The position numbers and the translations under genes are program-made. DNA of 38,418 nt. Origin: Clostridiales bacterium. GTDB taxonomy: Bacteria; Bacillota; Dethiobacteria; Dethiobacterales; Dethiobacteraceae. Every line of letters starts with the position of its first letter. The stretch's first letter is position 1. The notes beneath the pieces are model-generated. The model was not told the DNA's origin and did no database searches. It saw only the letters and a list, made by a program, of their open reading frames with translations. The stretch spans positions 1-38,418 of the forward strand of contig JAGXRM010000031.1 of NCBI GenBank assembly GCA_018335855.1. Direction: 5' to 3'. Shown piece by piece: positions 1-38,418 of the stretch.

Positions 1-228
1 AGGCATAGCAAGGCCATGCATTTGCTACAGTCAGGTGTGTGTCTTATCTATATCAGAGATTTTCTTGGTCATAGTGATTGTTCTACAACGGAGGTATATG
101 CCAGGGCAGATAGCGAGATGAAAAGAAAAGCAATAGAAAATGCTTATCAGGATTTAATACCCGAAGGGCTACCTAAGTGGGAAGAGGACGGTGGCTTAAT
201 GAAATGGCTCAATTCCATATGTGAATAA
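1..228 (+). CDS. Tyrosine recombinase, C-terminal end (partial at the window edge)
   Basis: The frame is open from base 1 and encodes the last 75 residues of a tyrosine recombinase, which cuts and rejoins DNA through a covalent tyrosine intermediate. Visible catalytic elements are RHSKAMHLL (end of the HxxR box), LGHSD (the second histidine) and STTEVYAR (the nucleophilic tyrosine). The tail after the tyrosine, rich in charged residues and ending in WLNSICE, resembles my recollection of the last recombinase in 'recombinase in trio' elements; that sub-family call is inference. The gene ends 6 bases before an inverted-repeat block at 235-316, which fits the last gene of a mobile element. The first ATG visible, at 16, is internal and is not the start. 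Confidence 0.85.
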   Translation, partial: RHSKAMHLLQSGVCLIYIRDFLGHSDCSTTEVYARADSEMKRKAIENAYQDLIPEGLPKWEEDGGLMKWLNSICE

Positions 229-316
229 GAAATGTTATGGTGAGTGTCTTATGGAAGAAAGCCTTTAATTAGGGCATATTTTAGGGTCACTCACCATAAT
301 CTAACACTCTACATAA
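229..316. repeat. Terminal repeat region of the recombinase-bearing mobile element
   Basis: TTATGGTGAGTG at 235-246 is repeated exactly in inverted orientation at 288-299. A third copy, inverted and matching 10 of 12 bases, lies at 305-316. Base 316 falls exactly where the Xer-like gene on the minus strand loses its family sequence. I therefore read 316/317 as the outer boundary of an inserted element that extends leftwards out of the window. The element type (recombinase in trio) is inferred from the adjacent recombinase. Confidence 0.65.
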
Positions 317-1053
317 TGTCTAAGTTTGTGAGGGGTATATCCCTTGCCCTCAAGTCCTGCCAATTTAATATATTTGGTGAACATTCTGTTTACAGTTCGT
401 GGGGTAATTCTGCCACCTTCAGACCATGTGAATACAGCCTGTTCCGTTAATGGCAGGCGTGAATTCAGATATGCCCAAAGGTCAGAGATAAGAGGTTCTG
501 AAATAGGGATAACCCGTTCTTTCTTTCCTTTTCCTTCAACCTTTAGGGTATAGTTTTTAAAATCAAGGTCCTCGAAATCCATGGAAACTAGTTCGCTGCG
601 GCGAATTCCTGTGAAGGCATACGTTTCCAAGATGCACTTGTCACGAAGGGCATTCTCTCCTCCACGGCGGACGGGGGCATTTATTAAGCGGATAATTTCT
701 TCGGGTTGCATGTATATTGGCACTTTGTCCACGTCTTTGGGTGCAGTAATCGGCATCATTGGGCTTTTGTTGACATACTCCTGTGACAACAAAAAGTTGT
801 AAAATGATTTTAGTGAATGAATTTTTCGGCGAATGGTACCTACGCTGTAGTTCTTTTCCGATTTGAGATACGTCAGATATCTGCGTATGTCAGGTGTTGT
901 AATAACTTCAGCAAGTAATGGTATATTCTCGCGGGATAAGAATGCAAAGAAAAACTTGAAATCGGTTTTGTATCCTGCTATTGTGTAGGGTGACGCATCC
1001 CGTTCCGAGCCAAGATAGTCTAGGAACTCGTTATAACAGTCGTCCAGTCTCAT
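301..1053 (-). pseudogene. Xer-like tyrosine recombinase, 3' end cut off by an element insertion
   Basis: The product has the N-terminal SAM-like core-binding domain (about residues 1-95) and most of the catalytic domain of XerC/XerD-type recombinases. The catalytic arginine (TGIRRSEL, R151), the beta-hairpin lysine (EGKGKKER, K175) and the HxxR box (PHKLRH, H242/R245) are present. After HKLRH the protein ends in four foreign residues, so the second histidine and the nucleophilic tyrosine are missing; full-length relatives are near 290-300 residues. The ATG at 1053 has a GGAGGAG site 7 bases upstream; the frame extends further upstream but without a comparable site. The cut coincides with the element end at 316. 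The protein should be unable to recombine DNA. Confidence 0.85.
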
Positions 1054-1168
1054 TAAAATCTCCTCCAAAGGTGGTATTGGCAACATGAATCCTGCATCCA
1101 AGGTTGTGTGCCCTAATAAGGTAAAAAAAATGGTTTTACGGGCCATTCTATTACCTTTAGAGAAGCAA

Positions 1169-1223
1169 ACACCCCCTATGAATGTCCTGCTCATGGGAGA
1201 GCAGGGGTATTCATAGGGGGTGT
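1169..1223. repeat. Long near-perfect hairpin upstream of the Xer-like gene
   Basis: ACACCCCCTATGAAT at 1169-1183 pairs perfectly with 1209-1223. Inside it CCTGCTC (1186-1192) pairs with GAGCAGG (1199-1205) around a 6-base loop. The result is a 55-base palindrome of 22 base pairs with only a small internal bulge. No T-run follows on either strand, so it is not a standard terminator. It lies 116 bases upstream of the recombinase start and could be a recombination site, an element end or a structured leader; the sequence does not decide which. Confidence 0.7.
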
Positions 1224-1230
1224 CTTAGTC

Positions 1231-1330
1231 CTCGGCTTACAGGTTTGCTTTGTATTTGTCCCATAAACACTACGTTTAGGCGTAGTGTTTTTTTGTGTTA
1301 TGGGGCTACAATGCAAATCCATAAGCCGAG
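1231..1330. repeat. Nested inverted repeats enclosing a terminator hairpin
   Basis: CTCGGCTTACAGGTTTGC at 1231-1248 pairs with 1313-1330 at 15 of 18 positions. CCATAA (1261-1266) pairs with TTATGG (1298-1303). Innermost is the perfect terminator stem at 1265-1290. Three concentric stems could fold about 100 bases into one long structure. No coding frame explains it. Confidence 0.6.
1265..1294 (+). terminator. Rho-independent terminator
   Basis: AAACACTACG (1265-1274) and CGTAGTGTTT (1281-1290) form a perfect 10-bp stem with a 6-base loop, followed by a T-run to 1294. No plus-strand gene ends just before it, so the transcript it would end is not identified. Confidence 0.75.
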
Positions 1331-1521
1331 ATTTGGTCAGATATAGTCACACATCTTTATTCCGTAAACCTTGTTACTTCTTTTTTTCTAACACCACAAG
1401 CAGAAACAGTATCGTATGAATATTTTAAAAGGAGCTGTGAATTTTTGTTTTACACTTATGCAGGATTTTGGGGATTTGTGGAGAATTGAGAATTCAACAA
1501 CACGAGGAACAGAAGCACGAG

Positions 1522-1627
1522 ATACACTCGAAATGGCAAACCCGTTGAAAAGCGGGGACGCAAAGCCAGAGGTCTACGGCGTTTAACGCTATGATAGCTC
1601 GGTTCCCGAAAGTGTTTTTTCTTTTTT
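1522..1627 (+). promoter_or_regulatory. Cyclic di-GMP-I (GEMM-I) riboswitch with T-run
   Basis: The conserved core is plain: ATGGCAAACC at 1533-1542, a GAAA tetraloop on the first hairpin (1547-1550) and GGGGACGCAAAGCC at 1554-1567, then a second hairpin and the receptor strand CTCGGTTCCCG near 1599-1608. ACACT (1524-1528) pairs with AGTGT (1611-1615), closing P1 directly before T6-C-T6, so formation of P1 could itself act as a terminator; the direction of control is inference. Downstream, AGGAGG (1641-1646) is followed by a frame of only 20 codons (GTG 1649 to TAA 1711), which resembles nothing I know. The gene originally controlled seems to have been lost or replaced. Confidence 0.85.
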
Positions 1628-1721
1628 CCAAATTTACATAAGGAGGTGGTGTTTATAGAAGATAAAGACAATATGATTGCAAATTATTTTGGGATTTTGC
1701 TTGATAGCTAACCCTTAAAAT

Positions 1722-1807
1722 CTAGGCTGGGTTGCAATATAAATCGCCTCCGATAGAGTTATCTGCCGGGCCAACCCAAATATAGCCTAGGAGGCTATTT
1801 ATAAATG
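1722..1807 (+). promoter_or_regulatory. Structured leader with Shine-Dalgarno-sequestering pseudoknot (unassigned riboswitch candidate)
   Basis: CTAGGCT (1722-1728) pairs with AGCCTAG (1784-1790). Stacked directly on it, GGGTTG (1729-1734) pairs with CAACCC (1772-1777), leaving AAATAT bulged on the 3' side. The loop holds a small GATA/TATC hairpin (1752-1763). Loop bases GCCTCC (1746-1751) are complementary to GGAGGC (1790-1795), which is the Shine-Dalgarno sequence 9-10 bases before an ATG at 1805. This is the layout of a compact translation-blocking riboswitch. I could not match it to a known class. The ATG opens only 14 codons before TAA, just ahead of the broken metallopeptidase frame. 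Confidence 0.5.
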
Positions 1808-1814
1808 AATTTAA

Positions 1815-2104
1815 AAGAAAAAGATTTACAGGGAGTGTTATCAGCATAAGTTCAGCCAGAGTCCTTCTGATGTTCGTGTAAGGGACCAAAAGAAACGGTG
1901 GGGCAGTTGTACGGCCTTTTATTCAATTGGAGGTGTGTGATGGAACCATCCCCTGTTCTGGACTATATAGTCGTGCATGAAATGTCTCACCTTTCTCATA
2001 AAAACCATTCGAAGGCGTTCTGGGATGAGGTGAGTTGCATACTTACTGATTATAAAGCTCGGAGAAATTGGTTACGGAATAACGGGGTAAGATTGAGTTT
2101 GTGA
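1815..2104 (+). pseudogene. YgjP/DUF45-type zinc metallopeptidase, frameshifted remnant
   Basis: The conserved core of the YgjP (DUF45) family is split over two frames. One frame from about 1848 gives FSQSPSDVRVRDQKKRWGSC; the other, to 2104, gives FNWRCVMEPSPVLDYIVV, then HEMSHLSHKNHSKAFW with the HExxH-like zinc motif (HEMSH) and the distal histidine, and ends in an RNWLRNNG tail. The shift, with loss of a few residues, lies near 1910-1940. No start codon with a ribosome site exists upstream and the N-terminal part of the family is missing. Members often sit beside type I restriction genes, but none is visible here. Confidence 0.8.
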
Positions 2105-2203
2105 GATGTTAAAAAACATCATTTAAGTGTTAATTGAGTATAGCATATGGGGAATTTGCCAATCATATAGGTAGATATATATTTTTTTACTAGGAGGATT
2201 ATA

Positions 2204-2743
2204 ATGGAAATAGGACGCTGGTGTTTTATTGACGAAACCGCAGCAACATATGAAGCACCAGAGATATTGAATGACCTTTATGCCGAATTTGTGAAGGTCA
2301 TAAGTCAGTATTTTGGTGTAGAATTTTATTTGCCTGAAGATTTTTTTTCTGAATTGGAAAGTAAACCGTTTTCTTCTGGAGATATCAGATTCATTAAATG
2401 GTTAGAGGACAAAGGTTTCCCGACCTTTAAAGATTTGCTGGAGAAATGTTGTATAAATGACGGAAAAATATTTATGCAATTAGAATACGAGCTTGAAATG
2501 CTCCAGTCGTTGACAAGTGATTTATCGGAACTTGAAACGGATGAAGATGTAAGAATGGATTTGAGAGCATACCTCATAAATTTAGTTAGCTATTTGCCTG
2601 ACATAGCTACCAAACCTAAATGGTCAATAGAGGAAAAACCACATTTTTTGGCGAAAGAGATAGAGTCTGCGAATAATGCAGACTCTATCTTTATTTTTAC
2701 AGAGGAAGGTGAAAAGGCATGGATTTCGAGACATATAAACTAA
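2204..2743 (+). CDS. Unknown protein (179 aa)
   Basis: The ATG at 2204 has AGGAGG 6 bases upstream, so translation is likely. The product is acidic, soluble, without signal peptide or membrane segment, and largely alpha-helical by eye. I do not recognise a family. A perfect 12-bp hairpin plus T-rich tract lies inside its last 30 codons (2659-2698), so the true end of the message or of the original protein is uncertain; the last part may be read-through of a rearranged 3' end. The frame overlaps the following SecB-like frame by 25 bases. AT content is higher than in the core genes to the right, which fits acquired DNA. Confidence 0.6.
   Translation: MEIGRWCFIDETAATYEAPEILNDLYAEFVKVISQYFGVEFYLPEDFFSELESKPFSSGDIRFIKWLEDKGFPTFKDLLEKCCINDGKIFMQLEYELEMLQSLTSDLSELETDEDVRMDLRAYLINLVSYLPDIATKPKWSIEEKPHFLAKEIESANNADSIFIFTEEGEKAWISRHIN
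2659..2698 (+). terminator. Terminator-like hairpin inside the coding frame
   Basis: GATAGAGTCTGC (2659-2670) pairs perfectly with 2678-2689 around a 7-base loop and is followed by TTTATTTTT. It has the form of an intrinsic terminator but sits 45 bases before the stop codon of the 179-residue frame and just before the SecB-like start. Confidence 0.6.
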
Positions 2744-2925
2744 TCAAGAATCACGTGCAGTTACAAGATGTCGAACTTGTATCTTTGGACTGTGAAAGAT
2801 TGTCAGGAAATAATACTGAAATTAAGATAGACACCCAGAGAAAAATAGAAGTAATTGACGAAAAGATAGTTGAAATATATTTACGAGTTAAAAACAAAGC
2901 GGTTATACTTACCAGTCTTTTGTAA
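2719..2925 (+). pseudogene. SecB-like protein, N-terminal half only
   Basis: The 68-residue product starts with FETYKLIKNHVQLQDVELVS and continues with alternating beta-strand patterns up to VEIYLRVKN. This resembles the first half of SecB-fold chaperones (about 130-150 residues), which hold unfolded clients and in some Firmicute clusters accompany toxin-antitoxin or defence genes. The call rests on pattern memory, not on a diagnostic motif. AGGAAGG lies 10 bases before the ATG. The frame stops about halfway through the expected fold, where the next frame begins, which suggests a deletion joining two genes. Confidence 0.4.
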
Positions 2926-3538
2926 CTTTATTATTGCTACAAAAAAATGGAGATTTGAAAACCTTCACGAGAGACTTGAAAAATGGAAGAAAAGCTTCGG
3001 CTCTATTCGAGAACGTAGAAAGCTAACAGATATAATAGAAAGAGGATTCTCTGTCTGTACCAAAAATGAAGATATACCTATAATCCGAGGCTGTATGGTT
3101 GAAGCATTGGTAATAGGTATGCATGGTGGTCCTAAAATTTTAGAACCTGATAGTCGGCGTAAGGCTGGTTGGGGAGCAAAGGTAATACTCAACAATCAAA
3201 GTGGAACCGAAGAAGTTGTGTATCGATGCGTGGATAATTTATTTCCTACTTGTGGTAAAACTAAAGCAACGGTTGACTTTGGCATTTGTGATGGATACCA
3301 TGGGAAATTTTATGAATGTAAGGCTCATCCAATACGTTTTGATTGTAAAGAAATTCAATATATGAAACTTCTTCAGCAGGTTTTTGAAGATTTGGGGGCT
3401 TCTTCAGACTATCATTTCGTATGTCCTGAAGAGGAAGAATCAATACGCATGAGAATTGAAGATAAATACAGTGGTAGTTTTGAAAGAGAACTGCAAACCG
3501 TCAAAATTCTAGGAATAGAGCAACTGAAAAGTGCATAA
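2870..3538 (+). CDS. Protein with a PD-(D/E)XK-like motif, possible nuclease
   Basis: The 222-residue frame can start only at TTG 2870, inside the preceding frame and without a clear ribosome site; the next in-frame ATG is 3094. The centre reads TKATVDFGICDGYHGKFYECKAHP: an aspartate on a predicted strand followed by E-C-K on the next strand, the spacing expected of the PD-(D/E)XK nuclease fold. A basic helical region (about residues 28-60) precedes it and helices follow. Four cysteines around positions 120-160 could bind metal. It lies in the same +1 direction after the SecB-like fragment and may originally have been a separate gene or a fusion partner. No family name is assigned. Confidence 0.5.
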   Translation: MKYIYELKTKRLYLPVFCNFIIATKKWRFENLHERLEKWKKSFGSIRERRKLTDIIERGFSVCTKNEDIPIIRGCMVEALVIGMHGGPKILEPDSRRKAGWGAKVILNNQSGTEEVVYRCVDNLFPTCGKTKATVDFGICDGYHGKFYECKAHPIRFDCKEIQYMKLLQQVFEDLGASSDYHFVCPEEEESIRMRIEDKYSGSFERELQTVKILGIEQLKSA

Positions 3539-3701
3539 AGTCATACCCGGTTCGATGGTACCGCTGCGGGTATAGCCGCGGTCTTTAACTGTTAGATGAT
3601 TTAATGATAAAAAGCATCAGCCTTTAGTTTCAATAGCAGACTGCTAGGTTATAATATAGAAACGCTTTGAGCGCCAGACAACGATTTTAAGGGGGATAAT
3701 T
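3539..3701. other. Non-coding gap with one hairpin
   Basis: ATACCCG (3543-3549) pairs with CGGGTAT (3567-3573) but no T-run follows. A GGTTATAATATAG stretch near 3650 contains a good -10 sequence (TATAAT) upstream of the AlbA_2 fragment. Nothing else recognised. Confidence 0.35.
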
Positions 3702-3900
3702 TTGAGTCGAGAATATAAAGCTGTATCAAAGCTTGCAAAAGGGATAAACAAGAGGGAAATGATGTGGATTATAAAAGGGACATAAGTGGTTTGGATGTCT
3801 TGGATTTAGTAGCCTTTGCTAACTCTGAATCGGGAGTAACAATCTTAAACGGCAATGAACCTGCGGGAATAGCAGGTTTTTTTATTGTTGATAAAGGATA
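3702..3900 (+). pseudogene. AlbA_2 (Schlafen-like) domain fragment
   Basis: TTG 3702 follows AAGGGGG and gives LSREYKAVSKLAKGI; after a -1 shift near 3745 the second frame gives DYKRDISGLDVLDLVAFANS then ESGVTIL. The DYKRD...VAFANSESG pattern is typical of AlbA_2 domains (putative DNA-binding or nuclease-like modules in transcriptional regulators and defence proteins), where SGGTIL is usual. The fragment is shifted, lacks the rest of the protein and runs into a terminator. Confidence 0.7.
3858..3883 (+). terminator. Rho-independent terminator
   Basis: AACCTGC (3858-3864) and GCAGGTT (3872-3878) form a 7-bp stem followed by T7. It separates the decayed left region from the HD-sortase unit. 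Confidence 0.8.
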
Positions 3901-3969
3901 GGCGCAGTGTTCGGTAGAATATCTTACCATTACATGTTAATGTGGAAACGGGAAGGTAGGAGAGAAGAA

Positions 3970-5166
3970 ATGGTTAAAAAGGAACTGATTGAACTGCTGT
4001 ACGAATCTGCCAGCATCCAACGCTGGAATGACCATATCCGGCCGCCGAAGGGATTCACCGAACTGGATAAGCAGGCTCATAAAATGATTTATGCCTTTGT
4101 GGTGGCCAAGTTTGAAGAGAGTGACAGAAAAGCTTCTGTGGACTGGAGGAAATTAATCGAAGGCGGTTTTTTTGAGTTTCTGCACAGGATTGTGCTCACG
4201 GATATTAAGCCGCCTATTTTCCATAAGTTGATGGCGGAAAAAGGGGAACTGCTTAACGCGTGGGTTCTAGACCGGCTGCAGGGAAGTATAGACACCGTAG
4301 AAGGGGATTTCCTGGCGAAGTTTAAAGCCTACATGTTTGATCCCGAATACTCCCGCGTTGAAAAAAAGATTCTTAAAGCAGCCCATTATCTTGCTACAAA
4401 CTGGGAATTTAAGCTTATTTATAAATTCAATGTCGGCCTTTATGGACTGGATGAGACCAGCGCAAAGATTGCTGATGAAATTGAGGAGCATTATGATCTG
4501 GCCGGAGTGCAGAAACTGCAACTGGGAAAGAAAACAAGCAATTTTATGGATTTGGTTGGCCAGTTGCGCTTTCAGCAGCGGTGGGCACAAACGCCGCGGA
4601 TTCCGGAGACTTCAGTAATGGGGCATATGCTGATTGTGGCAATGTTGTCCTACCTCTGCTCCGTGGATGTAGGTGCCTGTGACAAACGAATTTTTAATAA
4701 TTACTTTACTGGATTGTTTCACGACCTGCCTGAGGTTCTCACCCGGGATATTGTGTCTCCGGTAAAAAAATCAGTGGAAGGGCTGGAAGAGCTCATCAAA
4801 GAAATTGAAAAAAGGCAGGTGGAAGAAAAACTCTTTCCCCTCTTGCCTGCCTCCTGGCATAAGCAAATCCGCTATTTTACCGAGAATGAATTTAAAAATA
4901 AGATTTGTGTAAACGGTGAAACAGTTATCCTGGAGGCCGGCGAAATCGGCGACATCTATAATCGGGATTCATTTTCACCGTTAGATGGAGAAATCGTTAA
5001 AGCATGTGATAATTTTGCCGCGTATTTGGAAGCATACCTTTCCATCAGCCATGGCATTAAATCTCATTATCTCGAAGATGGTTGTCAAAAGATTTATGCG
5101 GATTTTAAATATAAAACTGTGTCCGGCATGGATTTTGGCCGGTGGTTTGATTACTTTCAATTTTAA
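3970..5166 (+). CDS. HD-domain phosphohydrolase (YfbR-like)
   Basis: The product (398 aa from ATG 3970, AGGAGAGAAG just upstream; the frame itself opens at 3907) carries a C-terminal HD metal-dependent phosphohydrolase domain. RFQQRWAQTPRIPETSVMGH gives the first metal histidine (about H219), FHDLPE the HD pair (about 251-252), and IVKACDN the distal aspartate. The arrangement resembles YfbR-type 5'-nucleotidases, and some relatives act on nucleotides or cyclic nucleotides, but the 200-residue N-terminal part is longer than in YfbR and the substrate is unknown. It is soluble. The sortase gene follows after 14 bases, so the two are probably co-transcribed and end at the terminator at 5749. Confidence 0.75.
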   Translation: MVKKELIELLYESASIQRWNDHIRPPKGFTELDKQAHKMIYAFVVAKFEESDRKASVDWRKLIEGGFFEFLHRIVLTDIKPPIFHKLMAEKGELLNAWVLDRLQGSIDTVEGDFLAKFKAYMFDPEYSRVEKKILKAAHYLATNWEFKLIYKFNVGLYGLDETSAKIADEIEEHYDLAGVQKLQLGKKTSNFMDLVGQLRFQQRWAQTPRIPETSVMGHMLIVAMLSYLCSVDVGACDKRIFNNYFTGLFHDLPEVLTRDIVSPVKKSVEGLEELIKEIEKRQVEEKLFPLLPASWHKQIRYFTENEFKNKICVNGETVILEAGEIGDIYNRDSFSPLDGEIVKACDNFAAYLEAYLSISHGIKSHYLEDGCQKIYADFKYKTVSGMDFGRWFDYFQF

Positions 5167-5180
5167 TTTAGGAGATATTC

Positions 5181-5747
5181 ATGCGACCAACAAACAAAAA
5201 GCCTGCCAAAAGAATATCGGGCCGTACCATGGCCGGATTAGCTTTTATCGTAACAGGCCTGCTCATTGCTTTGACATTGGTGTATCCAATGGCTTACAAC
5301 TTACTGGCTGCAGAGCCGGTTATGGATCCAGCGGTAGTGGAAGAGGGCCGTTTCTGGTTAGTCATTCCGGAAATTAGCGTGGATACAATCGTGCGTAATG
5401 AGGTGTCCCGTCATACTCTGCAGCGTGCAGTGGCACATCTTCCGGGGAGCGGATTCCCCGGAGACGGGACCAGTATTATTATTGTGGGGCACCAGTACAA
5501 TCCACAGACTGCGTTTAGCCCACAAAGCAGTTTTGGCCTGTTGGATATGCTTAAAGCAGGTGACCCTATCTATTTGGCGTATGAGGGCGTGATCCACACA
5601 TATTCCGTTGCGAGGAAAGAAACGCTGGACGCCGATGATCCTGCTCTCTACAGCCTGAATGATTATGAGTGTCTCACTCTGCTGACCTGCGCTCCGCTCT
5701 TCTACGAGACAAAACGCTTAAAATTAACGGCACTACCGCAAGAATAA
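5181..5747 (+). CDS. Sortase (class D/E-like cysteine transpeptidase)
   Basis: Sortases cut a sorting signal on secreted proteins and attach the protein to cell-wall peptides or to pilin partners. The 188-residue product has a basic N-terminus and one membrane segment (about 18-37), then the sortase beta-barrel. The catalytic residues are visible: IVGHQ (H104), LLTCAP (C170) and ETKRLKL (R179). ATG 5181 follows AGGAGATATTC. Size and sequence fit the small single-domain class D/E group. No LPXTG-type substrate is encoded next to it; the secreted protein at 8551 has a hydrophobic C-terminal segment but no sorting motif I can see. Confidence 0.88.
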   Translation: MRPTNKKPAKRISGRTMAGLAFIVTGLLIALTLVYPMAYNLLAAEPVMDPAVVEEGRFWLVIPEISVDTIVRNEVSRHTLQRAVAHLPGSGFPGDGTSIIIVGHQYNPQTAFSPQSSFGLLDMLKAGDPIYLAYEGVIHTYSVARKETLDADDPALYSLNDYECLTLLTCAPLFYETKRLKLTALPQE

Positions 5748-5748
5748 T

Positions 5749-5783
5749 GAAAGCTCCAAAAAAATTGGGAGCTTTCGCTTTTT
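5749..5783 (+). terminator. Terminator of the HD-sortase unit
   Basis: GAAAGCTCC (5749-5757) pairs with GGAGCTTTC (5768-5776), followed by GCTTTTT. It stands between the convergent sortase and clpB genes. Confidence 0.8.
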
Positions 5784-5786
5784 ATG

Positions 5787-8375
5787 TTAAGCTATCTGAA
5801 AGACAAGGCGTTCGTTCTGCAAATCCACCGATACTTGGCTGTGGTCTGTTATTTCCCCGGCAATTAGTTTTCTGGCCAGGACCGTTTCGATTTCACGCTG
5901 CAGGTAGCGCTTTAGAGGGCGGGCACCGTAGACCGGGTCATAACCGGATCTGGCTATAAAGTGTTTTGCTTCATTGGTCAGTTCCAAATTGATATAGCGC
6001 TCTGCCAACCGTTTGCGCAGTAAGTCCAGCTGTAAATCAACGATACGTGTAGTTTCTTCCAGGGTAAGGGGTTTAAAGAGGACGGTTTCATCCACACGGT
6101 TTAAAAACTCAGGACGGAAATGGGTGCGTAATTCATTAAAGACACGTTTCTTAATGTCTTCGGAAATTTCCCCCGTTGCCTGGATATTCTCCAGGAGATG
6201 AACACTGCCGATATTGCTTGTCATAATTATAATCGTGTTTTTGAAGTCAACGGTTCGGCCATGACTATCGGTGAGGCGTCCATCGTCCAAGATTTGTAAA
6301 AGTACGTTGAACACATCATAATGTGCTTTTTCAATTTCATCAAAGAGTAAGACGCAGTAGGGTTTGCGCCTGACCGCTTCGGTGAGCTGGCCGCCTTCAT
6401 CGTAGCCTACATAGCCGGGAGGGGCACCGATTAAACGGGCAACCGTATGTTTTTCCATATATTCACTCATGTCAATGCGAACCATGTTTTCTTCACTGTC
6501 AAAGAGGGATTCCGCCAAAGCGCGGGCCAACTCCGTTTTACCCACACCGGTGGGGCCTAGGAAGATAAAGGAACCAATGGGGCGTTTCGGGTCTTTGAGG
6601 CCGGAGCGGGCACGGATAACAGCATCTGTGACCGCCTGCACCGCTTCGTCCTGACCAATCACCCGAGTATGGAGAATTTCATCCAAACGGAGCAGTTTTT
6701 CCTTCTCCCCTTCCAGCAGACGGTTGAGGGGAATCCCGGTCCAGCGTGAAACGACTTCAGCTATTTCTTCCGGAGTCACTTCTTCTTTAAGAAGTCGTGT
6801 TTCATCCCCGGTTAGCAGATCTTCTGCACTTTTTAGCCTGCGCTCCAGTTCAGGAATTTTACCATACTGATATTCAGCAACTTTATTAAGGTCATATTCC
6901 CGTTGCGCTTGTTCCATTTCAAGCCTAGCCTGCTCCAGCTCTTCCCGCAGGGAGCTTAACCCGCCGATCGTGCCTTTCTCCGTTTCCCACTGGGCCCGTA
7001 GTGTGTCTCTGTCCGCCTTCACGTTGGCCAGTTCCTTTTCCAATGAGTGCAGCCTCTCCAGTGAAGCCTGGTCTTTTTCTTTGCGCAGCGCTTCCCGTTC
7101 AATTTCCAGTTGCATCAACCGCCGCTCAAGTATTTCCAGTTCCTCCGGCATACTTTCCATTTCAGTGCGGAGTTTGGCCGCAGACTCATCAATGAGGTCG
7201 ATAGCCTTATCGGGGAGAAAGCGGTCTGAAATGTAACGCTGACTGAGTACAGCGGCAGCAACCAAGGCGGCGTCCTGGATACGCACTCCGTGATGAAGTT
7301 CGTAGCGTTCCTTCAGGCCGCGCAGGATGGAGATCGTACTCTCAACACTGGGCTCTTCCACCATAACAGGCTGAAAGCGGCGTTCCAGCGCAGCATCCTT
7401 TTCAATATATTTACGGTACTCATCCAAAGTGGTAGCACCGATGCAGTGCAACTCGCCCCGAGCCAACATGGGCTTTAACATATTGCCGGCATCCATGGAA
7501 CCTTCCGCTTTCCCTGCGCCCACCACTGTATGGAGTTCATCAATGAATAGGATGATGCGCCCTTCTGACTTAGTCACTTCTTGTAGCACTGCTTTTAGGC
7601 GCTCTTCGAATTCACCGCGAAACTTAGCCCCGGCTACTAAAGCTCCCATATCCAGAGCGACAATTTTTCGGTCTTTTAAACTTTCTGGCACATCACCGGC
7701 AACAATCCGTCGCGCCAACCCTTCGGCGATTGCCGTTTTGCCCACACCGGGTTCTCCGATGAGAACCGGGTTATTTTTTGTGCGGCGCGAAAGGACTTGG
7801 ATCACACGACGAACTTCGGTGTCCCGTCCGATCACAGGATCTAACTTATTGCGCCGTGCCAGTTCCGTTAAATCCCGGCCATATTTTTCCAACGCTTCAT
7901 ACGTTTCCTCGGGGTTGGCACTGGTTACCCGCTGATTTCCCCGGACTTCCGTCATGGCCTGCAGGAAGGCGGCACGGGTTATTTTCAGGCTACGAAAAAG
8001 TTTGCTTACCGGTGCATCATCTCTTTCACCAAACATAGCCAGCACCAAATGCTCAACACTGACATATTCATCCTTGAGTTGCTTGGCTTCATCCTGACCC
8101 CGTAGTAATAACTGATTTAGCCGCTGAGAGATATATGTGGATGTTGAGCCTGTCACAGAAGGGATTTTATGTAGAGCCTCTGCCAACTTTGATTGTAAGA
8201 TTGATAAACTAAAACCGGCTTTTTCAAAAAGGCGGGGTACCAGTCCGTTTTCCTGGAGAAGCAGGGCCTGAAAGAGATGCTCCACATCAACTGCCTGATG
8301 GCCGCTACGTACTGCCATGTCCTGTGCTTCATTTAATGCCAGTTGTGCTTTTTCGGTAAATTTGCTGATATCCAT
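5787..8375 (-). CDS. clpB: ATP-dependent chaperone ClpB
   Basis: ClpB is the hexameric AAA+ disaggregase that threads aggregated proteins through its pore together with DnaK. At 862 residues it is full length. In order: Clp N-domain (about 1-150), first AAA domain with Walker A GEPGVGKT, the long coiled-coil middle domain (about 400-525, rich in E/R/L heptads, distinguishing it from ClpA/ClpC), second AAA domain with GPTGVGKTE and a GYVGYDEGG pore loop, and a C-terminal D2-small domain. ATG 8375 has AAGGGGTG upstream. I see no CIRCE element (TTAGCACTC inverted repeat) in the 175-base gap before it, so heat-shock control by HrcA is not supported by the sequence. Confidence 0.97.
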
Positions 8376-8550
8376 GATATCACCCCTTAGAATAATTAAC
8401 CTCTTATGGTTAAATTTTAAATATTAATCCTTTCTATGTCAATTAATGAAATAATAACAATTATATGAAAACTTTGCAGGAAATTCGCAAAAAATAGCGA
8501 AATTAAACATGGGATAAAAGGGACATATGCCCTGAATTATGAGGTGAAGC

Positions 8551-10518
8551 ATGAAAAACACTCTAATAATTATTATAGTACTTATCACCTTATCTTTACT
8601 CCCCTTCCAGTTTGTTGTTGCGGCCGGTAATTTTAAAGATTTAGACCTAGACGTTGTGGAATTAAGTCGGCCAAATATTAACAGTGATGTTCGCTTTACT
8701 TCGGTAGTGGGCTCCGGAACAGAAGATTCTCCGTATATTATTTGGTATGACGATTTTCATGCCAGTGAAGATGAACCACGAATTCGGGTGGTGCAATCAG
8801 AGCCTAATAAGTTGCAGTTTAACCAGAGTGAACCAATACTATTTGAGACACATGGAATGAATAATGGAGTTTACGGACGTCCAGCAGTTTTCACTCTTGA
8901 GGAAACTGATGGCTATGGGATGTATCTATGGAAACTCGATGCAGGATTATTTTATTCCAGTAGCGGCAACGGCAAGACCTGGAGTGATCCTCAAAAAGTA
9001 AACGGCATTGACGATTTGAGCCCAAGAGGTGTTATTGATACTGTTTTTATTGGGAGTTCATTTTACCTGTACTGGATAGATAGTAATCATCAAATTCGTG
9101 TGTCTGAATCAATTTCCTCTGGGGAAGATCATTTTTTGAATTTTAAAAGTTTATCTAGCGTTGAGATAGCAGAACAAGATGGACAAAAGTTTTTACCAAC
9201 GGGCCAAGTAATTAAACACTATGATGCTGATCGTGACCAAGACGTTTTTATTTTGTTCTTTGTCTCAGGTAGTTTTACCGGAAACGGGCTTGTCACAGAT
9301 ATGGCAGGTATGGCTGTTTCAGAAGACGGCTTAAATGACTGGGTTATTATTCGTGGATTTACAGACCCGCTTTTGGATGGAAGTAATGATGCCAGAACAA
9401 TGTATGAACTGACAGTTTCCAACGGTGGTCCAACCTTTAATATGTTTTATACAGCAACATTTAAGGATGAGGAAACCCCAGATAAGTCCGTTGGTTTTGC
9501 TCAGGGGAAACCAGGCGTTGTTCATGTTGGAAAAGATACCAAAGGAAACCGTGTAACAAGCATTAATGATGCTCTGAGTAATGTAAAGATTGGTGGAAAA
9601 ATAAAAGTGCAAAGTGAAGATAAGAATACGCCTCTTTCTTACTTTGAATCGGTTACTGTAAGCATTCCGGTAACAATTGAATCAGATGATGTAACAAAAC
9701 GCCCAATACTAAATTTTGGCAGTAACGATTTTGGTTTTAAAATCACAGCCAATGGTGTAACAATTAAAACTATAGCTGTTAAAGGTGATACGCAAGTAAA
9801 TCCTGAAAGCAGTTTTGTTTTGGCGTTGGAGAGTGAGGACCTGATTCTCGAAAACATGGTTTTTTACGGGGACGGGATAAAATTAATTGCACAGGATGTC
9901 AGTAAAGCAGTAATGGCAAGGGGAAACCGCTGGGGTACGAATAACCCATCAGAAGTAATCACCGGAAATGTAGATTACCTGCCTTATCTTTGGGATTATG
10001 AAATACAAAGTGGGAAAAAAGTGTCTTTAATTGATGGAGGCAATGAGGTGCTGGCGCTGGACTTTAAAAGTCAGAATTTCGGCAGCTCACTCACTGTAAT
10101 GAAGCTTGATCCAAAAACTGAATTGTCTGTGCCTCTCTCAGGGAAAGTGATTAATTCTGCTTGGTACATCAAACCGGAAGTAACGCAATTTCCCGATAAC
10201 CCTGTAGTAATAAAAATAAAAAATGAAAAGGCAGTCATCGGAGATACAAGTTTCCGTCTGTGGCATCTAAGTGAAGGTGTATGGGAAGATATAACAATCT
10301 TTCCCGGCGATTCGTTGTATCCTGAGAATGCGGCAAATGGATATATCTATGGTGCGACTGAATCTTTCTCAGAGTTTGCAGATGAGAACGGGAGTGTGAC
10401 GTTCACGGCTTACGGAATGAATACGAACGTTATCTTTTTAGCCGCCGGGTTTCTTATACTTGCAGGTTCACTCATGGTAATGCAGGAAAAGAATTTTAAC
10501 GAAAAGCCGCTAAAATAA
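8551..10518 (+). CDS. Secreted, membrane-anchored beta-propeller/beta-helix protein
   Basis: The 655-residue product starts with a signal peptide (about 1-25, cleavage near VVAAG) and ends with a hydrophobic segment (about 628-645) plus a short basic tail, so it should face the outside on a membrane anchor. Residues about 30-320 show repeated YIIWYDD, MYLWKLDAG and FYLYWIDS strands as in five-bladed propellers of the glycosidase family 43/sialidase type. Residues about 330-480 look like a parallel beta-helix ending in GNRWGTNNP...GNVDYLPYLWD. A beta-sandwich-like part follows. No catalytic residues are identified. GAGGTG precedes the ATG. The closing helix motif recurs in the broken gene at 10645. 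Confidence 0.7.
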   Translation: MKNTLIIIIVLITLSLLPFQFVVAAGNFKDLDLDVVELSRPNINSDVRFTSVVGSGTEDSPYIIWYDDFHASEDEPRIRVVQSEPNKLQFNQSEPILFETHGMNNGVYGRPAVFTLEETDGYGMYLWKLDAGLFYSSSGNGKTWSDPQKVNGIDDLSPRGVIDTVFIGSSFYLYWIDSNHQIRVSESISSGEDHFLNFKSLSSVEIAEQDGQKFLPTGQVIKHYDADRDQDVFILFFVSGSFTGNGLVTDMAGMAVSEDGLNDWVIIRGFTDPLLDGSNDARTMYELTVSNGGPTFNMFYTATFKDEETPDKSVGFAQGKPGVVHVGKDTKGNRVTSINDALSNVKIGGKIKVQSEDKNTPLSYFESVTVSIPVTIESDDVTKRPILNFGSNDFGFKITANGVTIKTIAVKGDTQVNPESSFVLALESEDLILENMVFYGDGIKLIAQDVSKAVMARGNRWGTNNPSEVITGNVDYLPYLWDYEIQSGKKVSLIDGGNEVLALDFKSQNFGSSLTVMKLDPKTELSVPLSGKVINSAWYIKPEVTQFPDNPVVIKIKNEKAVIGDTSFRLWHLSEGVWEDITIFPGDSLYPENAANGYIYGATESFSEFADENGSVTFTAYGMNTNVIFLAAGFLILAGSLMVMQEKNFNEKPLK

Positions 10519-10530
10519 GCGGCTTTTTTT
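10503..10530 (+). terminator. Rho-independent terminator
   Basis: AAGCCGCT (10504-10511) pairs with AGCGGCTT (10518-10525), followed by T7. The stem overlaps the stop codon of the secreted-protein gene. Confidence 0.88.
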
Positions 10531-10644
10531 CATTTAAGAACAATTTTCTTTTAAAAAAAACAAAAAATCTGCGACATGCTTCTTGAGAAAAATTGTACAA
10601 AAAATGATAGGCTGGTAAAGGTAGATGTTCTGAGGGGGGTGCCT

Positions 10645-11233
10645 ATGCCAGCCGGAAAAAAATTGTTTACCATCTTTCTAATGCTTATGATAGTTTTGAT
10701 AGGTGCAAATGTTGTATGGTCTGCAGATTTAACGTCAAACCTCTATGTTACGACGGCATCTCTCTTAATGATTTGCATATTTGTGGCGATGGAAGCGGAC
10801 GGGCGCTGATTGCCGGCGGAATACCCATTCAGAATGTTAGTATTATAAATGTATGGATTGAATATGTGGAAGACGGGTTGCATTTAATAGGTGAAAGCCT
10901 CAGTAACCCTTTAAAAAACTTTACTATGTCCGATGTGCTAATCAGTGAAGTCAGTGGTACGCCTGTTACATTGTGGTATACGGACGGAGTAAATATAAAC
11001 CTCAGTTCTTTTTCCGGATACCCGGGACAGGCGCTTATCAGTGAAGATGCGCTGATACCGGTTGACGCTAAGCATAACTGGTGGGGCGGAATGTGTCCCG
11101 GTAATGTGATAAGCGGAAACGTTGAGTTTTCTCCCTGGGCTGTGGATGCATCTTTTAGCGGTTTTATTTCGGAACAACCCGCCTGCTTGCCCACGGAAAC
11201 AGGGGACAATGTGACAGTCGGTTTTAATCTCAT
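10645..11233 (+). pseudogene. Secreted beta-helix protein, frameshifted and truncated
   Basis: ATG 10645, behind GAGGGGGG, starts a signal peptide (PAGKKLFTIFLMLMIVLIGA, cleavage near VWSAD). The frame then drifts and stops at 10809, while the overlapping +1 frame continues with the expected secreted sequence (DLHICGDGSGRALIAGG, then beta-helix repeats). One base was therefore lost or gained near 10735-10800. The second frame contains KHNWWGG...NVISGNVEFSPWAVD, matching the closing motif of the 655-residue protein upstream (NRWG...GNVDYLPYLWD). The family sequence ends near 11230, where minus-strand RelE sequence begins, so the C-terminal part has been deleted. Confidence 0.75.
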
Positions 11234-11420
11234 AGATTATCCGATAGACACCTTGGCGTACACGATATCGCTCTTGAGCTGAGAGTTTCTCACAGCCAAC
11301 TGGACGTGGTTCGCTTCTCAGTGCGTCAATACGCTTGAGAATCCGCTCAACATCTTTATTCGGCAGATACCGGAGATCCTTGGCTACAGATTCCTTAAAA
11401 CGAATCTCAAATCTTGCCAT
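11230..11420 (-). pseudogene. relE: RelE-type toxin, truncated after about 64 residues
   Basis: RelE toxins are small mRNA endonucleases. The N-terminal two thirds are clear: FEIRFKESVAKDLRYLP, the helix pair, and ERYRVRQGVYRIIYEI, the core strand pair of the fold. The family then needs another strand with the final catalytic and binding residues (typically a V-x-x-V-x-H-R-x-x-V-Y pattern). Instead the frame runs on to 10938 as a translated antisense of the secreted-protein remnant. The junction lies at about 11230-11234. It overlaps the antitoxin gene by 14 bases, as usual in such operons. It is probably inactive. Confidence 0.85.
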
Positions 11421-11640
11421 GGGCCCTGAGGTCCTCCAACAGTAACTCGTAGCTTATTGTAGGCTCAGCTATCCGTTCTTGGAAAGCAGCCAAATCCTCT
11501 TGGTCCTCCCTCAGAGCATTCCGAACAGCCTCATTTACCAAATCCGATACCGAACGATGTGTTAAAGCTGCTTTCAAACGTAAAGCATCATAGATTTCAG
11601 GCTTGAAGTAGACGGTGGAGCGCTTATTGGCTTCAGTCAT
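11407..11640 (-). CDS. Ribbon-helix-helix antitoxin of a RelBE-type system
   Basis: The 77-residue product opens with a ribbon-helix-helix domain: STVYFKPEIYDALR (strand and first helix) then THRSVSDLVNEAVRNAL (turn and second helix), and has an acidic C-terminal tail that would wrap around the toxin. Such proteins repress their own operon as dimers. ATG 11640 has GAGAGGTG upstream. It is the first gene of the operon, with the toxin overlapping its 3' end; because the toxin is truncated the antitoxin is now an orphan, though intact. The promoter and twin operator lie at 11662-11690. Confidence 0.9.
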   Translation of the reverse strand: MTEANKRSTVYFKPEIYDALRLKAALTHRSVSDLVNEAVRNALREDQEDLAAFQERIAEPTISYELLLEDLRAHGKI

Positions 11641-11661
11641 AAAAAATCACCTCTCAGTCCC

Positions 11662-11690
11662 ATTATAGCGCTATGACGTCATGACGTCAA
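11662..11690 (-). promoter_or_regulatory. Promoter and tandem operator of the antitoxin operon
   Basis: On the minus strand TTGACG (11690-11685), a 17-base spacer and TATAAT (11667-11662) form a near-consensus vegetative promoter. The -35 and spacer contain two adjacent 8-base palindromes TGACGTCA, at 11674-11681 and 11682-11689. Binding of ribbon-helix-helix dimers there would cover the -35 element. Operator function is inference from position and symmetry. Confidence 0.85.
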
Positions 11691-11761
11691 GGGAACAACT
11701 TCTATTTGCGTGTAACTTGCAATCGCGCCTCCTATTGGATACCGGTATATAAAAACAATAG

Positions 11762-11795
11762 AAAGAGAGTTCACGGCAAGCCGTGAACTCTCTTT
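11762..11795. terminator. Hairpin after the uridine-kinase-like gene
   Basis: A perfect 15-bp stem (11762-11776 with 11781-11795, loop CAAG) starts 5 bases beyond the stop of the minus-strand kinase gene. T-rich sequence follows on the minus strand (TTTCTATTGTTTTTA) and a short T4 on the plus strand. Confidence 0.8.
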
Positions 11796-11799
11796 TGGG

Positions 11800-13467
11800 T
11801 CAGATTCTGAAGAAGCAGGATTCTCCAATAAATTCACGTAGAATGGAGTTGGAAGGCACATCTCCGGAATCGAGCGGGACAAAACAGGAGAGGAAGGTAA
11901 GCAATCGTTTAGCATCAATATATTCAGGTTCTGTCTGCGCAATCTTTTCCAACAAAGGTTCGGCAAACTGTTTTAAAACGGCCAGCTCATAGACAAGGGA
12001 TGAGTTAAACATAATATCTGCTTCTTCCTGAAGGAAAAAGATGTTTCGTTCCTCTCCCCGTCGTACTGATGGCCAGCGCTGGATAGTGGTGATTGCATCG
12101 GTACCCCGGAATTGGCTGTCACGGACAATGCGGCGGATGAGTCTGGTATCGGTAGTATGAATTCGTGTGTGGGTGTCAACGTTTAAAGCTGTCAGTGCTG
12201 ATACATAGATTTTAAATTTACGATAGCGGGGGATTGATTTGGTGAGCCGCTCATTGAGGCCATGGATACCCTCAATGATTAAAGGTTGGTTTTTCTCCAG
12301 TTGAATTTTATTTCCGCTGTATTCCCGTGTCCCGGTGGTAAAGTTAAACGTGGGAATTTCCACTTCTTCTCCGTTAATTAAATGCAGTAAGTGTTTATTA
12401 AACAGACCCAGATCAATGGCTTCAATATGTTCGAAATCGGGAATGTTAGACTCATCAACCGGTGTATGTTCCCTGTCTACAAAATAATCATCCAGTGAAA
12501 TCGGGAAAGGCCGAATTCCGTTTACCATAAGCTGTGTCCTCAGCCTTTGCGCAAACGTGGTTTTTCCGGAAGAAGAAGGGCCGGCAATTAATACAATACA
12601 AATTTCATCCTTTCTCTCCGTAATCATATCGGCAATTTGTGCGATTTTCTTTTCATGGAGAGCTTCATTAATCCGTGCGACTTCAGATCCTTTACCTTCA
12701 CTGTTCAGCACATTCATGGCGCCTACAGTTTCAAAACCTAAAATACTCCCCCATTGCTCCGATTCGCGGAAGATGTCAAACAGCTTTGACTGCTGGATAA
12801 AGGGAGGAATCGTAAAAGGGTCTTTTTCGTCAGGAAAACGAATAACTAAGCCAGGCTTATGATACTCGAGCGCAAACATCTGTAGCAGCCCCGTTCTTGT
12901 TACCATATACCCGTGCAGGGAGTCTTCCAGTTTACCAAGGGAATAAAGAGTAAGATAATCTTTATGCCAGTATTTATACAGCTGAACTTTATCCTGAAAC
13001 CCTTCCTCTTCAAAAATTTGAATCGCTTCTTCAATGGGTACTTTTCTTTTTGTAATGGGCATATTTTTATTAACGATTTCCCACATCTTTTTCTCCAGGC
13101 ACGACACATCTTCTTCATTCAACGCCGGTTCTTTAATAATTTCACAGTAAAGGCTTTTGCCCAGGGAATGCTCTACCTTAATCTGCGCCTCGGGGAACAA
13201 CTCATGGGTGGCGTAAATCAAAAGAAACGTCAGGCTACGCTGATAGATTCGGGCGCCTTCCTTCGTCATCAGGTCTAAAAAACGAATCTCTGCCGGTTCG
13301 TTTACCTCATAAGTCAGGTCATGCAGCTTTTCATTTACCATTGCTGCCACGATAGCAGAAGGATAACAGTTTTCTACGTCCCTGCTAATATCCTGAAGAC
13401 TGCGATTTCCTTCTACAGTTTTTACTTCGTTATTGGGTAAGATAATATCAACAGTTATTTTAATCAA
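11800..13467 (-). CDS. Nucleoside (uridine) kinase-like protein with TGS and threonyl-tRNA-synthetase-like N-terminal domains
   Basis: The C-terminal half is a P-loop kinase of the uridine kinase/phosphoribulokinase family: IAGPSSSGKTTFAQRL is the Walker A loop, followed by SLDDYF and the substrate region HIEAIDLGLF, and DTRLIRRIVRDS as the lid. The N-terminal 65 residues resemble a TGS domain, followed by a part like the second additional domain of threonyl-tRNA synthetase. This three-part architecture is known in Firmicutes and annotated as nucleoside kinase. I choose TTG 13467 (GAGGG 7 bases upstream), giving 555 residues; an upstream GTG at 13518 has no ribosome site. Single-gene unit ending at the hairpin at 11762. 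Confidence 0.85.
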   Translation of the reverse strand: MIKITVDIILPNNEVKTVEGNRSLQDISRDVENCYPSAIVAAMVNEKLHDLTYEVNEPAEIRFLDLMTKEGARIYQRSLTFLLIYATHELFPEAQIKVEHSLGKSLYCEIIKEPALNEEDVSCLEKKMWEIVNKNMPITKRKVPIEEAIQIFEEEGFQDKVQLYKYWHKDYLTLYSLGKLEDSLHGYMVTRTGLLQMFALEYHKPGLVIRFPDEKDPFTIPPFIQQSKLFDIFRESEQWGSILGFETVGAMNVLNSEGKGSEVARINEALHEKKIAQIADMITERKDEICIVLIAGPSSSGKTTFAQRLRTQLMVNGIRPFPISLDDYFVDREHTPVDESNIPDFEHIEAIDLGLFNKHLLHLINGEEVEIPTFNFTTGTREYSGNKIQLEKNQPLIIEGIHGLNERLTKSIPRYRKFKIYVSALTALNVDTHTRIHTTDTRLIRRIVRDSQFRGTDAITTIQRWPSVRRGEERNIFFLQEEADIMFNSSLVYELAVLKQFAEPLLEKIAQTEPEYIDAKRLLTFLSCFVPLDSGDVPSNSILREFIGESCFFRI

Positions 13468-13674
13468 TAAGAATCCCTCTTTTCCGCAAATCAGTTTATA
13501 TATTAACTGTGTCTTCACTATTATATGAAAGACTCAGTGTAAACACCAGTTCAGTTTTTATCTAGTCTAGAAAGTTATTACAGACATATTAATAAACTAT
13601 CCTGATAATTGCGGAACATTTCTACAAATGATACGATATAGAATATATCAATGAATTGAAGAGGTGAAGATACG

Positions 13675-14157
13675 ATGACCGAACTTCAAGCTTTAAAAAC
13701 GGCAATTCTCAACGAAGCGGAAGGCTATCAGTTTTATAATTTAGCCGCCATGCGTACCGCTGATTCTGAAGTGAAAGACGCTTTTTTACACCTGGCCAAG
13801 GAAGAGCAGCAGCATGAATCCTGGTTACGGAAAATGTATAAGGAACTGTCGGACAAGCAAGATACTTCTCTGGACATTGAGGTTACCGATGTCCCGTCTC
13901 CGCAAATTTTTCGATATGATAAGGTAGGGCCAGAATCCGGTTCACTGGAAATCTCCGTGTATAAAATCGGCATCCTGATGGAAATGGCATCACTGAAGTT
14001 TTACCGGGAAGCTGCCGAACAAACGACAACACCGGCTTTAAAGAAACTGTTTTCGCATCTGGCAGACTGGGAAGGGTCCCATCTGGAATCATTAGAAAAA
14101 ATCTATGATGTACTTAAAGAAGAGTGGTGGGATAAGCAAGGGTTTTCTCCGTCGTAA
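13675..14157 (+). CDS. Ferritin-like diiron (rubrerythrin-family) protein
   Basis: The 160-residue product is a four-helix bundle with two ExxH-type half-sites: NEAEGYQFY (E) with AKEEQQHESW (EExxH), and MEMASLKFY (E) with DWEGSHLESL (ExxH). These are the iron ligands of rubrerythrin and related ferritin-like proteins, which in anaerobes reduce peroxide or handle iron. The C-terminal rubredoxin domain of classical rubrerythrin is missing, so electrons must come from a separate protein. GAGGTG precedes ATG 13675. It is transcribed alone, diverging from the kinase gene. Confidence 0.88.
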   Translation: MTELQALKTAILNEAEGYQFYNLAAMRTADSEVKDAFLHLAKEEQQHESWLRKMYKELSDKQDTSLDIEVTDVPSPQIFRYDKVGPESGSLEISVYKIGILMEMASLKFYREAAEQTTTPALKKLFSHLADWEGSHLESLEKIYDVLKEEWWDKQGFSPS

Positions 14158-14192
14158 ACTCCACTGTAGAAGTAATGTGCAGTACAGCCCTG

Positions 14193-14218
14193 GGGTCCGT
14201 TTATGCGGACCCTTTTTT
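14193..14218 (+). terminator. Rho-independent terminator
   Basis: GGGTCCG (14193-14199), loop TTTATG, CGGACCC (14206-14212) and T6. It ends the ferritin-like gene, 4 bases before the stop of the convergent GTPase gene. Confidence 0.92.
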
Positions 14219-14221
14219 AAT

Positions 14222-15181
14222 TTATATTACCAACTCTACAATATCTTTATCATGCAGGACGTAATCCCGCGGCACCGCCTGCCCGTCAAACCGGGCGGAG
14301 CCCCACACCAAAGCGCTTTTTAACTTTTGCGGGAAGTCGCGGTGGACAGTGTATGCCAAGTCCAGAACTGTAGAGCCGTTTCTGAGAATAAAAGGACGCT
14401 CCATTTCAGCTTTTTTGCCGGGAGCCTTTCCGTAGATACGAATTACATGTAACATCTCAAATATTCGTACCTTCAGTAGTTCAAGATTTTGACCGCTTGC
14501 AGAAACAGGAAAGATAATGGTTTTCGGATGCAGTTCTTTGAGAATCTCTAAATTGCCTGACGCATCCGGCAAATCATTTTTTGTTCCCAAAATCATGTAC
14601 GGAACGGCGACAGGACTTTCCCCGGATGGGTCAATCACACTACGTTCTTCCAGCAACGATATTGCTGTTTCCAACTGGTCCAGGCATTCTCCGGCACTAA
14701 GGTCGATAACAATTAGGAGTGCATCGGCGTTACGGAACGTTCCGGTTAGTCCGGGAGGAACACTGTCTGCTGTAAACGGGGGAGTATCAACTAATTGAAT
14801 GTGAATATCTTCATATGGAATCATTCCCGTGGCGGGCAGTGTGGTGGTAAAAGGAAAGTCAGCCACTTTTACTTTTGCCCGTGTCAGTGCAGAAACAAGG
14901 GATGATTTGCCGGTGTTTGGACAGCCGGCAAGCACAACTTGGCCGGCACCCTGTTTTTCCACATGGAAAGGGTTATAACCACCCTTCTGTTTCTTTTTCT
15001 GGCTCTCTTCCCGTAACTGCGACAAACGTTTTTTTAAATCCGCCTGTAGCTTTTCTGTTCCTTTATGCTTAGGCATGACCGACAGCATTTCCTGGAGAGC
15101 TTCTGTCTTTTCCTCCGGGGTTGCCGCCTTGCGGTATTTTTCTTCCGCAGAGTAATATTGGGGCGTCAGATTGGCCGGCAT
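14222..15181 (-). CDS. DRG/Obg-like GTPase with TGS domain
   Basis: The 319-residue product has a helical, basic N-terminal region (about 1-70), a G domain and a C-terminal TGS domain (about 260-319). G motifs: GCPNTGKSS (G1, residues 86-94), FTTTLPATG (switch I), DTPP (G3) and TKND (G4). The order helical region, G domain, TGS matches the DRG (developmentally regulated GTP-binding) branch of Obg proteins, common in archaea and eukaryotes and present in some bacteria; these GTPases usually act with ribosomes or RNA. ATG 15181 has GGTGGTGA 6 bases upstream; ATG 15199 lacks a site. Function in this organism is not established. Confidence 0.82.
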   Translation of the reverse strand: MPANLTPQYYSAEEKYRKAATPEEKTEALQEMLSVMPKHKGTEKLQADLKKRLSQLREESQKKKQKGGYNPFHVEKQGAGQVVLAGCPNTGKSSLVSALTRAKVKVADFPFTTTLPATGMIPYEDIHIQLVDTPPFTADSVPPGLTGTFRNADALLIVIDLSAGECLDQLETAISLLEERSVIDPSGESPVAVPYMILGTKNDLPDASGNLEILKELHPKTIIFPVSASGQNLELLKVRIFEMLHVIRIYGKAPGKKAEMERPFILRNGSTVLDLAYTVHRDFPQKLKSALVWGSARFDGQAVPRDYVLHDKDIVELVI

Positions 15182-15339
15182 TTTTACTTCACCACCCATT
15201 CGCAGGCTCGATAACTTTGAAAATTATAAATCAATAGTATATTTTCTCTTACCGCGATGCAGAATCCTTCCCGGCGCTTCGTTGACAGAAAATGCGTTTT
15301 TTGATAAATTCAATAAAGACAGAACAGGGGGAATAGAAT

Positions 15340-17268
15340 ATGGGCAAAAATTTGACAAGAAAGATTATCGCTGCACACCTATTGGATGGAGAAATGGTTG
15401 CCGGCGGCGAGATTGCCATTTCAATTGACCAGACACTGACCCAGGACGCCACGGGGACCATGGCCTACCTGCAGTTTGAGGCGATGGGAGTACCTCGGGT
15501 TCAGACCGAGTTGTCCGTGTCCTATATTGATCATAACACGCTGCAAACAGGGTTTGAGAATGCTGATGATCATCGGTTCCTGCAGACGGTCGCCTCAAAG
15601 TACGGGATATACTTTTCCCGTCCCGGTAACGGTATCTGCCATCAAGTGCACCTGGAACGCTTTGGTGTGCCTGGCAAGACACTGCTCGGTTCTGACAGTC
15701 ACACACCGACCGGCGGCGGAATTGGCATGCTGGCCATCGGTGCAGGCGGTTTGGATGTGGCTGTAGCCATGGGGGGCGGGCCGTTTCATCTGACTATGCC
15801 TAAGGTGGTAAACGTCGATTTACAGGGAGAGCGTACGCCTTGGGTATCAGCAAAGGATGTTATTTTGGAAGTGTTGCGCCGCCTCAGTGTAAAAGGCGGC
15901 GTCGGTAAAATCATTGAATATACTGGGCCGGGCGTAAAGAGCTTATCTGTTCCTGAACGGGCTACGATCACAAACATGGGAGCAGAGCTTGGTGCGACCA
16001 CATCTGTATTTCCCAGTGACCACGTTACCCGCGAGTTTCTGGCAGCCCAAGGGCGTGGGGAGCAATGGTGTGAACTGTTGCCCGATTCTGATGCGGATTA
16101 TGATGAAGAAATAGTCATTTTTTTGAACGAATTGGAACCGATGGTAGCGTGTCCGCATAGCCCGGACGCAGTTAAAAAAGTTAGTGAAGTGGGAGAGATC
16201 CGCGTAGATCAAGTAGCCATCGGCAGCTGTACCAACTCTTCGTATGCCGATTTGATGCAGGTATCCCGCATTTTGCGCGGGAAGCACGTTCATGAATATA
16301 CCAGCTTAGTCATTTCACCCGGATCAAAGCAGGTATTTGAAATGCTGGCCAGAAACGGGGCTTTGGCAGACTTAATCGCATCCGGGGCCCGCATCCTGGA
16401 ATCCACCTGCGGGCCGTGTATCGGCATGGGCCAGTCGCCCCCTTCAGGGGCAGTTTCCGTCCGTACATTTAACCGAAACTTCCCCGGCCGGTCAGGAACG
16501 GCAGACGCCGGCGTTTATCTCGCAGGTCCTGAAGTGGCTGCTGCGGCAGCTCTGTCGGGCAAGCTTGTTGACCCGCGCAGACTGGGGGAATTCCAGCCGG
16601 TAGAAATGCCCGAAAAATTTTTAATTGATGATAGTATGATTATTTCTCCTGCGGCCGACCCGGAAGAGATAGAAGTGGTCCGGGGACCTAACATTAAGCC
16701 TTTGCCCGTTAATACGGAGTTGCCTGTTACATTGGCGGTTGAGGTTTTACTAAAAGTGGATGACAATATCACCACAGACCACATCATGCCGGCCGGAGCC
16801 AAGGTACTGCCGCTCCGCTCCAATATTCCTGCCATCAGTGAATATGTCTTTGCCGCTGTCGATGCAACGTTCGCCTCCCGGGCTAAAGAAGCCGGCAGCA
16901 GCATAGTAATCGGTGGCAATAACTACGGTCAGGGTTCAAGCAGGGAACATGCGGCACTGGCCCCCATGTACCTCGGCGTCAAAGCAGTTTTGGTCAAGTC
17001 ATTTGCCCGTATTCACCGTGCTAACCTGGTAAACTTCGGCATTTTACCGTTGACATTTATTCATGAGGAAGATTACGAACAGATTAGCCAGGGAGATTTA
17101 TTGGAAATTGAGGGTGTTCGTGAAGCAATGGTTAAAGGAGAAGAACTAACTATTATTAACCGTACGTCAGGGAACTCCGTGAAAGTGAATCATGGTCTTT
17201 CTCCACGTCAGATCGCAATCATTCTGGACGGCGGTTTGCTGAATCATACCAAGAAGCACGCATCTTAG
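15340..17268 (+). CDS. Aconitate hydratase (Aquifex-type)
   Basis: Aconitase interconverts citrate and isocitrate through a [4Fe-4S] cluster. The 642-residue product has the cluster cysteines in GSCTNS (about residue 296) and STCGPCIGMG (about 359 and 362), the DSHTPTGGGIG substrate region near residue 125, and the swivel domain with NYGQGSSREHAAL at about 527-539. The length (about 640, not about 890) fits the Aquifex-type/LeuC-like aconitases. AGGGGGA lies 7 bases before ATG 15340. The gene ends 4 bases inside the convergent methyltransferase gene, with no terminator between them. Supports at least a partial TCA route to 2-oxoglutarate. Confidence 0.95.
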   Translation: MGKNLTRKIIAAHLLDGEMVAGGEIAISIDQTLTQDATGTMAYLQFEAMGVPRVQTELSVSYIDHNTLQTGFENADDHRFLQTVASKYGIYFSRPGNGICHQVHLERFGVPGKTLLGSDSHTPTGGGIGMLAIGAGGLDVAVAMGGGPFHLTMPKVVNVDLQGERTPWVSAKDVILEVLRRLSVKGGVGKIIEYTGPGVKSLSVPERATITNMGAELGATTSVFPSDHVTREFLAAQGRGEQWCELLPDSDADYDEEIVIFLNELEPMVACPHSPDAVKKVSEVGEIRVDQVAIGSCTNSSYADLMQVSRILRGKHVHEYTSLVISPGSKQVFEMLARNGALADLIASGARILESTCGPCIGMGQSPPSGAVSVRTFNRNFPGRSGTADAGVYLAGPEVAAAAALSGKLVDPRRLGEFQPVEMPEKFLIDDSMIISPAADPEEIEVVRGPNIKPLPVNTELPVTLAVEVLLKVDDNITTDHIMPAGAKVLPLRSNIPAISEYVFAAVDATFASRAKEAGSSIVIGGNNYGQGSSREHAALAPMYLGVKAVLVKSFARIHRANLVNFGILPLTFIHEEDYEQISQGDLLEIEGVREAMVKGEELTIINRTSGNSVKVNHGLSPRQIAIILDGGLLNHTKKHAS

Positions 17269-17846
17269 TTTACAGGCTTCATTGCTCTGGCCAGAAACTC
17301 ATGCTGTGATAACATCTCAATATTCACTTGCTCTAAACCGGATGTAGCCAGTAGCTCCGCCAGTGTATCCGGAGCAAAGAAAACGGACGGCTCTCCCGCC
17401 AATCTTTCCAGCCTTTGCAGAACCCTGATATATGAGCTGTTGACTGAGAAATCGAGGATGTAGAGCAAACCTCCCGGCCGTAATACGCGGCGTGTTTCGG
17501 TAATAACCTCATGTTGTGCCGGCATATGATGGATGGCATCAACAATAAGCGCCACGTCGAACATGTCGTTTGCAAAGGGTAAACGGGCGGCATCGCCTAG
17601 AAATATGCGATTCCCGGGTAATACGCGCTGCGCCCGTTTCAACATTTGTTTGGAAGCGTCAAGGAGATAGACATCGGCCCCTTCTGTGGACAGTGCGGCG
17701 GCCAGTTTACCGGTTCCCCCTCCCAAATCTAATATCGTTTTACCGTGTAAGTCCGGTAATCTGTCAATGAGTGTGCCGGTTTGCCGCTGCTGCAATTTAG
17801 AGAGCATAACATCATAAAACGGTGCTATGACGGAAAACATATTCAT
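17265..17846 (-). CDS. Class I SAM-dependent methyltransferase
   Basis: The 193-residue product shows the S-adenosylmethionine-binding core: DLGGGTGK (motif I, residues 40-47), VYLLDASKQML (acidic motif II), LGDAARLPF and the LRPGGLLYILDF post-motif. The best match by eye is the UbiE/Methyltransf_11 type acting on small molecules, but the substrate cannot be deduced. GGGAGG lies 7 bases before ATG 17846. The stop overlaps the end of the aconitase gene tail to tail. It is separated from the upstream chemoreceptor gene by a terminator. Confidence 0.85.
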   Translation of the reverse strand: MNMFSVIAPFYDVMLSKLQQRQTGTLIDRLPDLHGKTILDLGGGTGKLAAALSTEGADVYLLDASKQMLKRAQRVLPGNRIFLGDAARLPFANDMFDVALIVDAIHHMPAQHEVITETRRVLRPGGLLYILDFSVNSSYIRVLQRLERLAGEPSVFFAPDTLAELLATSGLEQVNIEMLSQHEFLARAMKPVN

Positions 17847-17891
17847 TAGAACGCCTCCCGCAGAAGATGTAATGTGATATAATTTCGTATA

Positions 17892-17930
17892 AAAATAACG
17901 AGGTCAGGGTTCAATCCTGAGCCTCGTTTT
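17892..17930 (-). terminator. Terminator of the chemoreceptor-like gene
   Basis: On the minus strand CGAGGCTCAGG, loop ATTGAAC and CCTGACCTCG form a stem with one bulged base, followed by TTATTTTTAT. Confidence 0.8.
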
Positions 17931-17942
17931 ATCATCCCGTTA

Positions 17943-18797
17943 TTATGTTAGTTTTATTAAATCATCAGACAGATGTTTTAACATTTTTGAGACATCGGAT
18001 AGCGTTTCCAGTGCTGCCAGCACTTCTTCCGAGGCTGCTGCCTGGTTTTGAGCAATTAAGCCGGATTCCTTAATACCGCCATTAATCGTCCGCATATACT
18101 CAATAATTGCCCGGGTGATGACGTTGATTTTCTTCGTGGACACACTGGTGTTTTCCGCTAGCTTACGGATTTCAGTGGCCACAACGGAAAATCCCTGACC
18201 CGCCTGGCCGACCCGGGCCGCTTCTATGGCGGCGTTTAAACCGATAATATTTGTTTGCTTGGCGATATCTTCAATCAGCTTGAGGATTTCATGGGTTCTT
18301 TCAGCCTCCTGGGTTGCCGTCTCGGATGTATCTGCAAGCGACTCACCGTAACTGGCCAGTTTCTCTGCTTCGCCTGCTAACTGCTCCACACTCATTCGGA
18401 TTTGACCAGCCGATTCATTTAATTGCTCCGTATATTTGGCCAACTGCTCGGCGTTTACATATATTTTTTTAAACATTTCTTCCCGGCTTTCAATAATGGT
18501 TATCAGCAGCTTTGCGGCTACCGCATTCATTACCGCCAGGTTTTCTTTCATATTATCTTTTAAAAGTTGTTTTACTTTCTCTACGCCTGTAACTTCAATC
18601 ACCATTTGTAATTGGACTTCTTTTACCTTTGGCACAAAATCGCTAATTGTCTGAATGCCGAGTTCCCTGGCTTTGAGCATTGCAACCGCCTCGCTTTGCA
18701 CGTCTGCGACCCACAACACTCGTACACTGGGAATAGAAAGAAGTAAGTTCAGTACTGCTAAACCTCCATGGCCTCCGCCAATTATACCAACATTCAT
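17943..18797 (-). CDS. Soluble Rossmann-fold/methyl-accepting chemotaxis signalling fusion protein
   Basis: Residues 1 to about 95 form an NAD(P)-binding-like Rossmann domain, with GIIGGGHGG at 4-12 and an acidic VADVQS at the end of strand 2. Residues about 105-284 are an MCP signalling coiled coil with the hallmark hairpin tip DIAKQTNIIGLNAAIEAARV. There is no membrane segment, HAMP domain or periplasmic sensor, so this is a cytoplasmic receptor. Signalling through CheA/CheW is implied by the tip; sensing of a nucleotide, redox state or bound metabolite by the Rossmann part is inference. The coiled coil is short. AGGAGG precedes ATG 18797. No che genes are near. Confidence 0.88.
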   Translation of the reverse strand: MNVGIIGGGHGGLAVLNLLLSIPSVRVLWVADVQSEAVAMLKARELGIQTISDFVPKVKEVQLQMVIEVTGVEKVKQLLKDNMKENLAVMNAVAAKLLITIIESREEMFKKIYVNAEQLAKYTEQLNESAGQIRMSVEQLAGEAEKLASYGESLADTSETATQEAERTHEILKLIEDIAKQTNIIGLNAAIEAARVGQAGQGFSVVATEIRKLAENTSVSTKKINVITRAIIEYMRTINGGIKESGLIAQNQAAASEEVLAALETLSDVSKMLKHLSDDLIKLT

Positions 18798-18903
18798 AGC
18801 GAAACCTCCTAATTGGACAAAAATCTACCTACTGCTTAATTCTTTTGACAGTTGATTTGTCCTGCAAGTATGTTAATTATTAGAAAAAAAATATTTCTAA
18901 AAT

Positions 18904-18945
18904 TTGATATATATCACATCTGTAAAAATAATCCCATGCTATACT
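18904..18945 (+). promoter_or_regulatory. FNR-type box and -10 element before the ferredoxin-like gene
   Basis: TTGATATATATCAC at 18904-18917 matches the FNR/CRP-family consensus TTGAT-N4-ATCAA at 9 of 10 fixed positions. TATACT at 18940-18945 is a good -10 with no obvious -35. A start site about 7 bases after it (near 18952) puts the box centre at -41.5, the standard position of activators of this family. An oxygen-, NO- or redox-sensing regulator of the Crp/Fnr type is therefore likely to switch the gene on. Confidence 0.65.
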
Positions 18946-18984
18946 TATCGTAACGAAAACTATAACCGGGAGGTTTTAAACATT

Positions 18985-19719
18985 ATGAAAAGACAAATCA
19001 TTCGTATCGATGAAGAAAAATGTAACGGTTGCGGCCAATGTGTCCCTTCTTGTGCCGAAGGTGCCCTGCAGATTGTAAACGGGAAAGCTCGTTTAATCGC
19101 CGATAAACTTTGTGACGGCCTTGGCGCCTGCCTGGGAGATTGTCCTCAGGATGCACTGATTATCGAGGAGCGGGACACAGATGCATTTGATGAAGAAGCT
19201 GTCCACAAGCATCTGGAACAGCAAAAACAAGAAGTGCCCCAGGAACAGTCTTTCGGATGTGGTTGTCCGGGGACCCATGCCCGTACGTTAGCTGCGAAAA
19301 AACAACCGGCTCCGCTGTCTGCGGAAAGTACTCCATCGGAGTTGGGTCAGTGGCCTGTCCAGCTTAAACTGCTGAATCCTGCTGCCCCATATCTGAAAAA
19401 CGCCGACCTATTGGTTGCTGCCGACTGTGTGCCATTTGCCTATCCTGATTTTCACCGAAATATGCTTCGAGGCCGTGCAGTAGCTGTCGGTTGCCCCAAG
19501 CTTGATGACGCCATGGCTTATGTAGATAAACTGGCAGAAATGATTCGGGTAAACGATTTTAAAAGCATCACTGTTGCCCATATGGAAGTTCCCTGTTGCA
19601 GTGGCTTAATCAGTGTGGTTCGTGAAGCACTAAAACGCTCCGGAAAGAATGTTCCCGTGGAAACAGTAAAAATTACTTTAGACGGAACAGCAAATGAAAA
19701 ACAACAACTAACTGCCTAA
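18985..19719 (+). CDS. Ferredoxin-type [4Fe-4S] protein with extended C-terminal domain
   Basis: The 244-residue product begins with a ferredoxin domain: cysteines 13, 16, 19 and 23 form one CxxCxxCxxxC motif; the second motif (C43, C49, C53) lacks the usual second cysteine, as in this family. A charged linker with FGCGCPG follows, then a C-terminal domain with AADCVPFAY, VGCPKLDD and EVPCCSG cysteines. Homologues in Clostridia are annotated 4Fe-4S or ATP-binding proteins and tend to accompany hydroxylamine reductase (Hcp); none is present here. GGGAGG lies before ATG 18985. The FNR-type box upstream suggests induction under anoxic or nitrosative conditions. Confidence 0.8.
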   Translation: MKRQIIRIDEEKCNGCGQCVPSCAEGALQIVNGKARLIADKLCDGLGACLGDCPQDALIIEERDTDAFDEEAVHKHLEQQKQEVPQEQSFGCGCPGTHARTLAAKKQPAPLSAESTPSELGQWPVQLKLLNPAAPYLKNADLLVAADCVPFAYPDFHRNMLRGRAVAVGCPKLDDAMAYVDKLAEMIRVNDFKSITVAHMEVPCCSGLISVVREALKRSGKNVPVETVKITLDGTANEKQQLTA

Positions 19720-19727
19720 GTATAATA

Positions 19728-19758
19728 CCAGCGCCCTTTGGGAGCTGGATTTTTTTTA
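19728..19758 (+). terminator. Rho-independent terminator
   Basis: CCAGC-GCCC, loop TTTG, GGGA-GCTGG, then A and T8. It ends the ferredoxin-like gene. Confidence 0.88.
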
Positions 19759-19761
19759 TAG

Positions 19762-19890
19762 GCAAGGAAATTATAACGCTCAGGGAAGCTACGATCCTTG
19801 CCGTGGGGGTTGTAAGGGGGTGTTCCCCCTTACTCTTGCGGGGTGCTCAGGGTCCTCAGACCCGCCGAAGGGGCGGCAGCCCCTAGCGGA
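19762..19890. repeat. GC-rich palindromic intergenic element
   Basis: GGCAAGGA near 19762 is inverted as TCCTTGCC at about 19795-19802. Then come GTAAGGGGG/CCCCCTTAC (19812-19833, perfect 9-bp stem), GGGT/ACCC around 19850-19863, and GGGGC/GCCCC within 19870-19883. The block is much richer in GC than its surroundings and codes for nothing. It has the look of a REP/BIME-like or MITE-like dispersed element; this window holds a single copy. Confidence 0.55.
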
Positions 19891-19892
19891 AT

Positions 19893-19931
19893 AAAAAAGA
19901 CGTTCATCTGAAAACGCGTATCGTCTTTTTT
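19893..19931. terminator. Bidirectional hairpin with A- and T-runs
   Basis: AAAAAAGACG (19893-19902) pairs with CGTCTTTTTT (19922-19931). It overlaps the stop codon of the minus-strand CxxCxxxCC gene and should end its transcript; on the plus strand it also has a T-run. Confidence 0.7.
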
Positions 19932-20610
19932 ATGAGCTGATATAATGACGCTTTCCGTCTTCTGTTATTGTGAAAAAGCAGTTTTCAACAAGATCGAATA
20001 AAACTGACCGCATACTGCCGTGCTGTTTAAAAATATTCATAAGTTCTGCAGTTTTGCCGCTATCCGCAATTGCCCAAATGTCAAAGGGCGCTTCATAAAG
20101 AACCAGATCATCGGTAAGAGGCAATCCGATAAAGCTGCCGTCAGACATATAATACAGCATGTTGTAAGCATGATAAAAAAGCTCGTCAGCAAACTCCGGG
20201 TGGTCGATATCTTCTTCGCACGGTGAGGCGGAGGTGCCAAATACCCGGCAAATTAAAGGGCGTTCCATATAGATGGCGCAATGTTCCTCTTCCTTATCAT
20301 CACGGACAAAGGGACAGAGGAGCTTGCCGCCATCTTCTATAACGCCAAGCCGTGAAGACAAAAGATGCTCCAACTTTTCGTCACCGCCCGTTCCATGTAT
20401 GTTCAGCAGAATATTGATGTATTCCACATAGGACATAAGAATGGCGCCGTGGCAGCAGTTACTGCAGGAAGCAGGGCAGGCATATTGCGGCATATCACGA
20501 AGTGTTTCTTTGACCCGGTCCATCTGCCTCCTGGAATAGTTAGCCATGTCTGCAGGTTTTTCCTTAATTTCGTTTAATATTTCTACAAAAGCAAAATTTA
20601 TTTTTTTCAT
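19930..20610 (-). CDS. YkgJ-type CxxCxxxCC (zinc/iron-cluster) protein
   Basis: The 226-residue product has the YkgJ/UPF0153 cysteine signature: CPASCSNCC near residue 45-53, then CPF and HCAIYMERPLICRVFG about 60-80 residues later. The family binds zinc or an iron-sulfur cluster; its biochemical role is not known to me. The C-terminal 90 residues have no motif I recognise. ATG 20610 has AGGAGG 8 bases upstream and is preferred to an in-frame ATG at 20679 without a site. It diverges from the terpene synthase gene. Confidence 0.85.
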   Translation of the reverse strand: MKKINFAFVEILNEIKEKPADMANYSRRQMDRVKETLRDMPQYACPASCSNCCHGAILMSYVEYINILLNIHGTGGDEKLEHLLSSRLGVIEDGGKLLCPFVRDDKEEEHCAIYMERPLICRVFGTSASPCEEDIDHPEFADELFYHAYNMLYYMSDGSFIGLPLTDDLVLYEAPFDIWAIADSGKTAELMNIFKQHGSMRSVLFDLVENCFFTITEDGKRHYISS

Positions 20611-20735
20611 AGTGTTAGCCTCCTGAATTCTGATGTTCGTCACTAAAGGCAAATTCCCTTCTCGCGGACATATTATCATAACCGGAGAGTAGATATAAGG
20701 AACTTGAGGAAGAATAAGTCAAGAGGAGGTGTGAC

Positions 20736-21803
20736 ATGCAGTCTGTGATAGGACGGTCAAAGGACAGAGCGTTAATCTTTCCCTACATATTCAGAGTGCT
20801 GCCCATGGTAGAAAAAGAATTGAGTGTCTGGCGTAAAGTGGCCGCATCCATTCCTGATGAGGAACTGCAGAGGCAAGCGGTAGCCAGTCTCGATAAGAAA
20901 AGGTTTCATTGTCAGGGCGGGAGTGTCTATGCCCTTTATACCCCTTTGCAGGGTCACCGGATGATTACCTTTATTGTTGCCTTGCAGACAATCAGCGACT
21001 ATCTGGACAATCTTTGCGACCGGGTGAGTAATGCTGATGAGCAATCTTTTGCGGTGCTTCACGGAGCCATGAAATCTGCTGTTGATGCGTCTGTACCCGT
21101 CGATGACTGGTACAAGAATTATCCTTACCGTGAAGATGGAAGCTATCTCGATTTCCTGGTACGGACAAGTCAACGGGTCATCACTTTTTTGCCCGGCTAC
21201 CGGGACGTACGGGAGGATATATTACACCTTGTAACTCTATATAGTGATTTGCAGGTTTTTAAGCATTTGGGTCTCAGTGTGAGGGAAGAAATGCTTATTC
21301 GTTGGTTCAGCCGTCATCAGAGCCTGGCACCGGATATATCCTGGTGGGAATTCGCCGCCGCGGCAGGGTCAACCTTAGGTGTTTTTGCCTTGGCTGCCAT
21401 GGCCGCAGGGGGTAACGTCAGTAACGAAGAAACGGAATTGCTTCTGGACTGCTACTTTCCCTGGCTATGCGGGTTACATATTCTGCTTGACTATTTTATT
21501 GATCTGGATGAAGACAGAGAACATGGCGACCTGAACTTTGTTGCCTACTACCCTTCACCCCAGGCTATGGAAGACGGCTTGGTCCGATTTCTGGATGAAT
21601 CATTAAGCAGGGTGGAGAAGCTACCCCGTCCTGCTTTTCACAGCACAGTGATCAAAGGATTACTTGCTTTATATCTTTCAGACCCAAAAGCCGTGCATCC
21701 GGCGAGAAAAAAAGTGGCACAGCGTTTGCTGCGCCGGGGAGGCGGAGAGACCTTGTGGTTGCATAGGGTTTGTCTGCGTCTCAGACGGCAGGGTGTCATT
21801 TAA
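20736..21803 (+). CDS. ytpB: Tetraprenyl-beta-curcumene synthase-like protein (YtpB/DUF2600)
   Basis: YtpB-type enzymes are large terpene synthases that cyclise C35 prenyl diphosphate to tetraprenyl-beta-curcumene, the precursor of sesquarterpenes in Bacillus, some in spores. The 355-residue product has the family's metal-binding regions: SDYLDNLCDR (D88, D91, D95), and DYFIDLDEDREHGDLNF near 248-264. GGAGGTG lies 7 bases before ATG 20736. The facing gene encodes a long-chain prenyl diphosphate synthase that could supply the C35 substrate. No YtaS/squalene-cyclase-like partner lies in the window, so the end product is unknown. Confidence 0.9.
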   Translation: MQSVIGRSKDRALIFPYIFRVLPMVEKELSVWRKVAASIPDEELQRQAVASLDKKRFHCQGGSVYALYTPLQGHRMITFIVALQTISDYLDNLCDRVSNADEQSFAVLHGAMKSAVDASVPVDDWYKNYPYREDGSYLDFLVRTSQRVITFLPGYRDVREDILHLVTLYSDLQVFKHLGLSVREEMLIRWFSRHQSLAPDISWWEFAAAAGSTLGVFALAAMAAGGNVSNEETELLLDCYFPWLCGLHILLDYFIDLDEDREHGDLNFVAYYPSPQAMEDGLVRFLDESLSRVEKLPRPAFHSTVIKGLLALYLSDPKAVHPARKKVAQRLLRRGGGETLWLHRVCLRLRRQGVI

Positions 21804-21812
21804 CATTCTACG

Positions 21813-22787
21813 TCACCTGCTTCTCTGAGTAATATAATCGGCCAGACGTGAGAGAATTACCCGTTGTGGCTTACTGGGAAGTTTGCCGACATTTTGTTTC
21901 GCCCGGGCAACAGTAGCCCGGGCTTTTCGTCGTATGTCAACCAAAATGCCGCTCACTTCCAGAGCATTTTGAATATATGCCAGGTTTTCTGCGCCAAAGT
22001 CCTGTTGGGTTATGATATCTTGCACCCGTACCCTGTACTGAGGTTGCTCAAGTAATTTAATAACAGGCAGAGTCAGGTATCCCTCTGCCAGGTCGTGAAG
22101 AACCGGTTTCCCCGTTTGGTCGGCTGACCCGCAATAGTCAAGAAGGTCATCGGTGATTTGGAATGCGTATCCTAGCTGGAGCCCAAACGCTGCTAGCAGT
22201 TTCCTCTGCACATGCGGCAGGCCGCAAACTTCTGCCCCTGCCAAGCAACATGCGGAAAGGAAAAAAGCGGTTTTTTTATGGATATAGGACATATAATCGG
22301 CTTCCGTTATACTGCAATCATAACGGCGGGCAAACTGTTCAATCTCTCCTTCGCACATCAGGCTGATGGCCCGCGTCATATTTCCTAATATTCCTGAGTG
22401 ACCGTGCTTCGTTAACAATGAAAATGACCGGGCGAAAAGAAAATCACCGTATAAAACTGCCTGATGTTCTCCCCATTGAGCGGAAACAGTAGGTCGCCCC
22501 CGCCTGCTGGACGCATGGTCAATGACATCATCATGAACAAGGGACGCGGCATGTATTAATTCCACGGCCGTAGCCACATCAATCAGTTCCGATTTTGGTG
22601 CTGGTAAAAATGAGCCGCATAATATTACAAGAGCCGGACGCAGCCGCTTTCCCCCACCGGTAACGGTCGACGAAAAAAGCGGTGTCCATTGGTCGTCACC
22701 GCGGCAAATCTCCCTTAAACGCGCTTCTACCTGCTTCAATTCACCTAGTGACTGTAGTTCGCGCAAAGGCATTTGATAAACTGTCAA
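21813..22787 (-). CDS. hepT: Long-chain polyprenyl (heptaprenyl-type) diphosphate synthase
   Basis: This trans-prenyltransferase joins isopentenyl units into the isoprenoid tail of menaquinone. The 324-residue product has both aspartate-rich motifs, HDDVID (about 85-90) and TDDLLD (about 214-219), with GGGKRLRP at the start of the fold. Chain length cannot be read exactly; the heptaprenyl assignment follows similarity to HepT and the convergent YtpB gene, which needs C35. No HepS-like small subunit is adjacent. TTG 22787 with AGGTGA upstream is the likely start; ATG 22772 is an alternative. Only 9 bases separate its stop from that of ytpB. Confidence 0.85.
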   Translation of the reverse strand: MTVYQMPLRELQSLGELKQVEARLREICRGDDQWTPLFSSTVTGGGKRLRPALVILCGSFLPAPKSELIDVATAVELIHAASLVHDDVIDHASSRRGRPTVSAQWGEHQAVLYGDFLFARSFSLLTKHGHSGILGNMTRAISLMCEGEIEQFARRYDCSITEADYMSYIHKKTAFFLSACCLAGAEVCGLPHVQRKLLAAFGLQLGYAFQITDDLLDYCGSADQTGKPVLHDLAEGYLTLPVIKLLEQPQYRVRVQDIITQQDFGAENLAYIQNALEVSGILVDIRRKARATVARAKQNVGKLPSKPQRVILSRLADYITQRSR

Positions 22788-22958
22788 TATCCATCACCTA
22801 CTGGTGTTATTTACCTGTAGCCTGACCGAAGCAGGTGCAAAATATTCCTGGACAAAAAAGAAAGAGTTGCGTGATTAGCTATTAATGAAACATTAATTAA
22901 ACGAATTGGGCAGGAAATCAGACGAAATCGAAGAATTAAGTGTGTCGGGGGTGGAAAG

Positions 22959-24320
22959 ATGAAGCCTTTAATCGTGGTTGGCGGTGTGGCAGCAGGAATG
23001 AGTGCGGCTTCCAAAGCGCGGCGGCTTAAACCGGATCTGCCGATTATTGTTTATGAAAAAAGCGGCTTTGTTTCATACGGTGCCTGTGGTATGCCTTACT
23101 ACTTGTCCGATGTGATTCCGGACCATAATAAGATGGTTATTCGCAGTCCGGAATATTTTCGTGATAAACAAAACATAAACGTTTTGACTCATCATGAAGT
23201 AGTTGCCATAGATCCGTCAAAAAAGAATGTTGCGGTAAAGAACCTGAATACAGGAGAAACGTTTGAGCATCCTTATAGTAAATTGGTTTATGCGACCGGT
23301 GCCAGTGCCATTGTTCCCGTAATCCCTGGGATTACTTTGCCAGGAGTCTATACGTTACGGACTCTTGATGACGGGTTAGTCTTAAAGGAACGTTTGGCGA
23401 AATCCGATGTGGAACGAGTGGTTATCATTGGCGGGGGCTATATCGGGCTTGAGGTTGCGGAAAATCTGCGAATGCTGGGAAAACAAGTTCGTGTAGTGGA
23501 ACGGGCAGAGAGAATTTTAATAAACCTGGATCCTGAGTTTTCTGAAATAGTTCGTCAGGAACTGATTCGACACGATGTCCAATTACACTGTGGAGAGACC
23601 TTAACTTCTTTTAACGGCGACGGTCGTCTTCAGTCAGCGTCCACAGAGAGCGGAGAATACCCGTGCGACGTGGCTATTCTTAGTATCGGCGTACGACCGA
23701 ACTGTGAATTGGCGCAAAAAGCCGGAATTGCTTTGGGCTTTAAAAATGCGGTGGCGGTAGACCGTCAGATGCGTACCAGTGTTGCCGACATCTATGCCGC
23801 CGGAGATTGTGCAGAAACGTATCACCGTTTACTCAAGAGAAATCTTTATATTCCTCTGGGCACCACATCAAACCGGCAAGGCAGATTAGCCGGCCAAAAC
23901 GTTTGCGGCGAACCTGGTGAATTTGCAGGCGTGCTGGGGACGGCTGTCGCTAAAATATTCGACCTTGCCATAGCCGTTACGGGCCTGACTGCCCAAGCGG
24001 CTCTGCAGGAAGGCATGAATACTATGTCATCCTCGGTTGAGACGCTTGACCACGCTGTCTATTATCCAAACCCGAGAAGGATTAGAATAAAACTGACGTA
24101 TGACAGGAACACCTCCGTTTTGCTGGGCGGACAGATTGTAGGGTATGAAGGCGTTGCTCACCGTATAGACATCTTAGCAACAGCTATCACACAGCAGATG
24201 ACACTTGATGAGTTAGCTGAGGTTGATATGTGTTATGCTCCTCCTTACAAAGGCGTATGGGATGCAGTGTTAGTCGCCGCCAATGCGGCCCGATCAGAAT
24301 GGGAAGAACAGGGGAAATAA
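22959..24320 (+). CDS. CoA-disulfide reductase family flavoprotein
   Basis: The 453-residue product is a FAD- and NAD(P)H-dependent oxidoreductase of the single-cysteine class. VVGGVAAGMSAASKARR binds FAD, GACGMPYY carries the only redox cysteine C43 (as in CoA-disulfide reductase and NADH oxidase), VVIIGGGYIGLE binds NAD(P)H, and IYAAGDCAE closes the FAD site. The C-terminal dimer domain ends without a rhodanese domain, unlike the CoADR-RHD fusions. The likely role is reduction of CoA disulfide, polysulfide or oxygen, contributing to thiol balance in an anaerobe. A GGGGGTGG site precedes ATG 22959. Single-gene unit. Confidence 0.9.
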   Translation: MKPLIVVGGVAAGMSAASKARRLKPDLPIIVYEKSGFVSYGACGMPYYLSDVIPDHNKMVIRSPEYFRDKQNINVLTHHEVVAIDPSKKNVAVKNLNTGETFEHPYSKLVYATGASAIVPVIPGITLPGVYTLRTLDDGLVLKERLAKSDVERVVIIGGGYIGLEVAENLRMLGKQVRVVERAERILINLDPEFSEIVRQELIRHDVQLHCGETLTSFNGDGRLQSASTESGEYPCDVAILSIGVRPNCELAQKAGIALGFKNAVAVDRQMRTSVADIYAAGDCAETYHRLLKRNLYIPLGTTSNRQGRLAGQNVCGEPGEFAGVLGTAVAKIFDLAIAVTGLTAQAALQEGMNTMSSSVETLDHAVYYPNPRRIRIKLTYDRNTSVLLGGQIVGYEGVAHRIDILATAITQQMTLDELAEVDMCYAPPYKGVWDAVLVAANAARSEWEEQGK

Positions 24321-24330
24321 AAAATACCTA

Positions 24331-24357
24331 AAAAAGCGAAGTCTAACTTCGCTTTTT
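24331..24357. terminator. Bidirectional terminator
   Basis: AAAAAGCGAAGT (24331-24342) and its complement at 24346-24357 form a 12-bp stem with A- and T-runs on the two sides. It serves the convergent CoA-disulfide reductase and yqhV genes. Confidence 0.88.
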
Positions 24358-24373
24358 CAGTGTTAACTCTAGT

Positions 24374-24643
24374 TTATAACCGCCGCGTTCCCCAGAAAAT
24401 TAAAAAAGCACCGCCGTAAATTAAAAGTAGCCTAGTCAAGGGCAATCGGTCAGATAAACCGACGACACCTACCATAATACCAGCTAAAAGAATTGTTGGG
24501 CCGATAACTGCAAGAACGCTGTTAATCCGTAGCGCTGTATCCACCCGGTTTAACCGTAATATCAGCAGTGCTGCACAGACTTCCAACAAGCCGGAAAAAA
24601 TACGCAGGCCAGCCATGGTTATTATCGTATGATTTTTAAGCAT
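24374..24643 (-). CDS. yqhV: YqhV family membrane protein (DUF2619)
   Basis: The 89-residue product has three hydrophobic segments (about 8-28, 38-60, 68-85) and the conserved LRIFSGLLE start and ALRINSVLAVIGP centre of the YqhV family. In Bacillus yqhV lies next to the spoIIIA operon and is a sporulation-time gene of unknown role; here it is isolated. AGGAGGTAG precedes ATG 24643. Confidence 0.85.
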   Translation of the reverse strand: MLKNHTIITMAGLRIFSGLLEVCAALLILRLNRVDTALRINSVLAVIGPTILLAGIMVGVVGLSDRLPLTRLLLIYGGAFLIFWGTRRL

Positions 24644-24802
24644 ATCTACCTCCTGACTCCGAAATTATTTAAGTATACTCTTCGAACTGTAACCGTTACG
24701 ACTAAAAGTTCATAAAAAGTTCAAATTTTCATCAAAGGAGTTTGGTATAATAAAGCGAATAGTAATTTGGTATGACTTGATGCCTACTTGGGAGGGAACA
24801 TT

Positions 24803-25474
24803 TTGGCTAAGAGTAGAAATACTTCACAGCGTATTAGAAGAAATAAAAGACTTGTTTATTTTGTAGTTATTATAGGAGTCGGAGCACTTTTACTTTCCTC
24901 CGGTCTCGCTTATTTTGGTTCAGCACCCCGCGCACAAACCCCTGCCGGAGCAGGAGAACTGGCGGAACTGCAATACCGAATCAGCCAGTATGAACAGAGC
25001 CTGGAGAGTACACCGGGTAACCTCTACCTACTCACACAATTGGGGAATTCTTATTATCAACTTGGGGTGTATTACAGTTCAAACAACGATGAAGCCCGGT
25101 CCAGTGAGAGCTTTGGCAAGGCAATGGAACCCTACGGCAAGGCACTTGAGATTGAACCGGATGATGTTAATGTAAGAGTAGACAGGGCAGTTTGTGCGTT
25201 CTGGTCTGACAACTATGATATAGCCGAAGCAGAATTTGAAACCGCCATCGCCACGGATCCGACCCATGCAAAAGCATTTTTCAATTACGGTATTTTCCTC
25301 TACCTCGGGCTGAATCGTCCAACGGAAGCCCTGGAAAAGTGGAATGCCGTGATTGAACTTAATCCGCTCGATGATCCACAGTTAGTGGCCAACGCCCGTA
25401 ATTGGTTCAATGCAGTGGAAGAAGAGCTAAGCAATCCTCCACAGTTTGACACGACTCCGCAACCACAAAACTAA
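24803..25474 (+). CDS. Membrane-anchored TPR protein
   Basis: The 223-residue product has a basic start, one membrane segment (about 17-38) and an outward C-terminal region of about four tetratricopeptide repeats, including AMEPYGKALEIEPDD, AEAEFETAIATDP and ALEKWNAVIELNP, the usual TPR spacing. It is probably a protein-interaction scaffold on the cell surface; similar TPR proteins occur with cytochrome or envelope assembly, but nothing nearby points to a partner. TTG 24803 lies 7 bases after GGGAGG and is preferred to TTG 24788, which precedes it. TATAAT at 24746-24751 may be its -10. Confidence 0.8.
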   Translation: MAKSRNTSQRIRRNKRLVYFVVIIGVGALLLSSGLAYFGSAPRAQTPAGAGELAELQYRISQYEQSLESTPGNLYLLTQLGNSYYQLGVYYSSNNDEARSSESFGKAMEPYGKALEIEPDDVNVRVDRAVCAFWSDNYDIAEAEFETAIATDPTHAKAFFNYGIFLYLGLNRPTEALEKWNAVIELNPLDDPQLVANARNWFNAVEEELSNPPQFDTTPQPQN

Positions 25475-25501
25475 CCCGCATTGCGGGTTAGTTTTGTGGT
25501 T
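25461..25501 (+). terminator. Very strong terminator-type hairpin
   Basis: A perfect 19-bp stem (25461-25479 with 25483-25501) with a 3-base loop overlaps the last codons and stop of the TPR gene. The tract after it is T-rich but interrupted. Confidence 0.8.
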
Positions 25502-25567
25502 GCTTGTTAATTATTTTTTATTTCTCAAGTGATATACTAGGATACAAAGTCGGAAGGAGCGGATGAT

Positions 25568-26590
25568 ATGAGCGCCTTTGGTGGTTGCAAGACCTCCGCG
25601 ATGGGAATTCTACCCCACAAAGATGTGGATAAAGCTTTGGAGCTGGCTTTATCCCTGGATATTCCGTTTTGGCCCCAGCTCCCCCATGTTTCCTATTATC
25701 AAGACATGTATGTCCAGTTTTCCGAGCACTTTCCCGGCATGATTATCGATGAAACGGACAAAAAGATTACATTTAACACCACTCTTTTTTACGAACAGCT
25801 TCCGGAATACATTGATAAAACTGCAGACCCGGAAACCTTCGGCCTGTCTGAGAAATATGCCAATGTTTTTCACCGCTTCCTTGACCAGGATTTAACGAAG
25901 TATTCCGCGATTAAAGGACAGGTCATGGGGCCGATTTCATTTGGTATGCGTATATCTGATGAGAACCTTAAGCCCATGATCTTTCATGATGAAGTTCGTA
26001 TGTTGATGTTTGAATTTACTAAAGAAAAAATTAATCATCAGTACGCGGAACTTCGAAAGCACAATCCTAACACGATTATCTTTTTTGATGAGCCGGGGCT
26101 TGAACTTATCTTCTCCAGCATTTCCGGGTATACCAGTGATATGGCGAAACGGGATTTGGCAGAACTTTTAAGCGGTATCGACGGCATCAAAGGAGTTCAT
26201 CTTTGCGGTAATCCGGATTGGGATTTTTTACTCAACGCTGAAATTGACGTTCTATCTTTTGATGCGTATCGCCGAGGTGAAGTTGTTGTCCGCTATGACA
26301 GCGTGCGTCGTTTTATTGAAGAAGGTAAAATATTGGAATGGGGAATTGTGCCCACCAATATCGAATTACTGGATGTGGAAACGGAAGATACACTGATTGC
26401 AAAGCTGGAGCTATTATGGGACCATCTGGTGGCTAAAGGTGTAGACAAAGAAAAAATTGTCCGCAATGCACAGCTTGCCCCTGCCACATGTAACCTGGTC
26501 GGAGCGCGCAGCGAAGAAGCGGTGGAGAAAGCATATGATCTTCTGCTCCGGATCTCTGCCCGCTTGAAGGCTAAGTATAATCTCGAATAA
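25568..26590 (+). CDS. UroD/MetE-like corrinoid methyltransferase family protein
   Basis: The 340-residue product has the fold signature of the uroporphyrinogen decarboxylase/cobalamin-independent methionine synthase superfamily: FFDEPGLE on one strand, GVHLCGNPDW with H and C as probable zinc ligands, LSFDAYR, and LAPATCNL giving the third ligand. Members of this group (MtaA, CmuA, MetE C-terminal type) use zinc to activate a thiol and move methyl groups. The N-terminus is too short for a complete MetE. No corrinoid protein or other methyltransferase is adjacent, so donor and acceptor are unknown. GGAAGGAG lies upstream of ATG 25568. Confidence 0.75.
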   Translation: MSAFGGCKTSAMGILPHKDVDKALELALSLDIPFWPQLPHVSYYQDMYVQFSEHFPGMIIDETDKKITFNTTLFYEQLPEYIDKTADPETFGLSEKYANVFHRFLDQDLTKYSAIKGQVMGPISFGMRISDENLKPMIFHDEVRMLMFEFTKEKINHQYAELRKHNPNTIIFFDEPGLELIFSSISGYTSDMAKRDLAELLSGIDGIKGVHLCGNPDWDFLLNAEIDVLSFDAYRRGEVVVRYDSVRRFIEEGKILEWGIVPTNIELLDVETEDTLIAKLELLWDHLVAKGVDKEKIVRNAQLAPATCNLVGARSEEAVEKAYDLLLRISARLKAKYNLE

Positions 26591-26663
26591 ATTTTTTAAA
26601 ACATTGGTTTTAACCCATACTATGTGTATGTGGTAATGATAAAAATTTAAAGGAGTGTTACAA

Positions 26664-26861
26664 ATGTCAAAAATCACACCTGATATGACGATCTCTCAAG
26701 TTCTGTCCACGTTTCCCGAAACAGCAAAAGTATTCATGGGTCTGGGAATCCATTGCCTTGGCTGCCCTTCAGCAACCGGCGAGTCGGTCCACGAAGCGGC
26801 CCTAAAGCACGGCCAGGACCCTGCTGATTTGCTTCGCCGCCTAAACGAAGCCGCCCAATAA
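26664..26861 (+). CDS. DUF1858 redox-disulfide domain protein
   Basis: The 65-residue protein is a single DUF1858 domain, known as the hybrid-cluster-protein-associated redox disulfide domain: ITPDMTISQVL, then LGIHCLGCPSA with C31 and C34, and a short helical tail. It is probably a small thiol carrier or redox relay. AAAGGAG lies 8 bases before ATG 26664. It follows the methyltransferase gene by 73 bases and may be expressed separately. Confidence 0.9.
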   Translation: MSKITPDMTISQVLSTFPETAKVFMGLGIHCLGCPSATGESVHEAALKHGQDPADLLRRLNEAAQ

Positions 26862-26949
26862 TCCCATTGCAACCCGAGAACCGTCCCCGGGTTGCATAAC
26901 TATCCTGGTTCCGTTACTTGTCCCATAGATAATTGGTCAAAAGAAGAAT

Positions 26950-26985
26950 GCTGCCCGGCTTTAAGAGCCTGTGGCAGCTTTTTTG
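26950..26985 (+). terminator. Rho-independent terminator
   Basis: GCTGCC (26950-26955) pairs with GGCAGC (26973-26978), with an inner GGCT/AGCC stem, followed by T6. It separates the DUF1858 gene from the spoVA operon. An additional GCAACCCG/CGGGTTGC palindrome lies near 26869-26896. Confidence 0.85.
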
Positions 26986-27044
26986 TATGTTTTGAGTTAC
27001 TAATGGAGAACAATAATTTTACGTAGTAAAGGAGGTTCGGTAAA

Positions 27045-27251
27045 ATGACCGTCGGTTCCCAGGTAAAGCAGACGCTGGCCAGTTTGAAAGGTACCCAGGC
27101 AACTCTGCGGATTTACGCGGAACAATCGCAGCACGAACAGACCAGAGTTTTATTCCATGAAGCGGTGGAAGCGGTGGATGAAATTCTGGGTGAACTGGAA
27201 GACAGGCTGCGAACACTGGAATTTTCCGAGCCGCAGTATAAAGGAAACTAG
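27045..27251 (+). CDS. DUF1657 protein, first gene of the spoVA operon
   Basis: The 68-residue helical protein starts with TVGSQVKQTLASLKG and ends with FSEPQYKGN; the same start and end (TVGTQLEE..., EPQYKQQ) occur in the second DUF1657 gene at 30028, so the two are paralogues flanking the operon. DUF1657 proteins are found in mobile spoVA operons of spore formers; their function is unknown. AAAGGAGG lies before ATG 27045. Confidence 0.88.
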   Translation: MTVGSQVKQTLASLKGTQATLRIYAEQSQHEQTRVLFHEAVEAVDEILGELEDRLRTLEFSEPQYKGN

Positions 27252-27270
27252 TACTAGGTGAGGTGAAAGA

Positions 27271-28131
27271 ATGCAGGAATGGCTTATAGTACTGTTACGG
27301 GCAATTGGCCTTTATATCCTTGTTTTTGCATTTATCAGGATAATCGGCAAAAAACATCCTGCGAAAACGACTCCCTTTAGTTTTGTGAATTACACGGTAA
27401 TTGCCGTTATCACAGCGTTGCTAATATTAGGTATTTTCCCAAACCTGGCTATCGGGTCTCTGGCTTTGTCAGTATGGGTCGCGCTACCGATACTCGGTGA
27501 TTTTCTTGCCACACGTAGCAAAGCAATCCATGATGTTTTACACGGGAGGGAGACAGTTTTAATAAAACAGGGAAAAATTATGGAAGAGAACCTGCAGCAG
27601 GTCAGGCTGACAGGGGAAGAACTGTTGGCAGACCTGCGGCAAAAGAATGTCTTTAATCTTGCTGACGTTGAATTTGCCATGCTGGAGACAACGGGGGAAC
27701 TCACAGTTTTATTGAAGTCGGATAAAAAGCCAATAACACCATATGATCTTCAATGGGATGTGGCGCCGCAAACCGAACCGCAAACCGTGGTGCTCGATGG
27801 CAATATCCTTCATGATCCGCTCACGGAAATGGGATTAACACATAACTGGCTGAACATTCAATTGGAAACAGCCGGCCTTTCCCTGGATAATATTTTCATC
27901 GGACAGGTTGACTCCAATGGCGAACTATATTTTGATCTCTTTGATGATTCTGTGCAGATGCCCCAGGCTAACGTGCGGGAACTGCTCTATGCCAATCTGG
28001 AAAAAGCCCAGGCCGATTTTATGAAATACAGCTACGAAACTCAAGATTCGGAAGCGAAATCGATATATTACAGAAATGCAGAGAGGCTAGACAGTTTGAT
28101 AAAAAAACTACAGCCCTATTTGTTGCGCTAA
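27271..28131 (+). CDS. DUF421 (YetF-like) membrane protein, '2Duf'-type
   Basis: The 286-residue product has three membrane segments in its first 85 residues, then the DUF421 cytosolic domain with RETVLIKQGKI and DVEFAMLET strands, a second beta domain, and a helical tail (about 240-286) resembling DUF1657. This layout is that of the '2Duf' protein of spoVA2mob operons, which in Bacillus strengthens the inner spore membrane and raises wet-heat resistance. It follows the DUF1657 gene by 19 bases and precedes spoVAC by 15. AGGTGA precedes ATG 27271. Confidence 0.85.
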   Translation: MQEWLIVLLRAIGLYILVFAFIRIIGKKHPAKTTPFSFVNYTVIAVITALLILGIFPNLAIGSLALSVWVALPILGDFLATRSKAIHDVLHGRETVLIKQGKIMEENLQQVRLTGEELLADLRQKNVFNLADVEFAMLETTGELTVLLKSDKKPITPYDLQWDVAPQTEPQTVVLDGNILHDPLTEMGLTHNWLNIQLETAGLSLDNIFIGQVDSNGELYFDLFDDSVQMPQANVRELLYANLEKAQADFMKYSYETQDSEAKSIYYRNAERLDSLIKKLQPYLLR

Positions 28132-28146
28132 AAAGGAGGAGGCAAT

Positions 28147-28626
28147 ATGTCAAACAAGAAAAATAAAAAACTAAGCCCAACGCAGCAGGAGTATCAATCC
28201 TTTGCCAAATCCCGGGAGCCAAAACGGCCGGTTTTAAAGAACTGTCTGCGGGCATTTTTTGTCGGCGGCACCATTTGCCTGATCGGTCAGTTTTTCCAAT
28301 GGTTCTACATGACCTATTTCGAGTTTACCGACGTAACGGCCAGCAATCCCACGGTTGCTACAATGATTATCATAGCGGTGCTTATGACCGGGTTCGGTGT
28401 TTATGACCACCTGGCCCAATATGCCGGTGGCGGCACCATCATTCCTGTAACCGGTTTCGCCAACACGGTAGCTTCTGCCGCCATTGAACACCGTACAGAA
28501 GGTTATGTTCTTGGCGTCGGCGGGAATATGTTTAAAATTGCCGGACCGGTGATCACCTACGGTGTCGTCTCCGCCTTTGTTATCGGCTTAATTTCGCTAG
28601 CTCTAAAAGCGTTAGGTGGGATGTAA
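28147..28626 (+). CDS. spoVAC: Stage V sporulation protein AC
   Basis: SpoVAC is an inner spore membrane protein of the dipicolinate-calcium channel. The 159-residue product has a charged start, then hydrophobic segments with AFFVGGTICLIGQ, VLMTGFGVYDHL and ITYGVVSAFVIGL, typical of SpoVAC, which in Bacillus acts as a mechanosensitive channel. GGAGGAGG lies upstream of ATG 28147. Its stop codon is directly followed by the spoVAD ATG, so the two are likely translationally coupled. Confidence 0.93.
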   Translation: MSNKKNKKLSPTQQEYQSFAKSREPKRPVLKNCLRAFFVGGTICLIGQFFQWFYMTYFEFTDVTASNPTVATMIIIAVLMTGFGVYDHLAQYAGGGTIIPVTGFANTVASAAIEHRTEGYVLGVGGNMFKIAGPVITYGVVSAFVIGLISLALKALGGM

Positions 28627-29628
28627 ATGCTGCATGGCCATCAGACATGGGTCTTTCCCACAAAGCCGGTCATACTGGCATCTGCTGCCGTTGGTGGTCC
28701 TTTTGAGGCCAAAGGGCCACTTGCCGATGATTTCGATATCCTCCATGATGATATCTGGCTTGGTCAGGAAAGCTTTGAAAAAGCAGAAAAGAAAATGCTG
28801 GAGCAGGCCTGCGAAAAAGCCATCGCCAAGGCCGGCTTAAAAAAAGAAGATATCCAGTTTTTATTAAGTGGGGACTTAATGAACCAGATTATATCCAGCA
28901 GCTTTGCCGCCCGCACACTCGGAGTGCCTTTCCTCGGCTTGTTTGGCGCCTGTTCCAGTTCTATGGAATCTCTGGCTCTGGCATCTCTGCTGGTTGACAG
29001 CAAATCAGCCCGCTATGCACTGGCGGCTACTTCCAGCCACAACGGTTCAGTCAACAAGCAGTTCAGATACCCGACGGAGTATGGTGCTCAAGTGCCACCC
29101 ACAGCCCAATGGACGGTGACAGGGGCAGGTGCCGCATTAGTTGCACAGGAGGGGGACGGCCCCAAAGTTGTTGCGGCCACCATCGGGCGTGTAATTGATA
29201 TGGGTATCTCTGACCCCTTTAATATGGGGGTCGCCATGGCCCCTGCGGCGGTAGATACCATTCAGGCCCACTTTCGTGATCTGGGAGTGGGCGCAGATCA
29301 TTATGACGTTATCGCCACCGGAGATTTGGGCCGCGTGGGGCACCACATTGCCGGAGACCTGCTGCAAAAACATAATGTGGAGATACCGGCCGAAGTTTTC
29401 ACCGATTGCGGCCTGCTTATTTACAGTGAAGATCAGCCGGTAATGTCCGGAGCCAGCGGATGCGCCTGTTCGGCCACTGTCACATTCGGGCATTTTCTCA
29501 ATCGGCTTCGTAAAGGTGAGCTGAACAGAATCCTGATTGTCGCCACAGGGGCACTCCTCTCACCTCTCTCTTATCAGCAGAAAGAAAGTATCCCCTGTAT
29601 TGCCCATGCAGTGGCGATAGAACGGTAA
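28627..29628 (+). CDS. spoVAD: Stage V sporulation protein AD
   Basis: SpoVAD is the soluble dipicolinate-binding subunit of the SpoVA channel with a thiolase-like fold. The 333-residue product has the family start GHQTWVFPTKPVI, GLFGACSSSMESLALAS at the position of the thiolase nucleophile region, and the C-terminal GASGCACSATVTFGHF. It has no membrane segment. The gene begins at the base after the spoVAC stop; GGTGGGATG near the end of spoVAC can act as its ribosome site. Length is normal for the family (about 335-340). Confidence 0.95.
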   Translation: MLHGHQTWVFPTKPVILASAAVGGPFEAKGPLADDFDILHDDIWLGQESFEKAEKKMLEQACEKAIAKAGLKKEDIQFLLSGDLMNQIISSSFAARTLGVPFLGLFGACSSSMESLALASLLVDSKSARYALAATSSHNGSVNKQFRYPTEYGAQVPPTAQWTVTGAGAALVAQEGDGPKVVAATIGRVIDMGISDPFNMGVAMAPAAVDTIQAHFRDLGVGADHYDVIATGDLGRVGHHIAGDLLQKHNVEIPAEVFTDCGLLIYSEDQPVMSGASGCACSATVTFGHFLNRLRKGELNRILIVATGALLSPLSYQQKESIPCIAHAVAIER

Positions 29629-29640
29629 AGGAGACAGCTT

Positions 29641-29997
29641 ATGATTCAGCAATTTATAATCGCGTTTCTTGTCGGCGGTGCGATCTGTGTCATCGGACAG
29701 CTAATGCTTGATGTTTTACGGTTAACCCCGGCGCACACCACAGTAACACTGGTGGTGGCCGGATCGATACTGGGCGGGCTTGGCCTCTACGAGCCGTTAA
29801 TTAAATTCGCCGGCGCCGGAGCTTCGGTTCCCATCAGCAGCTTCGGCAACGCATTGGTAAGAGGTGCTCTTTCAGAAGCGGAAAGGACAGGATTTATTGG
29901 GGTATTCACTGGCATTTTTGAGGTTACCAGTGCAGGTATCTCTGCCGCCATTATTTTTGGTTTTTTGGCATCTTTAGTGTTTAAGTCAAAAGGGTAA
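29641..29997 (+). CDS. spoVAE: Stage V sporulation protein AE (SpoVAEb-type)
   Basis: The 118-residue membrane protein has the SpoVAE pattern: FIIAFLVGGAICVIGQ, LVVAGSILGGLGLYEPL, FAGAGASVPISSFGNALVRG and a final hydrophobic segment. It forms part of the channel taking up and releasing calcium-dipicolinate. AAGGAGA lies before ATG 29641, 12 bases after spoVAD. The core C-D-E order without AA, AB and AF is that of spoVA2-type mobile operons. Confidence 0.93.
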   Translation: MIQQFIIAFLVGGAICVIGQLMLDVLRLTPAHTTVTLVVAGSILGGLGLYEPLIKFAGAGASVPISSFGNALVRGALSEAERTGFIGVFTGIFEVTSAGISAAIIFGFLASLVFKSKG

Positions 29998-30027
29998 ATC
30001 AATGACAACGGAGAGGAGGTGATTTAT

Positions 30028-30234
30028 TTGACCGTAGGAACACAATTAGAAGAGTGTATTGCCGGTGTGCAAAGCGCCGCCGCCAGCATGAAAACCTTCG
30101 CTCTCCAAACCCAGGACCAGCAAGCCAAACAGACATTCCAGCAATTGGCCCAAACCCTTGACGGCGCAGTAGACACTCTCCAACAGAGACAGAAGTATAT
30201 ACAGGAGCAGGAACCTCAGTATAAACAACAATAG
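30028..30234 (+). CDS. DUF1657 protein, last gene of the spoVA operon
   Basis: A 68-residue helical protein, paralogue of the first gene of the operon. TTG 30028 lies 9 bases after GGAGG; it is chosen because it aligns the product with the TVGxQ start of the paralogue, whereas GTG 30019 overlaps the ribosome site. It follows spoVAE by 30 bases and ends at the terminator at 30246. Confidence 0.85.
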   Translation: MTVGTQLEECIAGVQSAAASMKTFALQTQDQQAKQTFQQLAQTLDGAVDTLQQRQKYIQEQEPQYKQQ

Positions 30235-30245
30235 TATCATAATGT

Positions 30246-30282
30246 AAAGGGGCTGAGAGCAAAAACTTTCAGCTCCTTTTTG
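30246..30282 (+). terminator. Terminator of the spoVA operon
   Basis: AAAGGGGCTGA and TCAGCTCCTTT form a stem with one bulge, followed by T5. Confidence 0.85.
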
Positions 30283-30304
30283 ATGGGTAAAGCAACAGAG
30301 TCGG

Positions 30305-30333
30305 TTGACAAATATATGCCGGAGTGCAATAAA
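30305..30333 (+). promoter_or_regulatory. Possible promoter of the glycyl-radical operon
   Basis: TTGACA at 30305-30310 is a consensus -35; with a 17-base spacer the -10 would be AATAAA (30328-30333), which is weak. It lies 70 bases before the gene start. Confidence 0.4.
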
Positions 30334-30404
30334 TAAGGTATAGGATATCCCAATGGCTCACCAAAAAGAATGATGAAAGTTGAATGATTGAACGGAGGAT
30401 TTAT

Positions 30405-32801
30405 ATGTCTCAAACAGCACAGGAACCTAAATACATGGGGCGTGTGAATCGCCTGAAGAGCAGAGTGCTTGGAACCAGCCCGGAAATGGATCTTGAGAAT
30501 GCGAGGATTCTTACGGAAGGTTTTCAGGAAGCCGAGGGAGATCCGCTTGTGGTTCGTAAAGCCAAGGCTTTCCGTAAGCAGTGCCAGGAGAAGACTGTCA
30601 CGATATGGGATGACGAACTAATCGTTGGCTGTTCCGGAAGTAAAATGCGGGCAGGGATTTTGTGCGCCGATGCTTGCTGGTCCGTGCTGAACGATGAACT
30701 GGAAACAATCGGTCAACGCCGTTATGATCCGTTTTATCTGCAACCGGATGACCGGAAAATTTTTGAGGAAATCATCCGCCCTTACTGGAAAGGACGTTCA
30801 AACTTTGAAGCGTGGCTTGCCCAGATCCCCGATGACACCCGTGAGCTTCGGGATCATGGCGTGGTATATATCAACCGTAAAGCCGTCCGCGGCTGGGGAG
30901 AAACTACCGCCGGATACGAGTGGCTGATTCGCGAAGGCGTTTTGGGTATCAGCAAAGTGGTGGAAGACAGGAAAGCTAAACTCGATATCACTGTACCGGG
31001 TGATTATGAAAAGGATTACTATCTGAAATCCCTTTTAATTGTGGCCGAAGGAATGGTGACACTGGCGGAGCGCTATGCCATGGAAGCAGATCGTTTGGCG
31101 GCCATCGAAAAAGACCCGCGGAGGAAAAAAGAACTTTTAGAAATCGCTGAAGTTTGTTGTCATGTTCCCGCAAATCCGGCACAGACGTTCCGGGAAGCTT
31201 TGCAGTCCTTTTATTTCTATCAGATTTGCATCTTTATGGAACAGAACGCAGCAAGCTATAATCCAGGACGGATGGATCAGTATCTCTGGCCGTACTATAA
31301 AGCCGACATTGAAGCGGGGCGCATCACCCCTGAAGAAGCACAAGAGCTTCTCGCCTGTCTTTGGGTCAAACTCAGCGAACCATGCCTCTTCCAGGATGCC
31401 GTTACCGCAGAATTCGCAGCCGGTTATCCCATGTTTCAGAACGTTTGTGTGGGCGGAGTGGATGACAGTGGCAGGGACGCTGTCAACGATCTTTCCTACA
31501 TGATCCTTCAGGCAACAATGGATGTGCAACTGTATCAACCCTCTCTGTCGGTTCGCTACAGTCTGGCCAAAAACCCCAATTCATTTTTAAGAAAAGTAGT
31601 GGAACTCATTAGTCTGGGCACAGGATTTCCTGCATTCCACAATGATGATATCGGCATTAGAATGCTGATGAATAAGGGCATTCCACTGAAAGAAGCATTC
31701 AACTGGAACCCATGCGGCTGCGTGGAGACTAACCTGGAAGGACGGTTGCGCCACTACACGGCGCTTGCCGACATTAACCTCGGGAGCATTGTAGAGTTCG
31801 CGCTTTTGGACGGAAAAAACAGAAAGAGCGGTAACTATATATCCGCCCGAACGGGAAACCCGGTTGAATTTGAAACATACGAAGATTTTCTGTCCGCAGT
31901 GAAGAAGCAGATTGAATATGTGACTCGCGCCGTTGTGAAAGGGAGCCATGTCATTGACGAAGTCTGCATGGACCGCCCGTCTCCCGCGTTATCATTTACG
32001 TTTAAGGAGTGTATTGAGAAGGGGAAAGACTACGCCTGGGGCGGAGCGAAATACAACACCGGCAACGGCGTTATTCTGATAGGCGTTGCAGACCTGATCA
32101 ATAGTATCGCCGCCGTGAGGCATATTGTCTTTGAGACAAAACAGGCGACCATGGCGCAATTGCTAGACGCAATGGACTGTGATTTCCAGGGGTACAGGGA
32201 GATTCAAAAACTATGCCTTGACGCACCTAAGTACGGTAATGACGACCCGATGGTCGATGATATCGCAGGAGATATGTTCACCTTTATTGCCGATGAGATT
32301 GAAAAATACAGCAGCAAGTTTGGACGCATGACGCCCGGAATTCTCCCAGTATCCGGCAACACTCCCTTTGGACTTGAAGTTGGCGCTCTCCCATCTGGCC
32401 GCAATGCATGGAAACCACTGGCGGACGGCGTCAGTCCCAGCGGGGGTACAGACTTCAATGGTCCCGGCGCCGTGTTAAAGTCGGTGGCGAATATTCCTCA
32501 TGCCCGCTTCGTCCAGGGGACTTTACTGAATATGAAAGTGGAGCCGGCTATGCTATCCACTGAAAACGGTATCACTCAGATGATGGGCCTGCTGAAGAGC
32601 ATGTGCAGCCTTGGCGTCTATCATGTGCAGTTTAATGTAATAGACCAGGAAAAACTGATTCGTGCGCAAAAAAATCCAGAGGAGCACAAGGGGCTGCTCG
32701 TGCGAGTGGCAGGCTATACCGCCTATTTTGTGGAACTTGGGAAAGATGTGCAGGATGAGATTATTGGACGCACGATACAACACGGCATATCTGTGGGGTG
32801 A
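30405..32801 (+). CDS. Glycyl-radical enzyme (pyruvate formate-lyase superfamily, CxE type), substrate unknown
   Basis: Enzymes of this family carry a stable glycine radical that generates a cysteine thiyl radical for anaerobic C-C, C-N, C-O or C-S bond cleavage. The 798-residue product has the active-site motif NPCGCVET with C439 and E441, and the C-terminal radical loop RVAGYTAYF with G770. The cysteine-x-glutamate pair places it with eliminases and decarboxylases (glycerol dehydratase, choline lyase, isethionate lyase, arylacetate decarboxylase), not with pyruvate formate-lyase (CC). GCVET resembles GCLET of 4-hydroxyphenylacetate decarboxylase, but no small HpdC subunit is present. ATG 30405 follows GGAGG; ATG 30384 lacks a site. 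The activase gene follows after 4 bases. Confidence 0.92.
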   Translation: MSQTAQEPKYMGRVNRLKSRVLGTSPEMDLENARILTEGFQEAEGDPLVVRKAKAFRKQCQEKTVTIWDDELIVGCSGSKMRAGILCADACWSVLNDELETIGQRRYDPFYLQPDDRKIFEEIIRPYWKGRSNFEAWLAQIPDDTRELRDHGVVYINRKAVRGWGETTAGYEWLIREGVLGISKVVEDRKAKLDITVPGDYEKDYYLKSLLIVAEGMVTLAERYAMEADRLAAIEKDPRRKKELLEIAEVCCHVPANPAQTFREALQSFYFYQICIFMEQNAASYNPGRMDQYLWPYYKADIEAGRITPEEAQELLACLWVKLSEPCLFQDAVTAEFAAGYPMFQNVCVGGVDDSGRDAVNDLSYMILQATMDVQLYQPSLSVRYSLAKNPNSFLRKVVELISLGTGFPAFHNDDIGIRMLMNKGIPLKEAFNWNPCGCVETNLEGRLRHYTALADINLGSIVEFALLDGKNRKSGNYISARTGNPVEFETYEDFLSAVKKQIEYVTRAVVKGSHVIDEVCMDRPSPALSFTFKECIEKGKDYAWGGAKYNTGNGVILIGVADLINSIAAVRHIVFETKQATMAQLLDAMDCDFQGYREIQKLCLDAPKYGNDDPMVDDIAGDMFTFIADEIEKYSSKFGRMTPGILPVSGNTPFGLEVGALPSGRNAWKPLADGVSPSGGTDFNGPGAVLKSVANIPHARFVQGTLLNMKVEPAMLSTENGITQMMGLLKSMCSLGVYHVQFNVIDQEKLIRAQKNPEEHKGLLVRVAGYTAYFVELGKDVQDEIIGRTIQHGISVG

Positions 32802-32805
32802 TTTA

Positions 32806-33750
32806 ATGAATCAAGATGCAGCGGTTGGTTCGGTTCTGAGGATTGAACGGGCATCGATTCACGATGGGCAAGGGCTCCGGACAGTGCTCTTCCTCAAGGG
32901 ATGTCCACTTAGATGCCGCTGGTGTTCGACGCCTGAGTCGCAGCGGCCGAATCCTGAGAAAGGCTATGCCATTGACCGCTGCACAGGATGCGGAACTTGC
33001 GTAGGCTCGTGTCCGGAAGGGGCCCTTTCCATGACGGATAATGGCCTGAAAGTACTTACCGACTTCTCAAAATGCAATCATTGCTTTATCTGTGTATCAA
33101 AATGTCTGTTCGGCGCAATTAAAGAATACGGAAGCTTCATGTCCGTACCGGAAGTGGTACAGGAAATCTCCAAAGACGAGATTTTCTTTTTTCACTCCTC
33201 AGGTGGTGTTACCATAAGCGGTGGTGAACCCCTAAGCCAGCCCGATTTTGTATCAGAAGTTCTGCGGGAGTGCAGAGCGCTTGGAATTCACACAGCGATG
33301 GAGACCAGTCTTTTTGCGCCGTTTGGGAGCATCAAAAAAATTCTGCCCTGGCTCAATGTACTCTATGTTGATATTAAACACATGGATGGTAAACTCCATA
33401 AACAATTGGCTGGCGCTGATAACTCACAAATTCTTGAAAATATCCAAAAGATTGATCAGTCCGAATATCCCGTGGAAATCATAGTGCGCATCCCGATGAT
33501 TCCCGGTGCAAACGACTCGGATGCAAATCTGTCCTTAGTAGCAGAGTTCTGCAAATCCTTGAAAAAACTAAAAGAGATAGAACTGTTACCTTATCATCGT
33601 CTTGGCACCGACACCTATAAAAATCTGGCAATGGACTATCCGCTAAAGGATTTGGTCCCGCCGTCACAGGATCGGATTCTGGAACGAGCCAGTTTTCTCT
33701 CGCAGCAAAACCCTTGCTTTCCGGTAAGAGTTGGTGGCGGGTTTGTGTGA
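32806..33750 (+). CDS. Glycyl-radical enzyme activating enzyme (radical SAM)
   Basis: The activase uses S-adenosylmethionine to place the radical on the glycine of the enzyme encoded just upstream. The 314-residue product has the radical SAM cysteines CPLRCRWC (C33, C37, C40), an inserted two-cluster ferredoxin domain (C59, C62, C65, C69 and C90, C93, C96, C100), the GGVTISGGEP SAM-binding strand and the LLPYHRLG C-terminal motif. The ferredoxin insert is typical of activases for CxE-type enzymes and is absent in PFL activase. GGGGTG lies before ATG 32806. The operon ends at the terminator at 33787. Confidence 0.94.
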   Translation: MNQDAAVGSVLRIERASIHDGQGLRTVLFLKGCPLRCRWCSTPESQRPNPEKGYAIDRCTGCGTCVGSCPEGALSMTDNGLKVLTDFSKCNHCFICVSKCLFGAIKEYGSFMSVPEVVQEISKDEIFFFHSSGGVTISGGEPLSQPDFVSEVLRECRALGIHTAMETSLFAPFGSIKKILPWLNVLYVDIKHMDGKLHKQLAGADNSQILENIQKIDQSEYPVEIIVRIPMIPGANDSDANLSLVAEFCKSLKKLKEIELLPYHRLGTDTYKNLAMDYPLKDLVPPSQDRILERASFLSQQNPCFPVRVGGGFV

Positions 33751-33786
33751 AAGATTACTATTGACCAATAGAGAACACAAAGAGAC

Positions 33787-33817
33787 AGAGAACACAATTG
33801 AGTGTTCTCTATTTTTT
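33787..33817 (+). terminator. Terminator of the glycyl-radical operon
   Basis: AGAGAACAC (33787-33795) and GTGTTCTCT (33802-33810) form a perfect stem followed by A and T7. The left arm is also present as a direct copy at about 33770-33778. Confidence 0.9.
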
Positions 33818-33849
33818 TATAGAAATTAAAAAACAAGCTATCTTTCTAA

Positions 33850-33879
33850 GAATATAAAAATCCCTGTACGGCATACTAA
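33850..33879 (+). promoter_or_regulatory. Possible mother-cell (SigE-type) promoter
   Basis: GAATATA (33850-33856), a 15-base spacer and CATACTAA (33872-33879) resemble the SigE consensus (ATA-rich -35, CATACAAT-like -10). It lies 35 bases before the first coat-like gene, and such timing would fit a coat protein. Confidence 0.5.
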
Positions 33880-33914
33880 CTACTGAAAAATCTTACAAGA
33901 AAGGGGTTTTGAGA

Positions 33915-34100
33915 TTGGCTCAGATTAACCAGCAGGAATTAGAAAACTTACGGCATTTGATCGGTGCCCATGACACCGGGGCTCAAAAGCTGGAGTCTTA
34001 CGCTCAGGATTGTACTGATCCTGAAATCAAGCAAATGTTCCAGCAGTCAGCTAACAGTGCCCGTCAGACCAAACAAAAGTTGATGCAATTCTTAAACTAA
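33915..34100 (+). CDS. Small CotF-like spore coat protein
   Basis: The 61-residue helical protein has ENLRHLIGAHDTGAQKLESY followed by CTDPEIKQMFQQSA, a pattern common to short CotF-related coat proteins of Clostridia. TTG 33915 lies 8 bases after AAGGGG; TTG 33909 is too close to it. The second coat-like gene follows after 18 bases. Confidence 0.75.
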   Translation: MAQINQQELENLRHLIGAHDTGAQKLESYAQDCTDPEIKQMFQQSANSARQTKQKLMQFLN

Positions 34101-34118
34101 CACAAAGGAGGTTTTTCA

Positions 34119-34361
34119 GTGCAAGATAAAGACATGGTAAATGATGTTCTTTCCCAGATTAATGCAAGTCTGACCACATATGCGACCGCTATTGCTGAGA
34201 GTTCTAACCCCCAGCTTCGGCAGGCGCTGCAGCAGATTAGGAATTCAGATGAACAGTTTCAGTTCGATCTCAGCCAGAAGGCTACTCAAAAGGGATTTTA
34301 TAAACCAGCCCAGCCGGCAGATCAAACTACGGTTCAACAGTATAAGAGCCAGCTAAGCTAG
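34119..34361 (+). CDS. CotF-like spore coat protein
   Basis: The 80-residue product begins QDKDMVNDVLSQINASLTTY, has a middle helix with NPQLRQALQQIRNSDEQFQF, and ends with KGFYKPAQPAD then QYKSQL, the short proline-containing tail seen in CotF-family coat proteins. GTG 34119 has AAGGAGG 8 bases upstream. It forms a two-gene unit with the preceding gene, ended by a terminator. Confidence 0.8.
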   Translation: MQDKDMVNDVLSQINASLTTYATAIAESSNPQLRQALQQIRNSDEQFQFDLSQKATQKGFYKPAQPADQTTVQQYKSQLS

Positions 34362-34382
34362 AAAAGTTCTGTAATACTGTGA

Positions 34383-34438
34383 CCAGGAACCTATGTATTT
34401 ATTCATAACATACATGGGTTCCTGGCCTTGTTTTAACA
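34383..34438 (+). terminator. Terminator of the coat gene pair
   Basis: CCAGGAACC and GGTTCCTGG, extended inwards by TATGTAT/ATACAT, form a long stem; CCTTGTTTT follows. Confidence 0.85.
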
Positions 34439-34486
34439 TATGTTTAACGTTAAAGTGGCGGTTCGTCACTTTTTCGGTTCTTGCTA

Positions 34487-34530
34487 TTGACAACACCTCA
34501 GATGGTGTAATACAATTTGTAATACAAGGA
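34487..34530 (+). promoter_or_regulatory. Promoter and probable operator of the VapBC operon
   Basis: TTGACA (34487-34492), 18 bases and TACAAT (34511-34516). The spacer holds ACACC-TCAGAT-GGTGT, an inverted repeat, and GTAATACAA occurs twice 12 bases apart (34507-34515 and 34519-34527), overlapping the -10. Spacing of about one helical turn fits binding of ribbon-helix-helix dimers; operator function is inference. Confidence 0.75.
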
Positions 34531-34540
34531 GGTGCCTGCT

Positions 34541-34789
34541 ATGGTGAGTGTACGATTACCCGGCGAACTGGAACAGAGGCTGGAACAGCGGTCATTACAA
34601 GACAATATGACTAAATCAGATATCATTAAGGAAGCGCTACAGGAATATCTAGATAAACGTGAACGTACCGATAGCCCATATCTCCTGGGAGAGGATTTAT
34701 TCGGCAAATACGGCAGTGGCATCGGCTCACTTTCTTTTGACTATAAAAAACATGTGAGAGAGAAAATCCATGCGAAAAAGTCTAATTGA
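34541..34789 (+). CDS. Ribbon-helix-helix antitoxin (CopG/VapB-like)
   Basis: The 82-residue product opens with VSVRLPGELEQRLEQRS, then TKSDIIKEALQEYLDKR, which is the strand-helix-helix of CopG-type repressors, followed by a tail that should bind the toxin. ATG 34541 has AAGGAGG 8 bases upstream. The toxin gene starts inside its last 20 bases, giving coupled translation. Confidence 0.9.
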   Translation: MVSVRLPGELEQRLEQRSLQDNMTKSDIIKEALQEYLDKRERTDSPYLLGEDLFGKYGSGIGSLSFDYKKHVREKIHAKKSN

Positions 34790-35186
34790 TGCCGGGCCAC
34801 TTATTGCACTGTTCGACCGTGACGACGCATATCACCAGGTAATTAAAAAGTTCCTAAAGCAGTATGAAGGGCAATTAATCACAACATGGCCTGTTGTTAC
34901 AGAAGTGCTTCATATGCTTGACTTTCATGTAGGGGCACAAATCGATTTCCTGCGCTGGTTGCAACGCGATTCCATTACTATTCATTCGCTATGTAAGGAA
35001 TCCATTAGCTCGATCATTTACATGACGGAAAAGTACGCCGACCTTCCCATGGATTTTGCGGACGCAACTCTCCTGGTAACTTCTGAGACTACCGGTATTC
35101 GTAATATTATCACAATTGATTCTGATTTTTTCGTTTATCGTACTATCCGCAAAGAAATGCTGTGTCATATTTTCATCCCGGATTAG
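34770..35186 (+). CDS. VapC-type PIN-domain toxin
   Basis: PIN toxins are magnesium-dependent ribonucleases, often cutting tRNA. The 138-residue product has all four acidic positions of the family: IDAGP (D7), VTEVLH (E45), MDFADATL (D95, D98) and TIDSDF (D117). It therefore looks intact. It overlaps the antitoxin gene by 20 bases and is the last gene of the operon. Confidence 0.9.
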   Translation: MRKSLIDAGPLIALFDRDDAYHQVIKKFLKQYEGQLITTWPVVTEVLHMLDFHVGAQIDFLRWLQRDSITIHSLCKESISSIIYMTEKYADLPMDFADATLLVTSETTGIRNIITIDSDFFVYRTIRKEMLCHIFIPD

Positions 35187-35246
35187 AATGGTTCGTCTTG
35201 CAATTATAACCCCTTGATTTTTCAGGCTTTTTGCGACATAATACTA

Positions 35247-35299
35247 GGTGGGAGTAGATGTCTGCCTGGTGTGGGCCCCGGACTTCAAATCCGGTTTAC
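35247..35299 (+). pseudogene. 5' half of a selenocysteine tRNA (anticodon UCA)
   Basis: CCGGA (35278-35282), loop CTTCAAA with anticodon TCA (35285-35287), and TCCGG (35290-35294) form the anticodon arm typical of bacterial tRNA-Sec. Upstream, GGTGGGAG (35247-35254) is in the position of the 8-base acceptor strand and GTCTGCCTGGTG resembles the D arm. After TCCGGTTTACC the sequence becomes AT-rich: the long variable arm, T arm and acceptor 3' strand are all missing. It cannot be a functional tRNA. It may mark an integration or deletion point in a tRNA-Sec gene. Confidence 0.7.
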
Positions 35300-35801
35300 C
35301 TAAATATTGTTTGCGCCGTTTAGTGTTGATAAGTGTTAGAATGTACTGAAATCAAACGCTTTCCCTGTAAGAGAACATCCGTTATATATCAGATTTTTCG
35401 TTATTTATTATTACGCACGTGACCAATATGTGACCATTCGCAAAGCGAATGGTCTTTTATTTTGTTTTAAAGTAAACTTAAGTAACGGATGTCTTCCTGC
35501 CTGTTTGTAGCATGAAAATCTATATGGCTGAAACTACTTGGTCCCGAACCTTTATATTGCATTTTTCTGAGTTTTAGACAAGCGATCATGTTTATAAAAG
35601 CCCATTATTTAGGGATAGTTTTATTACCTGATTTTTTATTTTCATCAGTTTAAGTAAAAGCCGTGAGAAAATATGTGAGATAAAATATTAGCAGATAGTC
35701 TCTGCGCTATCCGTTTTCGTTAAGACTGGGCGGCGTTTTTTTGTCTTAAATTAACTCCATGCAGATTGCAGCATTTACGACTTAACCAAAATTGGATGCA
35801 T
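35300..35801. other. Non-coding AT-rich stretch after the tRNA-Sec fragment
   Basis: No frame with a ribosome site or recognisable protein is present. It contains the terminator at 35432, a direct repeat GTGACCA (about 35419 and 35430), a GATAG/CTATC hairpin near 35694-35710, and a T-run at about 35738. It reads like worn mobile-element DNA. Confidence 0.4.
35432..35460 (+). terminator. Rho-independent terminator
   Basis: GACCATTCGC (35432-35441), loop AAA, GCGAATGGTC (35445-35454), then TTTTATTTTG. No gene ends immediately before it, which suggests a lost plus-strand gene. Confidence 0.85.
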
Positions 35802-35840
35802 CAACCCGACGGCAACGATGGACCGGGTTGTTTTCTTTTG
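35802..35840 (+). terminator. Terminator-like hairpin in the initiator-gene leader
   Basis: CAACCCG (35802-35808) pairs with CGGGTTG (35824-35830), followed by TTTTCTTTT. It lies about 155 bases before the initiator-like start. A second hairpin, GTGTTTTT with AAAAACAC near 35942-35971, lies between; either might attenuate the gene. Confidence 0.7.
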
Positions 35841-35992
35841 CTGATGTGGTTCCTGTACGTTTCAGGGAAGCTCTTGATAAGTTTCGCACTGCAGGACCCC
35901 TTGGCCAAGCATTTTTAGGGGATTTCTCCCTTTATAAATGCGTGTTTTTCAGCCTTTTTGGCAAAAAACACAAAACGGGAGGCTATTTTTTT

Positions 35993-36856
35993 ATGGATAA
36001 ACTGGTAATCGAAGGAATTAACCATAAAGGATTTGGAACTATTCCAAAAGCAATCATGCTATGGCCATCACATGACCTTGTTGATGAAAACGGTACTGTG
36101 GTTGCCAAAGGATTACACAATACTGCTAAAGCTATATGCGGATACATTTTATGTTACTCTGGCGGGGGAAGTACCAGTTTTCCTGGACGAGATAAAATTT
36201 GCAATGATCTTGGGATTAAGTCGGATACGGATAAATCGGACACTAATATAAACAAATCTTATAATACAAACAGTCTTAAAGAAAAAGAAAAACATCAACA
36301 ACAGATCATTGTTGATGATGATGCTCTTTTTGAAATTGAAAAAGAATACACAAAGATCACTGGCCGTAAAGATTTAAGCACGAGAGCGCTTAAAAAGCGC
36401 ATTGGTGAAATTACTGGCATACAGATCACCGTAGACTACTTGCGAGAAAAGCTGGTGGTTCTGGAGCAAAAACTGGACCAGACAAACAACCCGGCTGCGT
36501 TTCTAATTGCCGCAATCAAAGAGGATTGGCGCCCGGCACCCGAGCAGGAGCAACCAAAAATAGAAGTGGCAAAATGCCCGAACTGCCATCAAGCAATTTC
36601 AGCCTGTGTTTGTGAAAAACCTGAATCGCCCGAAACCGTGGAACTATATGCGCAGGCAAGGCAGGCAGCAGAAGTGTTGGGGGTTAATGGCTCAATATTT
36701 ACAAGGATCACCGCAACAAACAGGGATGGCAAGTTTATCTTAGCCCCCAGTGCATCAATCTTTTTGACTGAGGTTAAGCAAGCACATTTCATCATAGACC
36801 GCGTTATGAAACATTTGGACAAGCCCTATGTTTTAAATCTGCACCCGGCTAATTAA
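35993..36856 (+). CDS. Replication-initiator-like helix-turn-helix protein
   Basis: The 287-residue product begins with GFGTIPKAIM and AKAICGYILCYSGGGSTSFP, then RDKICNDLGI: the winged-helix pattern of plasmid/phage initiator and DnaD-like proteins. The usual rest of that domain (recognition helix and wing) is replaced by a low-complexity linker (SDTDKSDTNINKSYNTNS), so an internal deletion is possible. A helical domain follows (about 100-185), and a four-cysteine zinc ribbon at C195, C198, C205 and C207. ATG 35993 lies 9 bases after GGGAGG; the longer frame from 35792 is leader sequence. It is probably a relic or cargo gene of an integrated element. Confidence 0.6.
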   Translation: MDKLVIEGINHKGFGTIPKAIMLWPSHDLVDENGTVVAKGLHNTAKAICGYILCYSGGGSTSFPGRDKICNDLGIKSDTDKSDTNINKSYNTNSLKEKEKHQQQIIVDDDALFEIEKEYTKITGRKDLSTRALKKRIGEITGIQITVDYLREKLVVLEQKLDQTNNPAAFLIAAIKEDWRPAPEQEQPKIEVAKCPNCHQAISACVCEKPESPETVELYAQARQAAEVLGVNGSIFTRITATNRDGKFILAPSASIFLTEVKQAHFIIDRVMKHLDKPYVLNLHPAN

Positions 36857-36870
36857 ATTCGGACAACAAA

Positions 36871-36893
36871 AAACCGGCCTAGCGAGCCGGCCA
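36871..36893 (-). terminator. Minus-strand terminator
   Basis: Read on the minus strand, CCGGC-TCGCTAG-GCCGG is followed by T6. On the plus strand no T-run follows. It stands just downstream of the small minus-strand frame at 36912, supporting transcription from that side. Confidence 0.7.
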
Positions 36894-36911
36894 TGGAAAC
36901 TATTGAGACTA

Positions 36912-37046
36912 TTAAAGTTGGTGTGGTATGTATTTAAACGCAATATGCGAGCCAAGCCTAGAAGCCTCTACTTTTATTTGTTCGCATATAGGTTGGTCAC
37001 TGGCGTAGAGAGCTGCGCTTTTTCCCTGAGAAAAGTGACGATACAT
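36912..37046 (-). CDS. Small unknown protein or fragment (44 aa)
   Basis: The frame starts at ATG 37046 and ends in IAFKYIPHQL; it stays open further upstream to about 37113 without a start codon, so it may be the 3' end of a decayed gene. Its stop lies 19 bases before a minus-strand terminator, the main reason to list it. No ribosome site is seen and no family is recognised. Confidence 0.3.
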   Translation of the reverse strand: MYRHFSQGKSAALYASDQPICEQIKVEASRLGSHIAFKYIPHQL

Positions 37047-37142
37047 AATTTCTGAATAGACCTTTTTCGCGCAAGACGAAAGATTTTTATTAGCTGCAGA
37101 AAAAAATTCTCTGTAGCCTCAGAGAAACCAGAGCGTGAACAT

Positions 37143-37481
37143 TTGATGGAAACTCTTAACAGAGATCCTGGTCTAGTACGAATGCTTTATGACGCGTACG
37201 GTCATGGGAACGGATTAACAACAAAAGAAAAAGGGATGGCACTGGCCACAAGTGGGGTGGGGTCATTCCGATCAGATTCGATGAGAGAAAACGGTAAAAC
37301 GTTTATGATAATGTCAAAATCTCGCCACTACAAAATTATGCGCTTAGACGCAGAAAGACGAAAACTTGCTTCACGTGGCTTAAGCGCAACTGGTGTTACT
37401 CCAGTAAGAATATCACCAGAAGGCGATGCGGAATACATAATTACCCCCAGTGAATTGGCAAAAATAAAAGCCAATATATAG
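37143..37481 (+). CDS. Unknown small protein (about 112 aa)
   Basis: Starts at TTG 37143 or ATG 37146, with no convincing ribosome site. The product is basic in the middle (SKSRHYKIMRLDAERRK) and ends with a short EYIITPSELAKIKANI segment. No signal peptide, membrane segment or known motif. It lies in the accessory region between the initiator-like gene and the recJ fragment. Confidence 0.4.
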   Translation: MMETLNRDPGLVRMLYDAYGHGNGLTTKEKGMALATSGVGSFRSDSMRENGKTFMIMSKSRHYKIMRLDAERRKLASRGLSATGVTPVRISPEGDAEYIITPSELAKIKANI

Positions 37482-37871
37482 CACCCTCTCGTCTTGATGA
37501 CTTCAAGAAAATTATTAAAAAAATACTCCGCCTAGAGGGGGAGTATTCTCAAAAGGAGTTTTCAAAACTGTCCGACCAAAGTCAGGCAGTAATATTGTAC
37601 CAAATTGAGAAACAAAGTGTCAAGAGTGTGCGGGTCCAAATGGCCCGCCTCTCTTTTTTTGTTTTTTATACTTCCCAACCAACGATTATTAACCCACCGC
37701 CTGAGTTCTGCTGGAGAGCTAATAACAAGTACAGCTATCTGACTTAACCTAGCATACCACTAAAGCACTTAAATTTGAATCGAACGAACGACCTATAAAC
37801 AATAGGACTATGGTCCCGCGTCGAAACCGGATCTTTTTCTCGAGGCAATTCAGTCAGAGACAGCACACTAG
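37482..37871. other. Gap with hairpins and one startless open frame
   Basis: AATACTCC/GGAGTATT forms a hairpin near 37523-37547. A plus-strand frame from about 37484 to 37746 is open (with EGEYSQKEFSKLSDQSQAVI) but has no start codon; it looks faintly like a helix-turn-helix fragment and cannot be called. Confidence 0.3.
37630..37661 (+). terminator. Rho-independent terminator
   Basis: GCGGG (37630-37634) pairs with CCCGC (37644-37648) with an inner CC/GG, followed by CTCTCTTTTTTTG. Confidence 0.7.
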
Positions 37872-38084
37872 GTTGACGCGGAAGAAGAAGTTATTATTGA
37901 TATGCTCATTCGGGAGTCAGGTATTACTGTAGGGTTGGTGGCCGAACTAAAGGCACTGGAGCCGTTTGGCGCGGGCTTTCCGTAGCCGTCACTTGGCCTT
38001 ATCAAGGATGTGACCTCTCAGCCATTATATTTTGGCAATGAGGGTTCTCATAAAAAATTTCCCGGGCCACCGGAAAGATTATTA
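37872..38084 (+). pseudogene. RecJ-like exonuclease fragment with in-frame TAG
   Basis: The frame reads VAELKALEPFGAGFP, a TAG at 37983-37985, and then PSLGLIKDVTSQPLYFG followed by NEGSHKKF. LxPFGxGxPxP followed by a beta strand and GxxxKHxKF is the C-terminal signature of RecJ single-strand 5'-3' exonucleases. Only about 70 residues remain, upstream and downstream parts are missing, and a stop replaces one codon after FP. The fragment is cut on the right by transposase sequence read from the other strand. Confidence 0.75.
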
Positions 38085-38418
38085 TCTGGCAGGCACGGGA
38101 GCAATTTGAGGCGTTATCGACATAAAATCTTTCACAGAGGCCGTGGCGGAGGATTGCTTTCTTGAGACTGTCTTCCAACCGGGGGAGCTTTTCATCCCAG
38201 TAAAACTGGGCTTGTACAATGTACCTCGAATAATCGTCCAGGATCGCGAATAAGAGTGCCTTTTTGTTTCTCTTTGGATTCTTGGGGTCAGGTAAGTACA
38301 GCGTATGCTGAAAATCTGACTGCCAAATAACGTGGACATCTTCCGCCTCAAACCGTCGGTAACCGGTCTTTTTCTCCTGTATGATCTGACGGGTTGCGCC
38401 TGCGTGCCGTAATTGCCT
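38002..38418 (-). pseudogene. DDE (rve-type) transposase, truncated at the 3' end and at the window edge
   Basis: The frame is open from base 38418 leftwards. It gives VIWQSDFQHTLYLPD with the first catalytic aspartate, LLFAILDDYSRYIVQAQFYW, and ERFYVDNAS with the second aspartate, the pattern of IS481/IS3-like integrase-core transposases. After VDNAS (about 38121) the family sequence stops and the frame continues antisense to the recJ fragment until TGA at 38002-38004, so the final glutamate is lost. The junction lies at about 38085-38120. The N-terminal helix-turn-helix part lies outside the window. Confidence 0.75.

Follow-up and report, generated by a model that had tools for sequence, protein, structure and literature searches.

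Most of what is known about energy taxis concerns flavin and heme receptors, and anaerobes often lack oxygen-linked sensors. The repressor Rex uses a Rossmann domain as a sensor of redox cofactors and drives a winged helix on DNA. In the logic described for Aer and AerC, intracellular redox or energy state is reported to CheA (PMC13401364); their sensor is a PAS domain with bound FAD, and Aer also has a HAMP domain and a membrane anchor. The same source, a 2026 review of aerotaxis, treats PAS-FAD, heme and other receptors, and the terms NADH and Rossmann occur nowhere in its text (PMC13401364). YfmS of B. subtilis and HemAT have been described as soluble chemoreceptors (PMC7542364), and cytoplasmic receptor arrays that form without membranes are established (PMC3964821). 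Among transcriptional regulators, the domains of BkdR were given as PAS/PAC only in a study of B. thuringiensis (PMC4428206), and a survey of Clostridiales sigma-54 activators lists PAS, GAF, ACT, CBS and other regulatory domains, with no Rossmann domain (PMC6615313). Our search of the open-access literature found no report of a Rossmann chemoreceptor and no paper on the pairing of GFO_IDH_MocA with MCPsignal. For some members Pfam's own models would show this architecture, and databases may therefore well display the fusion although nobody has studied it.

Here we describe a soluble chemoreceptor whose input domain is a Rossmann fold of the NAD type; it is a variant of the known soluble receptors. 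Like the short soluble Firmicutes receptors YfmS and HemAT, it has neither a membrane part nor a HAMP domain and joins its sensor directly to an MCP hairpin. Its size is presumably similar to that of YfmS. The sensor is a Rossmann domain rather than the globin of HemAT. The function that we propose, reporting of intracellular redox or energy state to CheA, parallels Aer and AerC, but their PAS-FAD sensor is replaced here by a Rossmann domain that carries the signature of NAD(H) binders, and the membrane anchor and HAMP domain of Aer have no counterpart. With Rex the protein shares a Rossmann domain, here a putative sensor of a redox cofactor (structural match Z 9.7–10.7 over 86–109 residues), whereas its output is the MCP hairpin and its nearest enzyme-like structural matches are dehydrogenases. 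BkdR-like activators carry the same N-terminal Rossmann module, but with two PAS domains and an AAA+/HTH output.

The receptor gene and its surroundings

The window, the whole stretch of DNA that was analysed, comprises 38,418 nucleotides from a Clostridiales bacterium (contig JAGXRM010000031.1). The features of the receptor locus are as follows.

17943–18797, minus strand: Rossmann–MCP gene, 284 amino acids, ATG start, apparently monocistronic
18805–18809, minus strand: ribosome-binding site GGAGG, 7 nt 5′ of the ATG, read by eye
18525–18797, minus strand: Rossmann sensor domain, residues 1–91, five strands (AlphaFold pLDDT 94.6; Foldseek/VIA NAD-Rossmann matches)
18762–18779, minus strand: GxGxxG loop GGGHGG, residues 7–12 (G9 and G12 100%, G7 96% in 57 short MCP members)
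18702–18704, minus strand: D32, acidic, at the end of strand 2, putative NAD(H)-type ribose contact (100% of short and long MCP members, 87% of sigma-54 members)
18207–18524, minus strand: helix that leaves the last Rossmann strand and runs on as N-arm of the hairpin, residues 92–197 (continuous helix in AlphaFold models; position of the tip)
18153–18260, minus strand: hairpin tip region, residues 180–215, turn at residue 198 (nearly invariant in the family; PDB receptor alignment)
17946–18203, minus strand: C-arm of the hairpin, residues 199–284, 12 heptads (86 residues past the tip; 85–88 in 47 of 53 sequences)
18012–18041, minus strand: methylation-like motif AAASEEVLAA, residues 253–262, matching [ASTG]2-x2-[EQ]2-x2-[ASTG]2
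17904–17920, minus strand: terminator-like hairpin between the receptor gene and the downstream methyltransferase gene (consensus match only)

The gene appears to be a single-gene unit, flanked by a divergent gene for a 4Fe-4S protein and by the methyltransferase gene. A promoter scan of the coding strand gave no sigma-70-type match just upstream of the gene and one weak match further up. Within the window no che gene adjoins it, as an earlier note on this DNA had observed.

The divergent 4Fe-4S protein gene (18904–19719) that adjoins the receptor gene is conserved within the family, where seven genomes have it (cluster c1). Elsewhere in the window, positions 20736–22787 hold a terpenoid-type pair, by eye a DUF2600-like synthase and a polyprenyl diphosphate synthase, that is syntenic in several relatives, and positions 30384–33750 hold two overlapping genes that by eye resemble those for a glycyl-radical enzyme (805 aa) and its activating enzyme (362 aa).

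A short, soluble MCP hairpin

Pfam MCPsignal (PF00015) covers residues 157–279 with an E-value of 7e-25 and 88.3 bits, against a curated cut-off of 34.6, and the tip, EDIAKQTNIIGLNAAIEAARVGQAGQGFSVVATEIRKLAE, aligns with PDB receptor chains, for example 2ch7, 3ur1 and 4jpb. The full-length AlphaFold monomer (pLDDT 83.5, pTM 0.44) has one long helix that runs from residue 92 into the signalling coil. This monomer model shows neither the hairpin turn nor a dimer, and the hairpin is therefore assigned by homology. On reading the sequence no transmembrane stretch is apparent, the longest hydrophobic run being about 10 residues. The earlier note's description of a Rossmann domain fused to an MCP hairpin with a conserved tip and no membrane part is confirmed.

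The coiled coil is indeed short, as had been noted, and its 86 residues past the tip are a constant of the family. The methylation-like motif lies at tip+59, and 22 of 53 family sequences have one at a similar position. Seven MCPs are encoded in the genome, three short and soluble and four long. The three short receptors extend 84–88 residues past the tip and have a glycine in the motif N[IL][IL]GLNA; the four long ones extend 133–134 residues and have an alanine at that position. This split in length and residue marks the Rossmann–MCP receptor as belonging to a distinct 12+12-heptad class, with a length that is constant over the family. We take this to be the 24-heptad (24H) class, in which the arms before and after the tip have 12 heptads each. 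The two other short receptors of the genome (276–280 aa, 84–88 residues past the tip) are soluble as well, but their N-terminal domain is unrelated to the Rossmann sensor.

The sensor domain retains a cofactor signature

In single-sequence searches the N-terminal domain is sub-threshold (Pfam NAD_binding_3, E 0.0014, below the curated cut-off), and its recognition needed a family alignment together with AlphaFold. The model of residues 1–119 (pLDDT 94.6, pTM 0.85) has five strands with their helices, a Rossmann fold that occupies residues 1–91. Compared with the PDB, the family profile of the domain gives weak matches that point to NAD-dependent dehydrogenases. The top matches of the fold search are likewise NAD dehydrogenases (acylating acetaldehyde dehydrogenase, GenD2 with NAD, and inositol dehydrogenases), with Rex ranking after them (Z 10.7, 2.2 Å over 87 residues), although in these rankings Z gaps below 1 are ties and fold likeness by itself says nothing of function. 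A catalytic enzyme of the Gfo/Idh/MocA or homoserine dehydrogenase kind was rejected, there being no second domain and residues 92–282 being helix and MCP hairpin. A Rex repressor was also rejected: the protein begins at Rossmann strand 1 and the N-terminal winged helix is absent.

The sequence GIIGGGHGG occupies residues 4–12. Across 57 short MCP, 7 long MCP and 8 sigma-54 members of the module, G9 and G12 are invariant, G7 is conserved at 96–100% and T70-G71 at 87–100%; D32 is invariant in short and long MCP members and present in 87% of sigma-54 members. Near-invariance thus extends over the glycine loop, D32 and the E68-x-T70-G71 loop, all of them at the edge of the sheet where a cofactor would bind. 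Both elements of the NAD(H)-type Rossmann signature, GxGxxG after strand 1 and an acidic residue ending strand 2, are therefore retained.

These columns bear on the possibility that the domain binds no ligand and is a retired enzyme fragment that dimerizes the receptor or docks it onto a dehydrogenase or other partner. The missing catalytic domain and the weak resemblance to enzyme families (Pfam E 0.0014) would fit such a scaffold. Yet a scaffold would not need the glycine loop, D32 and E68-T70-G71, which are among the most conserved columns across output types, and we consider it improbable. The earlier note had recognized that a domain lacking a ligand site would speak against its sensor reading; these near-invariant residues are a candidate site, and we retain the reading of a ligand-binding sensor.

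The fusion is widespread in the Bacillota

Full-length orthologues with 47–75% identity occur in 18 other genomes among 100 relatives searched, one of them with an in-frame stop. The relatives that carry an orthologue belong to three families of the class, and one further genome has a fragment. Eighteen sequences, including that of the window, align almost gap-free. The 17 other full-length sequences have no gaps inside the domains when aligned, which rules out an assembly or frameshift artefact, and the conservation of full-length homologues excludes chance. A search for the same fusion elsewhere had been proposed in the earlier note, and its presence in 18 relatives disposes of the possibility that it occurs in this genome only.

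The architecture is conserved across many families. With a profile of the Rossmann domain we found the module in at least 112 of 398 sampled Bacillota genomes, a lower bound since at most 11 candidates were scored per genome. Matches in 59 of the 398 lie in an MCP-sized open frame (about 270–370 codons), and the members that were fetched carry the MCP domain. A peptide scan of genome contigs returned mostly ordinary MCPs and one true orthologue. A named example of the fusion is the 260-aa protein of Acetoanaerobium noterae, the one true Rossmann–MCP that the plasmid collection gave, in a chromosome-sized record. That 2.63-Mb record (NZ_CP154629.1, L176) is labelled a plasmid, looks chromosome-sized and carries a tyrosyl-tRNA-synthetase-like gene. 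Long Rossmann–MCPs of about 500 aa (L115, L120, L121 and L123–L127) form one clade, in which about 200 extra residues, assigned to no domain, separate the sensor from the hairpin.

Association with flagellar and chemotaxis genes

Eight relatives have the receptor gene within a flagellar or che cluster (L067, L070, L072, L073, L075, L076, L078 and L079), and the neighbour identities were confirmed for L067 and L075. At L067 it is bordered by flgL, flgK, flgN, fliS and flaG on one side and by cheY-cheA-cheW-mcp-cheR-cheB on the other; at L070, L075, L076 and L078 it lies beside flgK/flgL, in some cases also flgM/flgN. At 20 loci of more distant members the neighbourhoods are not flagellar, and neighbour conservation among distant members reveals no common partner gene. 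In one relative (L065/L001) the receptor gene follows, in the same direction, genes that by eye are homocysteine-biosynthesis-like (HcyBio/NIL) and UPF0280-like.

All 59 genomes with MCP-sized Rossmann forms encode CheA, compared with 328 of 398 (82%) overall (hypergeometric P 4e-6, genome relatedness ignored). In the genome of the window, a long flagellar operon on contig C60 includes cheW, an MCP gene, cheA, cheY, a cheC-like gene and cheD, and contig C38 has a second che cluster. Because the gene lies in the flagellar or che clusters of eight relatives, chemotaxis is the likely output, even though no che gene adjoins it in the window. The MCP tip, these neighbourhoods, the co-occurrence with CheA and the flagellar and che operon of the genome itself support the cytoplasmic chemoreceptor that the earlier note had proposed.

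The receptor might instead feed a separate chemosensory complex that steers gene expression or c-di-GMP rather than swimming. The second che cluster on C38, the separate length class of the three short receptors relative to the four long ones, and the fusion of a related module to HD-GYP could each be read in this way; the position of the relatives' gene beside FlgK/FlgL/FliS and cheY-cheA-cheW-cheR-cheB speaks against it, and we regard a non-flagellar output as very improbable.

The same module heads other outputs

The genome also encodes a 569-aa sigma-54 activator headed by the Rossmann module (L029/L160, G000:C28:7271-8980; L160:5272-6981), which adjoins genes for methylmalonyl-CoA mutase and succinyl-CoA ligase. 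For other module-headed sigma-54 activators (L161, L162, L164–L167, L169 and L172) the neighbours are methylmalonyl-CoA/succinyl-CoA genes, fumarase/malic enzyme genes or bkd genes. BkdR-like activators, which have two PAS domains and a length of about 690 aa, carry the module at their N terminus, and their genes precede those for phosphate butyryltransferase, amino-acid dehydrogenase, butyrate kinase and 2-oxoacid dehydrogenase (ptb-bcd-buk-lpd-bkd). Short PAS-Fis proteins are headed by it too, and a single protein (L122:499-2772, G194) combines it with PAS, GAF and an HD-GYP-type domain, possibly a c-di-GMP phosphodiesterase under the same Rossmann input. In a tree of the module, weak at 116 columns, MCP and sigma-54 forms separate with few exceptions (L133 and L134), which may be separate fusions. 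Since one module heads several outputs, it behaves as a mobile sensory input. That the operons next to it are so diverse favours a general signal, for example the NAD(H) pool.

More broadly, we put forward as a tentative possibility a phylum-wide plug-in sensor of NADH/NAD+ in the Bacillota. It would link the pool of pyridine nucleotides directly to chemotaxis through short and long MCPs, to c-di-GMP turnover, and to catabolic operons through sigma-54 activators, those of the BkdR type among them, with Rex alongside it in transcription.

Proposed ligand and mechanism

An acidic side chain where strand 2 ends classically marks domains that bind NAD(H) rather than NADP(H). As D32 follows strand 2 in this protein, the sequence argues for NAD(H) over NADP(H). 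With good confidence we expect the ligand to be an adenine nucleotide of some sort or a CoA-type compound, and with modest confidence we narrow this to NAD(H). The other half of a dehydrogenase is missing from the domain, which would leave the nicotinamide side open unless a dimer covers it, and this would count against NAD(H).

Because the neighbouring operons share a CoA-ester theme, a CoA-type or adenylate ligand is the main competitor. The same receptor would then bind AMP, ADP or ATP, CoA, acyl-CoA or SAM and read energy charge or a catabolic intermediate instead of NADH/NAD+. Module-bearing sigma-54 relatives adjoin genes for methylmalonyl-CoA mutase, succinyl-CoA ligase, phosphate butyryltransferase and butyrate kinase, all of CoA-ester pathways; moreover, the domain comprises the first five strands only, and Rossmann folds are promiscuous. 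Weighing in the other direction, the top structural matches are NAD(H) dehydrogenases, MCP members invariably have the strand-2 aspartate, which in NAD(H) binders classically contacts the ribose, and the target operons vary among relatives, which a common cofactor fits better than one metabolite. We judge a ligand of this other kind unlikely, though a serious candidate.

Our preferred model, which we hold with only moderate conviction, is a soluble receptor with a Rossmann domain that reads an adenine dinucleotide inside the cell, NAD(H) being the likeliest, and controls CheA. Ligand occupancy or redox state would alter the packing of the helix that leaves the last Rossmann strand. This helix would be the first arm of the 24-heptad MCP hairpin, and the tip would join CheA/CheW and tune the path from CheA through CheY-P to flagellar rotation, such that the cell's own catabolic or redox status would guide its movement, a form of energy taxis. 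The direction of the response and the partnership with the CheA of contig C60 are presumed in this scheme.

Discussion

We know of no earlier receptor that steers by NAD(H), and the chemoreceptor form would be the first if our model is correct. A cytoplasmic receptor that reads NAD(H) would then give anaerobes a direct route to navigate by metabolic balance, and what cells measure in energy taxis would become testable with one soluble domain of 119 residues. Because the same module heads sigma-54 regulators, its ligand, once solved, would also show what is sensed by an overlooked regulator class, the module-headed sigma-54 activators, including those of the BkdR type in bacilli. The occurrence of the same fusion across many Bacillota, with its NAD-type sensor domain, suggests that the bacteria that carry it may steer by reading their own redox cofactor.
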